A DNA stretch of 63,086 bases, taken from positions 1 to 63,086 of the forward strand of contig JAKISP010000020.1 in the NCBI GenBank assembly GCA_021648525.1, read 5' to 3'. Source of the DNA: Gammaproteobacteria bacterium. GTDB taxonomy: Bacteria > Pseudomonadota > Gammaproteobacteria > SZUA-140. Every line of letters starts with the position of its first letter. The stretch's first letter is position 1. Shown here one piece after another: positions 1 through 63,086 of the stretch. The notes beneath the pieces are model-generated. The model made no database searches, had not been told where the DNA came from, and saw only the letters and a program-made list of their open reading frames with translations. The translations under genes were made by a program, and so were the position numbers.

Positions 1-446
1 AACTGGTACAGGATGGGGCCGATAATCAAGTGGTGGGCATGCGCTTCAAATATTTAAAGATCCCTCAGGGCGCTGTTATCACCGCTGCCTACCTTGAATT
101 TCAGGTAGATGAAGTCAATTCAGGTGTGCTTGATTTAACAATGGCAGCCCAGGCGTCTGCTAATGCAGCGACTTTCACTAGTGATAACGGTGACATTAGC
201 AACCGGATGATGACGGGTAGCGGTGTTGTCTGGAATAATGAGGCGGATTGGGTAAACATCGGAAGTACGCAAAAAAGCCCTGATATTCGCCTGATTATTC
301 AGGAAGTGGTTAACCTGGGTGAATGGATTAGTGGTAACGCACTCGCGATTATTATGACGGGATCATCGGCTGGCACACGCGTGGCGGCGTCTTTTGAAGG
401 TAGTGTGAGCGGGGCTCCCCGACTCATTATTGAGTATCGTTACTAA
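1..446 (+). CDS. C-terminal end of a secreted protein with a CBM96/DNRLRE-like beta-sandwich domain (truncated by window edge)
   Basis: The frame is open to base 1, so this is the end of a larger protein; a GTG at 30 is only an internal codon. The visible 147 residues start with LVQDGADNQVVGMRF and continue with IPQGAVITAAYLEFQVDE, a pattern I associate with extracellular beta-sandwich domains of the DNRLRE/CBM96 type that are repeated in large secreted bacterial proteins. It ends in an RLIIEYRY strand right before the stop, so this domain is the C-terminus and there is no PEP-CTERM tail. The next gene is convergent. Family assignment rests on pattern memory; substrate is unknown. Confidence 0.6.
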   Translation, partial: LVQDGADNQVVGMRFKYLKIPQGAVITAAYLEFQVDEVNSGVLDLTMAAQASANAATFTSDNGDISNRMMTGSGVVWNNEADWVNIGSTQKSPDIRLIIQEVVNLGEWISGNALAIIMTGSSAGTRVAASFEGSVSGAPRLIIEYRY

Positions 447-486
447 GCTGAATGCAATGCATTGGTAGGCACTTTTTTCTATTGAG

Positions 487-510
487 CACTCGCTTCATAT
501 GACGCGAGTG
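487..510. other. Short inverted repeat between convergent genes
   Basis: CACTCGC (487-493) and GCGAGTG (504-510) form a 7-bp stem with a 10-base loop between the stops of the two convergent flanking genes. There is no T-run on the exit side of either strand, so it is at best a weak, factor-assisted terminator. Confidence 0.3.
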
Positions 511-520
511 TGCTTGATGG

Positions 521-2170
521 TTATTCATCTTTGTTTGAGTGATCGCTTGAATAGAGATGAAGCACAACATCGTACTCATTAGCCCACGGGGATGAAATTG
601 ATTCTTTAGCTGTGACCAGTTGTGGTGCTGAATACTGTCCTGATGATGGTGATATCCACTGTGCCAGGTGATCTTGAGACAGGCTTAAGGTAATGGTTGT
701 TCTTTTATTTCGTTTCCCATAAAAATAGGCAATATATTCACTGGATTCTTTTGCTCGCACACTAAAGTATGAGGCTGACGTGCCTAGTTTACTGGGATGA
801 ACGGGATGAAGCTCGGTCAGGTCATTCTTGAGTGATGAAATGAAAGTGGCCAGCTTCCCGTGATCATCCATTACGTTGGTGACGTCAGGGTCATTCAGAA
901 ACGCAGTCATGGTGGGGAATGCATTTTTGCCACTAAATGGCAGCGAACACTCTATTGCCCCTGATCCGCCCTGGAAGAAGCCATTCCAGATTGTTTTACG
1001 ATAATACTTTCGGTTGTCCGGGTTTTTGCATGCATCTCCACCCCACAGGGCAGTGGATGCGCCTTCGATTTTAACTAATTCTGTATGAATGACAGGGATG
1101 GTCTCATTGAGCTTAATGGACTCTCCCTGGTGCAGGCCTCCAATATCAATGTTTGTGCTTTTGTATATGCCTTCAGAGAGCGTGATGGGAATAGCGTAAG
1201 GCGCGTATTGCCTTAGCCACGAGATGTAGTATTTATTTGCTAAATTAGCAAAATCGCTTCCGTTATTAGGCGAGTGCCCCATCTCGTTGCCTAGTTCCCA
1301 CATGATATTGTAGTAGCCTGAAAATCTTGCAGTTAGATACCTCAGGTAAAATTCTTTTTCTTTCATTAGATTGTTGTTCCATGGATCTAAAATTTGTTTG
1401 CTTGACTGCATTTCTGAAGACATACTGTCAGTCGCATTCCTAGTCCAAGTATTAAAAAGCCCCAGGAAAACATAAATGCCATTGTGTCCTGCTTCTGTAA
1501 TGGCAAAATCAACCTTATTTACCCACTCAAGATCAAAGCTACTCCTGTCATTATTTAGTGTGCGATCAAGGGCCATAATATTGGTACCATTATGTTTTGT
1601 TTCCCTGAGCCTTTTTATGTAGTTTTTCCAGTCATCATGTGAGATAAAAGTTTTATCTGAATCTTTGTCATTCACTCTTAATCTTCGGGTGTCGGGCCAG
1701 TTGGAGCCGAAGAATACAAATCCCTGACCATTGGCTGTTTTTAAGAACCTGCCAGCGATAGTCACATTACCTGGAATTAAAGGGTTGGTTTGTGTTGTTA
1801 CGTTAACTGTTCCGGCGCCTTTTTCGCCATTAAAATGCCATGAATAGTTCCATTTTCCGATCTCATTGGGCATAAAGCGGATTTTCCAGATTGTCCCGCT
1901 GGCATTGCCATTTTCATCACCATCAAAGAAACCTTCGACAAAAAATGATTTTTTGCCTTTGGTGAAAGTTGCCTGTGGGAATAACTGGAATTTATTTGTT
2001 GATATGTTCGGTTGAGAAAGCTTTAGCGTAAATGTGTCATACAGTTGAATACTAGTGGGAGTTGCTATCGCCATTGCTGAAATCAGTGATGAGGTCAAAA
2101 GTATGCTTATAATAATGAGTTTGATGTGAATTGGTCTCTTTAGTCGGGTGGGGTGGAAGGTAGTGTCCAT
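521..2170 (-). CDS. Secreted DUF5060 / DUF4038-type glycoside hydrolase-like protein
   Basis: 549 residues. A hydrophobic segment at about 17-36 followed by small residues is a likely signal peptide or anchor. Residues about 45-130 look like the DUF5060 beta-sandwich (FFVEGFFDGDENGN, WKIRFMPNEIGKWNYSW). From about 150 (GFVFFGSNWPDTRRL) a TIM-barrel of the DUF4038/apiosidase-like type follows. WELGNEMGHS at about 290-299 has the Asn-Glu pair typical of the acid/base residue in clan GH-A barrels, and HTELVKIEG around 363 may hold the second acid. Its place beside glycosyltransferases suggests trimming or release of the exopolysaccharide in the periplasm or outside the cell. Substrate is inferred, not seen. 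No PEP-CTERM signal is present. Confidence 0.75.
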   Translation of the reverse strand: MDTTFHPTRLKRPIHIKLIIISILLTSSLISAMAIATPTSIQLYDTFTLKLSQPNISTNKFQLFPQATFTKGKKSFFVEGFFDGDENGNASGTIWKIRFMPNEIGKWNYSWHFNGEKGAGTVNVTTQTNPLIPGNVTIAGRFLKTANGQGFVFFGSNWPDTRRLRVNDKDSDKTFISHDDWKNYIKRLRETKHNGTNIMALDRTLNNDRSSFDLEWVNKVDFAITEAGHNGIYVFLGLFNTWTRNATDSMSSEMQSSKQILDPWNNNLMKEKEFYLRYLTARFSGYYNIMWELGNEMGHSPNNGSDFANLANKYYISWLRQYAPYAIPITLSEGIYKSTNIDIGGLHQGESIKLNETIPVIHTELVKIEGASTALWGGDACKNPDNRKYYRKTIWNGFFQGGSGAIECSLPFSGKNAFPTMTAFLNDPDVTNVMDDHGKLATFISSLKNDLTELHPVHPSKLGTSASYFSVRAKESSEYIAYFYGKRNKRTTITLSLSQDHLAQWISPSSGQYSAPQLVTAKESISSPWANEYDVVLHLYSSDHSNKDE

Positions 2171-2287
2171 TAGCGGTATTTTACTCGGTTAGATAAAGGT
2201 ATCATTCAGGTGGATTTATAGTGAAATTACACAGATTATGTGGCTTAGGCTAGACTCACCAGACATTTTAATCTACTATATTATCCA

Positions 2288-3238
2288 ATGGAAATATCAG
2301 TAATTGTACCGTTTTATAACGAAGAAGCATGTATCGAAGACATGTATAATGCGCTTATTGACGCGCTTGATCCCACGGGGCATTCTTTTGAACTGCTTTT
2401 TGTTGATGATGGCAGCAAAGATGGCACTTTTACCAAAGCAAGAGAGATCGCTTTAAAGGATTCTCGTCTTCGGGTGGTTAAATTTCGGCGGAATTATGGG
2501 CAAACACCGGCTATGGCTGCTGGAATCGATCATGCGCAGGGGCGTATTTTAGTTACGATGGATGGTGACCTGCAAAATGACCCGGCCGATATACCCTTGT
2601 TCCTTGAGAAAATGGACGAGGGGTATGACATTGTTGTTGGCTGGCGTCATAATCGCCAGGATAAGCTGATTACCCGAAAAATACCCTCTAAAATTGCTAA
2701 CTGGATAATTGGTAAAGTAACTGGGGTGCCTATTAAAGATAATGGCTGTTCTTTGAAGGCCTATCGAGCTGACCTCATAAAAAAAATCCCTTTGTATTCT
2801 GAAATGCATCGTTTTATTCCTGCGATGGCATCGTTGTCAGGAGTGAAGATTGCCGAAATTAAGGTGAACCATAACGCGAGAACGAGTGGTGTTTCAAAGT
2901 ATGGTTTATCGAGAATATATAAGGTATTACTGGATTTATTAACAATTAAAACCATTGTTTCTTTTTCTTCAAGGCCTCTAATCTGGTTTGGGATTCTGGG
3001 GCTGGCTGCGGGGTTTATTTCATTTATTGCTTTCATTTTTTCGTTGGTTCTGCTCTCAAGTGGCGGTGCTGCTGTTGCAATGATGGGGGTTAGTGTTTTA
3101 TTTGGATTCCTCATGGTTTTTCTGATGCTGTCAGGTGTTTTATGCGAGTTAATTTATAAGACGGGCAATCAAAAAATTGAGGATTTATCCTGTTTAACCA
3201 GCGAAATAGTTAGTTTAACTGAAGTGAAAAAATCTTAA
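2288..3238 (+). CDS. Family 2 glycosyltransferase, DPM1/ArnC-like, with two C-terminal membrane helices
   Basis: 316 residues. It opens with ISVIVPFYNEEACI, then VDDGSKDGT at about 39-47 and the metal-binding MDGDLQND at about 91-98, the two nucleotide-sugar motifs of the GT-A dolichyl/polyprenyl-phosphate sugar synthase group. Two hydrophobic segments at about 230-258 and 263-290 match the ArnC/GtrB layout. Such enzymes transfer a sugar from a nucleotide to undecaprenyl phosphate on the cytoplasmic face, feeding GT-C transferases such as the one at 10018. It starts 117 bases from a divergent hydrolase gene and is followed after 11 bases by a degenerate paralogue, so the two are probably one operon. 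Confidence 0.85.
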   Translation: MEISVIVPFYNEEACIEDMYNALIDALDPTGHSFELLFVDDGSKDGTFTKAREIALKDSRLRVVKFRRNYGQTPAMAAGIDHAQGRILVTMDGDLQNDPADIPLFLEKMDEGYDIVVGWRHNRQDKLITRKIPSKIANWIIGKVTGVPIKDNGCSLKAYRADLIKKIPLYSEMHRFIPAMASLSGVKIAEIKVNHNARTSGVSKYGLSRIYKVLLDLLTIKTIVSFSSRPLIWFGILGLAAGFISFIAFIFSLVLLSSGGAAVAMMGVSVLFGFLMVFLMLSGVLCELIYKTGNQKIEDLSCLTSEIVSLTEVKKS

Positions 3239-3249
3239 GGTTAGTGTAA

Positions 3250-4200
3250 ATGTCTTCAAAAATTGAGTTATCGGTTATTATCCCTGTATCAGAGTCGCGT
3301 TATGATGATGCTACAGAGTTATATCTTGAGTATAAAAAAGCGCTGGAGAGCTCAAGGCTTAATTATGAATTTATATATGTACTGGATGGCCCTTACCCTG
3401 AGGTGCTTAGTCAACTTCAGGCGCAGATAGATAAGGGTGAGGAGCGCTTATCTATTGTTAAACTTGCAAAATACTTTGGAGAGGCTACTGCTCTGAGAGC
3501 TGGGTTTGAAAACTCCGCTGGTGAATTGATTATGACACTTCCTGCATACGAACAGGTATGTGCTGAAGAGCTCCCTAAGCTGCTAAAAGCCTGTCGTGAA
3601 CGGGATGTGGATATGATGGTGTCTCGACGCTGGCCTCGCCGTGACTCTGCATTTAATCGTCTTCAGTCTCGAGTTTTTAATCAAATAATGGAGAAACTCA
3701 CAGGCGCTGTTTTTAACGACCTTGGTTGTAGTGTGAGAGTGTTTAAGCGCAGAGTGATAGATGAAATTCATTTGTATGGAGACCAGCATCGCTTTTTTCC
3801 TGCTTTAGCTTACAGGCACGGTTTTAAGGTTCAGGAGATGGATTCTCAACAATCACAGAAGGATGTATTTCAGCGAGTATATCCCCCAGGTATTTATGTT
3901 CGTCGTTTGTTAGATCTGTTATCAGTATTCTTCTTAATGAAGTTCACTAAGAAGCCTTTACGCTTCTTTGGTCTCGTTGGGGTATCAATAGCGACTTTTG
4001 GCGGCCTGGTCTTACTTTATGTCGTTGGTGATCGTTTATTTGGTGGTGTTCCGTTAGGTGATCGTCCTGCCTTAATGCTGAGTTCATTATTTATTGTCCT
4101 GGGTGCGCAGCTTGTATCTATTGGTTTGATTGGCGAGATTGTTATTTTTACTCATGCCAAAGATATAAAAGAATATACCGTTGAAGAAATAATTAATTAA
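3250..4200 (+). CDS. Degenerate DPM1-like family 2 glycosyltransferase
   Basis: 316 residues, exactly the length of the preceding gene, with the same fold plan: an N-terminal LSVIIPVSESRYDD strand, a GT-A core and two hydrophobic C-terminal segments (about 240-260 and 272-295). The nucleotide-sugar motifs are changed: the VDDGS position reads VLDGPYPE and the metal-binding DGDLQ position reads TLPAYEQV (about 96-103), so the DxD acids are missing. Either it uses another catalytic arrangement or it is a non-catalytic partner of its neighbour. An ATG with weak upstream purines is used. Sequence similarity to the neighbour is clear by motif order, but divergence is large. Confidence 0.8.
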   Translation: MSSKIELSVIIPVSESRYDDATELYLEYKKALESSRLNYEFIYVLDGPYPEVLSQLQAQIDKGEERLSIVKLAKYFGEATALRAGFENSAGELIMTLPAYEQVCAEELPKLLKACRERDVDMMVSRRWPRRDSAFNRLQSRVFNQIMEKLTGAVFNDLGCSVRVFKRRVIDEIHLYGDQHRFFPALAYRHGFKVQEMDSQQSQKDVFQRVYPPGIYVRRLLDLLSVFFLMKFTKKPLRFFGLVGVSIATFGGLVLLYVVGDRLFGGVPLGDRPALMLSSLFIVLGAQLVSIGLIGEIVIFTHAKDIKEYTVEEIIN

Positions 4201-4423
4201 AGCCCTGTGCGGTATAATATTATGCAAGTGGCTGGTGGTGTGTTCTGCTGTCCTGTAGGTGAGGTTTCAGGCGGGGTATTTGCTCTCTATACTCATATTA
4301 ATGACGCATCGTGTTTAGACTAGTGAGTTTGCAAGCAAGTTGCCACCTGGCCAGCTGAGGCTGTATTTCTGTCGAATTTTTTTAATGAGTGATGTGATAT
4401 CACTTAAATAATTTACTGTAATT

Positions 4424-5278
4424 ATGATCAAAAATGCCATGACTGTCGATGTGGAGGATTATTTTCAAGTCTCTGCATTTGAAAAAATAATTACTCGTGA
4501 TGATTGGCAAAGCTACCCTCATCGTGTTGAACTGAATACACATAAGGTGCTTGATCTCTTTGAAGAGAAAAATATAAAAGCGACTTTTTATACTTTGGGG
4601 TGGGTGGCTGAGCTTTATCCTGGGATTGTTAAGCGAATAGTGGATGATGGGCACGAGTTAGCGAGCCATGGTTATTATCATGTGCGGGTTGTCAATCAAA
4701 ATCCGGCAGAGTTTTATCAAGATATTACTCGAACTAAGGCATTGCTTGAAGATATTGGTGGTGTTGAAGTTAAAGGGTATCGTGCGGCTAGTTATTCTAT
4801 CGGAAGCATAAATCTGTGGGCATATGCTGAGCTTGAAAGGGCTGGTTACCTTTACAGTTCAAGCATTTATCCTATCAAGCATGATTTGTATGGTATGCCA
4901 GGCGCGCCCAGATTCAAATTTCACCCAAATGAGCCGTCCGGCATACTGGAGATTCCCGTAAGTACCTTGAAAATGTTTGGAAAAACATTCCCTTGTGGTG
5001 GTGGTGGTTTTTTTCGCTTTTATCCATATGCATTATCTAGCTGGGCACTGAGACGAATGAACGATGTTGAAGGTCAGTCAGGCATGTTTTATTTTCATCC
5101 CTGGGAGATTGACCCGGAGCAGCCGCGGATAGCGCAGGCGAGCAGAAAAGCAAAATTCAGGCATTACTTAAATCTCGACAAAACACACAGAAGGCTTGAG
5201 TGCCTGATCGATGAATTTAGTTGGCAGCGTATGGACGAGACCTTTTTGGATATGGAAAAGGTAGCCGCTGAAAGATAG
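4424..5278 (+). CDS. XrtA-system polysaccharide deacetylase (NodB domain plus DUF3473)
   Basis: 284 residues. The start NAMTVDVEDYFQVSAFE is nearly diagnostic of the deacetylase family found in exosortase A exopolysaccharide loci (TIGR03006). VDVED (about 8-12) gives the NodB motif 1 acids, HELASHGYYH (about 76-85) motif 2 with two metal-binding histidines, and KGYRAASYS motif 3. The C-terminal third (CGGGGFFRFYPY, YFHPWEIDPEQPR) matches DUF3473. There is no signal peptide. It should remove N-acetyl groups from an amino-sugar of the polymer or its lipid-linked precursor. No strong ribosome site precedes either the ATG at 4424 or the one at 4439. Confidence 0.9.
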   Translation: MIKNAMTVDVEDYFQVSAFEKIITRDDWQSYPHRVELNTHKVLDLFEEKNIKATFYTLGWVAELYPGIVKRIVDDGHELASHGYYHVRVVNQNPAEFYQDITRTKALLEDIGGVEVKGYRAASYSIGSINLWAYAELERAGYLYSSSIYPIKHDLYGMPGAPRFKFHPNEPSGILEIPVSTLKMFGKTFPCGGGGFFRFYPYALSSWALRRMNDVEGQSGMFYFHPWEIDPEQPRIAQASRKAKFRHYLNLDKTHRRLECLIDEFSWQRMDETFLDMEKVAAER

Positions 5279-5349
5279 TATGGATTAAGAATTTTGGCGG
5301 CCTGTATTGGGTGCTAAGCCTGTCATCTACTGGGTATCAAATTAATGAT

Positions 5350-5520
5350 TATTTGAGACCTTTGCACGAGCAGAACTTTTGTTCTCTGGCAAGGCAAAAG
5401 TGCACGGAATGAGGGAGTTTATTGCTATAAATGACCGATTAAGACCGCTTTTACCAATAGCAGGCGCTTTAGGCGACGCCGCTAGAGGAGAAAAGAACAA
5501 TCGTGCAAAGGTCTCTATTT
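5350..5520. mobile_element. 161-bp MITE / deleted insertion sequence with 15-bp terminal inverted repeats and TATTT duplication
   Basis: GAGACCTTTGCACGA at 5355-5369 is the exact reverse complement of TCGTGCAAAGGTCTC at 5501-5515. Similarity continues inward imperfectly for about 20 more bases (ACTTTTGTTCTCTGGC against the mirrored CTTTTCTCCTCTAGC). TATTT lies directly outside both ends (5350-5354 and 5516-5520), consistent with a 5-bp target duplication, although a shorter duplication is possible because the flanks are A/T. The interior is too short for a transposase. The end sequence resembles IS5-group ends from memory; that assignment is tentative. It sits harmlessly between two convergent genes. 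Confidence 0.8.
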
Positions 5521-5554
5521 GTTTAGGCATCAGACTGGTTGGCAGTGATCCTCT

Positions 5555-6823
5555 CTATTTTAATAGCCTGATTAGCGAATCAATAAAGACGTAAGCTGAA
5601 AATAGCACCAGTAAGAGGCCTGATAGTATGGTTTTGATTTTAGAGCTTGAGATCCTGGCGTTACCCTGCTCTCTGGAAGATGACCATGTAACCTGTATAT
5701 TGCCCTTTAATGCTTGTATGACGCCGAGTAATGAGTGGTAATTAACTAAAAGAAAGTAGTATGGATAGTAGAAGGCTGGTGCAATACGGCTTTCCTTCGA
5801 TCTTGAGTAGCCTATTATGGCAAGCCATAAGAAAATAGATTCTAGCAGTACGAGTAGTTGAAACTGGGTAAAACCCTGCTGTGCAAGAAAAACTGAACCG
5901 AGTGCTATGCCTGAGATAAAGACGGGTACTAGCCAGCGCAATAATTTATGCGATATGATTTCAAGGCTGTAGAAGCCGAATTTAAACGGGTTAAGAACTT
6001 CTTTTACGCGCATTAATCCACGAAAACTGCGATTGACGATTCGTTGTTTACGATGGCCTTCTTTATCGAAATCTCCGGCAGTTTCTTCGAAGCATTTTGC
6101 ATCTGAATCAAAAATACCGCGGTAACCTTTTGCGATAATCTGCAGGGGATTGACAAAATCATTGATATCTTCTTTCTGCAGTGGTTCATAAAGTGCGCTT
6201 CTGATTGCGTAAATAGCCCCGTCGCCGCCTACTACAGAGTGTAGTTGTGTTTCTAATTGTTTCATGAAAATCTCATATTTCCAGTAGACATCTTCACTTT
6301 TTGCGGCCGAATTACTATTGCCATCTGTATAGAGCGCTGCACCGACAACATAACCAACTTCAGGGTCATTAAAATTCCTGACAAGCATTCGAATAGCCTG
6401 TTGCTCAAACATAGCATTTGCATCGGTGAATACGACAATTTCAGCTGTGGTAGCTGCGACTCCCAGGTTTAGCCCTGAGGTCTTTCCCAGTCTGCCTTCC
6501 TGGCGGATTAAACGAATCCCTCTATTTTCATATTCTTTTATAATTTTATCGGTGCCATCATCAGATCCATCAGAGATGAAAATTATCTCAAGACTACTTT
6601 TGGGATAGTCAAGGGAGAGGCAGTTATCTAATTTTTCTCTAATAACGTCAGCTTCGTTATAACAGGATACTAGCAGGGCAGTTCGAGGTGTATTGTTAGC
6701 GCGATTTACTATTTTGCCTTTGATTAGCATTGAAAGCAGCCATAATAGTAGAGGGTATCCTACATACACATAGATAGGGAGAAATAAGCATATGAGAGTT
6801 AGGATGAGTACTAGAGTTGTCAT
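5555..6823 (-). CDS. Membrane family 2 glycosyltransferase (processive-type topology)
   Basis: 422 residues. An N-terminal membrane helix (about 4-34) is followed by a GT-A domain with LLVSCYNEADVI, ISDGSDDGT (about 83-91) and FTDANAMFEQQAIR (about 131-144), then a region KQRIVNRSFRGL (about 250) in the place of the acceptor-binding motif, and four hydrophobic helices between about 295 and 420. This layout resembles poly-GlcNAc/cellulose synthase-like enzymes and other chain-extending GT2s of exopolysaccharide clusters. It is transcribed leftward and has a long, repeat-bearing upstream region. The sugar added cannot be told. Confidence 0.8.
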   Translation of the reverse strand: MTTLVLILTLICLFLPIYVYVGYPLLLWLLSMLIKGKIVNRANNTPRTALLVSCYNEADVIREKLDNCLSLDYPKSSLEIIFISDGSDDGTDKIIKEYENRGIRLIRQEGRLGKTSGLNLGVAATTAEIVVFTDANAMFEQQAIRMLVRNFNDPEVGYVVGAALYTDGNSNSAAKSEDVYWKYEIFMKQLETQLHSVVGGDGAIYAIRSALYEPLQKEDINDFVNPLQIIAKGYRGIFDSDAKCFEETAGDFDKEGHRKQRIVNRSFRGLMRVKEVLNPFKFGFYSLEIISHKLLRWLVPVFISGIALGSVFLAQQGFTQFQLLVLLESIFLWLAIIGYSRSKESRIAPAFYYPYYFLLVNYHSLLGVIQALKGNIQVTWSSSREQGNARISSSKIKTILSGLLLVLFSAYVFIDSLIRLLK

Positions 6824-6985
6824 GCGTAAGATTACTTCCTGTTCTTAGGTCTGGTACTCACGAGGTGTCTGGATTCGCTGGGAGCAGAAACAAATGGAAT
6901 ACCTTAAGTCCGGTGATGTAATTTGAATGTAGGTAAATGATCTGGTTGGTTTGCTGCTATGATATTTATTTATATGAACAAGCTA

Positions 6986-7139
6986 GGTAACTACTCAGCT
7001 ACCCCCTGAAATTCGCCATTTCAGCGTTAAAAAATGATCATTTACACCTGTAAACTCACATTTTTTGCCTTGAACTGACGAGTTTCAGGGGCTATCTGAG
7101 CAGTTACCGTAAATTTTGACTACTCGCTGAGTAGTTACC
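6986..7139. repeat. Palindromic (MITE-like) element with 26-bp imperfect inverted ends plus a third half copy
   Basis: The 26 bases at 6986-7011 match the reverse complement of 7083-7108 at 23 positions. A third copy, GCTGAGTAGTTACC at 7126-7139, is an exact reverse complement of 6986-6999. Inner stems continue the fold: AAAAAATG with CATTTTTT, and TTTACA with TGTAAA. The whole 123 bp can therefore fold into one long hairpin, as small non-autonomous transposable elements and repeated palindromes do. No clear target duplication was found and the family is unknown. Confidence 0.65.
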
Positions 7140-7372
7140 AAGTTAGTACAGTAAACGGTACTTTGCAATAGATTACCGATTTGTTCTTTGTTGCTCGTAG
7201 TGGCTTTTTTACATTGTTGGGTTATTTATCTTCCGGAGCATAAGCGGTAGTGTCAGGTTTGTTGTTTTAATAAATTAAGAGGGCTTAATTACTACATTCG
7301 CAAGCACCGAGAATGCATTCAGTACAATAATACTTGTTTGTTAATTCGCCAGGTACAATTTCGCTGTGACCT

Positions 7373-7382
7373 GGGGGGGGGG
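7373..7382. repeat. Homopolymeric run of ten G
   Basis: Ten consecutive G in an otherwise AT-rich intergenic region about 550 bp upstream of the leftward glycosyltransferase start. Such tracts are prone to slippage; it is also a place where sequencing errors occur. Confidence 0.9.
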
Positions 7383-7476
7383 CAATGTTTTCCACCCTGG
7401 CGAGCTGAAATGAATCGGGAGATTTTTTGCGTATTTAAGCCAGGCAGGCTTCGATTTTTACTTTGCTTAAGATGGA

Positions 7477-7525
7477 AGACCCCGTACCGTTCTTCGATGT
7501 TTAATTGAGGAACGAGGCGGGGTCT
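7477..7525 (-). terminator. Possible terminator hairpin of the beta-helix gene
   Basis: AGACCCCG (7477-7484) pairs with CGGGGTCT (7518-7525), and inner bases GTTCTTC/GAGGAAC extend the stem. It lies 23 bases past the stop of the leftward gene. The T-run on the exit side is poor, so this may be an incomplete intrinsic terminator. Confidence 0.4.
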
Positions 7526-7547
7526 ACTACTTTAATAGCTTGGTAGC

Positions 7548-9221
7548 TTAGTTAGGACGCCTCGTATCAACAGGCTCCATGGTGGGTGGCATTGGTGGAA
7601 TAACAACGTTCCCCACTGAACCAATATTGTAACTACCAACCTGTTTATTACCAAAAAAATCTTTTGTTACAAGCGCGGAGACTACAGATGAACCCTTTCC
7701 AATGATAGGGCTGTCTTTATGAATGATAACTGGATTGTAGGCAGTTGAATCCACTGTAAGCATAGGGTCTGCCACCACTGCGTTAGTGTCCGATGAAGGA
7801 ATAGAGTCTGCTGGCCCGCCAAAATAGGAGTTGCTATCAAACGTGTGTCGATCTCCTACTACGTATTCATCATTTGTCGTATTGACGATAATGTTGTTGA
7901 TAGCTTTAGAGCTTAACACTCTTGAGTTGTCGAATAACTGAAGTCCCTTTCCCTGGTTGTTATACAGGATGTTGTTATAAAACAGAGCATGTCCATTCGC
8001 GTGATAAAGTGCGCCATTCCATCCGTCGCCACAACCCACTAATACATTATTATATACGTAAGCTGGGTCTGGTTCGTTGGCATCACCTTTGTCCCAGGAC
8101 AGATCATATATCCCAATGCCCCGACTGGCATCGGCTTCACATGAAATCAAATTATTGTGCCAATGGTTTGATTTTTGATAAACGTCCGAACTACATCGAT
8201 TCCCCTGGTGGTTATCGACTAAGTGTGGCCCACGATCAATCAGGTTGTCATAGGAGTAATTGTAAGCAATCTCATTGGCGGCTAAGTCCTGGCAGCCATC
8301 AATATAAATAGAATGGTCAAGCCTGTTTTTAGAACGCCCACCATGGACTGCATTACCTAATACTTTTACGCCATCAGAGCCGGTATGAATAATTCCAGCT
8401 CCTCCTATTACTTCCTGCACGCCAATGGCATCATTGCCGATAATCCTGCCGTAGCGGCCAACCTGAATACCGCGTGAGAAGGCTTTGGTCGCCAATTTTG
8501 CAACCGTCATATAATAGGCTTCAACTATAACGCTTTTATTAAAGTTTGCCTTATGTCCATTTGTCCAGGAGTCAAACATGGCGACTTCATTGGGGTAACC
8601 TATGAATCCAATCGGATCCTGAGCCGTTCCCCACGTTTCTGATTTACGTACCCAGATATTCGATTTACCGCCATTATAAATCTTATCATAAGTCCCTTCT
8701 CTGAAATAACCGACATCACCCGGTTGCATTTTATCGATAAAATCGCTTAAATCTGACCATGGGTCTGATAAAGTACCGCTTCCTCCTGAGGCATTCACAT
8801 CAATGAAATAAATTGAACCAATGGTATTAATACGAAATGGAATAGGTTTGGATGTTTTGTTATTGACACTAACAGAGATGGTTCCGTCGCCGTTAGTCAT
8901 GTCGTTGTTTAACTGAAAAGTAATGGTTTGTAAAAATGGTACAGGATTGTTTGTTTTTGCCCAGGCGTCTTTATAGTCTGAGTCGGTTGTGAGCTGGGTC
9001 CCATTAACCGTGACGTAGCTGTCACCTCTTTGCGTTCCAAAGTTGCGCCCCCAAATCGTGACTATTGCGCCTTTGTTGGGCTCGGATGAATCCCATCCAT
9101 TTTTAGGTGCTGATATTAAATCAGAAAAAAAGATCATTGGCTCTGCAGCGTGTGCTGCCGTGCTTCCCACAACAAGCCCAGCAATAAAAATTGTTCGAAA
9201 TACCAGTAATAACCTTTTCAT
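7548..9221 (-). CDS. Secreted right-handed parallel beta-helix protein with N-terminal IPT/TIG-like domain
   Basis: 557 residues from the ATG at 9221, chosen over an upstream start at 9263 because GGAG stands 7 bases before it and MKRLLLVFRTIFIAG then opens a clear signal peptide ending AAHAAE. The first domain after it (WGRNFGTQRGDSYVTVNG) looks like an IPT/TIG sandwich. From about 150 (YFIDVNASGGSGTLSDPW) come many short Asn-rich coils (NNLISC, NNVLVG, NNILYNN, NNIIVN) typical of right-handed beta-helices of the pectate-lyase or carbohydrate-binding kind. No PEP-CTERM tail. A role in cutting or binding the exopolymer is inferred from context. The start lies just inside a strong 5' hairpin. 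Confidence 0.75.
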   Translation of the reverse strand: MKRLLLVFRTIFIAGLVVGSTAAHAAEPMIFFSDLISAPKNGWDSSEPNKGAIVTIWGRNFGTQRGDSYVTVNGTQLTTDSDYKDAWAKTNNPVPFLQTITFQLNNDMTNGDGTISVSVNNKTSKPIPFRINTIGSIYFIDVNASGGSGTLSDPWSDLSDFIDKMQPGDVGYFREGTYDKIYNGGKSNIWVRKSETWGTAQDPIGFIGYPNEVAMFDSWTNGHKANFNKSVIVEAYYMTVAKLATKAFSRGIQVGRYGRIIGNDAIGVQEVIGGAGIIHTGSDGVKVLGNAVHGGRSKNRLDHSIYIDGCQDLAANEIAYNYSYDNLIDRGPHLVDNHQGNRCSSDVYQKSNHWHNNLISCEADASRGIGIYDLSWDKGDANEPDPAYVYNNVLVGCGDGWNGALYHANGHALFYNNILYNNQGKGLQLFDNSRVLSSKAINNIIVNTTNDEYVVGDRHTFDSNSYFGGPADSIPSSDTNAVVADPMLTVDSTAYNPVIIHKDSPIIGKGSSVVSALVTKDFFGNKQVGSYNIGSVGNVVIPPMPPTMEPVDTRRPN

Positions 9222-9239
9222 ATGAGATCTCCATGAATA

Positions 9240-9277
9240 TGATTGATTGGTGCAAAATAGCATGCACCAATCAATCA
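9240..9277 (-). promoter_or_regulatory. Perfect 15-bp stem hairpin in the 5' leader of the beta-helix gene
   Basis: TGATTGATTGGTGCA (9240-9254) and TGCACCAATCAATCA (9263-9277) are exact inverse complements with an 8-base loop. On the minus strand the stem ends about 18 bases before the ATG and 9 bases before the GGAG. It could be a dyad operator in DNA or an RNA stem that affects ribosome access or message stability. Confidence 0.65.
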
Positions 9278-9737
9278 GTCTTTCTTTCTACAAAACTTAC
9301 TTCACTAATAGTTGCATTTTTTGTAACGATAGTTAAGTCTATGTCGGTGCTGGTTTGAGTGAATTAAGAATGCTAAACAGCATAAGGTGACTAATTCGCT
9401 TTTCAGCATCCGATTGGTTGCTACTATAACCAATAACCCGTTCTCAAATGGGAATTTATTCACAGATTGTACAAATAATAACTCTGCTATCCCGTGATCA
9501 GATAAGTAAAGAGGTCTGGTTTTTACCTGTTTTAATGTAATGAATATTATTGTAAATAATTGAATAATATAATAAAATTATTTATTTTAATTAATGGATT
9601 TAATATGCTAGTTTATCGAAAAATGTCAAAGCCATTATCAAAATGATGTTGGCTAGTAGGTGTTCACAGTAGTTTTACGGGTAGTAAAGATAAATGTTAT
9701 TTTCGCTATGTCGTTTTATTAAGCACAGTTTCTGTAG

Positions 9738-9769
9738 TACCTGATGGAATGAGTTAATTCCATCAGGTA
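9738..9769. other. Perfect 13-bp stem hairpin in a divergent intergenic region
   Basis: TACCTGATGGAAT (9738-9750) and ATTCCATCAGGTA (9757-9769) are exact inverse complements with a 6-base loop. It is not near the end of any visible gene; a dyad operator or the terminator of an unseen small RNA are both possible. On the plus strand it is followed by TAATTTTACG, a weak T-rich tail. Confidence 0.6.
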
Positions 9770-10017
9770 TAATTTTACGTTGTAGTTTTTATTGCTTTTA
9801 CTCGCGCTAGTGAATCGTGTGAATTCAATTAATCAGGTTTCGCTGGGTTATTGATTGATACTTGGCGTTTTACGGCATTATGATCTCAAAATTGAGCTTA
9901 GTAAGCTTGGGCTTTTAACGGGGTAAGTGTTCACAAATGAATACGGCCTGGATTTTTCAGATAAAAGCATGCATTTTATTTTCGATTCACTAACAAATTT
10001 TAATAGGACTGGTTTAG

Positions 10018-11472
10018 ATGAACCTAGATATACGGCAGGGTGAGAAGCCTCATATGTTGGTCGCTTTTGGCTTGCTGCTATTAGCATTTCTTTCCCGCTT
10101 TTATGGCGTTTGGGAGTGGCACATAACAGGTGACGAGTATTTCACGGCATTCCACTCCCATGAGCGATACACTTCATTTGTTAATCAAGCATACTACGCT
10201 TTGGTTGTGGCAACCTATAGTATCTTTGGGCATGATGAGTGGCTGTCTCGTCTTCCTGCTTTGATCATTGGTGTTGTCAGTATTCCTGTTTTATATATTA
10301 CATGGTCACGAGTTATTGGCAGGAATGCGGCTCTTTTTGCAGCCTTGATACTCATTTTCAGCGCTTGGCATCTGTGGTTTTCTCAGTATGCTCGATTTTA
10401 TATTGGTGTCTTTTTATTTAGTTCGCTGGCGTATTATTTTTTCTATAGTGCTGTAATTAAAAATAAGGTTTTGTATCTGGTATTAGCATTGGCATGTAGT
10501 TTGATAGCCATTATGTTTCATGCTACTGCAATATTAGTTCCTGTATCATGTGCCGTGGCATATCTAGGGATGTTTGTATTATCGAAAAAAAGTGAAAATA
10601 ACGGCTCAAGAATAATAAAAATTTACCTGGGGGTGTGTGTATTAATCGCTATTCCTGCACTTCTATTTTTTATGGATCAAGTGCTGACTCGCTGGCTAGC
10701 TTTAGAGCAAACATGGGGGTACGGCCCATTATTGATAGTGCCTCAGGTGGTTAAATACCTTCAGGTGCCGATAGTTATTGTTGCGTTATTTGGCTGGTTA
10801 CTACTGCTCAGGCATAATAAAATGATGGCTATTTTCTTCGCGGCAGGTATAGGCGTTCCTGTTGTTTTGATGATGCTTGGATCGACAAGAATGTCTGTCA
10901 GGCCTGATTATATTTTTTACATTTTACCTCTGGTTGTCATTTTATCGGGCGTGGCCTGCGCTGCTGTATGGCGTGCTACGGGCAAGGCTCGGTATACTGG
11001 ACATGTATTGTTGGTTACTGTGATTATATGTTTACTACCTGAGTTTTTTTCTCATTATACGGCTAAAAAATCGTTGCATTTTAAAGAGGCTGTTTCGTTT
11101 GTGGAAAAAAACTTCCAGGAAAATGATGGGGTATTATCATTTATAAATGGATTTAATCTCTATGCTGAAAAGGAGTATGAACTTCTTCCATTTATCAGTT
11201 TTGAACGGGATAGAAATGAGCGGTGGCAGCAATCGCTGAACCCATTACTGGAGACCCATAATAGAGTCTGGCTCGTCATCTCTAGCAAAAGAGCGCCGCT
11301 GGCACCTGAGTTGGATAAATGGCTGCATTGTAATGCAAGGCTAGTATGGCGAAAGCATGCGCGCCGCCAAGATTATGAAGTTTATGGCTACCAGGTATTT
11401 TTAGCAACTCGAGAAGTGAGTAAGGCGCCAGGCATCGTGGGATGTGGCTCTCAGCTTGCTATTGATCACTGA
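10018..11472 (+). CDS. GT-C family membrane glycosyltransferase (ArnT/PMT-like)
   Basis: 484 residues with about ten hydrophobic helices. The first periplasmic loop carries ITGDEYFT (GDE at about 38-40), the acidic motif typical of GT-C enzymes, and SQYARFY (about 121-127) matches the conserved Q-R-Y/F stretch of the PMT_2/GT39-GT83 group. Such enzymes take a sugar from an undecaprenyl-phosphate carrier and attach it to a polymer or lipid on the periplasmic face, so the DPM1-like pair at 2288-4200 could supply its donor. AGGA lies about 10 bases before the ATG. The C-terminal 110 residues are soluble. Acceptor unknown. Confidence 0.8.
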   Translation: MNLDIRQGEKPHMLVAFGLLLLAFLSRFYGVWEWHITGDEYFTAFHSHERYTSFVNQAYYALVVATYSIFGHDEWLSRLPALIIGVVSIPVLYITWSRVIGRNAALFAALILIFSAWHLWFSQYARFYIGVFLFSSLAYYFFYSAVIKNKVLYLVLALACSLIAIMFHATAILVPVSCAVAYLGMFVLSKKSENNGSRIIKIYLGVCVLIAIPALLFFMDQVLTRWLALEQTWGYGPLLIVPQVVKYLQVPIVIVALFGWLLLLRHNKMMAIFFAAGIGVPVVLMMLGSTRMSVRPDYIFYILPLVVILSGVACAAVWRATGKARYTGHVLLVTVIICLLPEFFSHYTAKKSLHFKEAVSFVEKNFQENDGVLSFINGFNLYAEKEYELLPFISFERDRNERWQQSLNPLLETHNRVWLVISSKRAPLAPELDKWLHCNARLVWRKHARRQDYEVYGYQVFLATREVSKAPGIVGCGSQLAIDH

Positions 11473-11788
11473 CTGAAACTTTTGGGATTCAGGTATTTAT
11501 AGATTTCCTTTTCGGCTAAGCATCGCTACGGCAGGATAATAAAAATATGGCTGTGCCACGCATTAAAAGGGAACAAGTGGCATTAACTCCTGGTAGTGAG
11601 TATTGCTTACGTATGAGGGCACTGTTATTCTGTTATTTATTGGAAGCGCATCATTTTTTTATGTAAGGAGTTCATGGATTAAGGCTCCTGCTGTTATGTG
11701 AAGAATATTGTTGTTTATCCCGATAACGTAAAATTTATTTTTTAGTGGATTTTGTGATTGACCATCAGTTGGAGAGGAGAGTAAAACG
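11473..11788 (+). other. 316-bp intergenic region with a strong ribosome site in front of a two-codon frame
   Basis: No real gene. At 11665-11682 TAAGGAG is followed after 3 bases by ATG GAT TAA, a frame of two codons. The next gene's own ribosome site (GGAGAGGAG) is at 11771-11779. The region was probably once part of a gene, or it is a leader. Confidence 0.4.
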
Positions 11789-12730
11789 TTGTCCCCTGTA
11801 AAGAACTGCCTCTCTATTATTATCCCAACATTTAACGAAGAAGCGTATATTGCAAAAACGTTAGATGCAATTTTTGATGCTGGAATTGAGTGTCCGTACG
11901 AGGTAGTCATTATAGACAACGGTTCGACGGATAAGACAATCGACATTGTGACTTCATATAACGTTCGTATCTTATCTCTCCCAACGGGTACGATTGCGGA
12001 TGTCAGAAATTTTGGGGTGAAAGAAGCGAAGGGAAGTGTGCTGGCATTTATTGATGCTGATGTGACGATTACCAGAGATTGGGCTCAGGAAGTGGATAGC
12101 GTGGTTTGTGAATTAGATGGCAATCCACTGCTGGTGACTGGAGCAAGGTATCTTCCAACTAATAATACCGAGTGGTTTAATCGTTATTGGTACACTCCGC
12201 TGACTACTTATGACGCGGCGTATATTAATGCAGGGAACATGCTGATATCTAGAGCGCTGTATGAAAGGATTGGTGGCTTTTCTGCAAACCTGAAAACAGC
12301 TGAAGACTACGATCTTTGCAATAAGGCTCGCCTGGTTGGCGCCGATATTATTGAGAATAAAAAATTAGCAGCGATTCATTTGGGATACCCACTGACTGTT
12401 AAAGGGTTTGTTAAGCGAGAGCGGTGGCATGGCAGAGAGGATTTCGAAACGATTCGGTCTTATCTTAATTCCAAAATGGCCTGGATTGCTTCTGGTAATC
12501 TGCTGCTTGCGCTCTTAAGCGGTTTGTTATTAATCATTAGTGGTGAATTCAAATATGTCGCCTTTTATTTTTTGAGTATGTACTTAGTGACATTAGTTTT
12601 GAGTATTCACAAGTTTGGTAATACTGGCGTCAGTAATCTAGCAAACACAGCTGTGATTTTTTATATCTATATAACAGGGCGTACTTTTGCTTGTATCGAC
12701 AGGCTTGTTGATTTATTTAAAGGCAGGTAG
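11789..12730 (+). CDS. Family 2 glycosyltransferase with C-terminal membrane helices
   Basis: 313 residues starting at a TTG; the choice is decided by GGAGAGGAG about 9 bases upstream and by the conserved opening LSIIIPTFNEEAYIAKTL. IDNGSTDKT (about 45-53) and FIDADVTITRDW (about 89-100) give the nucleotide and metal sites, and AEDYDLC (about 170) fits the ED motif of inverting GT2 enzymes. Hydrophobic segments at about 230-285 would tether it to the inner membrane. It stands alone on the plus strand, convergent with the flippase gene. It should add one sugar to the lipid-linked repeat unit; the sugar is not predictable. Confidence 0.85.
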   Translation: MSPVKNCLSIIIPTFNEEAYIAKTLDAIFDAGIECPYEVVIIDNGSTDKTIDIVTSYNVRILSLPTGTIADVRNFGVKEAKGSVLAFIDADVTITRDWAQEVDSVVCELDGNPLLVTGARYLPTNNTEWFNRYWYTPLTTYDAAYINAGNMLISRALYERIGGFSANLKTAEDYDLCNKARLVGADIIENKKLAAIHLGYPLTVKGFVKRERWHGREDFETIRSYLNSKMAWIASGNLLLALLSGLLLIISGEFKYVAFYFLSMYLVTLVLSIHKFGNTGVSNLANTAVIFYIYITGRTFACIDRLVDLFKGR

Positions 12731-12786
12731 CCGACACTTTGCAAAGATCTTAATCCGTGTCGATATGTGTGCGTTATTCTCTAAAA

Positions 12787-12828
12787 TTAACAGCCCTTAA
12801 CAGTAATGGTTTAGGGAAGGGCTGTTAA
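12787..12828 (-). terminator. Intrinsic terminator of the flippase operon
   Basis: TTAACAGCCCTT (12787-12798) pairs perfectly with AAGGGCTGTTAA (12817-12828). On the minus strand the stem is followed by TTTTAGAG, a usable U-tract. It lies 30 bases past the stop of the leftward flippase gene and also past the stop of the convergent glycosyltransferase. Confidence 0.65.
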
Positions 12829-12857
12829 CCCGTTGATCTATATCGATAGGTGTCATT

Positions 12858-14360
12858 TTATTTCTTCTCATCAGCTGTAGAAGAAGATCGTCGTGAAAGT
12901 ATTTTTTCACGGATCACTTTAAAGGCTTCTCCTGCCAGCCATTGTAGATATGTGACTTCTTCTTTGTGCCTATAAAAATAAAGGGCTGTGATTAACAGGA
13001 TAATGTATGAAGTGGTGAAGAAAATACCACATAGGAATAAATACAGGAGTAACGGTAAGCTTTCGATAAAATTAAGACTGGATACAAGAAAAGATGCGCA
13101 GATTAGCGATATAAATACGGGTAGTAACAAGAAAAGTAAGTTGATAAGAGATATTTTGACAACACTTCTTACATAAAAAAGTAAAAGCAGGGAGAGAGCG
13201 AGTGCAATTAAGGATCTTATAAATGAAAACTCTGCTAAGTTATCAAAATTAATGGTGAGCAGGATCACGACAGTAACCGTTAATCCGAAAAGCTCATAAA
13301 AGAACTGAATTTTAGTTTTGCCAAGTGATGTAAGCAAGTGTTGTATAACAGCCCCTAATGAGAAGGCAACTATTAAAATAGAAAGCAAGCCCAGTACACT
13401 TGCATAATCGATCCACTTTTCTCCTAGTAAGATCAAAACTATTTCTTTATCAAATAGCCAGATGAAAGAGGCGATTGGAAGCGAAAAAGCTAATATTAGA
13501 AATAAACAGATTGAAAATTGGAAATTTAATTTCTTATCATCATGTTTAGCTTTTGAGAACGATGATAGCAAAGGTTCTGTTGCTGGCATCACGACATCTC
13601 TACCAACCATGCCAACCAGTGACTTCATTAAATTGAACCCACCCAGGCTGCTAATGTCGAACATTTTCGAGACTAAAAATACATCAAACTCAGCTTTACT
13701 GAAACCCAGGAATCCCCTCGGGATCAGCCATTTTGAAAAATCCCACTGATCTTTGAAGTTAACCATTGATAGTTTAGGTCGATAATCATGGATAATATAT
13801 GATCCGGCTATTAGCACTATATAAGAGACTATGGTACCGATAATCATGGCCCAATAGCTTTTAAGCCAAAATGCAATGGCTATTGTAAACGCAAATGCAA
13901 CAAGCTTTTGGCATAGTCCTAAATAAAACAGTGGCTTATAGTTTAGATCTCTTTCAAAGATAATGATGCCTACATTTTTTAGTGCGCCAAGCGGTAGTAT
14001 TAGCGATATGATAAACAAGACCTTAAAAAGTTCGGGCTTTGAGTAGAAGTTTGTGATGATGGGAATCAATAACAAAAAAAACACCCAAAATAGAATTTTT
14101 GTTATTAAGTTTAATGTCCATGCAGTATTTATAATGTCATTGTCTATAGTCGTTTTATGAATGATGTATTCTCTGGTTCCTGTGTTTGATATTTCATCAA
14201 ACAGGTAAATTATTACGGTGGCGATGGCAACGATACCGTAATCTTCTGGACTTAAGAGTCGGGCGAGTATTAGCGTGCTAATAAGCCCAATTCCTTTTGT
14301 CAGGAATTTAGTTAAAAATAAAAATGCTGAGCTTTGGATTATGCGGCTACTTAAAGACAT
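12858..14360 (-). CDS. Wzx-type polysaccharide flippase (MOP superfamily)
   Basis: 500 residues with about 12-14 hydrophobic helices. The N-terminus (FLTKFLTKGIGLISTLILAR, then LLSPEDYGIVA) is the classic opening of the Polysacc_synt / MOP flippase family. It would move undecaprenyl-pyrophosphate-linked repeat units from the cytoplasmic to the periplasmic leaflet. It is leftward and follows the O-antigen-ligase-like gene after a 152-base gap. The charged C-terminus (REKILSRRSSSTADEKK) is cytoplasmic. The DNA here is clearly AT-richer than the arg genes later in the window, common for flippase and polymerase genes in polysaccharide clusters. Confidence 0.9.
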   Translation of the reverse strand: MSLSSRIIQSSAFLFLTKFLTKGIGLISTLILARLLSPEDYGIVAIATVIIYLFDEISNTGTREYIIHKTTIDNDIINTAWTLNLITKILFWVFFLLLIPIITNFYSKPELFKVLFIISLILPLGALKNVGIIIFERDLNYKPLFYLGLCQKLVAFAFTIAIAFWLKSYWAMIIGTIVSYIVLIAGSYIIHDYRPKLSMVNFKDQWDFSKWLIPRGFLGFSKAEFDVFLVSKMFDISSLGGFNLMKSLVGMVGRDVVMPATEPLLSSFSKAKHDDKKLNFQFSICLFLILAFSLPIASFIWLFDKEIVLILLGEKWIDYASVLGLLSILIVAFSLGAVIQHLLTSLGKTKIQFFYELFGLTVTVVILLTINFDNLAEFSFIRSLIALALSLLLLFYVRSVVKISLINLLFLLLPVFISLICASFLVSSLNFIESLPLLLYLFLCGIFFTTSYIILLITALYFYRHKEEVTYLQWLAGEAFKVIREKILSRRSSSTADEKK

Positions 14361-14512
14361 AAAAAGGACCTTTGTAATGCAGGTGTTAATGCATGTAAAT
14401 AATTTCTGAGTCTATCAATGCCTGGAGTGACAATACAGGAATAAGCTTCGTGAAAATTTATGTACTAGTTTGACAGAGCGCAAATTAAAGCATGAAATGC
14501 GCTTGTAAAGTA

Positions 14513-15886
14513 CTAGGAAATAACAGGTTTATTCTCGTTTTTATTTTCCAGACTGCTAGTTGAGTTAATTTCTTTGTTAATATTTCTCTCTATTGCAATT
14601 ATGAGGGCAAAAACAAGCCATATTATGTCGTTGTAGGCATACTCGTAGAATGCGCCACCTGCGATAAATACTGTTATTGTGCATATAAGTGCACTTGATA
14701 TATGGGTATAAAATTCAACGGTATCAGGGTCTTTGACTTGTTTTTTTGCCAATGATCGGATTTTAAAGAGTTTTAAATAGGAAACTAAAAATAAGAGAAG
14801 CCAAATCAAAAAACCAAAATAGCCTGCCTCAGCTAAGATCTGGAAATGACTACTGTGAACAGAGCGATTTAGACCATACTGGCCCTGGCTAATGTCGAAT
14901 TCATTATAGTAGGCTGCATAGCAACCGGGGCCAACGCCTAGAGGGTTGGCTTCTACCATTTTGACCGCAACCTCCCAGAAATGGGGCCTGGAAGCTGCTG
15001 AATTGTCCCGTTCTTCTTCTTCAGCGAATACACTGGAAATTCTTTCTTGATAGCCTTCGGGCATTGGTGCAACACTTAACCCTAGTACAAGAATGAAGGG
15101 TATAACGATCAGCATCCTGATGCGAAACTTATGAAGTAATACCCAAATAAAAAGACCCAGGCTAGTTGCGAGGAATGAGCCCCTGGATTCAAGGGATACA
15201 ATATTGTAGAAGCTACAGACTATGATCCCCAGGAATATGATTTTATATAACTTTAATAAGGGTGGTTTGTTGTACCACTTGTTACAGTCTCCATGTATAA
15301 GCTTGGAGTTGATAAACTGGAATGTGAATATCATGAAAAACAGAAGCATGCCTGTACCTAATGCAAATGCATTGCTGCCTGAAAATAAACCGGTTAAATT
15401 GTTAGCGCCATAATTACTCGCTCCCGATAGAAGGGCGTGAAGTCCTCCTTTAGCGCTATGAGCTGCAATTGAAATAGAAATAATGGCTATTAGCCAGAAT
15501 AGTTTTTTCCTGGTAGCTACTAACTCAGTTGTTAGTAGCACAATATAAAATAAAATAAATAATGAAAAGACGGTGGCCGTCCTGAATGACAGGACGTTTC
15601 CGCAGCCATTTGTTACATCTGCTATTATCAGGAAGCCTAGAAAAAATGCTATTAAAGTAGCAATAGTGCTGTCAATTTTTGGAACTATTCTTTGTAGGAT
15701 GGTTGGCAATACTAGCAATAAGGCGGCTATAAGTGGGAGTTTTAAGCTTGTTATCAAGCTGCCCCATACCCAGTCATGAGGGCGGAATATTCCAAACCAC
15801 CAATAGGTATAAAGACCGGCAATACGAGAGGTCAACGCTAAGAGAAAGCAAACGACGATCATTCCTAAGATAAAATTATCGCGCAT
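14513..15886 (-). CDS. O-antigen ligase / Wzy polymerase-like membrane protein
   Basis: 457 residues, about 11-12 hydrophobic helices. The middle holds LESRGSFLATSLGLF (about 233-247) and a large periplasmic loop (about 260-360) with RPHFWEVAVKMVEANPLGVG and SVHSSHFQILAEAGYFG, patterns of the Wzy_C/O-antigen ligase family. It would polymerise flipped repeat units, or ligate the finished chain to an acceptor. Because the window also has the flippase, chain-length protein and Wza-type exporter, the polymerase role is the more likely one. It is leftward, upstream of the flippase. Confidence 0.8.
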   Translation of the reverse strand: MRDNFILGMIVVCFLLALTSRIAGLYTYWWFGIFRPHDWVWGSLITSLKLPLIAALLLVLPTILQRIVPKIDSTIATLIAFFLGFLIIADVTNGCGNVLSFRTATVFSLFILFYIVLLTTELVATRKKLFWLIAIISISIAAHSAKGGLHALLSGASNYGANNLTGLFSGSNAFALGTGMLLFFMIFTFQFINSKLIHGDCNKWYNKPPLLKLYKIIFLGIIVCSFYNIVSLESRGSFLATSLGLFIWVLLHKFRIRMLIVIPFILVLGLSVAPMPEGYQERISSVFAEEEERDNSAASRPHFWEVAVKMVEANPLGVGPGCYAAYYNEFDISQGQYGLNRSVHSSHFQILAEAGYFGFLIWLLLFLVSYLKLFKIRSLAKKQVKDPDTVEFYTHISSALICTITVFIAGGAFYEYAYNDIIWLVFALIIAIERNINKEINSTSSLENKNENKPVIS

Positions 15887-15994
15887 GAATCAGTTACCCT
15901 TGAGTGTCACTAGCTTTTTCCTGGTCATCCGGTGTAGTAAGCCAAGCTTACTGGTGTTTCTAAACGTATATATGATGTAAAGCACGCGATACTA

Positions 15995-16357
15995 CTATGT
16001 TGCTGAGCTGGAGCCAATTACCGCAAGAAATGCAGCCTCTGTTTTGCTCAGCTGTAAGCCGTTCACTTCGAAGAAATTATGGTGTTGAAAATCCTGTATT
16101 GCGGCTTCAGATACCTTTTGTGGAGCGAGTTGATACTCTTTCATCTTTTGAGCGAAGTAATGAGCGGGATTCGTCTTTTCACTTGTCATCCACTCTTCGT
16201 ACACGGCCTTACATTCTTCCAGAGCCTGTGAACGTGTGTTTCCAGTTGTTGCGAGTGTAGTCTTATTTTGAGAGCGACTGCTGGCATTGCTTTCTATGGG
16301 GAGAGCTATAGAAAGCAGTAGCAGGGAGCAAAATTTTCGACGAGTTAGTTTCATCAT
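15995..16357 (-). CDS. Small exported (twin-arginine-like signal) partner of the GMC oxidoreductase
   Basis: 120 residues. The N-terminus MMKLTRRKFCSLLLLS has a TRRKF motif before a hydrophobic stretch, resembling a Tat signal. The rest is a helical, cysteine-free region. Its start overlaps the stop of the GMC oxidoreductase gene by 4 bases (ATGA), so the two are translationally coupled. In membrane dehydrogenases (gluconate 2-dehydrogenase and related types) a small Tat-bearing subunit accompanies the FAD subunit; the arrangement here suggests the same, although the sequence itself was not recognised. Confidence 0.65.
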   Translation of the reverse strand: MMKLTRRKFCSLLLLSIALPIESNASSRSQNKTTLATTGNTRSQALEECKAVYEEWMTSEKTNPAHYFAQKMKEYQLAPQKVSEAAIQDFQHHNFFEVNGLQLSKTEAAFLAVIGSSSAT

Positions 16358-17946
16358 GCTAAACGGCCACTTTTTAATTCATTTGCCAGTCGGATTGTTA
16401 CAGCAATGATGGTCAGAGTAGGCGGCACGTGACCCCCAGTAGGGAATACTGAACTCCCTGAAATATAAAAATTATTGGTCCCAAACACTTTTAATGACGG
16501 ATCCACAACGCCATTCTCAATATGATGGCTCATTTTGGTTGTCCCCATATGGTGCTGCCCGAATCCAAGTTGACTTGTCCATATTCGGCTCTCTCTATCT
16601 TTTAACAAGCGAATTCTTCCGATGGATTGAATGTTGGGGTCTTGTGATAGAAGTTCAAGTGTCTTCCATGTTTTCTTTTTATCACTTTCGGTTACACGAA
16701 AATCAATTTTAACTTTTTTGAGGCCTAGGGCATCCTTTTGTTCTCCTAGTCTAATTCGATTGTTTTTATCTGGTGTCTGTTCAATCATGGAGGTGATCTG
16801 GTAGCCACCAAATTCGTAAGTAGAATCAAAAAAAGAGGTATCTAGTTCTTTTCTTAAGAAGGCTTCGGCAATGTGGTCTATGTCTTTAATCATATTCATT
16901 AAGTGCCCTCCAAATTCATCTGGAGCTCCGCCACTTTCTATGCTGTTGGAAATAATATGCGCTGATGATATGCCTTCGGATAACTTTATTTTAGAGTGTT
17001 TAGTAAAATACATCCTTAAGTTATTTGTGTGATGAGTTTTTTGTGCGGACTCATTTAGCGAAGCCCTGCCTGTGACATATAGCTCGCCATCTAATATGCC
17101 TTCATATATTTTATCTAACTTATTCTCATTGAGTGGCAGGAAATGAGCGGCTCTTACTGTTGGGTGTTCCATAAAATAACGTCCGACATTACCATGCTGA
17201 TTGCCTAGTTTATCATCATAGTTTTCGTTGAAAGTTAGCAGCATTCGTGTGTTTTCAATACCGCCAAGGCACATAATGAAGGTGCTGGCATCAACCTGAT
17301 GTTGTCTATTTTTAAGTGAGCGAAATATTGTGGACTTAACTGTCTGGGTTTCACTGTTGTATTTTATATTGATTACATTAGCATTCTTGATGATCCTAAT
17401 GTTTTTAGCATGCTTGAGTTTGTCGCCATATTCTCGGTAGAATTGTGTTGGATATAGAGGTGATTTACTGACAGCTGAATTGAATAAAGAGGGTTTGGGA
17501 AACATATCTGTGCTGTTGAACTTTTCCTGCCAGAATCCAAAGTGATACCCATCTTTTCCTACTTTTGCATACTCTTCTGCCTGGACATAATAAGGCTCTA
17601 ATTCTTCATAGCTAAAAGGCCACCCGCTATCATCTACCCAATCTCTTTTTTTTAAGTCAATGGGGGAAAATCGTTCAGTACTATTCTCCCAGTGGTTGCT
17701 GGAACCGCCGAGAAGGCGGAGTCTTGAGGAGAGTGGATTGGGAAAGAGGGGTGGTATTGATTCTGCTTCATAGAGCGCCTGGGTTTTTTTATCATAAAGC
17801 TCGGTGCCGGACTCAAGTAATATGATGCTTTTATTGGTGTTTAAAAGTTCGTTAGCGAGGACAATGCCCGCGATGCCCCCTCCTAAAATGCAGATATCCG
17901 CCTTAAATGTAGAGTTTTCTTCGATATTACTGGCATCTATAATCAT
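16354..17946 (-). CDS. GMC-family FAD-dependent oxidoreductase
   Basis: 530 residues. ADICILGGGIAGIVLANEL (GGGIAG at 22-27) is the FAD-binding Rossmann motif, and LLESG ends its second strand. RLLGGSSNHWEN (about 80) matches the GMC GG-x-S signature. The C-terminal domain has GQHHMGTTKM (about 460-469), YISGSSVFPTGGHVPPTLT (about 490-510) and the usual catalytic histidine in HVPP. Members oxidise alcohol groups of sugars, sterols or choline. It lacks its own signal peptide, so export in complex with the small Tat-like partner is possible. Between polymerase and acyltransferase genes, oxidation of a sugar in the polymer or precursor is the best guess. Confidence 0.85.
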   Translation of the reverse strand: MIIDASNIEENSTFKADICILGGGIAGIVLANELLNTNKSIILLESGTELYDKKTQALYEAESIPPLFPNPLSSRLRLLGGSSNHWENSTERFSPIDLKKRDWVDDSGWPFSYEELEPYYVQAEEYAKVGKDGYHFGFWQEKFNSTDMFPKPSLFNSAVSKSPLYPTQFYREYGDKLKHAKNIRIIKNANVINIKYNSETQTVKSTIFRSLKNRQHQVDASTFIMCLGGIENTRMLLTFNENYDDKLGNQHGNVGRYFMEHPTVRAAHFLPLNENKLDKIYEGILDGELYVTGRASLNESAQKTHHTNNLRMYFTKHSKIKLSEGISSAHIISNSIESGGAPDEFGGHLMNMIKDIDHIAEAFLRKELDTSFFDSTYEFGGYQITSMIEQTPDKNNRIRLGEQKDALGLKKVKIDFRVTESDKKKTWKTLELLSQDPNIQSIGRIRLLKDRESRIWTSQLGFGQHHMGTTKMSHHIENGVVDPSLKVFGTNNFYISGSSVFPTGGHVPPTLTIIAVTIRLANELKSGRLA

Positions 17947-18048
17947 TTGTCAGGCCGCTATCCTTTTATTTGTATACCGCAATGCATAGAATAACTTATA
18001 TTGCGTAGATGGGGAATCTTAGTAAGAGGTTGGGGCTGCCTGGTTGCT

Positions 18049-18068
18049 GGGGTGGGGTGGGGTGGGGT
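18049..18068. repeat. (GGGGT)4 tandem repeat
   Basis: Four perfect GGGGT units, 54 bases before the TTG start of the acyltransferase gene and about 100 bases upstream of the leftward GMC gene. Four runs of four G separated by single T bases fit the strict G-quadruplex pattern, and a 5-bp unit can change copy number by slippage. Confidence 0.9.
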
Positions 18069-18121
18069 ATGATGGAGGGTTGGAGTTCTATGCTGCGAAC
18101 TCATGAATAGAGGGTATTACT

Positions 18122-19171
18122 TTGGGTTCACGTTACAGGTCTATGGATTTTTTAAGAGCTGTTGCCATTCTTCTTGTGATTTTAGCTCATAGTGTTTTTT
18201 CATATGGGGCACCGACGCATTTGGCACCTCTTCAGTTTGGTGGGACTGGGGTGGATTTATTTTTTGTTCTATCAGGTTGGTTGCTAGGGGGATTGCTTTT
18301 CAAGGAGGCTGAAACACAAGGGCAAATAGATGTAAAAAGGTTTTGGATACGACGTTGGATGCGGACATTCCCAGCTTATTATGCTGTTCTTTTACTGCAG
18401 GTAGGGCAGCGGTATTTAACAAAAGATGATGTTAATTTTCCCTGGGAGTATTTTGTATTTATACAGAATTACAGCTTTCCACTGGAATTCTTCTCAATTA
18501 GCTGGTCACTGGCTGTTGAAGAGCAGTTTTATTTATTTATTGCCCCGCTTTTATTTTTTCTAACGAGAATGAAAAAAGCGGTTACCACCTCTACGTTGTT
18601 AATGTTACTGATCTTGCCATTTGTCTTTAGGCATATGGAATTGTATAACGATGTGAAAGAAACGCATGTTCGGCTGGATGGTTGCCTGATGGGGGTTTTT
18701 CTTGCGCATATTTATCATCAATATCGATCTTTTTGGCTGAAAATATCTCGTATCACACCATGTCTTGCGCTAGTTAGTGTAGTGATTTACTTCTCATTTA
18801 TTGTGGGAAGGTACTACCCAGAGTTAGGGATAAGCGACCCAGATAAATTATTGTTGGCTATGTTATTTGGTGTGTGGGTGATGGCCGTAAATGCTAATAA
18901 ATACTGGAGTAATGCGCTCTATATTCCCGGTTCATATTACATCGCAACACGATCATATGCACTGTATCTGTTACACCCTGAAATACTGGCTTTACTCAAA
19001 AGGTTTTTTATAGATATACCATTCCCTATGTTCTTTGCTTTGGCTCTTATTGGGAGTTTGATACTGGCTGAAATTCTATATCGGTGTGTCGAAAAACCTG
19101 TCATGGATTATAGAGAGCAGCTTGAATGCTCGTCTTCTAGTGGCCGGGGAAAGCGCAGTGATGGTCGTTAG
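18122..19171 (+). CDS. Acyltransferase 3 family membrane O-acyltransferase
   Basis: 349 residues from a TTG start, supported by AGAGGG 7 bases upstream; an ATG at 18143 is the alternative. SMDFLRAVAILLVILAHS (His at about 23) is the family opening with its catalytic histidine, and SWSLAVEEQFYLF (about 135-147) is the second signature. About ten hydrophobic helices follow. These enzymes move acetyl or other acyl groups across the membrane to decorate periplasmic or surface glycans, here presumably the exopolysaccharide. The charged C-terminus is cytoplasmic. Its promoter region contains the G-rich pentanucleotide repeat. Confidence 0.85.
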   Translation: MGSRYRSMDFLRAVAILLVILAHSVFSYGAPTHLAPLQFGGTGVDLFFVLSGWLLGGLLFKEAETQGQIDVKRFWIRRWMRTFPAYYAVLLLQVGQRYLTKDDVNFPWEYFVFIQNYSFPLEFFSISWSLAVEEQFYLFIAPLLFFLTRMKKAVTTSTLLMLLILPFVFRHMELYNDVKETHVRLDGCLMGVFLAHIYHQYRSFWLKISRITPCLALVSVVIYFSFIVGRYYPELGISDPDKLLLAMLFGVWVMAVNANKYWSNALYIPGSYYIATRSYALYLLHPEILALLKRFFIDIPFPMFFALALIGSLILAEILYRCVEKPVMDYREQLECSSSSGRGKRSDGR

Positions 19172-19190
19172 CCCTCTTTGTGTATGTGAG

Positions 19191-19206
19191 ACCATCTGTC
19201 GATGGT
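19191..19206 (+). other. Weak hairpin after the acyltransferase gene
   Basis: ACCATC (19191-19196) and GATGGT (19201-19206) make a short stem 20 bases past the stop, with only GTTTGAATC after it. A second stem, TTTTCTG/CAGAAAA, is at 19355-19372. Neither is a convincing terminator. Confidence 0.3.
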
Positions 19207-19455
19207 GTTTGAATCGTGGCAATAGTGACGTGATAAGTATGGGGAAGGGGCTATAATCAAGTGCTGGTGCGTGGGCACTGGTGACGATTTTTAATGGTGA
19301 AATTGCAAAACCAGCATACTGAAGTTGTTAAAATTAAGGCGGACAATATCAGTGTTTTCTGACAACAGAAAATTAGCTTTGGCAATTGTAAATTTTGACA
19401 TACATAAACTTTTCATCAATGTATATTATTAGCAATAAATTTTTGAGAGAAAAAA

Positions 19456-20472
19456 GTGGATAAAAAATCATTAGCTCCATTTAGCCGAAAGGAAAAAGTT
19501 TTCTTTGTGCTCTCCGTGGACACGGAGGAAGAATGGGATTGGTCGGGGTCTTTCCCTCAGCATCCGTTTTCGGTGAAAAATACTGCAAATATACCGAAGT
19601 TTCAGGCTTTCTGTGATCGCCTGGGGATAAGGCCGACGTATTTTGTTGATTATGCGGTTGCGAATGATCCTGAAAGTGTGAAAAACTTAAAGGAACCTCT
19701 GGACAGGGGGCGATGTGAAATTGGAGGACATCTACACCCATGGTGTAATCCACCGGTTGACGAGGATGTAGCGAATGCAAAAAATTCTCATGCGATAAAC
19801 CTGCCGATGGATTTAGTGGCGAAAAAATTGAAAAACCTTAACATGAAACTGGAAGAGGCATTTGGAGAGAAACCGCGTTCTTTTCGCTCTGGGCGCTGGG
19901 GAACGAATGGGGATATGCTCAAATTGCTAGCTGATAATGGCTATGTGATTGATTCGAGTATTCACCCCTATTATGCTGATACACCTTTTTCATACCACGA
20001 TGCCCCGGATATTCCTTTTTGGCCTGGTTATGGTGATTGTATAACGCCGGGGGAGCAGCGAGATATTTTTGAAGTGCCAGTGACCTCTGGTTATAACCGG
20101 CCTGACTTTCCATTCTGGAATCGCCTGCATCGGACTCTTTCGAAGACGCCTTTAAGCCAGCTGAGATTGGTTGGGATTTTATGGAAGCTAGGCTGGATGC
20201 GTAAAATTCAGCTAAGTCCTGAGCTTGCCGATGCTGACAACATGATGGCATTGGTGAAGGCCGCACTGGCTAGTGGTCATCAGGTCATTCATATGTATTT
20301 TCATAGCTCCAGTCTTTTGCCGGGGGCTGCGCCCTATGTTAAAAACGAGGCCGATGAGAGCGCTTTTTATGGTAAAATTGAGGCGGTTCTCGAATATTTA
20401 AAAGAGAATGCCGATGTTCATTGCTGTACCTTGGAAGAGGCAGCGGAAAGAATTTTAAAGGAAGGGCAGTAA
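19456..20472 (+). CDS. Polysaccharide deacetylase-like protein (atypical NodB fold)
   Basis: 338 residues from a GTG start with GAGAGA 5 bases upstream. FVLSVDTEEEWDW (DTE at 22-24) is the metal-site strand of the family; GHLHPWCNPP (about 90-99) supplies the histidines, and SFRSGRWGTNG (about 140-150) the third motif. HMYFHSSSLLPG near the end is the last conserved block. It has no signal peptide. It differs from the XrtA deacetylase at 4424, so the locus has two different deacetylases. Its stop overlaps the next gene's start by one base (TAATG), which ties it to the carbamoyltransferase. Confidence 0.8.
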   Translation: MDKKSLAPFSRKEKVFFVLSVDTEEEWDWSGSFPQHPFSVKNTANIPKFQAFCDRLGIRPTYFVDYAVANDPESVKNLKEPLDRGRCEIGGHLHPWCNPPVDEDVANAKNSHAINLPMDLVAKKLKNLNMKLEEAFGEKPRSFRSGRWGTNGDMLKLLADNGYVIDSSIHPYYADTPFSYHDAPDIPFWPGYGDCITPGEQRDIFEVPVTSGYNRPDFPFWNRLHRTLSKTPLSQLRLVGILWKLGWMRKIQLSPELADADNMMALVKAALASGHQVIHMYFHSSSLLPGAAPYVKNEADESAFYGKIEAVLEYLKENADVHCCTLEEAAERILKEGQ

Positions 20473-22298
20473 TGCGGATTATTGGGATTTCTCCACTGGA
20501 TAAAGACACGAATGTTTGTCTAATAGAAGACGGTCAAGTGATCGCTGCACTTGGTGAGGAGCGTTTGAGCCGGGTGAAGATGCAAGATGGTTTTCCTTAT
20601 TTGGCATTAGAATCTTTATTTAAAGAATATAATCTTACTGCAGATAAAATTGATGCGGTTTCTTACGCTTTTTTTGATGCGAAGAAAGAAGCCGAGTTAA
20701 TGAGAAAGGCTCATAGCAACTACCGCGAGGAAGAAAAAAAGAGCGCGATTAGCGAGTTATTTGAGAAATTTCAAAAGCTTCCCCCCACGCCATCTCAGAA
20801 ATATAATATACCTGGTTTGCCTGAAGAAGAGCTTTATATGAAGAAGCCCTGGTACATGGAAAAATATTATGCCATGGCCAGTAAATGGGAGACGTTTGCT
20901 AAAAGTGCTCATCAGAAAGGCTTTAGTAACTGGTTAGATGTGGCGACAGCAGATCATAAAAAATATGAACAAGAACTTTTAGCTGGGCTAGAAAAATTTG
21001 GTTTGAGCGATAAACTGCAGCGAGTAGATCACCATCTTTCACACGCATCGAATGCTTATTATACCTCGGGGTATGATGAAGCGCTGATTGTTACACTGGA
21101 TGGCTATGGTTCTGGGTTAGCGGGCAGTGTCTCTGTTGGGAAAGGCGGCAAAATTAAGCGGATTCATAGTATTCCCTACCCTGGTAGTCTAGGTGAGTTT
21201 TATGAGCGTGTTACCTCGTCACTAGGTTTCAAACCTTCTCGTCATGAAGGGAAAATTGTTGGCCTGGCTGCTTATGAAGATCCAGATTTTCTTTACGATA
21301 TCGTTCGTTCATATTTTGAGGTAAAGGACGGTAATATCTTTTATCGCCTCCCCCATAACATCTTTTTTACTCGTCACCTGGCGGCTATTTATTCTAAACC
21401 TGCTGTGGCAGCGGCTTTTCAGAAGGTACTGGAAAGAGTTGCCTGTGAATACGTGGCCTACCACCAGCAACAAACAGGGATGAAAAATCTTGTGTTATCC
21501 GGTGGCGTGGTGGCGAATGTGAAGATGAATCAACGTCTGTTTGAAATCCCTGGTATTGAAAATATCTATGTTCACCCTGGAATGGCAGACGGTGGCTGTG
21601 GTGTGGGCGCTGCACTCTGGACTGCATCCGCAAAGAAAACGATTCAGCCTTATAAGTTGAATGACGTCTATTTAGGGCCAGAGTACACCGAAGAAGAGAT
21701 GGCGGCTGAACTGGAAAAACAGGGGCTGAAGGCTGAAAGGCCTGAGAATATTGAGAAGAGTGTTGCGCAGCTACTGGCGGATGGGAAAATTGTTGCACGG
21801 TATCATGGCAGAATGGAATATGGGCCGCGTTCATTAGGTAATCGGTCGATTCTTTATCATGCGAAAGACCCCTCTGTAAACTTGTGGCTTAATACACAAC
21901 TACAGAGAACTGAATTCATGCCATTTGCACCAGCAACGCTTTATGAAGAGCGTGATAAGTGCTACAAAAACATGACGGGTGCTGAGTATACTTCGCTCTT
22001 TATGACGGTTACCTTCGATTGTAAGGACTTTATGCTTGAAAACTGTCCGGCAGCTGTACATATTGATGGGACTGCAAGGCCGCAACTGGTTTCTGAAGAT
22101 AGTAATGCCAGCTTTTACAGAATATTGACCGAGTACCATAAAATCACTGGCATTCCATCTGTAATTAATACCAGTTTTAATATGCATGAAGAGCCGATTG
22201 TGTGCTCACCTTATGATGCGATTCGAGCCTTTAAGCTAGGAAATCTTCATTACTTAGCATTGGGGCCTTTCTTGATTAAAGGTGAAGGCGTCGAATAA
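20472..22298 (+). CDS. NodU/CmcH-type carbamoyltransferase
   Basis: 608 residues. The start at 20472 (MRIIGISPLDKDTNVCL) is preferred over an in-frame start 51 bases earlier because AAGGAAGGG stands just before it and it overlaps the preceding stop by one base. GEERLSRVKM, RVDHHLSHASNAYY (metal-binding histidines, about 184-197), LDGYGSG, LSGGVVANVKMN (about 352-363) and RMEYGPRSLGNRSIL (about 456-470) are the family's motifs in the right order. It transfers the carbamoyl group of carbamoyl phosphate to a sugar hydroxyl. Coupling to the deacetylase suggests that both modify the same amino-sugar unit. Confidence 0.9.
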   Translation: MRIIGISPLDKDTNVCLIEDGQVIAALGEERLSRVKMQDGFPYLALESLFKEYNLTADKIDAVSYAFFDAKKEAELMRKAHSNYREEEKKSAISELFEKFQKLPPTPSQKYNIPGLPEEELYMKKPWYMEKYYAMASKWETFAKSAHQKGFSNWLDVATADHKKYEQELLAGLEKFGLSDKLQRVDHHLSHASNAYYTSGYDEALIVTLDGYGSGLAGSVSVGKGGKIKRIHSIPYPGSLGEFYERVTSSLGFKPSRHEGKIVGLAAYEDPDFLYDIVRSYFEVKDGNIFYRLPHNIFFTRHLAAIYSKPAVAAAFQKVLERVACEYVAYHQQQTGMKNLVLSGGVVANVKMNQRLFEIPGIENIYVHPGMADGGCGVGAALWTASAKKTIQPYKLNDVYLGPEYTEEEMAAELEKQGLKAERPENIEKSVAQLLADGKIVARYHGRMEYGPRSLGNRSILYHAKDPSVNLWLNTQLQRTEFMPFAPATLYEERDKCYKNMTGAEYTSLFMTVTFDCKDFMLENCPAAVHIDGTARPQLVSEDSNASFYRILTEYHKITGIPSVINTSFNMHEEPIVCSPYDAIRAFKLGNLHYLALGPFLIKGEGVE

Positions 22299-22321
22299 CA
22301 CCGTAGTCTATTGAGACCCAG

Positions 22322-23434
22322 TTATAGGGTGATTTTTTTATAAAGAGAATGAAACTGAGCCACCATTGAGGTGGCTGAGAATTTTTCTTCAAAGATTTGA
22401 TATGCTTTTTTTGCCATACTTTCTTTTGAGCTGGTATCAGTCGCAATTATTACTATACCGTTAGCGAAGGCATTGGCATTATCGTTGGGTGTTACCAGTC
22501 CATTGATACCGTGCTTGATGATTTCAGGGTTTCCACCTGCGTCGGTCACGACGCAGGGCTTTCCAATTGACATCGCCTCTAAAAGCGTCATTGAAGTTCC
22601 TTCACTTAATGATGATAACAGGTAGATATCCATCAATGCCAGGTGGTGGTGTGGTTTGGCTTGGTAGCCTGTCATAATCACCTGCTGACTGAGAGATAAT
22701 GTCTTAATCAACACCTCAATATCATCACGCATTTCTCCATCACCTACGATCAATAGTTTTGCATCGATCCCACTGTCCAGAACTTGTCTAAATGCCTTGA
22801 GCATCATCGAATGATTTTTAATGGGATCTAGTCTTGCGACAGTCCCTAAGCAGAGTGTTTTTTCACTAATATCGAGAGATTTTCTGAGCTGTGTTACTTG
22901 ATTCTGGTCGATGACCAAAGACGATATGCCGTTATATATTACTTGAATGTCTTTGATCGGTAAATTTTCATGCGTGGCTAAGGCATCTTTCGTAGCACTG
23001 GAAATAGCGGTGGTGGCAGCCGTGATTTTGTGAAGAAGTGGATTGATGAGTTTTCGCTTCCAGTTACTAGAATCGGGATAAAAGCGTCCGTGTTCAGTGA
23101 ACACTACTTTCGTAGCGGTCGCGAATGCGGCAAGCACACCGTATACCCATGGTGTGTATTGGTGGCAATGAAGCACCGTTATGTTGTGCTCTTTAATGTG
23201 GCTTCGAATTTTTTTGATCAAATTTCGGTCGAAGCCAGGTGAACGTGTGAAAGAGGTAATGCTAGTGCCGCTGGATATAAGGTCATCAGCGAAGGGGCCG
23301 AGTGGCGTTTCGATACATAAGATCGACATATCAAGCTGATGAGGATCTGCATTTTCAATCAGGCTTTTGATTACCTGCTCTGTCCCGCCAATTCGCATAT
23401 CAAAGGTGAGGTGTGCTACCTTGATTTTTCCCAT
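22322..23434 (-). CDS. GT4 family glycosyltransferase
   Basis: 370 residues. VAHLTFDMRIGGTEQVIKSL at the start is the glycine-rich acceptor-side loop of GT-B enzymes, FTEHGRFYPD follows at about 112-121, and the C-terminal donor domain has LGTVARLDPIKNH (about 197-209), LLIVGDGEMR and SSLSEGTSMTLLEAMSIGKP (about 275-294) with the EX7E pattern. It is a cytoplasmic retaining sugar transferase. Its position next to amidotransferase and FemAB genes matches the sugar transferases (Stp1/Stp2 type) of XrtA loci, but I cannot assign it to one of those families with certainty. The carbamoyltransferase gene is convergent with it. Confidence 0.85.
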   Translation of the reverse strand: MGKIKVAHLTFDMRIGGTEQVIKSLIENADPHQLDMSILCIETPLGPFADDLISSGTSITSFTRSPGFDRNLIKKIRSHIKEHNITVLHCHQYTPWVYGVLAAFATATKVVFTEHGRFYPDSSNWKRKLINPLLHKITAATTAISSATKDALATHENLPIKDIQVIYNGISSLVIDQNQVTQLRKSLDISEKTLCLGTVARLDPIKNHSMMLKAFRQVLDSGIDAKLLIVGDGEMRDDIEVLIKTLSLSQQVIMTGYQAKPHHHLALMDIYLLSSLSEGTSMTLLEAMSIGKPCVVTDAGGNPEIIKHGINGLVTPNDNANAFANGIVIIATDTSSKESMAKKAYQIFEEKFSATSMVAQFHSLYKKITL

Positions 23435-23493
23435 TTTATTCTCGCTGATGATAACTACCGTTAATATTCTGGTTATTTTATATCGCTGTTAGT

Positions 23494-25374
23494 TTACATG
23501 TAGTTATGCCACCACATTTGAAACATCAGCATACTCCATAGTAGGTTTGAGTGGTCCATCTTTGCATTTTGGTGCTGCGACCAAAGTTCTTTAACCACAT
23601 CCATGTTAAAAAACTGCTGAATCCCACCATTGGATTTTCTAAATAGATAATCCTCTGTTAGCTCTTTTAATTCACCTCTTAGCCAACTGGCAAGTGGAAC
23701 AGAGAATCCCATCTTTTTACGGTATAAAATATCATCGGGCAATAGTGGCTTGAAGGCCTCTTTCAGAATGTATTTTTTCTCACCTTTATTAAATTTCAGG
23801 TTAGATGGTAGCGTCGATGAAAACTCGATGACCTCTTTATCCAGAAGCGGTGCACGCACTTCAAGTGAGTTAGCCATGCTCATACGATCGACTTTAACAA
23901 GGATTCCACCTGGCAGATAAGTTTTCATATCGGTATATAGGATTTTTGCTAGATGGTCCTGGCCATCTGAGCTTTCATATACATCAGTGGTGAGCTTTGA
24001 GGGATGATAGTTATTTAGTTTTTGTTTTACGGTAGGCTTGACGAGTGCATTCCAGTGACGGTCATCAATTTGTGCATTGGACAGGTAAAAACCCATTGCA
24101 GGTTCCAGGCTAAGGCTGGTTAGTAATGTTTTTCCTTTTCGACACACAGTTGAGTTGCTCCTGGCCAGCAGATTGGCGAGTGCTGGGAATATATTTTTTC
24201 GTATCCAGCGTGGAAATTTGGTGCGTAAACGGTTTTCAATGTCATCAATGGTGTATTTCTCATAACCAGCAAAAACTTCATCACCACCATCACCTGCAAT
24301 TGCTACCGTGACCTGCTGTCGTGCCAGTTCGGATACAAAATAGGTGGGTACTAATGATGGATCAGCAAAAGGTTCATCAAAAAAGCGAACTATCTTTTCA
24401 AGATTATCTTTGACGTTCTGGTGTACGGTCAGTTCATGATGTTCAGTTTTATATTGATCGGCGACAATTTGTGCAAACGCTGTTTCATTAAATCGTTTTT
24501 CATCAAATCCAATAGAGCAGGTTTTAACAGGGGTATCGCTGAGCTGTGCCATTAGCGCGACAATACCACTGGAATCAATTCCACCGCTTAGAAATGCACC
24601 GAGTGGAACGTCACTCATCATGCGCCTTTTTGTGCAGCGAGTGGTGATTGCTAATAATTCTTCTGTTAGTTGAGATTCGCTAGCTGTGCAGATATGTTTG
24701 AGCGAAATATCCCAGTATTGTTGAATCTTAATGCCATCAGCATTGATGGTCATATGATGTCCGGGTGGTAGTTTATGTATGTGTTGAAATATACTTTTGG
24801 GATCCGGGATGTACTGATAGGCAAAGAAGTCGTATACCGCATCAAGGCGAATATCTCGAGGGATATCGGATAATTCGAGTAATGCTTTTATTTCAGATGC
24901 AAAGGCGAAGCGACCATCTTGCTGGAAATAATATAAAGGTTTCTTGCCTATCCTGTCTCGAGCGATAAAGAGTTGTTTGCGTTGTTTATCCCACAGTGCA
25001 AAAGCGAACATGCCATTTAATTTTTCCAGGCAGGCTTCTCCATGCTGTTGATAGAGTGCGAGGATTACTTCGGTATCGGTATGGGTCTTGAATGAATGGC
25101 CTTGTTGTTCCAATTCTTCTCGTAATTCAATGAAGTTATATATCTCTCCGTTGAATGCGATGACCATCTGTTTATCGATAGAGGTCATGGGTTGATTGCC
25201 AGCTTCCGAAAGGTCAATAATACTCAATCGACGATGGGCGAGACCAATATAATCATCAAGGTACTCGCCGCCCGCATCTGGGCCGCGGTGAAAAATCGCA
25301 TGTCCCATCGCTTTGAGGCTGTCAATATCCCCCATCGGATGATTAAACCGTGTAAAACCTGCAATCCCGCACAT
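23494..25374 (-). CDS. XrtA-system AsnB-like glutamine amidotransferase
   Basis: 626 residues. MCGIAGFTRF gives the N-terminal nucleophile Cys2; FHRGPDAGG, HRRLSIIDLSEAGNQPM and FNGEIYNF complete the class II glutaminase domain. The synthetase half has the ATP-binding loop SGGIDSSGIVAL at about 262-273 and AGDGGDEVFAGYEKY at about 340. AsnB-like proteins are a constant part of exosortase A exopolysaccharide loci, where they are thought to amidate a sugar acid or related precursor instead of making asparagine. Reaction in this locus is inferred. It is leftward, 60 bases upstream of the GT4 gene, probably in one operon. Confidence 0.9.
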   Translation of the reverse strand: MCGIAGFTRFNHPMGDIDSLKAMGHAIFHRGPDAGGEYLDDYIGLAHRRLSIIDLSEAGNQPMTSIDKQMVIAFNGEIYNFIELREELEQQGHSFKTHTDTEVILALYQQHGEACLEKLNGMFAFALWDKQRKQLFIARDRIGKKPLYYFQQDGRFAFASEIKALLELSDIPRDIRLDAVYDFFAYQYIPDPKSIFQHIHKLPPGHHMTINADGIKIQQYWDISLKHICTASESQLTEELLAITTRCTKRRMMSDVPLGAFLSGGIDSSGIVALMAQLSDTPVKTCSIGFDEKRFNETAFAQIVADQYKTEHHELTVHQNVKDNLEKIVRFFDEPFADPSLVPTYFVSELARQQVTVAIAGDGGDEVFAGYEKYTIDDIENRLRTKFPRWIRKNIFPALANLLARSNSTVCRKGKTLLTSLSLEPAMGFYLSNAQIDDRHWNALVKPTVKQKLNNYHPSKLTTDVYESSDGQDHLAKILYTDMKTYLPGGILVKVDRMSMANSLEVRAPLLDKEVIEFSSTLPSNLKFNKGEKKYILKEAFKPLLPDDILYRKKMGFSVPLASWLRGELKELTEDYLFRKSNGGIQQFFNMDVVKELWSQHQNAKMDHSNLLWSMLMFQMWWHNYM

Positions 25375-25490
25375 AGCTGTATGTTCCTATTATTTTATTC
25401 AAGCCCCTTTGGGTGTGGTTTATACCATTTGTGGAGCAGGGACTGCGTATATTTTTTGTTTACTGATTCTACTGGGATTGTAACAAAACA

Positions 25491-26543
25491 CTATAAGCTG
25501 ATGTGTTTTCTGATTTTTGGGCCCATAAATACGGTGATACCGACTGGTAATCTAGACCACGTTTGTTCAACTATTTTTCTTAGCTTGCCTGATTCTGCCG
25601 GTGCTTCTGATGGTGTGTGTTGTTCGCCGGGTAGATGCCAATTGAGGGCGCGAGGTTGTGCTCCCCATTGTTGTTTGAATTTGAAGGTGCCTTCTCCATA
25701 AGTAGAGCGCCCAAAATCAAATTCTTTTGCACCGTTATCGGTGACTTCTTTGAGTAGTGACCAATAGAGCAGCATATTCGGGGCCAGGCGGTTGTATTCA
25801 GCAAGTGTTGATGCCCAGGGAATGCATGCCTTGTCACTATTGCGTAAAACTATGCCGCCACCAATCGGGGTGTTGTGAGTATAGATGATGGATATTACTA
25901 TGTTTTCATCGTAATTTTTTCGTATCGTATCGAACCATTGTTTACTATGTACAGGTGAGCCAAGTTTTCGCATGTTATAGATAAAGACCTGGTAAAAGGT
26001 TGCTAGTAATTCTGCGCTGTTACCTGTTTTATAGGTTAAGCCATTTTTTTCGGATTTTCTGATTTGGCTGCGAAGTTTCGATTTGAAACCTTTTGATAGC
26101 AACTCAGATGTCTCTGGGAGTGTGAGCAACATGCTAACTTTTTTCCCCTGCAGATGATCCGTTGTGATTTTGGCAGCAGTAGGGGAATCGACATCTCTGT
26201 ATTCAATTTTTCTGGCACCGCTTTCACTTTTCATGCATTGGAGTTTTGCTAACAATGTAGTAGTAATTTCTTCATTGTCGGCGAGTATATGGCCAATATC
26301 ACAATAGGGTAGTGAGCAATAGAAGTGTCCGGATAGTGGGGGCTGCATTTTAATAACAGGTAATATCCCAGCGATTTCACCATCTATTATGGCTATCTGA
26401 CTGGTGTTTTGATGTCCATAGGCCTGCTCCACGCTCTCAACCCAGGCGAAGTTGTGGTATGGCGTTGCTTGAGTATGATGCTGGACATATTGATTCCAGC
26501 TGGCTTTATCAGCGGCAAGTGCTGGGCGGATTTCTATACTCAT
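25491..26543 (-). CDS. FemAB-family XrtA/PEP-CTERM-associated protein
   Basis: 350 residues, the usual length. WNQYVQHHTQATPYHNFAW (about 16-34), SVEQAYGHQ and SLPYCDIGHIL match the FemAB-like family (TIGR03019) that travels with exosortase A; LAPNMLLYWSLLKE and FDFGRSTYGEGTFKFKQQWG (about 295-314) form the C-terminal GNAT-fold half. FemAB proteins attach amino acids from tRNA to peptidoglycan peptides; in this setting an acyl or aminoacyl transfer to a polysaccharide precursor is proposed but unproven. It belongs to the leftward run of genes between 22322 and 31079. Confidence 0.88.
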   Translation of the reverse strand: MSIEIRPALAADKASWNQYVQHHTQATPYHNFAWVESVEQAYGHQNTSQIAIIDGEIAGILPVIKMQPPLSGHFYCSLPYCDIGHILADNEEITTTLLAKLQCMKSESGARKIEYRDVDSPTAAKITTDHLQGKKVSMLLTLPETSELLSKGFKSKLRSQIRKSEKNGLTYKTGNSAELLATFYQVFIYNMRKLGSPVHSKQWFDTIRKNYDENIVISIIYTHNTPIGGGIVLRNSDKACIPWASTLAEYNRLAPNMLLYWSLLKEVTDNGAKEFDFGRSTYGEGTFKFKQQWGAQPRALNWHLPGEQHTPSEAPAESGKLRKIVEQTWSRLPVGITVFMGPKIRKHISL

Positions 26544-26667
26544 TAGATCTGACCCTTATTTCTTAATGTTGTAAGCGCTTTAGTGCGGGTGAAAAATGGC
26601 AGCTACGTAACATGAGTTGATTGATGGAGTGGCCATTTGAGCATTTTTAATTATCTCTAATGGATCG

Positions 26668-27777
26668 TCAGGGCTGCTTTATCAGCGCTTCAAACAGTGT
26701 AGTATATTCATTTGCCATGCGCTGGGCCGAGTAATGTTTGTATACATAGTCTTTAGCTGCGGTTGATAATCTGGTTGCAATTTCTGGTTCAAACAGCAGT
26801 GTTTCCCAGTGAGCTAATAGTTGTTGCTTGTCACCTGGTGGTGCTAAAAGACCGGTTTGGTCATGGGCAATGATTTGGTCTATTCCTGGGATATCATAAG
26901 CTGCAACGGGTATTTCAGCGGCGGTAGCTTCCATCAGGCAGCGCGGGATTCCTTCAAGGGTGGAGGTCATTGCAAACAGATCGAATGACTTCAGAAGTGC
27001 CAGTCGATCATTAACAAAGCCTGGGAATTCAATGTTATTTCGGCTGGCTAATGTTTTTGCATGTGCTTCCAGGGCTTCGCGCTGATTGCCATCACCGAGT
27101 AAAATTAAGCGGGTGTTTGGGTGTTTTGCATGCAGTGCATCAAAAACATCTAAAAGATCAAAGATATTTTTACGATTAATCATCTGGCCTACGAAACCGA
27201 TGCGCTTTTCGGCAGATGACTGAGGGACTGGTTGTGATTCTACTTCGGAAAGATCGACCCCATTTTGTATGTATTCAATTTTCGTGACGGGTACACCTAC
27301 CCGTTTACAGTCTTCAAGAAGCTGTAACGAAAGTGGGGCTACTTTTGCTGCATAGCGCATTGCTTTGCAGCCTAGCCAGATAAAAAGGTTTAGTTTGAGG
27401 TCTTTTTCATCGGCGAAACCGTGAGGAGTAACGACACAGGGAATGCCTGCTTTTCGTGCCGCCATAATTCCTATGATGTCTGATTTATAGCCGTGGGTAT
27501 GTATTATATCAATCTTATTTTTGCGAATGATATCCGCCAGCTTTGAGATAACAGAAAAATCGAATTTACTATTCATGGAGATTTCATAGGTGTCTAGCCC
27601 CAGTCGTTTATATTGCCGACTGATTTCCAGGTTTTGAGTGCCAGGTTCAATAGTCACGACAAGGTCACACCGTATGTTGTCTGGCGCTAAATGTTTTGCT
27701 AAAGCCAAAATCCAGCGTTCGGCACCATAAAAACCGGTAGGACAAATAAATTGTAAAACATTAATGGTTTTTTTCAT
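26668..27777 (-). CDS. GT4 family glycosyltransferase
   Basis: 369 residues. NVLQFICPTGFYGAERWI carries the N-terminal GT-B loop, VTPHGFADEKD (about 135-145) the acceptor-domain signature, and the donor domain shows GFVGQMINRKNIFDLLD (about 213-229), LILLGDGNQRE and FAMTSTLEGIPRCLMEATAA (about 291-310). It is a soluble retaining glycosyltransferase acting on the lipid-linked unit. It lies between the FemAB gene and the large RIFT-barrel gene, 35 bases downstream of the latter, in the same leftward operon. Confidence 0.87.
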   Translation of the reverse strand: MKKTINVLQFICPTGFYGAERWILALAKHLAPDNIRCDLVVTIEPGTQNLEISRQYKRLGLDTYEISMNSKFDFSVISKLADIIRKNKIDIIHTHGYKSDIIGIMAARKAGIPCVVTPHGFADEKDLKLNLFIWLGCKAMRYAAKVAPLSLQLLEDCKRVGVPVTKIEYIQNGVDLSEVESQPVPQSSAEKRIGFVGQMINRKNIFDLLDVFDALHAKHPNTRLILLGDGNQREALEAHAKTLASRNNIEFPGFVNDRLALLKSFDLFAMTSTLEGIPRCLMEATAAEIPVAAYDIPGIDQIIAHDQTGLLAPPGDKQQLLAHWETLLFEPEIATRLSTAAKDYVYKHYSAQRMANEYTTLFEALIKQP

Positions 27778-27812
27778 GTTTATATTTTCAGGGTTATGTG
27801 CTGTGCGTATTT

Positions 27813-30455
27813 TTATCGTTCAATGCGCATTTTTATCCAACGAATTTCGTTTTTGATGGATAATTTAAGCAGTCGTTTGAAAAATTCTTTAATCAGGCTG
27901 AACCCAATATTACAGGATTGTTGATAGTTTGCTTTAGGCCAGTCTTGACGGCAGTTTCGGAAATCGTTGTTGGTTGGTCTTGATGAATAGTATTCGTATG
28001 GACCATGATTCTGCATTAACAATACTAATATTCGGGTATAGCTCTTCTCTATGGATGTTGATAGTTGTGTAACTACATAATCTCGAAAGAATTTTGCTTT
28101 ATCCAGGTAGGGTTCCTGGTCGTTTGGTGCATAATAAAATGCTGCTGCAAGTATATGGGTTTTTCTTAACTCCTGAGCAGCCCAGGTGTCATTTGGGAAT
28201 TCTAGTATTTCAGATTTATGTAGATAGGGGGACTCATTTACCAACATCCAGTTGGCGTAGTGCAACAGAGTGTCTCTGGCGTAGTAAAAGGCTTCATCAT
28301 ATGATTTGCTGGCATCTTTGATGTCGAGAAAGTGGCAGATTGCCTGTAATAGAACTGTGTAGAACCAGCATTCCTCGATATTGGCGAGATTTCGTTCTGC
28401 GATATCATCTGCTGGATGTGCCGTATTACGAATGATCTGCTCTGCCTTGAGAAGATAATCAGGCTCTTGAGTTAATTGATAGCAGTCTAGTAATGCAATT
28501 ATGTAATAGCCGGTTCCTCGGTCAAGTGGGTATTGCCCATTAAAGTGGTTTTTTCGACCGGAGGCCTGACGGTTTTTGAAAGCAAGTAATAGTTCAAAGC
28601 AGGTGTTTGAACCGTCGTATACACGAGCAATCCACTGAGTCAGGGACAGAACCATTTGCTTTGATTCTTCAGAGCCTGTGAGTAGGTGATGGTATGCTAA
28701 GCCGGTGGTGTAGCAGTGTTGTCCGCCAGGGCCGCCACCACCTGAACGATCGACATCTGGAGTATTTCCCTGCGCTTTTGAAAATGAACGGTGTGTTGCG
28801 GTGGCTGCTTTTAAATAGTGGTCGGTATGCCAGAATAGACCGCCATTATATTCGGCTTTGTCATCAGTGGTGTGGTAGATATCAATGTCTTTGACATGTT
28901 GGGCGAGGTCATCGGCAAGCTCAAACCAACGGTTATCACCAGTTAATAAGAATTGCCTTAAAAAACCGTAGATAGGGTCATACTGGTTGTTATAGTGAGA
29001 AATAAACAACTCTTTGCCTTTGTATCCTAGTGATTCATGGTCTGCGTATAAGTCCCCAAAATTTCGCCAGCCGTATTCGTCGACTGTTTCACGCTTGGCA
29101 AAGAAATTATGCTCATGGGTTAAACCGATACCGATTAATTTAGCGACGCCATCTGTTTCGCTAATGGGGATAAAAACAGGTAATGCGGAGCATGTGACCA
29201 GCCAGTCGGTATCTGCTTTGGCAGTGGGTGGTGTGTGAACCCAGTGTAATGCATCGGATTGATCGCTAAAATTTAACCAGAAGGTATGCGTTTTTTTCTC
29301 ACCCCCCTGGAGTTCGTGCAGTGTGCCGTTGATCGCGGGAAACAAGTTGATCTGTAATTTATTTTTGTTGTTGATAATGATTGATGACGGGAAATTTTCC
29401 CAGAATTTTCCCACGGTTAAGCTGGTGCCATTAACGCCATATATGATGGGCGTTGCTCTTATTCCAGTACTTATCTGATTGTGGTTTTCTGTGATTTCAA
29501 AACCGTTTGTTTTCAACGTCACCTGATTGTTTTTATCAACATGAATCGGGCTTTGCCAATTATCACCCCCGCTAGCATGCTGAGTGATGTGGGTATCAGG
29601 CCTGGCTTGCTGCCATGGTGCATCTCGTGATATTTGATATGACAGGTTGTCATTATTAGCCAGTTCCAGGTCAAACCCAAAGGCGTTAAGTAATTCAGAC
29701 CCCTGGTCTCCTAAATCCCAGAGCCCGCGTGGGTGCGTAGCCGGGTTAGGGTTGTGTAGTGTTGTTTGTATCTTTATCAATGGCATGGCGCGATAAAATT
29801 CTACTACTGTCGTGAACCGTAATGGCTGCTTATCTGTTTTATATTCAAAATAACCTTCCAGCTCTAGCTCGATAATATTGACTGCGTTATTGCTTGTTAA
29901 GCTCTGGAATGAGCGAGAACGCCAATGAGTGAGTTTTGCCGAGGTGGGTTGGTTGTCAGATGACAGGGTGCCGGCTAATGAAGCGATTGTCAGTTGTGGC
30001 TTGTTGGCCCTTTGCGCTGTCAGCGCTAAGCTTGTTAAAGAGATGGTAAATCGATGTTCCGGCGTTGAGATAGTGAGATTATTTGCATCATTGCTAATTT
30101 GAAGTCCAGGCGCATCGTGGAAAGTTGGTTTGACGGTTGGCTCATTTGAGATGAGCAGATGATATTGCTTTTGTGCTGTTGCTGAATGGAAGAAGCCAAT
30201 GTTGATCCACTTTATACTGCCGTCTTGCCAGTAACAAAGTGGGTGTGCGTGGCATTCTATTGTGTTGTTGCCTAAATGTAATGTTAATTGTGTTAATGAG
30301 GTGACTTTGCCCGTAGGAAAAGGAATGCCAGTTCTGCAAAATCCCTCGTTTTTTCCGACCACCTCAATGGCGATGGAGTTGTTTGTTGGCGATGGTTGTT
30401 TATCCATGAGTTTGCCTGCTAATGACTTCCGGGTAGCGTTTGTCAGTGTTTGCAT
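27813..30455 (-). CDS. Large RIFT-barrel / alpha-toroid protein resembling rhamnogalacturonan exolyase-like enzymes, without signal peptide
   Basis: 880 residues. The N-terminus has a pattern I know from PcRGLX/YetA-like proteins: FCRTGIPFPTGKV (about 39-51) followed by YWQDGSIKWINIGFF (about 78-92), a RIFT-related beta-barrel. A long beta-rich middle and an alpha-helical C-terminal third (HTDHYLKAATATHRS, GQHCYTTGLAYHHLLTG, repeated paired helices) fit an alpha/alpha toroid, as in several polysaccharide lyases. No signal peptide is visible from either the first ATG or the one at residue 17, and both have an AGG 7 bases upstream, so the start is uncertain. Polymer processing is the likely role; cytoplasmic location would be unusual. 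Confidence 0.65.
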   Translation of the reverse strand: MQTLTNATRKSLAGKLMDKQPSPTNNSIAIEVVGKNEGFCRTGIPFPTGKVTSLTQLTLHLGNNTIECHAHPLCYWQDGSIKWINIGFFHSATAQKQYHLLISNEPTVKPTFHDAPGLQISNDANNLTISTPEHRFTISLTSLALTAQRANKPQLTIASLAGTLSSDNQPTSAKLTHWRSRSFQSLTSNNAVNIIELELEGYFEYKTDKQPLRFTTVVEFYRAMPLIKIQTTLHNPNPATHPRGLWDLGDQGSELLNAFGFDLELANNDNLSYQISRDAPWQQARPDTHITQHASGGDNWQSPIHVDKNNQVTLKTNGFEITENHNQISTGIRATPIIYGVNGTSLTVGKFWENFPSSIIINNKNKLQINLFPAINGTLHELQGGEKKTHTFWLNFSDQSDALHWVHTPPTAKADTDWLVTCSALPVFIPISETDGVAKLIGIGLTHEHNFFAKRETVDEYGWRNFGDLYADHESLGYKGKELFISHYNNQYDPIYGFLRQFLLTGDNRWFELADDLAQHVKDIDIYHTTDDKAEYNGGLFWHTDHYLKAATATHRSFSKAQGNTPDVDRSGGGGPGGQHCYTTGLAYHHLLTGSEESKQMVLSLTQWIARVYDGSNTCFELLLAFKNRQASGRKNHFNGQYPLDRGTGYYIIALLDCYQLTQEPDYLLKAEQIIRNTAHPADDIAERNLANIEECWFYTVLLQAICHFLDIKDASKSYDEAFYYARDTLLHYANWMLVNESPYLHKSEILEFPNDTWAAQELRKTHILAAAFYYAPNDQEPYLDKAKFFRDYVVTQLSTSIEKSYTRILVLLMQNHGPYEYYSSRPTNNDFRNCRQDWPKANYQQSCNIGFSLIKEFFKRLLKLSIKNEIRWIKMRIER

Positions 30456-30491
30456 TAAATTGCCTGATAACCCTGGGGACCATATTTATGG

Positions 30492-31079
30492 TTACTGACT
30501 TCTTTTTTTGATTATTTTTGCGGGATTACCCGCGACAATTGAAAAATCAGGTATGTCATTTATAACGACAGAACCGGCGCCAATTACACATTTTTTTCCT
30601 ATGTTCGCCATGATCAGCGATCCATTTCCTATCCAGCTGTCTTCACCAATAGTGACGGTTTCAAAACTACCCCCTTGTTCTCTAATTGGGGTGTTTATAT
30701 CTGAAAAATTGTGCTGCCCTTTGCCGCTCATGATGTGTACGCCACTGCCGAGTAGGCAGTTTGCTTTGATGTGACATTTGCCTATGTTGCACTGGGGCCC
30801 AATGTAGACACCCTGGGAAAGCTCGGTCTGTTGTTGGGAGAAGATGGTACCAAAACCGATTGTTAGTTCTTCATTGCTTTTTTTCATGGCAAGTCTGTAA
30901 AAAGCAGATCTAAGGTAACTCCCTGATATTCCAGGAAAAAGACTGATTAATTGGGAGAAGCCGGAAAAGGTCTGGTCTTTAGAGGAAAATAAGCTGGCAA
31001 TTAAAAAAGCAGCATAAATTGGCAGCATACAAATAAGTGCAATAAGGCGAGCTATTCGCTTTGCAGTCTGTTTAAGCAT
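30492..31079 (-). CDS. Hexapeptide-repeat O-acetyltransferase (left-handed beta-helix)
   Basis: 195 residues. A hydrophobic N-terminal segment (about 9-30) is followed by hexapeptide repeats (IGPQCNIGKCHIKANCLLGS, then VTIGEDSWIGNGSLIMANIG, KCVIGAGSVVINDIP, SIVAGNPAKIIKKR). This matches the WcaF/LbetaH sugar O-acetyltransferases that use acetyl-CoA. The membrane-proximal N-terminus may hold it near the lipid-linked repeat unit. It is the first gene of the leftward run ending at 22322. A TATAAT-like box on the minus strand (31164-31169) could be its -10 element, but no good -35 is in place. Confidence 0.85.
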   Translation of the reverse strand: MLKQTAKRIARLIALICMLPIYAAFLIASLFSSKDQTFSGFSQLISLFPGISGSYLRSAFYRLAMKKSNEELTIGFGTIFSQQQTELSQGVYIGPQCNIGKCHIKANCLLGSGVHIMSGKGQHNFSDINTPIREQGGSFETVTIGEDSWIGNGSLIMANIGKKCVIGAGSVVINDIPDFSIVAGNPAKIIKKRSQ

Positions 31080-31739
31080 TTAAATTTACCATAGCTTTAA
31101 AATTAGATGAAGAGTTTACTACGTTGCTTCAATGTGAGGGGTTAAAGCTTGTATATAAAATGGATTATAGCACTGTGGGGCAGATCGCTGATCACTTTTT
31201 AGTTTGCACTTTAAGTACGGGGTAGGTGTCATTGCTGTCATTTGAACAATCATTCGATTGTGTTGTTACTTTCCACTAAAAATTATTTGGTGCTCATACC
31301 AGACATTCACCGACTGACGCGATCGCTAATTCCTTTTACCCCGGCCGCCCTGCGTACGTTGCATTTTCACACAAGATCGAATCACTTCGTTCTCTCTCTT
31401 GTTGTACTCAATACAATACCCTCAAATGGCTCTACGGTGATGATACCCGCTGCCGCATCTACGTCATTCGCTAGCGCTCATCACTTTGAGTCTGCGCACA
31501 CGGGATCGCCTGTGGGGGACTAGTGGCTGTTGCTTCGCTATCTTATGGTCACCAGCGTTAAAAAACCTGTTAGTACGATGCATTTTAATAGTGGTTTTAT
31601 TATCGCGTTGGTCGCTAATAATATTCAAAGAGCAGGGATGTTTTTTGATAGCGCTAAGAAATTAAATATTTGGGTGTTGGCCTTTCCATGAGAAGGCCAA
31701 ATTTAGATTGTTGTTGGATAAAGTATCTGAGATGGGCCA
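31080..31739. other. Divergent 660-bp region with a GC-richer unexplained block (about 31280-31530)
   Basis: Between the leftward acetyltransferase and the rightward GNAT-like gene. The ends are AT-rich, but 31280-31530 is clearly richer in G and C, with no gene that has neighbours, ribosome site or family features; frames on both strands are short. It looks like an insertion or a remnant of unknown origin. A hairpin TTGGCCTT/AAGGCCAA is at 31677-31700, 40 bases before the next gene. Confidence 0.45.
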
Positions 31740-32837
31740 GTGAAGTTATCAATTAGGTGCGAATTGAAACCGTTGCAAGGGGTAGATGTACTTGAAGCGG
31801 TCTGGTGCCAGCTAGAGCGTGACTCCAACGTGTCATATTTTCAGTCCTGGGCCTGGATTTCAAGCTGGCTGCTTGTTATGCCTGATGGCGTGTCTCCATT
31901 GATATTAACAGTGACCTGTGGTGAAAATCTGGTTGGTTTAGGCGTGGTAGTTCAGAATAATGGTAATGCTTATTTACATGAAACCGGGGTGGAAGCGTTC
32001 GACGCGTTATGTGTTGAGCACAACATGCTACTGGTGAAAAGAGGGCTTGAGAAGGAGGTAGTGACTGCGGCAGCACATTTTTTATTACATAAAGATAATG
32101 CATGTAAAGAATTTTATGTGAGTGGGGTTAGTCAGTTGTGTGAAAAATTGACTCCGAGTTTTGATTTTCAGGGTGAAGGGCTGTTAGTTGATGTCCTCAA
32201 TCACGGGCCTTATTATGTGGTTGATCTGGTGGCTGCTATTCCGTACGAGCAACAGCTTAGTCGAAATACTCGTTATCAAATTAATCGTTCTTTGCGAAAA
32301 TATTCATTGTTTGGTGCAATTAAATTAACTTTTTCACAAGACCTCCTGGAGGCCGAACTTTTTTTTAAGCGGATGGTTGTACTTCATCGCCTGTATTGGG
32401 CAAAAAAAGGAAAAAAAAGTGGTTTTTTAAGTGATTTTTCCCAGAAATTTCACTGGAATATGGTCACGAAGCAGCACCACGCTGGCAGGGTGAATCTGGT
32501 TAAAATAACGGCTGGCGATCATGAAATTGGGTATTTGTATCTTTTGATTAAAAAGGGGACTGTTTCCGTCTATCAAACTGGGTTTCATTATGAGCCTTGC
32601 GGACAATTTAAGCCGGGTTTGGTCAGCCATTACCTTGCAATCCTTCATTATCAGGCTAAAGGCTATAAACAATATGATCTACTGGCTGGCGAGAGCCAGT
32701 ATAAAAATAGTCTTGCGACGGGACAAGGGCATATGTTCTGGCTTGTGTTTAGTAAAAATCAATTTTTCTCTCGTATAGGACGTTGTGTTAAGGCTATTTT
32801 TCGTCGTGTTACAGAGCGTTCTACCTCTGTGAAATGA
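31740..32837 (+). CDS. FemAB/BioF2-like GNAT acyltransferase
   Basis: 365 residues from a GTG start. FQSWAWISSWL (about 35-45), the central RNTRYQINRSLRKYSLFG-like region (about 178-195) and KPGLVSHYLAILHYQAKGYK (about 287-306) ending in YDLLAGESQYKNSLA are hallmarks of the GNAT-fold acetyltransferase group often called CelD/BioF2-like and found in exopolysaccharide loci. The distal LAGESQYK matches the DFGRS-type block of the FemAB protein at 25491. It probably acylates a sugar or an intermediate in the cytoplasm. It is the only plus-strand gene between two leftward groups. Confidence 0.75.
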   Translation: MKLSIRCELKPLQGVDVLEAVWCQLERDSNVSYFQSWAWISSWLLVMPDGVSPLILTVTCGENLVGLGVVVQNNGNAYLHETGVEAFDALCVEHNMLLVKRGLEKEVVTAAAHFLLHKDNACKEFYVSGVSQLCEKLTPSFDFQGEGLLVDVLNHGPYYVVDLVAAIPYEQQLSRNTRYQINRSLRKYSLFGAIKLTFSQDLLEAELFFKRMVVLHRLYWAKKGKKSGFLSDFSQKFHWNMVTKQHHAGRVNLVKITAGDHEIGYLYLLIKKGTVSVYQTGFHYEPCGQFKPGLVSHYLAILHYQAKGYKQYDLLAGESQYKNSLATGQGHMFWLVFSKNQFFSRIGRCVKAIFRRVTERSTSVK

Positions 32838-32932
32838 GCTGTCGTAGGTTTTTTCATGAGATATGTTGAATTTACGCCACTTTTCTCCTGTCCTGCTTTC
32901 GCAGGAGGACTGAGTACCGGTGTTTTTCAAGG

Positions 32933-33000
32933 TAGTTGTCGTGTGCCAAGAAGGCATTACAGCATCCTGCTGTTTTGCCTTCTTGGCACACCGACAACTA
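32933..33000. repeat. 68-nt near-perfect hairpin between convergent genes
   Basis: TAGTTGTCG at 32933-32941 then TGTGCCAAGAAGGCA pairs with TGCCTTCTTGGCACA then CGACAACTA up to 33000, with a single bulged base. Inside, ACAGCA pairs with TGCTGT around a 3-base loop. Another small stem, TCCTGC/GCAGGA, lies at about 32891-32906. No T-run follows on either strand, so this is more like a palindromic repeat or structured RNA than a standard terminator. Confidence 0.75.
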
Positions 33001-33102
33001 TCCTGACACAGGGGGGGTACTGTTGTGTCGTCATGTTTATAGTGCGCATTATTTTTCATGCGCCCCATATGTGGGACGCATGCTGTTGGGTATAGTCACA
33101 TT

Positions 33103-33552
33103 TTAAATTGATTTACTGACAATAGTTGAGAAATCGCTTTCGCCGCCATCCTGGCTGTAAGTGGTAACTGCAAAGTAATACGTCCCAGTATCCAGTTTAT
33201 TGATCACGAACTTTACCTGCGAGGGGTCGTTGATCTCGGCGTATTGTGTGAGTGAGTTGATGTCGCGGCCCATATAAAGCTTGTAGCCGCTGATCTCACT
33301 CAGTGCCAGTGGTGTGTTGTCTGTGCGTGTTGTTGGTGCTATCCAGGATAACGTAGCGATGCCTGATGCATTGATTTGGTTGATAACGTCGTTTTTTGAC
33401 GTGTTTATATCTGTTTTGATGTTACTGCTGGTATTCCCTCCTCCGCTGTCACCGCCGCCGCCACAGCCAGCCAGGCTGATGCAGACTATTAAAGCGAAGA
33501 TGTTTGTGAGTAGTTTTGTATTTGAATTAATAGTCGTGGTTTGTGTATTCAT
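33103..33552 (-). CDS. Lipoprotein with fibronectin type III-like domain
   Basis: 149 residues from the ATG at 33552, chosen over one 27 bases upstream because GGGA stands about 9 bases before it. A hydrophobic segment ends in ISLAGC (Cys about 30), a lipobox, followed by a Gly/Ser-rich linker. The rest (IATLSWIAPTTRTDN, ISGYKLYMGRDI, GTYYFAVTTYSQDGGESDFS) is a single fibronectin type III-like sandwich. Similar short FN3 lipoproteins are common beside polysaccharide and PEP-CTERM genes; it may bind the polymer at the outer membrane. Acts alone on the minus strand. Confidence 0.8.
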   Translation of the reverse strand: MNTQTTTINSNTKLLTNIFALIVCISLAGCGGGGDSGGGNTSSNIKTDINTSKNDVINQINASGIATLSWIAPTTRTDNTPLALSEISGYKLYMGRDINSLTQYAEINDPSQVKFVINKLDTGTYYFAVTTYSQDGGESDFSTIVSKSI

Positions 33553-34106
33553 ATTGTGGTTCCCTCTGTCAATCAGCATGTCTATGGCACATGTAACGAT
33601 ATCCAGGGGATTATCTGAACGACGTGGATCACACTTGTTAAAAATGACGTTTATAAAACTGAAAAGTTGCGCGCAGCATCACAAACTTTGCGTGATAGAA
33701 GTTGGGTTTGTCCATATAATTAATTATAGATTTTATATGTAATTTTAAGGGTTATTCACTTCGTTATAGTTGGTGGTAGGCAAAACTGGAGGCTTGTGAG
33801 GCGACTAATGTTAGATAGATGATAATGAAAAAATTATGTTTTATCGAAGTTGAAAATCGCAATTCCATAACGGAAGACAGTTGGAGCAGGACATCAATGT
33901 GACGCACCTTAAAGTATCATTTATTTTATAAGTTAATTTTTTTGGTATTGAGTACTGGATAAAAAGGTATGCTAATGGCTTGCTCAGTAAGCGCGCGAGC
34001 CAGTCTGCTTTTGGCCTTGACATAGTTGACCACTAGCATGCCATGACTCCGCTTGTTTTCATCAGAGATGATAGTTATTTTCGAATAAATGTTGAGCCCA
34101 CTGAAT
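33553..34106. other. 554-bp non-coding stretch between FN3 lipoprotein and exosortase genes
   Basis: AT-rich; it must hold the promoter of the leftward FN3 lipoprotein and the end of the exosortase message. No gene, clear promoter, terminator or repeat was recognised. Confidence 0.5.
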
Positions 34107-35618
34107 TCATTGGAGGCTTTCCTTTATTGACGGATAGGCTTTTAGTAAGAAACTGTTAAGAGATGATCTTGCCAGGTTCGAGGAGTCTGTGTACGTTGTT
34201 CTAAGTGCTACTACAGCTGAGCCATGCGGTTTTCCAATAAGCTTCCGCAGTTCCAGGAGTTTGGCTGTTATTGGATTTGTCGTATTTTTATCTGAGATAC
34301 GGTACCAGTACCATATTATTTGTGTGTGTTGCTGGCTGTTTATCAGTTGTAATTCTTTAATTTCTAATATTTCATTGCTCGACATACGGAGTTGCTGTGT
34401 ACTTTGACTGGTGATTGTCCGGGTGTTTTGGTCATAGAGACGATTGAGTTCATTGATGAGCTCGGATCCCTGTGACTGCCTTGCATAATATGAAATATGC
34501 AAATCAATGATGCTGTTCTCTGATTGATAAGATTGGGAGAGTTGACTGCTGGCCCCGTTAAATATGGGGTCCCAACTATTATTTAATACCGAAACCTCGA
34601 CCCAGGGGTCGATTGCTGTTGGGGCTGGAGCGACCAGGCTAGTGTCTGTTGTGTGATTTTGATCTGCTATGTAAAGAATGGCTGGTGCGATTGCAATTAT
34701 CAAGATGGAGGTAAGTGTGGAAATGATAAGTGGTGTACGAGCAGTTTTTTTGGTGAGTATTTTGTCAGGTTTCGTTTCTTTAGGTGCTGGTTCGTGGAAC
34801 TTGGCTCCAAAGTAAAAAAGTGGCAGCAATCCGCCTGCAAATAACCACCAGCCAAGACTGTTATGGTCGTTGACTAGTGGGTGCTGCATGTTTGTTAATT
34901 GACCTATCCAGATGATGATGCAAACGCGAACCCAGTTAAGAATAACTGCGCCTACCAACGCGATGAAGACAAATAAGAGCTGGCGGGTAAGTGAACGGTA
35001 GTTTAAATAGGCGTAAAGAGAGCTGATGGCTGCTGCTGCGATGAAAAAACGCAATCCACCGCAAGCCTTTGCAATTAAGAACTTTCCAGCCGGGATGGAT
35101 ATGTAGTGTTCTTCCAGCAATATGGGCAAGTTTGTTAGTTGCAGTAGTTTGAATGATGCGATGGCGGTTAAGTTTTGCAATGGAATAATAAATAAATCCC
35201 ATACTGGTGCGGCAAAGAACAGGTAAGTAAGAGGAAATAAGATAATTTTTGTTGTGTTGTTTCCTAAAAGAGCCCATATCAGCGCAGGAAATAGTGCCAT
35301 TAACGCCAGACGCTCAACCAATTGTATGTCGATTGTTTTAGCACTTAGCCAACCGATTGAAAGTATGAATAGCAATAGGAGGCCAATGGGGTGTGGTGAT
35401 ATTTGAGAGTGGGCTAATGCATTTCTTTTGAGCCAGATGAGATAGATCGAGATAAATGGTAATAAGATGCCATGATTATAGTCACTAGAATTCCACCAGA
35501 AGTTAATCAGGCCGAGTAAGCTGTCTGAATAGAGCAACAACAAGGAGGTGAGGGCAGCTAAAACGAGGAGTAAGGGTGCCTGCCTGGTTGCGTTCATTCT
35601 CATTGAGGACGAGTTCAT
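34107..35618 (-). CDS. xrtA: Exosortase A fused to EpsI domain (XrtA-EpsI)
   Basis: 503 residues. Residues about 1-285 form the multi-helix exosortase: FWWNSSDYNHGILLPFISIYL near the start, the catalytic-cysteine block LIAKACGGLRFF (Cys about 187), NWVRVCIIIW (Arg about 229) and NDHNSLGWWLF (His about 248). This is the proposed Cys-Arg-His set for cutting PEP-CTERM tails in the inner membrane. After another helix (about 295-318), residues about 330-503 match the EpsI/DUF3485 domain (DLHISYYARQSQGSELI), which in many species is a separate gene. Around the cysteine it reads KACGG where I would expect EACSG or EACAG. It is divergent from the prsT gene. Confidence 0.92.
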   Translation of the reverse strand: MNSSSMRMNATRQAPLLLVLAALTSLLLLYSDSLLGLINFWWNSSDYNHGILLPFISIYLIWLKRNALAHSQISPHPIGLLLLFILSIGWLSAKTIDIQLVERLALMALFPALIWALLGNNTTKIILFPLTYLFFAAPVWDLFIIPLQNLTAIASFKLLQLTNLPILLEEHYISIPAGKFLIAKACGGLRFFIAAAAISSLYAYLNYRSLTRQLLFVFIALVGAVILNWVRVCIIIWIGQLTNMQHPLVNDHNSLGWWLFAGGLLPLFYFGAKFHEPAPKETKPDKILTKKTARTPLIISTLTSILIIAIAPAILYIADQNHTTDTSLVAPAPTAIDPWVEVSVLNNSWDPIFNGASSQLSQSYQSENSIIDLHISYYARQSQGSELINELNRLYDQNTRTITSQSTQQLRMSSNEILEIKELQLINSQQHTQIIWYWYRISDKNTTNPITAKLLELRKLIGKPHGSAVVALRTTYTDSSNLARSSLNSFLLKAYPSIKESLQ

Positions 35619-35796
35619 ATGTGGGATAAGTGGCTTTTAGTTTGAAAATGTTTGTTTATAAAGGATTTCGTCACTTTATCGTAGGGACTAAAGGTATTTT
35701 TTATTTATTTAGTGAAGACACCAGGGGCGGGTGACGCTGTATAGATAATTGTATCTCAATATAATGTTGGGTTTTTGAATTAAATTCTTTAATTTA

Positions 35797-38094
35797 GTGA
35801 GCGTTATGATGGCAAGCAAGACTTTATCAATTTGTGCACTTGTGTTGTGGTTGGCTGTTTTTATTACAGGGTGTAGTGGTGAAAGTAATATTAATGAGCC
35901 AGAGCGCCTGGAGAGAGCGCTTAATTATTGGCAGGCAGGTGATGCCAGGGCTGCGGTAATCGACTTGAAAAGTATTTTGCAACAAAACCCTGCTAATAAA
36001 GATGCGCGGCTTTTGATGGGGAAAATCCATGTGAGGCTAGGTTTTGGAGCGGATGCTGAAAAGGAGTTGCGCCAGGCGCTGGATAAAGGGGCTTTGAGGG
36101 AGGAGGTCTTACCATATCTTGGGCGGGCATTATTACGGCAAAACAAAAGTGAACAGTTCATGATTGACCTTCCACTTGAAAGCTCCCAGATGAATCCAAT
36201 GTTATTGGCTTTGCGAGGTGAAGCTTATTTGATGAAAGGTGAGAAGGAAAAAGCGCGAGACTCAATTGAGCAGGCGTTAGTTCAGTCTAGAGATAACAGT
36301 GATGTGTTATTGAGCGCCGCAAAATTAGCGCTGACAGAAATGGAAGTTATGGCGGCCCTGGGCTATTTAGAAGAGACGCTAAAACTTGATGATACAAATA
36401 GCCAGGCCTGGTTTTTGAAGGGCGGAATTGATTTTATGGCGGGGCGTTTGACACTCGCAGAAAATGCATTTTTGAGAGCGATTGAGCTGGAATCTTACAA
36501 TGTAAACACGAGCCTTTTTTTTCTTGCCAATGCCAGTTTGGCAAGAACGAATCTTACCCAGGGAAGGCATCAGGATGCGCTGTCTAGAATAGATGATGTG
36601 TTATTGAAAATTGCACCAGAGCACCCTTTGCCTAATTATTTACGTGCGCTGGTTTTATATCAGTTGGGGGATTATGACGTTGCTGAAGATTATTTGATAA
36701 AAGTGGTCAAGATTGTGCCGAATGACCGTGGCAGTATCTTGTTATTAGGCGCGATTAGCTATCACCGGGGGAAATTTGAGCAGGCAAATGCTTATCTTGT
36801 TACGTTTATTGCGGCGATGCCTGACTATATTCCTGCGCGTAAATTGCTCGCGGCAACGCGAATTCAATTACAGCAACTTGATGGTGCGATGGAAGTATTA
36901 GAAGCTGTTGTGGCGGATGCGCCGGATGATGTTGAATTATTGGAGATGATTGGTGATGTAGCGCTGCAGTTAGGTGATTCGAAGGGGGCGCGCGATTATT
37001 TGTCTCATGCACTGAAAAAATCGCCGGATAACGCTGATATTCGAGCGAAATTGGCATCTGTGCATTTGATTGAGGGTAATGCTGATCTTGCGATTAATGA
37101 ATTGGTTGTACAGGATGGCGATGGTAGTAGTTCCACGCATAAAAACGACCTGGTGCGGGCTGTTGCCTATATGCAGAAAAAAGAGTTTGGTTTGGCGAGA
37201 GAGCTGCTAAACAGTGTTGTAAATGTGCAATCCGATAATGTGTCAGCGCATCAATTGTTGGCGCGTTTGTCAGCAATAGAGGGTGATGAGGCTCAGACGT
37301 ACTTGCATTTTGCACGGGCGCTGGAATTACAGCCTGATAATGTCAATTTAATTCTCTTGATGGCGAGACTCGAAGTGAAAAAAAATGCTTTGATTGATGC
37401 GCGAGCGCTATTAGACAGGGGGCTTGCGCTGGAGCCGAAGCGTGTTGAGGCTGTGGTGATGTTAGCGTACCTTGAAGCGCAGCTGGAGCGTTGGGATGAG
37501 GCGTTTGTATTAGCGAGGTCTTTATACAGCAGGATTGGCGAGGGCCAGGCGGAAGTGGCTGGTTTTGAATTGAAGGGTAATCTTTTTATGCTCAGAAAAG
37601 ACTTTGAAAATGCCTTTCTTAGCTATGATTCGGCTGTTGATATTAGTGAATCTGAGTTGCTGGCATTGAAGCGATATAGTGCTCAGAAACAGTTTGATGT
37701 TAGTGGCGCTATTCGTTCATTAGCAGAATGGGTTAAACGCCATAAAGATCATTCGAAGGCTCGACTAATGCTGGCGACTGGCTTTATGGGGGAAGCGCGT
37801 AATGCTGAGGCTAAAAAGCATTTTCAGTTTCTTCTGGATGCTGAGCCAGAAAACCCTGTGGCGCTGAATAACCTGGCCTGGCTTTATCTTGAGGAGGGCA
37901 ACTTTCAGGCGCTTTCTCTTGCCAGGCGTGCTTATTTAATACAGCCTGAATCACCTGATATCTTAGATACTTATGGGTGGATAATGGTCAAGTTAGGCAA
38001 TAAAAAAGAAGGGGTGGCCATGTTGGAGAGGGCGTTTGAGCTGGCGCCTAATGACGTTACTATCCGACAGCATCTGTTGGTGGCACGAGAGTAG
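35797..38094 (+). CDS. prsT: PEP-CTERM system TPR-repeat lipoprotein
   Basis: 765 residues. The first frame start is a GTG at 35797; ATG codons at 35806 and 35809 are equally likely starts because no strong ribosome site decides. A hydrophobic stretch ends with FITGC (Cys about 26), a lipobox. The remainder is a chain of about 20 tetratricopeptide repeats (ARLLMGKIHVRLGFGADAEK, ALNNLAWLYLEEGNFQALSL and similar), the architecture of PrsT (TIGR02917). It would be anchored in the periplasm and act as a scaffold for export or sorting. It opens the rightward part of the XrtA core. Confidence 0.9.
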   Translation: MSVMMASKTLSICALVLWLAVFITGCSGESNINEPERLERALNYWQAGDARAAVIDLKSILQQNPANKDARLLMGKIHVRLGFGADAEKELRQALDKGALREEVLPYLGRALLRQNKSEQFMIDLPLESSQMNPMLLALRGEAYLMKGEKEKARDSIEQALVQSRDNSDVLLSAAKLALTEMEVMAALGYLEETLKLDDTNSQAWFLKGGIDFMAGRLTLAENAFLRAIELESYNVNTSLFFLANASLARTNLTQGRHQDALSRIDDVLLKIAPEHPLPNYLRALVLYQLGDYDVAEDYLIKVVKIVPNDRGSILLLGAISYHRGKFEQANAYLVTFIAAMPDYIPARKLLAATRIQLQQLDGAMEVLEAVVADAPDDVELLEMIGDVALQLGDSKGARDYLSHALKKSPDNADIRAKLASVHLIEGNADLAINELVVQDGDGSSSTHKNDLVRAVAYMQKKEFGLARELLNSVVNVQSDNVSAHQLLARLSAIEGDEAQTYLHFARALELQPDNVNLILLMARLEVKKNALIDARALLDRGLALEPKRVEAVVMLAYLEAQLERWDEAFVLARSLYSRIGEGQAEVAGFELKGNLFMLRKDFENAFLSYDSAVDISESELLALKRYSAQKQFDVSGAIRSLAEWVKRHKDHSKARLMLATGFMGEARNAEAKKHFQFLLDAEPENPVALNNLAWLYLEEGNFQALSLARRAYLIQPESPDILDTYGWIMVKLGNKKEGVAMLERAFELAPNDVTIRQHLLVARE

Positions 38095-38194
38095 AATCAA
38101 TATTTGGTGTTTTTTTAGTCAATTTTCTTTACAGATAGACAGGTTGGCCTTATCTATTTTATTTTATTTCTTTGTAAAACAGCAGTTTAAATTA

Positions 38195-38211
38195 TTGGCA
38201 TGGAAATTGAA
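38195..38211 (+). promoter_or_regulatory. Sigma-54-like promoter for the PEP-CTERM gene
   Basis: TTGGCATGGAAATTGAA fits the sigma-54 pattern TTGGCACG-N4-TTGCA: the -24 element is nearly perfect and the spacing exact, but the -12 element reads TTGAA, not TTGCA. Transcription would start near 38222, about 46 bases before the gene. PEP-CTERM genes in other species are known to be controlled by sigma-54 and the PrsK/PrsR pair; those regulators are not in the window. Confidence 0.6.
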
Positions 38212-38267
38212 TGTTGAGAGGGGAACATGATTTTTTTGATTGTAAATATAGTAGAGGAATAGATGAT

Positions 38268-38834
38268 ATGAAAAAGTTGCTTGGTATGTTGATCTTAAGT
38301 TTTTCAATGGTGACGACTGTACAGGCTGGCGCCATTAGCGGTGAGCTGCAGCTTATGGGAACAGGTAAGTATGTTGGCGGTACCGATTATTCAAATGCTA
38401 CTGGTCTGGATTTTAATTTTTTGGGAATTTTTGATGATAAAGCGATGGTGACGCGCGCAACGGGTGGCTTTAGTGGCTTTTCGACTCCAGGAAGCTTTAT
38501 TGATATGTATGATATTACATTTAATGCGCTAGGAGATGTCTGGCAGATGGGGACATTAAAGTTTTCCTTGCTAAGTATTTCGGGTGTAGGTACTGAGGTA
38601 ATATCTGGCATTGGTAAGGTAACGGACAGTGCTATTGGGGGGTTTGCTGATACGATTGGTTCTTTTGACCTGAAATTGAGCGGTGGTGGAACTTCATTTA
38701 CATTTGCATCTAGCACTTCGGTTCCAGAGCCTGGCACTATCTTTTTGATGGGACTGGGTGTGCTATTTATTGTGGGTGGCGCTTTAGTACGATCTAAAAA
38801 AGATGAGCAATCAGGTGATTTCGTAGTGGTATAG
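38268..38834 (+). CDS. PEP-CTERM sorting domain protein
   Basis: 188 residues from the ATG at 38268 (MKKLLGMLILSFS), preferred over an upstream in-frame start because GAGG stands 10 bases before it and a clean signal peptide (about 1-20, ending VQA) follows. The C-terminus has the sorting signal: VPEPGTIFLMG at about 152-162, a hydrophobic helix, then a positively charged RSKK cluster at about 175-178. The middle is Gly/Ser/Thr/Phe-rich and beta-like, without cysteine. A 10-residue acidic and hydrophobic tail (DEQSGDFVVV) after the basic cluster is longer than usual. It is the only recognisable substrate of XrtA in the window. Confidence 0.93.
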   Translation: MKKLLGMLILSFSMVTTVQAGAISGELQLMGTGKYVGGTDYSNATGLDFNFLGIFDDKAMVTRATGGFSGFSTPGSFIDMYDITFNALGDVWQMGTLKFSLLSISGVGTEVISGIGKVTDSAIGGFADTIGSFDLKLSGGGTSFTFASSTSVPEPGTIFLMGLGVLFIVGGALVRSKKDEQSGDFVVV

Positions 38835-38868
38835 CTTCTACCAGGTATATTATAATTAGTGTTAATGT

Positions 38869-38905
38869 AAAAACCCTGGTCGCATTGTGCGATCAGGGTT
38901 TTTTT
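38869..38905 (+). terminator. Strong intrinsic terminator after the PEP-CTERM gene
   Basis: AAACCCTGGTCGCA pairs with TGCGATCAGGGTTT (one G-T pair, loop of 3) and is followed by TTTTT. It separates the PEP-CTERM gene from the export operon. Confidence 0.95.
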
Positions 38906-38957
38906 GTGGTGTAATTGGGCTTAGAATGCTGCGTTTGGTCTAATGTCAGGAGATGTT

Positions 38958-39647
38958 ATGAGAAAGGCTAGTCGTTATAGCGGGTTGTTATTATTTTGGA
39001 TTGAGCTATCAGTGAAGCGTACAGGTTTTTTATTTCTCGTTTCGTTGGTTTTGGCGCTCTTTATGGTTACTGGTTGTGCTAGTCAACCGCAAAATAAGTC
39101 GGTAGAGAGCACTGCTGTTGATCTGAAAGAACCTTCGCCTACCAGTGAGTATAAAATTGGGCCGGGTGATGTGATTGATATTTTTGTCTGGCGGAATGCT
39201 GATGTGTCAATTACGGTATCAGTACGGCCTGATGGTAAGGTGTCTTCACCTTTAGTTGAAGATATGCAGGCAATTGGAAAAACCCCAACGGAGTTGGCGA
39301 GAGATATTGAAGGTGTATTGTCTTCATTTATAAAAAAACCAGCCGTTACAGTCATTGTGAAAAAGTTTGGGGGCTTATATAGCCAGCAGGTGCGTGTTGT
39401 TGGTGCTGCGGCAGTACCGCTGGGCATTCCTTTTCAGGAAAAAATGACATTATTAGATGTCATGATAGCAGTGGGTGGATTGACAGAGTTTGCTTCGGGT
39501 AATAAAGCAAGTATTGTGCGTGCAGTGAATGGTAAACAAGAGCTATTTCGGGTGCGTTTAGATGACTTACTTCGAGACGGTGACATTTCTGAAAACATTG
39601 AAATGGTACCGGGAGATATACTGATTATCCCTGAGTCCTGGTTTTAA
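38958..39647 (+). CDS. XrtA-system polysaccharide export outer-membrane lipoprotein (Wza-like)
   Basis: 229 residues from the ATG at 38958; AGGAG stands 6 bases upstream, which rules for this start over the ATG at 38943. A hydrophobic segment ends in MVTGC, a lipobox. YKIGPGDVIDIFVWRN opens the Poly_export domain, and an SLBB-like part follows (VRVVGAAAVPLGIPF, LLDVMIAVGGLTEFA). It ends with GDILIIPESWF, as other XrtA-type family members do. It would form the outer-membrane channel for the polymer. First gene of the run that leads through the chain-length, kinase, barrel and ATPase genes. Confidence 0.92.
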   Translation: MRKASRYSGLLLFWIELSVKRTGFLFLVSLVLALFMVTGCASQPQNKSVESTAVDLKEPSPTSEYKIGPGDVIDIFVWRNADVSITVSVRPDGKVSSPLVEDMQAIGKTPTELARDIEGVLSSFIKKPAVTVIVKKFGGLYSQQVRVVGAAAVPLGIPFQEKMTLLDVMIAVGGLTEFASGNKASIVRAVNGKQELFRVRLDDLLRDGDISENIEMVPGDILIIPESWF

Positions 39648-39807
39648 ATAAGGTTCATTTTTGATGTTGAATGGAATTAGCGTTTGTGTGAGTGCTTTTA
39701 GGTGATGGTTTCTGCCTTCGATGAGCCTGGATTCTCGGGCGTGTACTTTATGAGTTTGAATTAGTTTTGTTGAATAAGTGTAATGATTGTTATATGGGTT
39801 TAATACG

Positions 39808-41358
39808 ATGCAAAGCATAATCCCTATGAGCGAGCTTAGGAAGGCTTGGCATTACAGATGGGTGGCTGTACTGGTGGCTCTGATTGTGTGTGGTGCTGGT
39901 TGGACTGCCATTTCTATGGTGCCTGATAAATATGAATCAAAGGCTCGAGTGTATCTTGATACTCAGTCGATGTTGAAACCGGTGTTAAGAGGCCTGGTCA
40001 TTGATAGTGACGTTAGGTCTAGCGTTGCTGAAACGACACGGAGAACGTTACTCAGGCGATCGAACCTGGAACAGTTGATTCGGGATGTCGACATGGATCT
40101 GGCGATTAATTCACCGCAACAAAAAGAGCGCTTGATTCGTGAGTTAAGTCAAAATATCAAGGTTTCTGGTGGTGGGCGAAACAATATTTATACGATCTCC
40201 TATCAAAATAAAAATGCAGTATTGACAGAAAGAGTTGTGGCAAAAGCGCTTGATATTTTTGTTGAGACTGCTCTTGGCGTTGTTCGTAAAGATTCAAGCA
40301 TGACCGAAGGCTTTATCAATGACCAGATTTCGGGTTATGAAGAAAGATTGACTGCTGCTGAAGAGCTATTAAAAGAATTTAAAAGAGAAAACATAGGTTT
40401 TATGCCGACCGAGGCGGGTGGTTATTTCCAGCGGTTAAGCCGTGCCGGGGAAGAGTTGAAAGGAGTCCAGCTTGAGTACAGTGAAGCTGAAAATAGACGG
40501 AATGTCCTCGCTTCTCAAATGGAGGGTGAGCGTCCCTTTATGTCTGGGGTGGTAAATCAGGATAATGTTGACAGGCTGGATGCCAGAATACACTCCATGC
40601 TGGAGAAGCTAGATACTCTGCTTCTCCAGTTTACGGACAACCACCCTGATGTGATTGCTATCAGGCAGTCTATTACAGATCTTGAAGTAAAAAAAGAAAG
40701 TAAACAGGGGGAAAATTCGCACGCTAGTGAATCTGAGAATAGCATTAAATTTCTTAGTAGTCCTGTCTATCAGGAGCTTAAGGTTGCCTTTGCAAAGGCG
40801 GCGGCTAATCTTGCCGCGTTACATGAGCGTAGAAGGATTCATGAGGGGCGAGTGGCTGAGCTCGGCGGTTATATTGATAAAATCCTGGAGGTTGAGGCGG
40901 AGCTAGCGCGTCTGAACCGGGACTATGAAATTAATAAGAAAAATTATGGGATTTTTGTGAGCCGTAGAGAGTCAGCAAAAATTACTCGAGATGCTGATCA
41001 AAGTGTTGATAATATTCAATTCAAAATTATTGACCACCCTACAGTAGCTCTGTTTCCTGTTTCTCCTAATCGGCCTATGTTGGTAACCTTGGTGCTATTG
41101 CTTGGGCTTGGTGCAGGGACTGGTTTAGCCTGGCTTGTTTCTATGGCGAGGCCAACATTTGATGAACCGAATGAAATCAGGAAAGCGCTTGGTTTACCAG
41201 TGCTGGGAGGGGTTTCTCGGTTATTCACCGATAAGGCGAAAAAGCGAAAAAGAATGGAGTTGACATGCTTTATAGCGATGGTTCTTCTTTTGTTTGTTGT
41301 TTATAGCTTTATCATCATTATCGAGAAATTTGGTATTAATATTTTTGAGCTTATTTGA
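39808..41358 (+). CDS. XrtA-system chain-length determinant protein (Wzz/GNVR)
   Basis: 516 residues from the ATG at 39808 (MQSIIPMSELRKAWHYRW), preferred over a TTG at 39787 because family members start in this way. Helix 1 at about 20-40, then the Wzz domain (ESKARVYLDTQSMLKPVLRG), long coiled-coil regions (about 150-370) and the GNVR block (LARLNRDYEINKKNYGIFVS, about 371-390), with helices at about 425-445 and 485-505. The protein sets polymer length and bridges the inner-membrane polymerase to the export channel. It lacks a fused kinase, which is encoded by the next gene. Confidence 0.92.
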   Translation: MQSIIPMSELRKAWHYRWVAVLVALIVCGAGWTAISMVPDKYESKARVYLDTQSMLKPVLRGLVIDSDVRSSVAETTRRTLLRRSNLEQLIRDVDMDLAINSPQQKERLIRELSQNIKVSGGGRNNIYTISYQNKNAVLTERVVAKALDIFVETALGVVRKDSSMTEGFINDQISGYEERLTAAEELLKEFKRENIGFMPTEAGGYFQRLSRAGEELKGVQLEYSEAENRRNVLASQMEGERPFMSGVVNQDNVDRLDARIHSMLEKLDTLLLQFTDNHPDVIAIRQSITDLEVKKESKQGENSHASESENSIKFLSSPVYQELKVAFAKAAANLAALHERRRIHEGRVAELGGYIDKILEVEAELARLNRDYEINKKNYGIFVSRRESAKITRDADQSVDNIQFKIIDHPTVALFPVSPNRPMLVTLVLLLGLGAGTGLAWLVSMARPTFDEPNEIRKALGLPVLGGVSRLFTDKAKKRKRMELTCFIAMVLLLFVVYSFIIIIEKFGINIFELI

Positions 41359-41383
41359 GCGATGTCTTTTGAGTGTTTGAATC

Positions 41384-42223
41384 ATGACTATTATAGAAAA
41401 AGCGATTGACAAACTAGAGAAGAAAAGTGGCGGCATGGTCGGTTCTGATTCTATATTGCCTCAGCAGGATGTGCCCTCTGATGGTGAGATAGAAAAACCA
41501 TTATTGAAAATTGATTTATTTCAAATCCTGGAGAAGCAGGGATTGAATTTGAGCGTCATTGAAAAACAACAGCTAAAGGAGGAGTTTCGGCATATTAAGC
41601 GTCCCTTGCTTAGAACAGCGGCCGGCCTGGGAGCTGATGTGGTTGATAATGGGAATGTTATAATGGTCGCGAGCACAAAAGCAGGCGAAGGAAAAACATT
41701 TACTGCGATTAATTTGGCGTTCAGTATTGCGATGGAGAAGGAAAAATCTGTTTTATTGATAGATGCTGATGTGGAAAAATCTGCGTTGAGCGGGGTTTTT
41801 GGCGTGAAGGGCGAGCAAGGCTTAGTTGAATATTTGCTTGGTGAAACAGAAGGCCTGTCTGATGTTATTTTTAATTCTAGTTTGAATAACCTGAAAATAA
41901 TGCCAGCTGGAAAGCGAAGTGAATACTCTACTGAATTATTTTCAAGCCAGAATATGCTTGGCTTAATGACAGAAATTTCTCAACGTTATGATGATCGCAT
42001 TGTCATTGTGGATTTGCCTCCCTTTTTGATGACGACAGAAGCGATCGTGTTGGCAAGCATGGCGGGGCAAATTGTGATGGTTGTTGAAGTTGGCAGTTCG
42101 CAATCTGATGTCAAAGAGGCTATAGGAATGCTTGATTCATCCATGATAGTCGGTCTTGTGTTAAATAAATTTAATGTGGGGGGGCGTTCTTACTACTATG
42201 GCGGCCCTGCTTCTGACGCTTAG
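41384..42223 (+). CDS. XrtA-associated tyrosine autokinase (CpsD/CapB-like)
   Basis: 279 residues. MTIIEKAIDKLEKK is the typical opening of the family (TIGR03018). The Walker A loop STKAGEGKTFTAINLA is at about 97-112, Walker A-prime LLIDADVEK at about 125-133, and Walker B IVIVDLPPFL at about 205-214. The C-terminus has a tyrosine group, SYYYGGP (about 270-276), the likely autophosphorylation site. It pairs with the chain-length determinant at 39808 as the separate cytoplasmic half of a BY-kinase and should control polymer assembly by cyclic phosphorylation. Confidence 0.92.
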   Translation: MTIIEKAIDKLEKKSGGMVGSDSILPQQDVPSDGEIEKPLLKIDLFQILEKQGLNLSVIEKQQLKEEFRHIKRPLLRTAAGLGADVVDNGNVIMVASTKAGEGKTFTAINLAFSIAMEKEKSVLLIDADVEKSALSGVFGVKGEQGLVEYLLGETEGLSDVIFNSSLNNLKIMPAGKRSEYSTELFSSQNMLGLMTEISQRYDDRIVIVDLPPFLMTTEAIVLASMAGQIVMVVEVGSSQSDVKEAIGMLDSSMIVGLVLNKFNVGGRSYYYGGPASDA

Positions 42224-42234
42224 GGTTTTCTGCA

Positions 42235-43659
42235 GTGGCTTTGTGGTCTGGTGTGCGGTGGCTTTTGGCGGTATTTATTTGTGTTGCTGGAGGTTTTTTG
42301 AGCTTCTCTGTGACTGCAGGAACATGGACGGTGGATCCTTCTGTTGGCCTGGTTGGGATATATACTGACAATGTAAATCTTGAGTCGTCATCATTAGCTG
42401 AAGACGATTTTGTTCATCGAGTGACGCCAGCGATTTCTGTTTCAGGTATCGGTAGTCGTATGGCGCTAGATTTAGATTATCGCTTGCAAAGTACATCTTA
42501 TACTAATGATGAGTATAGACGTGATTCCATATTTCATCGGCTGAGGTCAGTAGCTGAGGCCGAACTAGTGAAAAAGTGGCTTTTTGTTGATGCTAATGCA
42601 TCCTTGACGCAGGAAAATGTTGATCCAGGAGGGCAGACGACATTGAATAATTTTTCTGTGACGAATAATCGCGTTAACGTATCAACGGTAGGGGTATCTC
42701 CATATGTTCGTTACTCTTTTAATAGAACTTTGAGTTCGGAAGCGCGTTACTCGCGGAACTGGATTTCTTCTGATGACGTGCGATGGCCTTCGAGTAGTTA
42801 TGAGAAAATATCTATTAATGTTATGACAAAACCTGGTGCTAGTTTGTTGGGTGGGAAACTAGAGTACGTTGCCGGGCGTTCGGATACGACAGGCAGAAAT
42901 TCTTCCGAATCCAGGATGTTGAGGCTTAATTCATGGTACCCCATAAGTTATTCATTGCAGTTATTGGTTGATATAGGTTCGGAGCAAAATGAGTTTGGTT
43001 CTGAGGTGACTGCGCGGTATATAAAAATAGAAAGAACTTTCTGGTTTGTTGGTCTGTCCTGGCGGCCTGGTGCTAATACCTTACTAGAGGGTAAGTATGG
43101 CGAGCGATTTTTTGGTAAAACATATTCTATGTTATTTTCAGGCAACATACAGAAAATGAAGATTAATGTGAATTATGCTGAAGATATTTCAACGGTTTCA
43201 CAGCTGCAACTTGATGTTATTAATAATGGGCAAAACAATATTTTGTCTTCCGGCATGTCCAGACAAAGGAATGGTAATTTTGTATACCAAAGATTGACAG
43301 CTGATATAGAGGTTCCGATAGGGCGGAATTATGTGACGATTCGTGGTTTTTCTGATACTCGGGATTTTCAGGTGACTAATAATATTGAGCAAAGTTCTGG
43401 AGGAACTGTAATGTTAAGGCGGGCTTTGTCCAGACGTAGTGACATGACATTGTTGGTTAGTAAGAAGCACCAGGAGCTGGGTGTGGGGGCTGGAATGCAG
43501 GAGAATGAAATTTTGACCAGGAAGGTGCAGTTAAAAACTGCACTGAGTCGTCGGCTAAGTAGCACCTATGCATATTGGGATGTCGATAGTCTATCTACAA
43601 TTAATGATAATGCATACAAACAAAAGAATGTTAGTATCCGTTTAAGCTTGGCTTTTTAG
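42235..43659 (+). CDS. XrtA-associated outer-membrane beta-barrel protein
   Basis: 474 residues from a GTG start, 11 bases after the kinase stop. A signal peptide ends around VTAGTWT (about 28). Alternating strands with many Tyr, Arg and Ser (ALDLDYRLQSTSYTND, NRTLSSEARYSRNW, VNYAEDISTVSQLQL) and a terminal phenylalanine after VSIRLSLAF indicate an outer-membrane barrel. The family (TIGR03016) is known only from PEP-CTERM/exosortase A exopolysaccharide loci. It may be an export pore or a secretin-like partner of the Wza-type lipoprotein; function remains unproven. Confidence 0.85.
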   Translation: MALWSGVRWLLAVFICVAGGFLSFSVTAGTWTVDPSVGLVGIYTDNVNLESSSLAEDDFVHRVTPAISVSGIGSRMALDLDYRLQSTSYTNDEYRRDSIFHRLRSVAEAELVKKWLFVDANASLTQENVDPGGQTTLNNFSVTNNRVNVSTVGVSPYVRYSFNRTLSSEARYSRNWISSDDVRWPSSSYEKISINVMTKPGASLLGGKLEYVAGRSDTTGRNSSESRMLRLNSWYPISYSLQLLVDIGSEQNEFGSEVTARYIKIERTFWFVGLSWRPGANTLLEGKYGERFFGKTYSMLFSGNIQKMKINVNYAEDISTVSQLQLDVINNGQNNILSSGMSRQRNGNFVYQRLTADIEVPIGRNYVTIRGFSDTRDFQVTNNIEQSSGGTVMLRRALSRRSDMTLLVSKKHQELGVGAGMQENEILTRKVQLKTALSRRLSSTYAYWDVDSLSTINDNAYKQKNVSIRLSLAF

Positions 43660-43755
43660 TCTGCTGCGGCACGCTGCTATGACTAGCTCCAGTGAATTTT
43701 TCTGAAATAACCATAGTTTATGTCAAATGTGCAATGAAATGTTAATTCTATAAGT

Positions 43756-44736
43756 ATGTACGAATCATTTTATAATCTCCACTCCCGGCCATTCCAGCTA
43801 AGCCCTGATGCGCGCTTTTTCTATAACAGTCGAGGGCATAAGCGCGCGATGTCATACTTGCGCTACGGCATTGCCCAGGGAGAAGGTTTTATCGTCATTA
43901 TGGGCGATATCGGTACTGGCAAGACCACGCTAGTACAAAATATGTTTGACCATCTTGCCGAGGATAACCTGGTCGCGGCTAAAATTGTGACGACCCAGTT
44001 GGAAGCAGACGATATGCTGCGGATGGTGATATCTGCTTTTGGTCTTTCTTACGATGGGTTAGATAAGGCATCCCTGATAAAGGTGTTAGAAAGTTATTTT
44101 GTTAAACAGGCTCGTGCAGGTAAGCGTGTTTTGCTGGTAGTGGATGAAGTTCAGAATATCCCACTTAAATCGCTTGAAGAGTTGAGAATGCTGTCTAATT
44201 TCCAGGTTGGCGGCATGGCACTTTTACAGATTTTTTTGCTAGGTCAGCGTGAATTTGTGAAAACTTTACAGGCTGAAGGGTTAGAGCAGCTACGGCAGCG
44301 AGTGATTGCCTCATACTACCTTAAGGCGTTGGAGCAAGATGAGGTTCAGGGTTATATCGATCATCGACTCGTCTCCTCTGGATGGAAAAATGACCCGGTG
44401 TTCAAGACCTCTGCTTATGATGAAATCTATGAGTACACGGCTGGTACGCCTCGGCGGATCAATACGTTATGTGATCGATTAATGTTATACGGTTATCTGG
44501 AAGAGATTCATGAAATCGATGCGGCGGTGGTTAAGACGGTGACGTCTGAGCTTCAGGGGGAGATTACTCATGCGCCTGTGGCGCATGAGACCCGTCGTAG
44601 TGGTGAGAATAAAGTGAGTCAAAAGATGATTGATGTGGAGCAGCGTTTGTGTGTATTAGAAGGGAAGATTGAGGAGCTCGAGAGTGGTTTGAAGTCTCAT
44701 AAGTCCAGGTTGTCGGATTTATGGTCTTCAAAGTAG
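43756..44736 (+). CDS. XrtA-associated AAA+ ATPase (ExeA/GspA-like)
   Basis: 326 residues. MYESFYNLHSRPFQLSPD is the characteristic start of the family (TIGR03015). Walker A GDIGTGKTTLVQNM is at about 51-64, Walker B VLLVVDEVQNIP at about 117-128, and TPRRINTLCDRLM (about 232-244) is the sensor-2 region. The C-terminal 60 residues form a likely coiled coil (EQRLCVLEGKIEELESGL). It resembles ExeA ATPases of type II secretion, and may drive assembly or positioning of the export machine. It is the last gene of the XrtA run, 96 bases after the barrel protein. Confidence 0.92.
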   Translation: MYESFYNLHSRPFQLSPDARFFYNSRGHKRAMSYLRYGIAQGEGFIVIMGDIGTGKTTLVQNMFDHLAEDNLVAAKIVTTQLEADDMLRMVISAFGLSYDGLDKASLIKVLESYFVKQARAGKRVLLVVDEVQNIPLKSLEELRMLSNFQVGGMALLQIFLLGQREFVKTLQAEGLEQLRQRVIASYYLKALEQDEVQGYIDHRLVSSGWKNDPVFKTSAYDEIYEYTAGTPRRINTLCDRLMLYGYLEEIHEIDAAVVKTVTSELQGEITHAPVAHETRRSGENKVSQKMIDVEQRLCVLEGKIEELESGLKSHKSRLSDLWSSK

Positions 44737-44877
44737 AGGGGATGAGAGAAACGGGTGAATTATGGTAAGCTTCAGATTGACGTAAGGCAGAGAGATTGTT
44801 AGTGTAAACGAGTTCATGTGCATCCATGAGAGGGTGGCGTTTGGGGAGCACAATATAAAAATAAAAGGGTCCATTTT

Positions 44878-45528
44878 ATGATCAAGAAATCACGCATTTT
44901 GATAGCACTTCTGGGGGGGCTAGCATCATTGGTGCTAGTGAGTGGGGCACATGCTAGTAAACCAGGTGATCCGGTTGCTGGTGAGATGCAGGCTGGGTTA
45001 TGTGGCGGTTGTCACGGCTTTGATGGGAACAGTCCTGATGCCAGTTTTCCTCGTCTAGCTGGGCAATATGAAATGTATATTGTTAAGCAAATCAGGGATT
45101 TCCAGAAAGGGCATCGTGCAAATAACGATACCATGGCGGGCATGGCGGCAATGGTTGCGTCATTGCAGGACGCAAAAGATATTGGTGCCTTTTTTGAAAA
45201 ACAGAAAATGGCAAAGAAGCCAATTTCGACTGTTGATAAAAAGCTAGCAGCAAAAGGTAAGAAGCTTTATTACAACGGAAACCCTAAAACGGGCGTATAT
45301 GGCTGTGTGAACTGCCATGGAGACCGAGGAAAGGGTAAGTCTGCCACTATCTCTATTTTCCCGCGTATTGGTGGTCAGCATCGTGACTACATCATTAAGC
45401 AGCTGAAAGATTTCAAGAGCAGTTCTCGTGCCAATGATCCTGCTGGGATGATGGCTGATATTGCTAAAAAGCTATCGGAAAAAGAGATGACAGCAGTGGC
45501 TCACTACTTATCAGCGCAGCTACCATAG
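44878..45528 (+). CDS. Diheme cytochrome c4-type protein
   Basis: 216 residues with a signal peptide ending SGAHASKP (about 26). Two haem attachment sites, CGGCHGF (about 42-48) and CVNCHGD (about 143-149), and two similar halves (FPRLAGQYEMYIVKQIRDF, FPRIGGQHRDYIIKQLKDF) are typical of cytochrome c4, a periplasmic electron carrier to terminal oxidases. AGGG stands 8 bases before the ATG. A run of seven G occurs inside the signal-peptide codons (44913-44919). It is transcribed alone and ends at a strong terminator; unrelated to polysaccharide synthesis. Confidence 0.92.
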   Translation: MIKKSRILIALLGGLASLVLVSGAHASKPGDPVAGEMQAGLCGGCHGFDGNSPDASFPRLAGQYEMYIVKQIRDFQKGHRANNDTMAGMAAMVASLQDAKDIGAFFEKQKMAKKPISTVDKKLAAKGKKLYYNGNPKTGVYGCVNCHGDRGKGKSATISIFPRIGGQHRDYIIKQLKDFKSSSRANDPAGMMADIAKKLSEKEMTAVAHYLSAQLP

Positions 45529-45578
45529 CGGTTAGTTAAATGGAGATAGCCCTTTTACTGGGCTGAGTATTGAATGAA

Positions 45579-45616
45579 AAAACGGCAGGTTGATCATCAA
45601 CCTGCCGTTTTTTTTT
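45579..45616. terminator. Bidirectional intrinsic terminator
   Basis: AACGGCAGGTTGA pairs with TCAACCTGCCGTT, flanked by A-rich sequence on the left and nine or more T on the right. It serves the cytochrome gene and, on the other strand, the ABC ATPase gene. Confidence 0.95.
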
Positions 45617-45671
45617 GTGCTGAATTCAGGATTGGCGCTCGTTAGTCTGCGCTGAAAAACATATTAACTAC

Positions 45672-46715
45672 CTAAGCGGGGAATGCAACCAGGTGATCTG
45701 CTGCGATGCTGATTCCCACCTGCTCACCGATATTGTGGTGAAAGTGACTAGGGAATAGAGAAAGCACTCGGCTGCCATTTGCAAGTTTTAGGGTGTACAT
45801 GATTTCAGCGCCCTTGAAGGCTTTGTCAACAACTTCTGCACGCAGCTCGCTGCTCGCATCTGGGATGATGTCATCTGGGCGTATTAGTACTTCAACATTC
45901 GATTTGATTGGCCATGGGTAGGCGCGGTCACCCTGAATTTCACCGATGTCAGTTTTCACGAGGTTGGGGGCAAGCAGTGTTCCTTTGAGAAAGACGCCCT
46001 GGCCGATAAAGTTGGCAACAAAACGATTAGTGGGTTCATGATAGAGGTTAAAGGGGGTGTCCCACTGAAGAATGCGACCTTCGTTCATGACGCCGATCAT
46101 ATCACCCAGTGCGAAGGCTTCTTGTTGGTCATGGGTGACCAGAAGCGCTGTGATGCCCTGTGCTTTTAGGATGCTACGGATCTCGAGGCCGATTTTCTCA
46201 CGTAGGTCGATATCAAGACTGGAAAATGGTTCGTCGAGAAGTAGCAGGTCAGGTTTGTTGGCGATGGCACGAGCTAACGCGATTCGCTGTTGCTGACCGC
46301 CTGAGAGTTCGTGCGGATAACGTTTGCCGAACCCCTCCAGGTCTACCAGTGCCAACAGTTCATCGGTACGTTGTTGTTTTTCAGATTTTTTCATCTGGCG
46401 GAGGCCAAAGGTAATATTGTCATAAACGCTGAGGTGCGGAAATAGCGCGTAGTCCTGAAACACCATGCCTAGCTTACGTTTTTCTGGTGCCAGCATATTG
46501 CCAGGGGTCGAAACTTTTTGCGTGCGCAGTGAGATACTACCGCTAATAATAGGTTCAAAGCCTGCAATGGCGCGCAGTGCGGTTGTTTTACCACAGCCAC
46601 TTGGTCCTAACAGGCAGGCGATATCGCCCTGATTGATGTGAAATGACAGCTCGCTAATAACGACCTGTCTCTGATAGTGGCATTCGATGTTTTTGATATC
46701 AAGCAGCGCGGGCAT
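45672..46715 (-). CDS. ABC transporter ATP-binding protein of the FbpC/PotA type
   Basis: 347 residues. GPSGCGKTTALRAIAGFE (Walker A, about 36-53), MVFQDYALFPHLSV (Q-loop), LSGGQQQRIALARA (signature, about 138-151), LLLLDEPFSSLD (Walker B) and VTHDQQEA (switch His) are all intact. A C-terminal TOBE-like region (about 240-347) places it in the iron/polyamine/sulfate importer group. No permease or binding-protein gene is next to it in the window. Its start is 13 bases past the argF stop, so it may be cotranscribed with argD-argF. Confidence 0.88.
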   Translation of the reverse strand: MPALLDIKNIECHYQRQVVISELSFHINQGDIACLLGPSGCGKTTALRAIAGFEPIISGSISLRTQKVSTPGNMLAPEKRKLGMVFQDYALFPHLSVYDNITFGLRQMKKSEKQQRTDELLALVDLEGFGKRYPHELSGGQQQRIALARAIANKPDLLLLDEPFSSLDIDLREKIGLEIRSILKAQGITALLVTHDQQEAFALGDMIGVMNEGRILQWDTPFNLYHEPTNRFVANFIGQGVFLKGTLLAPNLVKTDIGEIQGDRAYPWPIKSNVEVLIRPDDIIPDASSELRAEVVDKAFKGAEIMYTLKLANGSRVLSLFPSHFHHNIGEQVGISIAADHLVAFPA

Positions 46716-46727
46716 CGTAGTGGTTAC

Positions 46728-47630
46728 TTATTGTGTCAGTAGAAACTCGATGAGTGCTTTTTGTGCATGCAGGCGATTTTCAGCTTGATCCCAGACAACG
46801 CTCTGACGATCATCGAGAACAGCCGCGCTGACTTCTTCTCCTCGATGTGCCGGAAGGCAATGCATGAATAGCGCATCACTGTTTGCGAGGGACATTAGCT
46901 CGCTATTGACTTGATAGTCAGCGAAGGCAAGTGCGCGTTTCTGACTTTCTTCTTCCTGACCCATGCTGGCCCACACATCAGTCACGATTAAGTCTGCACC
47001 ATCAGATGCGGCCTGTGGATCTGTGGTGAGCGTGACGCAATCTTTGTTTGATGCGAGTAAGCCAGCATCTGGTTCATAGCCACCTGGTGCGGCGATGTGT
47101 AGTTCAAAACCAAATTGACGTGCTGCATTGATATAGGAGTGGCACATGTTGTTGCCGTCTCCAATCCAGGCAACTTTTTTACCGCGAATACTACCGCGCT
47201 GTTCATGCCAGGTTTGCATGTCTGCCAATAGTTGACATGGGTGATACATATCTGTAAGGGCGTTAATTACGGGGACTTTTGAGTGTGTAGCGAAGGTCTC
47301 AATGGTCTCATGGGCATAGGTGCGGATCATGATGATATCGACCATGCTAGAGAGTACGCGCGCGGTATCTTCAATCGGTTCTCCGCGTCCAAACTGGGTA
47401 TCGCGTGGTGAAAGAAAAATAGCATCGCCACCTAAATGAGACATGCCTGCCTCAAAAGAGACACGAGTGCGGGTTGATGATTTTTCAAACATCATACCGA
47501 GTACTTTGCCACGAAAGGGCGCGTAGATTTCTCCTTCGATACGCATCCGTTTTAATTCGATGGCGCGTTGCAGTAACGTTTCCAGTTCTGCTGGTGTCAG
47601 GTCATTTAGCGTTAGAAAATGGCGTGTCAT
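46728..47630 (-). CDS. argF: Ornithine carbamoyltransferase
   Basis: 300 residues. [14 protein letters not shown] (about 50-63) is the carbamoyl-phosphate binding motif, [17 protein letters not shown] (about 126-142) and [13 protein letters not shown] (about 262-274) are ornithine-binding and catalytic motifs. It makes citrulline from ornithine and carbamoyl phosphate, the sixth step of arginine synthesis, in the cytoplasm. Its start overlaps the argD stop by 4 bases (ATGA), so the two are translated together. Confidence 0.95.
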
Positions 47631-48832
47631 GATACTTTACCCAAAGAACAGACCGTCTCAGTTGCCAAAAATGTAGTGATCACTTTCACCAGGCGAGTGA
47701 CCAGTTCATCCGCCTCCTCATCGCTCAGAATGAAGGGTGGTAACAGGCGAATCGTTTTGTCCGCTTGAATGCTAATAAGCAGCCCGGCTTCTAGTGCGTC
47801 CTTTAAAAGGACGTCGCAAGAGCGATCAAGCTCAATACCGATCATAAGTCCTTTGCCCCGAATATCGACAACACCTGTTTCATCAGCAAATGCTTGTTTA
47901 AGGTTTGTGCAGATCTGCTCGCCAAGTTGTTCAGTGCGGGCTACCAGTTGTTCGTCTTCCATTATTTTCAATACGGTAAGGGCAACGCTGCATGCGAGCG
48001 GATTGCCGCCGAATGTAGAGCCGTGGTTACCGGGCTGCAAGACATTGGCTGCTGGCCCTTGAACCAGGCAAGCGCCAATAGGGAAACCATTACCAAGCCC
48101 TTTGGCTAAGGTGGCCACATCAGGCTTGATATCGCTATGTTGCCATGCAAACCATTCGCCGGTCCGGCAGATGCCGGTTTGAACCTCGTCAAGCATCATT
48201 AGCCAGCCCTGCTCATGACAGAGTTCACGTACGGCATTGAGGTAGTTATCATCAGGGATATTGATGCCACCTTCACCTTGAATTGGTTCGATCAGGATTG
48301 CGACTGCGTCATGGCTGTTTTTGGCGATTTCACGCAATTCGTCGATGTTATTAAATTTGGCGCGTATAAACCCCTGCACGAGCGGTTCGAAGCCGGCCTG
48401 AATTTTGCGATTACCGGTGGCAGAGAGGGTGGCGAGTGTACGTCCATGAAAACTTCCCTCGGCAACGATAATGGCTGGCATGGCGATGCCTTTGTTATGG
48501 CCATAGAGGCGCGCAATCTTGATTGCAGCCTCGCAAGCCTCTGCACCAGAGTTGGTGAAAAAGGCCTGTTCCATGCCCGATAGCCGTATCAGTTCATCCG
48601 CGAGCTGTTGCTGCTGTGGGATATGGTAGAGATTGCTGGTGTGAATGAGTGTGCTGCCCTGCTGAGCGAGTGTTGCAGCGATGGCCGGGTGAGCGTGCCC
48701 CAGGCCGCACACGCCGATACCGCTGAGTGCATCCAGATAACGTTTGCCGCTGGTATCCCATAGCCAGGCACCCAGGCCTTTTTCAAAGGTAACGGACAGA
48801 CGTCCGTAAGTTGGCATGATTGAGTCAGACAT
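47627..48832 (-). CDS. argD: Acetylornithine aminotransferase
   Basis: 401 residues, class III PLP aminotransferase. [34 protein letters not shown] (about 93-109), [34 protein letters not shown] (about 217-229) and [13 protein letters not shown] with the PLP lysine at about 248 are all present. It converts N-acetylglutamate semialdehyde to N-acetylornithine. First gene of the argD-argF pair. A leader hairpin with a T-run on the minus strand lies 28 bases upstream of the start. Confidence 0.94.
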
Positions 48833-49155
48833 GATCGAATTCTTTATAATCCAGAAAGCAAAAAGCGACCAGTGATTTAGTCGCCACTCTTACAGTAAGC
48901 GGGAAATTATAGCGGATTTTAGATCTTTTGATACTGATTATACGAGCAAAATCCCTCTGTTTTTACAAATTTTTATTGCCTTGATAGATGATCAATTCGT
49001 TCATTTTTGTAGAAAAATAGCCGATGTATCACTTACAGGTTGAAGTTATCATGCATGTCATGTTGCTTTGATTTTTAACTGATTGATATTTATTGGTTAT
49101 TTTGTGGTTTGCGAATCACTGGCAAATCAAACTGAATACAGTTCAATGGGCGGTG
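48833..49155. other. Divergent intergenic region between argD and the cNMP/rhodanese gene
   Basis: No gene of its own. On the minus strand it has TATAAT (complement of 48906-48911) that could be the argD -10 box, and then the leader hairpin. No clear ARG operator was recognised. An upstream frame extension of the rightward gene exists but lacks a ribosome site. Confidence 0.5.
48860..48884 (-). terminator. Attenuator-like hairpin in the argD leader
   Basis: On the minus strand GCGAC (48884-48880) pairs with GTCGC (48869-48865), directly followed by TTTTT. A competing stem, AGTG with CACT, uses part of the same bases. It lies between a possible promoter and the argD start, which suggests control by early termination. 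The stem is short (5 bp plus extensions). Confidence 0.4.
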
Positions 49156-50358
49156 ATGAATATGAGCGGAGAGGCATTGGTACAGCCCCTTAAAACTCCA
49201 GATAATAAGCCGCAGGCTAAAGGAGCGGTAGACCTTAGTGTTTTTGAACCCTTTAATGCGTTTACCACTGAAATGATTGATACGGTTATCAAGGAAGCAT
49301 CGGTTGATCGCTTGCCGCCAGGGCGTCGTATTTTTAATCAGGGCGATATTGATGGTAAAAGTGTCTTTTTGCTTTCCGGGCAAATTGCATTGATTGCTGA
49401 TGGCCACCCTGCGATCACTATTAAGGCCGGTACTAATGAAGCACTACAGGCGGTGGCGGATAATAAACCACGTGAAGTGACGGCACTTGCAAGAAGCAGT
49501 GTCACACTGATGTCGGTGGCGACTGAGTTACTTTATGAAATGAGTAAAACAACCCTGATAGTGTCGGCGAAAAAATCGAACTCAGCGGGTGACAGCAAGG
49601 AGAGTCGTTCCCGTTCTGCCCGAATTGAAAGGGTTCTAAACTCCCCGCTTTTTTTCCGCCTGCCTAGTCCTCATGTACAGGTATTGACGCGCCGCCTCGA
49701 AGAGGTCTATGTTAAAGCGGGTGAAGTGGTGGTAAATGAAGGAGATGATGGTGAGTATTATTATGTAATTACCATGGGTAGCTGTATGGTCACTAGAGTC
49801 CTCAAGGGCACTGATAAAAAAAGCCGCCTGGCTGAGCTTGGTATTGGTCGTGGTTTTGGTGAAGGGGCTTTGATTGGTGATATGCTGCACAGTAGTACCG
49901 TTTCAATGCTAGAAGATGGAGCGTTGGTACGTATCCCCAAAAGTGAGTTTATGACGCTGCTGGTGACCCCATACATCAAGCGAGTCTCCTATGAGCAGAT
50001 GTTGATGATGCAGGATGAAGGTGCGGTACTACTGGATGTGCGGATACACTCTGCTTTTGAGAGAATGAGCCTTCGCGGAAGCATCAATTTACCATTAGCC
50101 ACTTTGTGGAAGGCCGCATCAATTCTGGATAAGAGTAAGGAATATGTTGTCTGTTGTGATATTGGAAAGCGAAGTACGATAGCGGCGTTTCTGATGGCCC
50201 AGCAGGGGCTTAATGCGCGTATTCTGGAGGGCGGCCTGCAAGACTTGCATGAGCAACAGGATGATGGGCTAGAGGTGGCTTCCGAAGAAGATGGTGAAGC
50301 TGATGTTGAGAGTGAACTGCAACGGGAACTCGTGAAGGAAAATGAGCCAGATATTTAA
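49156..50358 (+). CDS. Protein with two cyclic-nucleotide-binding domains and a rhodanese domain
   Basis: 400 residues from the ATG at 49156 (MNMSGEALVQPL); a longer frame starts at 49093 but has no better support. The first cNMP-binding fold is at about 20-115 (PPGRRIFNQGDIDGKSVFLL) and is degenerate. The second is at about 155-265 (KAGEVVVNEGDDGEYYYVIT, FGEGALIGDM) and keeps the phosphate-binding cassette outline. Then a rhodanese domain at about 275-370 (AVLLDVRIHSAFERM, VVCCDIGKRST with the active-site Cys at about 332). It ends in an acidic tail. No DNA-binding domain is visible. It may sense a nucleotide and act on sulfur transfer or protein partners. Confidence 0.85.
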   Translation: MNMSGEALVQPLKTPDNKPQAKGAVDLSVFEPFNAFTTEMIDTVIKEASVDRLPPGRRIFNQGDIDGKSVFLLSGQIALIADGHPAITIKAGTNEALQAVADNKPREVTALARSSVTLMSVATELLYEMSKTTLIVSAKKSNSAGDSKESRSRSARIERVLNSPLFFRLPSPHVQVLTRRLEEVYVKAGEVVVNEGDDGEYYYVITMGSCMVTRVLKGTDKKSRLAELGIGRGFGEGALIGDMLHSSTVSMLEDGALVRIPKSEFMTLLVTPYIKRVSYEQMLMMQDEGAVLLDVRIHSAFERMSLRGSINLPLATLWKAASILDKSKEYVVCCDIGKRSTIAAFLMAQQGLNARILEGGLQDLHEQQDDGLEVASEEDGEADVESELQRELVKENEPDI

Positions 50359-50399
50359 TTCATCAACGGGTGGCTAAAGCCTGGTAGCCTGAAGCCTCT

Positions 50400-50954
50400 T
50401 TAGCCTGCCTTATCTCTGAGCATAATCGTCTTTAAAATCATACGCTGAATCGATGTGTCATCATTGATGGCCGCGATCTCTTCCAGTGAAAACCATCTTA
50501 CGTCATTTGATTCATCTGATACTACTGGCATAGTGTCTAATGAGATTTCGAATAAGTAACGAATGTCGAAATGTAGGTGTTCTGCTTCTCTGCAGTTAGC
50601 CGGGATGGTGTGGATATCAATGTCGAAAATGGCATCACTGACGACACGCATATTTTTAATTCCCGTTTCCTCTCTAGCTTCTCTTAGTGCCGCAGCTAAT
50701 ACATCTGAATCTTGTTCAATATGTCCGCCTGGCTGTAACCAATGCCCCAGTTTTTTATGGTGCAACATCAATGCATGGGAGTGCGCCGGGTTTATAATCC
50801 ATGCCGATCCGGTTACGTGGCCACACTCAAGTGTTCTTTTATAGAAATCATCATGACGTTGGACAAATGCCAATATAGCCTGTTTAAAAGATAATTCAGT
50901 TTTATCAAAAGGGTGATGTGCAGTGATTATTGCTAAGTGTTTTGTCTGGTCCAT
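50400..50954 (-). CDS. NUDIX hydrolase
   Basis: 184 residues. The Nudix box runs from GGHIEQDSDVLAAALREA to REETGI (about 76-99), with the G-x5-E-x7-R-E-x2-E-E pattern complete. HWLQPGGH before it and the acid-rich DVRWFSLEEI near the end fit the family. It hydrolyses a nucleoside diphosphate derivative; substrate unknown. Convergent with the cNMP/rhodanese gene: an inverted repeat GGCTAAAG/CTTTAGCC (50372-50405) spans the junction and overlaps its stop codon. Confidence 0.9.
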   Translation of the reverse strand: MDQTKHLAIITAHHPFDKTELSFKQAILAFVQRHDDFYKRTLECGHVTGSAWIINPAHSHALMLHHKKLGHWLQPGGHIEQDSDVLAAALREAREETGIKNMRVVSDAIFDIDIHTIPANCREAEHLHFDIRYLFEISLDTMPVVSDESNDVRWFSLEEIAAINDDTSIQRMILKTIMLRDKAG

Positions 50955-51671
50955 AGTGGCGTGAGTTTAGCATAATATGAATACGTTGCTGTTGATTAAG
51001 GTGGTGCGAATTATGATAGTAGAGGGTAGTGGAAATCAGCTCCTGATTGTATTGAATTTTCACACCAGAAAAATTTCATAAAACATTATTTCATTGTTCA
51101 TCTGGTACTCATGAGTTATTGGCTGCTTCGACCTGCCCAGGTAATAATTTTCAGATAATCGCCATAAAATTAGACTTAGAACACGTTTTTTATCGAGAGC
51201 ATGATGATGCTGTAAAAAATATTTCAGCCCCGTGATTAGTTCTGTTGTGTGTAAAAAATAAAGGCATAAAACTTTAGTATTTATTTTTATGGATTTTGTT
51301 CATATATCAGTGAATTAACAGCTACACATCGAATTAGTTTCCTTCTTTTCTGTGGGATTATGAATGTTTGCTTCATTTAAATAACATGTAAAAATTTCTA
51401 TAAAGATATAAAAGTTAAGTTGATTTCGCCGCTAACTTATTGAGTTCCGAGAAAAAGTTATTACACCATTTTTATGGTGTACGACAAACACACAGAGTAC
51501 AACATCAGGATTTTGGCGCTAGAGAATATTTCAGTGCCACTATTGGTCAGGGAATAAGCCAGTCACAGTGAAGCGAGAAAATCGTAATCGATTTTCCGAG
51601 AGGTATTTTTTAATTAACTGGAGTAGGACAAAAAACTATTTTTAGTTAAGCACCAATCAGGAGAAACAGAG
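50955..51671 (+). other. 0.7-kb leader/promoter region of the DUF11 cluster with two hairpins
   Basis: AT-rich and without a gene. TACACCA/TGGTGTA (51462-51481) and GAAAATCG/CGATTTTC (51577-51596) are perfect stems. The second is followed 9 bases later by TATTTTTT, so it has the look of a terminator or attenuator in the 5' leader. TCAGGAGAAA (51658-51667) then gives a strong ribosome site for the first gene. No known riboswitch class was recognised. Confidence 0.5.
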
Positions 51672-52199
51672 ATGAAAAATAAAAAATTGTTCGGCACATT
51701 ATTCGCGGCAGTGTTTACTTGTACGATAGCAGTAGCTCATGCAGATGATGGCCTCAAGGTAACCGCCGAAGCGGCAGAAAATGAGCATGGCATCGCGCTT
51801 AGCATGACGGTCTCTGAAGAGGTTGAAGAGGTCAATATGGTGGGCAATAAAATTATCCGCCTGGTGGATGCTGACAGTATTGTTCCCGGTGATCGCCTGG
51901 TCTATGTCACCACTGTGAAAAACCGTAGTCAGCAATCGGCAGAGAATGTCGCAATCGTGAATCCTGTGCCAGAGCATACCACCTATCTTGAAGGTAGCGC
52001 TCAGGGTGATAGTGCTACGGTCACTTTTTCTGTCGATGGTGCAAAGAATTTTGATAGCGAAAAAAACCTGACTGTTACAGATGAAAACGGTGATAGGCGC
52101 GCTGCCACCACAACAGATTACACCCATATTCGCTGGGTATTGAACTCGCTGCCTGCCAAAGCGGAGGCCGATGTGCTATTTCGAGCGCGCCTGAATTAA
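51672..52199 (+). CDS. Small secreted DUF11-like protein
   Basis: 175 residues with a clear signal peptide (MKNKKLFGTLFAAVFTCTIA, ending AHADDG at about 24). The rest is one beta-sandwich of the DUF11 kind: IVPGDRLVYVTTVKNRS (about 71-87), ENVAIVNPVPEHTTYLEG, TFSVDGAKNF and a closing ADVLFRARLN strand. A TTDYTHIRWVLNSLPAKA block (about 147-164) is shared with similar small proteins that I recall next to larger DUF11 proteins in other proteobacteria. Function unknown. It may be a secreted subunit or cap of the assembly encoded downstream. Confidence 0.75.
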   Translation: MKNKKLFGTLFAAVFTCTIAVAHADDGLKVTAEAAENEHGIALSMTVSEEVEEVNMVGNKIIRLVDADSIVPGDRLVYVTTVKNRSQQSAENVAIVNPVPEHTTYLEGSAQGDSATVTFSVDGAKNFDSEKNLTVTDENGDRRAATTTDYTHIRWVLNSLPAKAEADVLFRARLN

Positions 52200-52440
52200 T
52201 AGTCAGTAAATATAAGTTTTTTTGATTGCAGGATTACAAAAATGAATTCAATTACATCCATGTCTAAACCTTCCCAATGGGATTTTCTTCTCTCCAGAAT
52301 CCTCGCGCAGATACGAGGGTTGCCACCCTGAAAATCACCATATTTAAGTGTATTAAATAGCTCAATGTAAAAATTATTTTTTAGGCAAACAGGAAAGACG
52401 CCAAACAGACTAAGGAAGGTCGCAAGAAAGGAGACATAAT

Positions 52441-53598
52441 ATGTCTGATTTTAAAATTCTCAGAAAACTGGTCGGAATCCCGACAACTGTTTTATTACTC
52501 ACCATGATGGCCCCAAATGCTATGGCCGTAGGTACCGCATCAAACACCTCTGTTACTAACTTTGCAACGGTGAACTATGATGTGGCATCTGTTGGGCAGC
52601 CCGCTATCAATAGTGCCTTGGTTGCTTTTGTGGTTGATACCCGAGTTGATTTAACCGTATCTACCGATGATCTTGCCGAAGTAGCAGTGACCCCAGGTTC
52701 GAATGATAATGTCATGACCTTTACTGTCACGAATACCGGTAATGCACCTCATGACTTTAGCCTTTCATCGCTAGCACTTGTGGGTGGTACAGGTGCATTT
52801 GGTGGTACGGATAATATCAATGCTAACGATGTGCAGATCTTTGTTGAGACCGCAGCAAGTGGCAGTGCTGGATATCAGCTAACGGACGTTGATACACACA
52901 TCAATGCCCTGGCGGCGGATGCCAGTATTAACGTCTATATTGTTTCAGACTTCAGTACTGGTTACTCCGATGGCGATATCGCTTCATACTATCTTAATGC
53001 CGAAGCGCGTATTGACAATGGTGGTAGCACGCTAGGTGGTGCACTGGTTGAAACGGTTGGAGGGGATACCGAGGGTTCGGTCGATATTGTCTTTGCTGAT
53101 GATGCAGGTATCAATGATGCAGCAGGCGATGCAACCGACTCTAGTCAGGATGATTATCAGGTTGTTACGGCAACACTGACCATTGGTAAGACTTCTTCGG
53201 TAATATCGGATCCAGTGAATAACACAACGGATCCGAAGCGTATCCCTGGTGCCGTCATCGAGTATGAGATTACTGTCTCAAATGGTGTGAGTGGTGCAAC
53301 GGCAACTAGTGTGGCTATCACCGATAGTCTTAATACTGAAATAACTGAAGGTGATATTGCATTTCAGACCACATATAATGTGACCGCACTTCAGGGTATT
53401 TCGATTAGACATCCTGACTCTACAATCCCCGCAGATTTTTATGAATATACCAATGCTGGTGGTGCTGAAGCTGCGGGCCGTGGAGCGGTGGTTGCCGACT
53501 GGAATGTTACTGATACAGATAATGTTGTAACGGTAACAGGCATTGTGCTGGACGGCGGTGAGTCGGCGACAATTCGCTTTAGAGTAACCATCCAGTAA
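52441..53598 (+). CDS. Medium secreted DUF11-like repeat protein
   Basis: 385 residues, with AAGGAG 9 bases before the ATG. A signal peptide ends around NAMAVGT (about 29). The opening GTASNTSVTNFATVNYDV matches the N-terminus of the giant next protein (GTSISNTASTSYIV), so the two share an N-terminal module. Two beta-sandwich repeats follow: VTPGSNDNVMTFTVTNTG (about 82-99) and a second ending GESATIRFRVTIQ at the C-terminus. It has no cysteine and is acidic, with many Asp, Thr and Val. No anchor is visible. It might be a pilin-like or matrix subunit handled by the barrel protein. Function unknown. Confidence 0.72.
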   Translation: MSDFKILRKLVGIPTTVLLLTMMAPNAMAVGTASNTSVTNFATVNYDVASVGQPAINSALVAFVVDTRVDLTVSTDDLAEVAVTPGSNDNVMTFTVTNTGNAPHDFSLSSLALVGGTGAFGGTDNINANDVQIFVETAASGSAGYQLTDVDTHINALAADASINVYIVSDFSTGYSDGDIASYYLNAEARIDNGGSTLGGALVETVGGDTEGSVDIVFADDAGINDAAGDATDSSQDDYQVVTATLTIGKTSSVISDPVNNTTDPKRIPGAVIEYEITVSNGVSGATATSVAITDSLNTEITEGDIAFQTTYNVTALQGISIRHPDSTIPADFYEYTNAGGAEAAGRGAVVADWNVTDTDNVVTVTGIVLDGGESATIRFRVTIQ

Positions 53599-53608
53599 TC
53601 GTCACACC

Positions 53609-56600
53609 GTGGTCTACTGTTTCACAGATGCTGAACGTGCTTTTTGCGCTGGTCGAAAGACCAGCGCTTTGGCCGTTCTGCGCCTGTGGGCGGTATTTTT
53701 TATCACGTTACTCATGGCGGTTGTTTTAACAACAAAAATAGCCCATGCAATCCCTGTTGGAACCAGTATCAGCAACACCGCATCAACCAGTTATATCGTG
53801 AGCGGGGTTTCTGGTTTTACAGAAAATTCAAATACAGAACAATTTTTAGTTGAAGATAGCGGCATCCCTGACTCGGCTACGTTAACCGTCACCGAAGCAT
53901 CAGGACTTTATTTTATAGGCGGTGATGTGGTCACGATGACAGTCGACGTCACTAATAGTGGTGGTAATACCCAGGCGGCTAGTGAGATTAGAATGAGTGT
54001 ACCAGCCGGCTCAGTCTTAACACTTGATGGTAACAGTGCTACTAGCGAGGTCACTAATGGCGCGACCACAACATATACCTTTAATGTCGCGGATATTTCG
54101 GTAGGAGATAGTGCTACTTATACCGCGTTGTTGACCCTAGCAACCAATATTGACACGGCAAATGACCAGATAAATACAGCGTATTTTACCAATGGTGCAA
54201 CGATAAATACGAATGTAATCACACTTAATCTGCGTAATCGAACCTTATCAGAATTGAGCTTGATGCGCCTCTCACTGGACAATACCATCACCCCACAAGT
54301 GGTAAACCTCACCGAATATGATGATGGTATGGGTGATTATGTACCATTACCAGTTCCCAATATGCCATATACCACCATAGCAGTCACCAGTACACCGATG
54401 CGACTGGAAGATGCTGCTGCCTTTAGTCACCTGCAGTCTGTTTTTGTACGAGTCGATGACTTTGATCGCAATATTAACAGGCTCGCTGCAGAGACTGTGA
54501 CAGTCGATGTTAGTGTGGATGGAAATGCTGATATGGAGCGCTATCGTCTGCTTGAAACAGACATTGATAGCGGTGTGTTTACTGGTTATATCACGATCTC
54601 ACTAAGTACACAGGTGGCTTACGATGGTCAGTTAAGTATTAATACCAATAGTGAAATAACCGTGACTTATCGTGACCTTGCTGACACCTCGGATATTGCT
54701 ATGAAAGAAATTATTGTTGATCCATATGGCACACTATATAACAGTGCAACAGGTGTTGCGCTTAATGGCTACACCGTACACATGGTTGATATGAATACCG
54801 GTTTGCCTGCCGCAGTAGTCGGTGATGATGGCATTAGCGCTTATCCTGCGACAGTTGTCACCGGTGGTACTGTGGTTGATGCCAGCGGCACAGTCTACAA
54901 CTTTGATAACGGTAGCTACCGCTTTCCATTTGCCCCCGTGGGTAATTATCAGCTAATTGTCGAACCGCCTGCCAATGTTGCATTTCGCTGGCCCTCAACA
55001 AAAACAGATGAAGCCCTCGCGGTGACGCCCAATGGTCCTTTTGTAGTGACGCTGGGTTCGCGTGGCGAAACTTTTCCGCTACAACCTGGGCCGCCGTTGC
55101 ACATCGATATTCCAGTCGACCCTGTCGATACACCTCTCTATGTCACGCGTAGTGCAAACAAGGCAGAGGTGGCTGTTGGTGATTTTATTCAGTTTCGAGT
55201 TGAGATTGAGAACCTGGCAGCTAGTGTTATGAATGATCTAACACTGCATGATGAGTTGCCTCACGGATTCCGCATTCAGGAAAATTCAATCTATATAGAT
55301 GGGGTTTATGCTCCGATGCCGATTATCGCTAGCAATGGTTCAACATTGCGCTTTGATCTTGGTGGAATGGCGCCAGGCGCCTCAACTACCATTGAGTATG
55401 TGGCTGCTGTGGGTGCGGTAAATAGAAACATTGCGACAAGTTCCAGTTATGCCGAATCGGGTGAGAATTTCGCCTTATCAAATACTGCGCTGCTCGAGAC
55501 CATTATTATTGAAGAGCTCATGCGTAGTCGTACGATTTTGATGGGGCAGGTGGTTATTGATGGCGATGGTGAAAGGCGGGGCCTTAGCGGTGCGCGTATT
55601 TTTATGGAAGATGGCCGTTATGCCATTACTGATGAACGTGGTATGTATCATTTTGATGACGTTAAACCCGGCACTCATATATTACAGCTGGATACGGGTG
55701 GTCTTCCTTCAAATTATGAAGCGGTTATGAAAGAAAGTAATACCCGTTTTGCAGGCAACGCATCCTCTCAGTTTGTTGATGTACAGGGTGGTAGCCTGTG
55801 GCGGTCTGATTTTTATGTGGCAGAAAAGGCACGGACTGGTGGCTATGCCTCAGTACAGATAGAGAACATGCCACAGGAGAAACCGGAAGAGATTACTTAC
55901 CGGATCAAGCTGGAAGCAGAGAAAGTGGCTCTGGATAAAGTACGTCTGACTGTGGTCCTTCCTGATGGTGCTGCGTATAAACCGGGTAGTAGCCTGCTAG
56001 GAGTTGAAGTGGTTGATGATCCACAGGTGATGGACAACATGTTGATCTATCGCCTCGGCAATAGCAGTGATGCATGGCATGAATCTCTGCAATATACAGT
56101 GACGCTAGCCAATGAAAATAATAATGATGAGCTGATCTCAAAAGTATCGATGGTGTTTAATGTGCCCTCTAAAAAAGGGCAGCGTGTACCGCTGGCGACT
56201 CATTCACTGCTGACCAGAGCGGGTAATTCTGGGCAGGTAACGAGTGGTATTAAACAGCGAGTGACTACTTTTGGTGAAAAACCGGGTAGTGATTTTGTGG
56301 TTGTTGATGATACCCGAGAAGAAGGGTTACCTGAGTATGACTGGGAGTGGCTTGGTCGTAGTAATGCTAATGGTGAATTCAAGTGGTTAACGCCAGCTAA
56401 AGGTGCGCTGCCTGCGATTCCTTCAACGAGTGTTGTGATCAAGCATGATCAGTTCCACCGTATTGAATTGTCATTGAATGGCAAGCCGGTACCCGCACCG
56501 AATTATGAGGGTTCAATGAAAAATAAAAATGGTGCTTCACTCAGTATCTGGAGAGGTGTGGATCTGGTGGTGGGTCGCAATTTGTTCGAAGCGACGGTAA

Positions 56601-59455
56601 TAGATTTGAGTGACCAGGTGCTTCATCGTTTCACTCGCATTGCCCATTTTTCGGCTCCACCAGTGCGAGCAGAATTGGTGGAAGAGCAGTCAATGTTGAT
56701 AGCCGATGGCTCCACCAACCCGGTAATTGCGGTACGACTTCTTGATCGTGATGGTTATCCTGCACGTTATGATGTGATTGGTCGTTTTGAAATAAATCCA
56801 GCCTACAAAGTACAGCGTGAAGATGATTTTGCAGACCTTAATATACCGGGGGCCTCTTTAACACGCCATGAGTACCGTGTATTGCACGATGGTATTGTCA
56901 AAATAAAATTAGAACCCACCACCGAGAGTGGCGATGTCGAACTTAACTTTCTATTGGCTAATAATATCATCGAAGAGGTAAACGCGCCTCTCCGGGCAGA
57001 AGTGGGTGAGTGGTTATTGGTAGGTCTGGCTGAGGGTTCGGTAGGGTATAATAAATTGAGTGACAATATTGAATCGTTATCGGGAATTGCCGCTGAAGAA
57101 GCTCTTTATAGTGATGGTCGGGTTGCCTTTTATGGTAAAGGGCGGATATTGGGCAGATGGATTCTGACGTTGGCTTACGACAGTGACAAAGAAAAGCCAT
57201 TGCAGGATGGTGACCCTGGGTTGTTTCAACAGATCGATCCCGGCAAATACTACACCATTTATGGCGATACTGCGTATAACGGTTTTGATGCACGCAGTAG
57301 TGAAAAGCTCTATTTGAAACTGGAGCGTGATGCGTTTTATTTCCTCTTTGGTGACTATCAAACCAATCTCGATAATGTTGACCTCGCTCAATATAACCGC
57401 ACCCTGACCGGTATCAAGTCACGTTATCACGCCGGTGGTATCGATGTGGTGGTCTTTGCCAGCGAATCGAATCAGGCCTTTGTAAAAGATGAAATTCGTG
57501 GTGAAAGTCGTAGCGGTCCTTATTATCTTTCGCGCAATAAGATTGCGATGAATAGTGAAGTGGTGACGATTGAAGTGCGCGATCGCTTTCGTAGTGAAAT
57601 CATTGTTGATCGCCGCGAAATGGCACGTCATAGTGAGTATGACATCGACTACCGTGCCGGTACGATCACCTTTAGAGAGAGTGTGTATAGCATTGATGCT
57701 GGGCTTAACCCGGTTTTTATCGTCGTTAAGTACGAATCGTTTGACCAGGGTGATGATACCTTGACGATGGGTGGTCATGCAGAGGTTGAAATGTCTGAGA
57801 ATACCTCGGTTGGCATCACCAGGATTGATGAAGGGCGAGTAGGTGGTGATGCCGAGATGGATGGCATCAATGTGCGCCATAACTTTGGTGATAATGTTCA
57901 GCTTAAGGTAGAAGTAGCACGTAGTCTTGATGAACGTGCGAGTGGCGACCTGGTTAAAGGAAACGCTTATATCGCAGAGCTTGCGGGCCGTAACGAGCGC
58001 CTTGATACCAGGGGCTATGTACGTGAACAGGAGGCAGGTTTTGGTCTGGGACAGTCTACAGGTTCTGAAAATGGCAGTCGTAAGATGGGTGTCGATGCAA
58101 GTCTGCGAGTGACCGACCGTCTACGTCTCAAAGCACAGCTCTATCGCCAGGAGACCCTGGATAGCGCAGCGACACGTGACCTTGTCGAGACCAACGGGAG
58201 TTATCAATTCGACAGCTCAAGTCTGCGTCTGGGCGCACGTTCTGTTCGTGACGAACGTGGCAATGGGGATAAAGAGATCTCTGACCAGATCACCGCCGGT
58301 GCCAGTAAACAACTGTGGGACGGACGCCTGGTGGCACGCATCGACCGTGAACAGAACATCAGCAGTGGCAAGATCAACAGCAGTGATTTCCCTGACAGGA
58401 CTCGTGTGGGAGTGGATTACCGCCTGACACAGAGCAGCGACCTGTTTGTCGAGCATGAGCTGACCGATGGTGATCTGCGCGATACCCGAAGCACCTTGAT
58501 GGGGATTAAATCCACCCCATGGGAGGGTGGAAAAATCTATACTGGCCTGAAACAGAGTGCTGATGCCAAACGCACCACCACCAGCGCCAATGTCGCACTA
58601 CAACAAAAATGGTTGCTCAACGAAAACTGGAGCCTTGATGTGGGTGCAGAAGAGTCACGCACGATGAGTGATACATCGGTCACGCCACTGAATGCCAACG
58701 TCCCGCTTGCCAGTGGTGGTAGTGATTTTAGCGCGGCCTCCGTCGGGTTGACCTATGCGCCAGGTGACTGGCTCTGGACCGGGCGTCTGGAGACGCGTGA
58801 TGGTAGTACTGATGATTCCTGGGGGGTTGCAACCGCTGTGCAGACAACGCCTAATCAGGCGCTTTCTACCCTGCTGAGTCTGCAATATAGCGAGAGCGAG
58901 CGTACCACCGGTACACGCAGTAGCAAAACCGCCATTCGTCTGGGAACGGCCTACCGCCCCGAAAATAGCCGCTGGATCTTGCTCGATAAACTGGACCTGA
59001 AACGGGACGAGGCAAGTGGTGGTGAGTTTGATACGGAATCATGGCGCATCATCAATAACTTCAACGCCAACTTTAAACAGAATGAACTATGGCAGCACAG
59101 CCTGCAGTACGGCATGAAGACGGTTAATGAAGTGATCAATAGCCGAAACTATAAGGCCTTTATTGATTTGATGGGCGTTGAGAGTCGTTACAACATCAAT
59201 GCTAAGTGGGATGCTGGGGTTCATGTCAATGTGCTGAGTCACTGGGATCTTAAACAACGTGATTACAACAGCGGCTTCTCAGTGGGCCACACTCTGGCGA
59301 AAAATGTATGGGTAAGTGTCGGTTACAATTTTGTTGGTTTCACCGATAAAGATTTTTCAGCGTCCCGTTATACCAGTAAGGGTGTGTATCTGAAATTCCG
59401 TGTGAAATTTGACCAGAATAGTGCCAAAGAGGCAGTGCAATGGCTAAAGCAATGA
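53609..59455 (+). CDS. Giant DUF11/Ig-module protein with C-terminal outer-membrane beta-barrel
   Basis: 1948 residues. Signal segment about 24-47 (FFITLLMAVVLTTKIAHA). Modules in order: an N-terminal GTSISNTASTSY module; DUF11-like sandwich (about 85-200); DUF11 repeat (about 511-620, VTRSANKAEVAVGDFIQFRV); SdrD-B/carboxypeptidase-regulatory-like turn (about 641-705, GERRGLSGARIFMEDGRYAI); further sandwiches (about 760-1080); then from about 1150 a long series of amphipathic strands (FYGKGRILGRWILTLAYDSD, YLKLERDAFYFLFGDYQTNL, and so on) to the C-terminus, typical of an outer-membrane barrel. The GTG start has no good ribosome site and lies 10 bases after the previous stop, so translation may be coupled or start elsewhere. 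Likely a surface assembly or secretion platform. Confidence 0.78.
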   Translation: MVYCFTDAERAFCAGRKTSALAVLRLWAVFFITLLMAVVLTTKIAHAIPVGTSISNTASTSYIVSGVSGFTENSNTEQFLVEDSGIPDSATLTVTEASGLYFIGGDVVTMTVDVTNSGGNTQAASEIRMSVPAGSVLTLDGNSATSEVTNGATTTYTFNVADISVGDSATYTALLTLATNIDTANDQINTAYFTNGATINTNVITLNLRNRTLSELSLMRLSLDNTITPQVVNLTEYDDGMGDYVPLPVPNMPYTTIAVTSTPMRLEDAAAFSHLQSVFVRVDDFDRNINRLAAETVTVDVSVDGNADMERYRLLETDIDSGVFTGYITISLSTQVAYDGQLSINTNSEITVTYRDLADTSDIAMKEIIVDPYGTLYNSATGVALNGYTVHMVDMNTGLPAAVVGDDGISAYPATVVTGGTVVDASGTVYNFDNGSYRFPFAPVGNYQLIVEPPANVAFRWPSTKTDEALAVTPNGPFVVTLGSRGETFPLQPGPPLHIDIPVDPVDTPLYVTRSANKAEVAVGDFIQFRVEIENLAASVMNDLTLHDELPHGFRIQENSIYIDGVYAPMPIIASNGSTLRFDLGGMAPGASTTIEYVAAVGAVNRNIATSSSYAESGENFALSNTALLETIIIEELMRSRTILMGQVVIDGDGERRGLSGARIFMEDGRYAITDERGMYHFDDVKPGTHILQLDTGGLPSNYEAVMKESNTRFAGNASSQFVDVQGGSLWRSDFYVAEKARTGGYASVQIENMPQEKPEEITYRIKLEAEKVALDKVRLTVVLPDGAAYKPGSSLLGVEVVDDPQVMDNMLIYRLGNSSDAWHESLQYTVTLANENNNDELISKVSMVFNVPSKKGQRVPLATHSLLTRAGNSGQVTSGIKQRVTTFGEKPGSDFVVVDDTREEGLPEYDWEWLGRSNANGEFKWLTPAKGALPAIPSTSVVIKHDQFHRIELSLNGKPVPAPNYEGSMKNKNGASLSIWRGVDLVVGRNLFEATVIDLSDQVLHRFTRIAHFSAPPVRAELVEEQSMLIADGSTNPVIAVRLLDRDGYPARYDVIGRFEINPAYKVQREDDFADLNIPGASLTRHEYRVLHDGIVKIKLEPTTESGDVELNFLLANNIIEEVNAPLRAEVGEWLLVGLAEGSVGYNKLSDNIESLSGIAAEEALYSDGRVAFYGKGRILGRWILTLAYDSDKEKPLQDGDPGLFQQIDPGKYYTIYGDTAYNGFDARSSEKLYLKLERDAFYFLFGDYQTNLDNVDLAQYNRTLTGIKSRYHAGGIDVVVFASESNQAFVKDEIRGESRSGPYYLSRNKIAMNSEVVTIEVRDRFRSEIIVDRREMARHSEYDIDYRAGTITFRESVYSIDAGLNPVFIVVKYESFDQGDDTLTMGGHAEVEMSENTSVGITRIDEGRVGGDAEMDGINVRHNFGDNVQLKVEVARSLDERASGDLVKGNAYIAELAGRNERLDTRGYVREQEAGFGLGQSTGSENGSRKMGVDASLRVTDRLRLKAQLYRQETLDSAATRDLVETNGSYQFDSSSLRLGARSVRDERGNGDKEISDQITAGASKQLWDGRLVARIDREQNISSGKINSSDFPDRTRVGVDYRLTQSSDLFVEHELTDGDLRDTRSTLMGIKSTPWEGGKIYTGLKQSADAKRTTTSANVALQQKWLLNENWSLDVGAEESRTMSDTSVTPLNANVPLASGGSDFSAASVGLTYAPGDWLWTGRLETRDGSTDDSWGVATAVQTTPNQALSTLLSLQYSESERTTGTRSSKTAIRLGTAYRPENSRWILLDKLDLKRDEASGGEFDTESWRIINNFNANFKQNELWQHSLQYGMKTVNEVINSRNYKAFIDLMGVESRYNINAKWDAGVHVNVLSHWDLKQRDYNSGFSVGHTLAKNVWVSVGYNFVGFTDKDFSASRYTSKGVYLKFRVKFDQNSAKEAVQWLKQ

Positions 59456-59463
59456 GCCGCTTA

Positions 59464-59493
59464 GTAGAGACAGAGAGTAGAGACAGAGAGTAG
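59464..59493 (+). repeat. 13-bp tandem repeat in the ribosome-binding region
   Basis: GTAGAGACAGAGA occurs twice in exact tandem (59464-59476 and 59477-59489), with a third partial GTAG after it, between the barrel gene's stop and the next ATG. Copy-number change would alter spacing upstream of that gene. Confidence 0.85.
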
Positions 59494-59509
59494 GAACAGG
59501 TATAATGTT

Positions 59510-62500
59510 ATGAGGGATAAAAGCACAAAAATTTGGGGAGTTATTAACAAATATCAGCCATTGGTGGTGTTCGGCAGCGGCTTGTGGTTATCTATGTTAC
59601 TGATGTTGCTATTGCCAGCCTCTGCCCAGGCAGCGATCACCTATGTGCAGCAGAATGGTACTGTGACGAAGAATCTTGCCTTTCCTTATGACACCACGAC
59701 AGTGACCATTTCTAACGCCCCCACTATTGGTAACACCATCATTGTATCAACGGGCATCAATGTCAGCAGCGGCAGTTCTGTTGCTTGTAGTGATGGTGTT
59801 AATACCTACTCTATCGATAGATCACTCACCACATTCCCTGCTTTTCCTTATAGAGAGGTGATCGTCTGTTCAGCAAAAATAGCAACGGTGCCTGGGTCGA
59901 TTACTGTCACGCACGATTATGCGAATGAAAGTGCTATTGATGTGCATGAATTTTCTGGTATTGCCGATGCTCCAAGGGTAGATAGAAGCAATGTTAACAG
60001 CGGGAGTGGCACAACCCCAACCAGTAATAGCACGAGCAGCTCCAGCGAATCGAATGTACTGGTATTTGGTGCGCTTGAGGTCAACGGGCCGTCAAGTGAC
60101 AGTTTTATTGCGGATAGCAATTTTCCTGGTGGGCCCTTTAGAACCAGTATTAATAATGTCACCATCAATACCCAATACTGGATTACCACGGGTGCTGCGA
60201 GTACATACGCCTATGCACCAACGCTTGGCACCAGCCGTCTCTGGGTCGGTGCGGTTGTTACCTATAAAGCCGCTGCGGTTGCCGGCATCAATATCGTTGG
60301 CACCTGTCAACAACAAGATGAGACGACTAACTGTGCCGATGGTGGTACCGTTCGAATAGCCATTAATGGCGACTTGCAGGGGCAGAGCACGGCCACTTCG
60401 GCGGGTACCTGGACCATCGCTGGTGTTGCTGCCCCAGCGAGTGGCGATGTGATTACCGTGTTTATCGATGGGGTAGTAGATATTCGCGAAGCGGTGGCGG
60501 TTACCAGGTATGACGGTGTGGGTGATATTACTGGGGTTGAACTTATTGAAGAGCACTTAACTATTGGTAGCGACGATAATCAAATCGTGAGCAACGCCGA
60601 TCTTAGCCAATACGATAACTCTGTCAGCATCGATGAAGATGTGTTTCATGAAGTCAATGGTTCGAATAACTTGACGGTTGATACTACCGGGGCATTGACT
60701 GCTGAGGAACTCTATATCAAAAGCGGCAACACCTTTCAGCCTGGTGCAGGTAACGTCACCACGCATGATCTGGAGATTAACGGTACGTTTATCGCGGGTA
60801 GTAGTAATATCACCCTGGATGGAAGCTGGGATAACAATGCCGTTTTTACTGCCGGAGCCTCTACCGTGAATTTTACCTCAGGATCTGGCACCGAAACGAT
60901 CGATTCAACCACTGCCACTGGCCCTGATTTTTACAATATTCACTTTAATGACGCGGGTGGGTCGGGAACCTTTCAACTCGAATCGGCCTTGAATGTGAGT
61001 AATAACCTCACCATCACCGACGGTATTCTGGATGCTAACAATGGATCAAGCTATGCGATTAATGTGGGCAATGATTTTTTGCAGCCAGGTGGGCGCGTTC
61101 TCGCTCGCTCATCAACGCTTACCGTAGCCCGTCACTTTACCGCTGATGGCAGTGAATCCGATACCGGTTATAACAGTGCAACTCTGGTGATGAGTGGCGC
61201 CGGGATTTTAACCTATAATAATGTAGCTTCATATTGGGCGAATGGTTTCCGTGATGTCACAGTAGGGCAGAGCGGAAGTACGACGACCCTGGCTGATACC
61301 CAGTTTTGTGTGTTAAACGTGCTAACGGTGGGGTCTGGAACCCTGCTTGGTAGCGGCCCTTTATCCGACCTCTATTTAAGAGGTGTACCGAACCCTTTAT
61401 CATTTAATGTTAATTCAATAATTAATATTAGCACATTGTATTTTCATAATAATATCTCTCAGAATATACCACCTCTGGTTAACGGTTATGATAGTGATAT
61501 CAATCTCAGTCGCAACAATGCCAGTGTTACCCAGACTGGAGCGATTACCATTAATTCAGGTAGCCATTTACTCCTGGATGGCGATACCTTTGCGGATCGC
61601 ACTGTTACCTATATCACCAACGGTTTTAATCTAAATGTAGCCGGTAACATTCAGATTGGTGAGGGTGATGATACCGGCCTCAAAACATTGAATGGTACCA
61701 ACAGCAACATCACTGTCGGAGGGGATTTCGAGATTCGCGATGTTGGCACTGGCACTCAACAGGCGCTCTTTATTGCAAGCAATTCGACCGTTACATTAAA
61801 TGGTACGGCAGATCAGGTCATCACCTCAAGCGGCAGCAGTTTCAATCACCTCACGATCAATAATACCGGTACCGTGGGGAATGATGATGTCATCATCGCC
61901 GATGCACTGGATATCAACGGTGATCTTACTGTCACCAATGGTCAGTTGGACCTGGAGAGCAATAACCCCGCAGTGAACACGGCTGGCAACGTCACGATTC
62001 AAACGAATGGGGCTGTCTGGGTGGGGGCACGCACTGCGGACTGGACTTTTGATGGCACCTCACTCCTGAGTGATAGTTCTAGTGGTGCTGCGCAGGATCT
62101 ACAGGATGTGGTGGTCGATGGTACTAGTCTGACTCTCGCCAGTAATACTAGAGTTGAAACCATGAGCGTGACGACGGGCACACTTAATCTTGGTGCTGCG
62201 GGTTATGTGTTAGCGATTGATGGTACCGGTACACCGCTGTCGAGTTTAGCCACTTTCGTTGCCGGTACATCAACGGTGAACTATACCGGCTCAGGCAGTG
62301 CAACCAACGTTGCCACCCTGCCTTATAGCAGCCTGCAGTTTGCGCCAACCGCCGCAACCACATACTCGCTCACTGGGCATCTAACTGGCGGCAATGCCAT
62401 GACGGGTCACTTAACCGTGGGTGACAATGCCACGCTGGAGACCACGGCGATCAATAATTACAACATCACGATGTCAGGTAACTATGACCAGTCATCGACG

Positions 62501-63086
62501 ACCAGCTTGGTGGAAGCTAACTCATCAACGATTACCGTGGGGGGGGATTTTACCGCTGATGGTAGTGTATCCGAGAACGGCTATAACAGCGCTGTGCTGG
62601 TGATGGATGGGGTCGGGCTCCTAACCTATAATAACGTCTCAGCACCCTGGGATAATGGTTTCAGTGGCCTGACAGTAGGCCTGGATGGAAACACTACGAC
62701 CATGGCCAACCTCTGGCTCTGTGTATTAGACGTGTTAACGGTAGGATCTGGAACTCTGGTTGGAAGCGGTACCTCATCCGATATCTTTTTGAAAGGTGAA
62801 CCGTATCCTTTATCGTTTGATGCTGGTTCAACCGTTAATATAGACGCATTGAACTTTCATGATAACTTGACTCAGAATATACCACCGCTGGTTAATGGCT
62901 ATGATAGTGATATCTATCTCACCCGTACCAATGCCAATGTTGTCCAGACTGGTGCGATCACCATTAATGCAGGCAATGATTTAATCCTCAATGGTGATAA
63001 CTTTGTGAATCGTGCGGTTACCTATAACACCAATGGTTTCGATTTAAACGTAGCAGGGAATATTCAGATTGGTGCCGGTGATGATA
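59510..63086 (+). CDS. Giant repetitive beta-rich surface protein (runs off the right edge)
   Basis: The frame is open from the ATG at 59510 to the window end, 1192 codons with no stop. A signal peptide ends LLPASAQAA (cleavage after about 41). Residues about 42-245 look like the jelly-roll-type domain often found at the start of bacterial surface proteins (NTIIVSTGINVSSGSSVACS, IDVHEFSGIADAPRVDRS). After a short linker with two Cys, beta-rich repeats follow (ITLDGSWDNNAVFTAGASTV, LNVSNNLTITDGILDANNGS), as in filamentous or beta-helical adhesins. A 471-residue higher-order repeat starts at about residue 543. AGG stands about 10 bases before the ATG. Role as adhesin or sheath is inferred. Confidence 0.75.
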   Translation, partial: MRDKSTKIWGVINKYQPLVVFGSGLWLSMLLMLLLPASAQAAITYVQQNGTVTKNLAFPYDTTTVTISNAPTIGNTIIVSTGINVSSGSSVACSDGVNTYSIDRSLTTFPAFPYREVIVCSAKIATVPGSITVTHDYANESAIDVHEFSGIADAPRVDRSNVNSGSGTTPTSNSTSSSSESNVLVFGALEVNGPSSDSFIADSNFPGGPFRTSINNVTINTQYWITTGAASTYAYAPTLGTSRLWVGAVVTYKAAAVAGINIVGTCQQQDETTNCADGGTVRIAINGDLQGQSTATSAGTWTIAGVAAPASGDVITVFIDGVVDIREAVAVTRYDGVGDITGVELIEEHLTIGSDDNQIVSNADLSQYDNSVSIDEDVFHEVNGSNNLTVDTTGALTAEELYIKSGNTFQPGAGNVTTHDLEINGTFIAGSSNITLDGSWDNNAVFTAGASTVNFTSGSGTETIDSTTATGPDFYNIHFNDAGGSGTFQLESALNVSNNLTITDGILDANNGSSYAINVGNDFLQPGGRVLARSSTLTVARHFTADGSESDTGYNSATLVMSGAGILTYNNVASYWANGFRDVTVGQSGSTTTLADTQFCVLNVLTVGSGTLLGSGPLSDLYLRGVPNPLSFNVNSIINISTLYFHNNISQNIPPLVNGYDSDINLSRNNASVTQTGAITINSGSHLLLDGDTFADRTVTYITNGFNLNVAGNIQIGEGDDTGLKTLNGTNSNITVGGDFEIRDVGTGTQQALFIASNSTVTLNGTADQVITSSGSSFNHLTINNTGTVGNDDVIIADALDINGDLTVTNGQLDLESNNPAVNTAGNVTIQTNGAVWVGARTADWTFDGTSLLSDSSSGAAQDLQDVVVDGTSLTLASNTRVETMSVTTGTLNLGAAGYVLAIDGTGTPLSSLATFVAGTSTVNYTGSGSATNVATLPYSSLQFAPTAATTYSLTGHLTGGNAMTGHLTVGDNATLETTAINNYNITMSGNYDQSSTTSLVEANSSTITVGGDFTADGSVSENGYNSAVLVMDGVGLLTYNNVSAPWDNGFSGLTVGLDGNTTTMANLWLCVLDVLTVGSGTLVGSGTSSDIFLKGEPYPLSFDAGSTVNIDALNFHDNLTQNIPPLVNGYDSDIYLTRTNANVVQTGAITINAGNDLILNGDNFVNRAVTYNTNGFDLNVAGNIQIGAGDD
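61136..63086 (+). repeat. Long tandem repeat (1413-bp period) inside the giant surface gene
   Basis: The segment from TTTACCGCTGATGG at 61136 recurs from 62549. Within each copy, YNSA-LVM, LTYNNV, LTVGSGTL, QNIPPLVNGYDSDI and NVAGNIQIG are conserved in the same order. The second copy is still running at the window end. A run of eight G (62539-62546) lies just before the second copy, in frame. Confidence 0.85.

Follow-up and report, generated by a model that had tools for sequence, protein, structure and literature searches.

Apparently split CLIPPER (DUF11) domains in a conserved operon and a candidate surface fibre based on an outer-membrane barrel

The DUF11 domain was described, in the initial annotation of the DNA studied here, as a beta-sandwich of unknown function, a description now partly overtaken: its structure has been solved, and the domain was renamed CLIPPER in 2025 (PMC12617251). 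In the crystal structure Lys715 forms an isopeptide bond, with Asp748 as helper, to Asn806 in the last hairpin, and the bond is absent from some DUF11 domains (PMC12617251). Fibrillar adhesins of the type of B9T28_05395 from Acinetobacter silvestris combine a CLIPPER stalk and its Lys/Asp/Asn triad with OmpA-like anchoring, each domain being complete in one chain (PMC12617251). The archaeal threads (Saci_0406) are head-to-tail donor-strand chains; the isopeptide bond proposed between their subunits runs from an N-terminal Asp to an Asn two subunits away, and a neighbouring gene whose product has no acceptor has been proposed as a cap (PMC9715654).

The gene cluster analysed here resembles the CLIPPER adhesins in stalk domain, triad and OmpA-like anchoring, but unlike them it appears to divide both the domain and the triad between chains, and its anchor would be a large barrel. 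A fibre or adhesin system with the barrel protein, P3, as its base is the best reading of the cluster. The case is now carried by the apparent split of the CLIPPER domain, the divided Lys/Asp/Asn triad and the logic of donors and acceptors, which are new relative to the initial annotation.

Gene layout and spread of the cluster

The window, which is one whole contig of 63,086 bases, contains four open reading frames on the plus strand that begin with signal-peptide-like segments and encode 175, 385, 1,948 and at least 1,192 residues, just as the initial annotation had stated; we refer to them as P1 to P4. P1 (51672..52199) is a secreted protein with a single CLIPPER/DUF11 domain. P2 (52441..53598), also secreted, has a donor hairpin at its N-terminus and an acceptor domain at its C-terminus, and P3 (53609..59455, with a GTG start), the presumed base, runs from a donor hairpin through beta-sandwich domains and an internal DUF11 to a predicted outer-membrane barrel. 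P4 (59510..63086) is secreted and adhesin-like and, the window being a whole contig, is truncated by the assembly at the contig end. The signal-peptide-like start is long in both P3 and P4, at about 41-47 residues. The close spacing noted for the four genes applies to P2-P3 (10 nt) and P3-P4 (54 nt) and not to P1-P2 (241 nt), and the structured leader that had been seen before P1 is not borne out, with a fold stability z of -1.64 and 13 of 200 shuffles equally stable; no Rfam family was matched in that region.

To call the four genes a DUF11 cluster is correct for some of them: Pfam DUF11 (PF01345, cut-off 24.6 bits) is exceeded by P1 (30.1 bits) and P3 (50.3 bits), and not by P2 or the available part of P4. 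P2 scores 17.8 bits with the NCBIfam model TIGR01451, below the cut-off of 24, and is tied to CLIPPER/DUF11 by profile comparison only. The available part of P4, at least 1,192 residues, matched no family; a complete relative that is 48% identical over 822 residues has an acceptor domain at its end. P4 also contains a direct repeat of 300 nt (61103-61402 and 62516-62815, 73% identical, 1,413 nt apart), which points to a duplicated module. For the middle domain of P2 (residues 66-243, 52636-53169) the best solved match is the uncharacterised Thermus protein TTHA1873 (7wrk), at a Z of 9.1 and 3.2 Å over 125 residues; this is weak. The P2 model has a pLDDT of 65, and none of the fold matches obtained with it exceeds a Z of 9.1, near the usual noise level.

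The initial annotation suggested that a small DUF11 protein, a medium one and a large barrel protein recur together in other proteobacteria, and it set conservation of gene order beyond close relatives as a test. Both are borne out: of the distinct neighbourhoods that include 3.5 kb or more of sequence upstream of P3, all 38 have genes for P1 and P2 immediately before the P3 gene. These loci share descent and are not 38 independent events, and the order recurs across several phyla. Carriers of the trio, among them the cultured Desulfatibacillum alkenivorans, belong to the Alpha-, Gamma- and "Delta"-proteobacteria and the Zixibacteria, and a single scan with P3 found 19 relatives in the same groups (Gammaproteobacteria, "Deltaproteobacteria", Alphaproteobacteria, Zixibacteria). 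When whole genomes were searched with a profile of the P3 barrel, hits scoring from about 900 bits upwards appeared in some 22 of the 370 gammaproteobacterial genomes, and in a similar proportion of a phylum-wide sample. The cluster is present in 3 of the 10 genomes of the window's own genus and is thus patchy in distribution. An additional P2-like gene (P2') occurs in most loci, a large adhesin-like gene lies upstream or downstream in many, as P4 does here, and two loci from Alphaproteobacteria have P1 encoded on the opposite strand. Judged by gene order, conservation of P1-P2-P3 as an operon is nearly certain. The cluster is a widespread, undescribed bacterial gene set; in the open-licence PMC papers covered, no account of either the operon or a split CLIPPER domain was found.

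Several plasmids carry related sets. On the pTHN plasmid of Novosphingobium sp. THN1, a cultured isolate, the genes are P2', P1, P2 and P3 (locus L140); the plasmid is typed as conjugative, and its database entry shows P3 broken into several frames. Plasmid p4 of Acinetobacter haemolyticus w12 (L143) has in a row P1, a fragmented P2 region, a P3 of 2,008 residues whose N-terminus is donor-like, an OmpA protein as a gene of its own and a tip-like gene of 978 residues. A diverged set lies on plasmid MP1 of Deinococcus radiodurans R1 (DR_RS15635 to DR_RS15655; L142), where two proteins have donor-like mature N-termini (GTEITNQAQATF and GTVIQNQASAQF) and a protein of 965 residues matches the P3 barrel profile at 2.8e-18.

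Truncated acceptor domains and N-terminal donor hairpins

In complete DUF11 domains, as an alignment of domains from outside the cluster shows, strand F is followed by a hairpin with the pattern G-x-L-T-N-x-A-x-V and a second segment, N-N-x-A. In the cluster proteins (P1, P2, P2' and the tips) strand F is itself the C-terminal end in 111 of 112 cases, by a pattern composed after the sequences had been inspected; outside the cluster, four of four proteins with a C-terminal DUF11 include the last hairpin and stop behind it. One could envision the missing hairpin as an artefact of domain boundaries, the hairpin being part of the following domain, but the CLIPPER structure excludes this because Asn806 of the hairpin is bonded to Lys715 of the preceding strands. 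The C-terminal domains were at first considered as possible sorting signals like those of the type 9 secretion system (T9SS), an interpretation abandoned after the donor match had emerged.

The acceptor of P2 (residues 246-385, 53176..53595) is a CLIPPER domain minus the last hairpin, with Lys250 at 53188-53190 and Asp295 at 53323-53325. Across the acceptors of P2, P2' and the tips the Lys is found in 78 of 78 and the Asp in 77 of 78, and the strand bearing the Asn is missing, so the isopeptide triad does not lie within one domain; the Asn sits instead in the N-terminal donors of P3 and the P2-type proteins. The P1 domain (about 51858-52196) likewise stops at strand F and is without the isopeptide Lys and Asp; among P1 relatives the Asp site is occupied by Asn in 27 of 34, and the Lys is not fixed. 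By comparison, the internal DUF11 of P3 (55136..55486) is unsplit and has Arg514 (Lys in relatives), Asp548 and Asn625, the Lys/Asp/Asn triad being present in most relatives.

The donors lie near the N-termini of P2, P2' and P3, at roughly residues 9-12 of the mature protein, and read G-T-x-x-x-N-x-A-T-x-x-Y, after which a second strand comes. The initial annotation had seen this segment in P2 and P3 as a GT-x-SNT module; it is real and conserved, and it means more than was seen at the time. In P2 the hairpin comprises residues 30-68 (52528..52644; donor Asn40 at 52558-52560) and in P3 residues 48-85 (53750..53863; donor Asn56 at 53774-53776), the donor Asn falling at about mature residue 12 in P2, 11 in P2' and 9 in P3 as numbered from heuristic cleavage sites. 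Aligned profile to profile, the acceptor alone covers columns 1-84 of the 125 of the complete DUF11 with a score of 68.7. With the P3 donor joined to it the score rises to 80.6 and the alignment crosses the junction to column 118, so that the Asn of the donor coincides with that of CLIPPER; the P2 and P2' donors give 78.7 and 79.8. Control values were lower throughout: at most 71.8 for 30 column-permuted donors, at most 72.2 for 21 other offsets in the same proteins, and 68.9 and 72.2 when the N-termini of tips and of P1 were used as donors. The P1 domain moves from 49.5 to 62.0 or 60.5 with donors and to 49.0 with the offset control. Against single N-termini, a short HMM built from the terminal hairpin of CLIPPER was too weak for significance, its best local match falling mostly on the donor segment, and joined single sequences scored weakly by the DUF11 HMM, for which reason profile-profile alignment was used. 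We think there is little doubt that, as a fact of sequence, the CLIPPER domain is split.

Two ways of reading these halves would not require a covalent chain. P2 and P2' hold both halves, and the C-terminal domain of P2 might be closed by its own N-terminal hairpin, leaving separate secreted proteins rather than a chain; however, a donor alone is present in P3, and an acceptor alone in P1 and in P4-type and other tip genes, so that these cannot close on themselves, and with the operon strictly conserved as well we consider self-completion quite improbable. Joining of the donor strand to an acceptor in trans is, by the distribution of the two halves, the likely arrangement. Such joints could still be non-covalent, with strand complementation alone holding the subunits and Lys, Asp and Asn serving packing or hydrogen bonding. 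The fold alone may be able to bind donors, as P1 has the truncated domain but not the Lys/Asp pair, and the bond is missing in some DUF11 domains (PMC12617251); yet the Lys and Asp are near-absolute in 78 acceptors that otherwise differ almost everywhere, and purely non-covalent joints are in our estimation unlikely. Because the acceptor keeps Lys and Asp and the donor brings Asn, the joints may well be covalent, a claim to which we give about an even chance.

P3 as candidate outer-membrane base

The barrel that had been read from the end of P3 (57125..59404, with a conserved plug-like stretch near 57509-57733) is supported by structure prediction, whose failure to produce a barrel had been named as a possible refutation. 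An AlphaFold2 model of residues 870-1948, made with 17 relatives, contains at least 32 successive strands, at moderate confidence (pLDDT 70, pTM 0.46). The best solved matches found by VIA-align are FimD and other ushers, including PapC; residues 262-798 of the model superimpose on FimD 134-655 with a Z of 18.6 and 5.8 Å over 355 residues, as compared to a Z of 12-15 for most unrelated barrels and 16.6, but at 19 Å, for SlpA. Homology to ushers by sequence was considered and rejected: hhalign against seven K-12 ushers gave a probability of 0.1, and the usher family (PF00577) has no Pfam match in P3 and none at E 1e-30 in its own genome. The usher likeness of P3 is thus a resemblance and not membership. 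Against solved structures, the P3 profile matched only OmpA tails, Ig domains of sugar hydrolases and, weakly, invasin; the P1 profile gave nothing convincing and the P2 profile no match.

The barrel start and the plug-like motif recur in alphaproteobacterial plasmid proteins (H20-H35) annotated as 'TonB-dependent receptor' or 'hypothetical', which suggests a broader barrel family. The window's own genome encodes a P3 paralogue of 2,350 residues (G000:C51, 2906-9958, minus strand; L012), which stands alone without the trio; its N-terminus is beta-helix-like, and fused to this are DUF11, an OmpA-like segment that is degenerate, and a related barrel.

SlpA of Deinococcus and OmcB of Chlamydia connect the outer membrane with peptidoglycan, and the P3 cluster might likewise form a periplasmic envelope scaffold with no export at all. 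Many P3 relatives have an OmpA-like peptidoglycan-binding domain between the barrel and a CarboxypepD_reg/SdrD_B-like segment (55553..55732 in P3), which places that part in the periplasm and would allow the N-terminal half of P3 to stay there too, and all of the proteins bear ordinary secretion signals. Against this stand the large, adhesin-like partners such as P4, the usher-like fold of the P3 model and the length of certain relatives. One open reading frame of at least 11,758 residues (L126-L127; G116:C2, about 428719-463995), from a genome in which the trio is present as well, contains 48 DUF11/CLIPPER domains, an OmpA-like segment recognised by eye and a P3-family barrel at its end. Stalks of 48 CLIPPER domains exceed the length of the periplasm, so the part before the OmpA/Ig region may exit via the barrel; such barrel-fused stalks argue for surface exposure without proving it. 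We regard the periplasmic scaffold as rather improbable. For a surface fibre with P3 as base, the chances appear distinctly favourable, and we infer, as the initial annotation did, that the P3 barrel displays or assembles the other proteins. Export through P3's own barrel is a more tentative proposal, suggested by the model and somewhat short of an even chance.

Proposed assembly and its relation to described systems

We propose, as a reading that on balance is probable, that the cluster encodes a surface fibre formed by head-to-tail donor-strand complementation between split CLIPPER domains, with P3 as base. Every subunit except P3 would end in a CLIPPER domain without its last beta-hairpin, the acceptor, and the P2-like proteins and P3 would supply the missing hairpin as N-terminal donor. 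P3, a donor without an acceptor, would then be the base in the outer membrane; P2 and its paralogues, which have both halves, the shaft or linkers; and P4 and the large upstream genes, with acceptors only, the tips, presumably adhesive. The simplest order would be from tip to P2' and P2 and on to P3. At each joint the Lys and Asp of one subunit and the Asn of the next would be placed to form an isopeptide bond with no sortase. P1, an acceptor minus the chemistry, probably caps donors reversibly; binding without locking would fit a cap, a terminator or an assembly factor, which is a guess. The chain, or the N-terminal half of P3, would probably be exported via the wide P3 barrel and held by the region next to it, where many relatives have the OmpA-like domain. 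No dedicated chaperone was identified, and there was no PapD-like Pfam match among P1-P4.

The broadest claim, that this is a new Gram-negative surface fibre, made without sortase or a classical chaperone-usher pathway, in which a naturally split isopeptide domain joins the subunits and locks them covalently, and a giant outer-membrane barrel lacking detectable sequence kinship with ushers anchors and exports them, is one that we hold at a little under an even chance. If true, Gram-negative biology would gain a donor-strand fibre that is covalent and needs no sortase, a set of 'DUF11 domain-containing' genes found side by side in several phyla would acquire a function, and split isopeptide pairs would be available from a natural source.

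Of the described systems, chaperone-usher pili (FimA-FimH with FimD; PapC) share the most with the cluster: at the level of sequence and profile, an N-terminal donor strand and a C-terminal Ig-like domain minus its last strand; tip subunits with an acceptor only; and an outer-membrane barrel, FimD and PapC being top fold matches of the P3 model. They differ in that the cluster has no usher homologue and no PapD-like protein among P1-P4, its subunits consist of CLIPPER domains that carry an isopeptide triad, and the base itself bears a donor; the tests made place the operon product outside the chaperone-usher family. The archaeal threads are likewise head-to-tail donor-strand chains with proposed inter-subunit isopeptide bonds; they have no outer membrane or barrel and belong to a different fold family and domain of life. 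SprA, the type 9 secretion translocon, is also a very large barrel with cargo that ends in beta-sandwich domains; Foldseek lists it for P3 at weak TM-scores of 0.12-0.22, and P3 has no SprA Pfam match. Unlike the subunits of sortase pili, those of the cluster have no C-terminal LPXTG-type signal with a transmembrane tail, 111 of 112 ending in a beta-strand. Finally, SpyTag/SpyCatcher is an isopeptide domain (CnaB2) divided into peptide and catcher by engineering, and the cluster would present a natural split of another, CnaA-like, fold.
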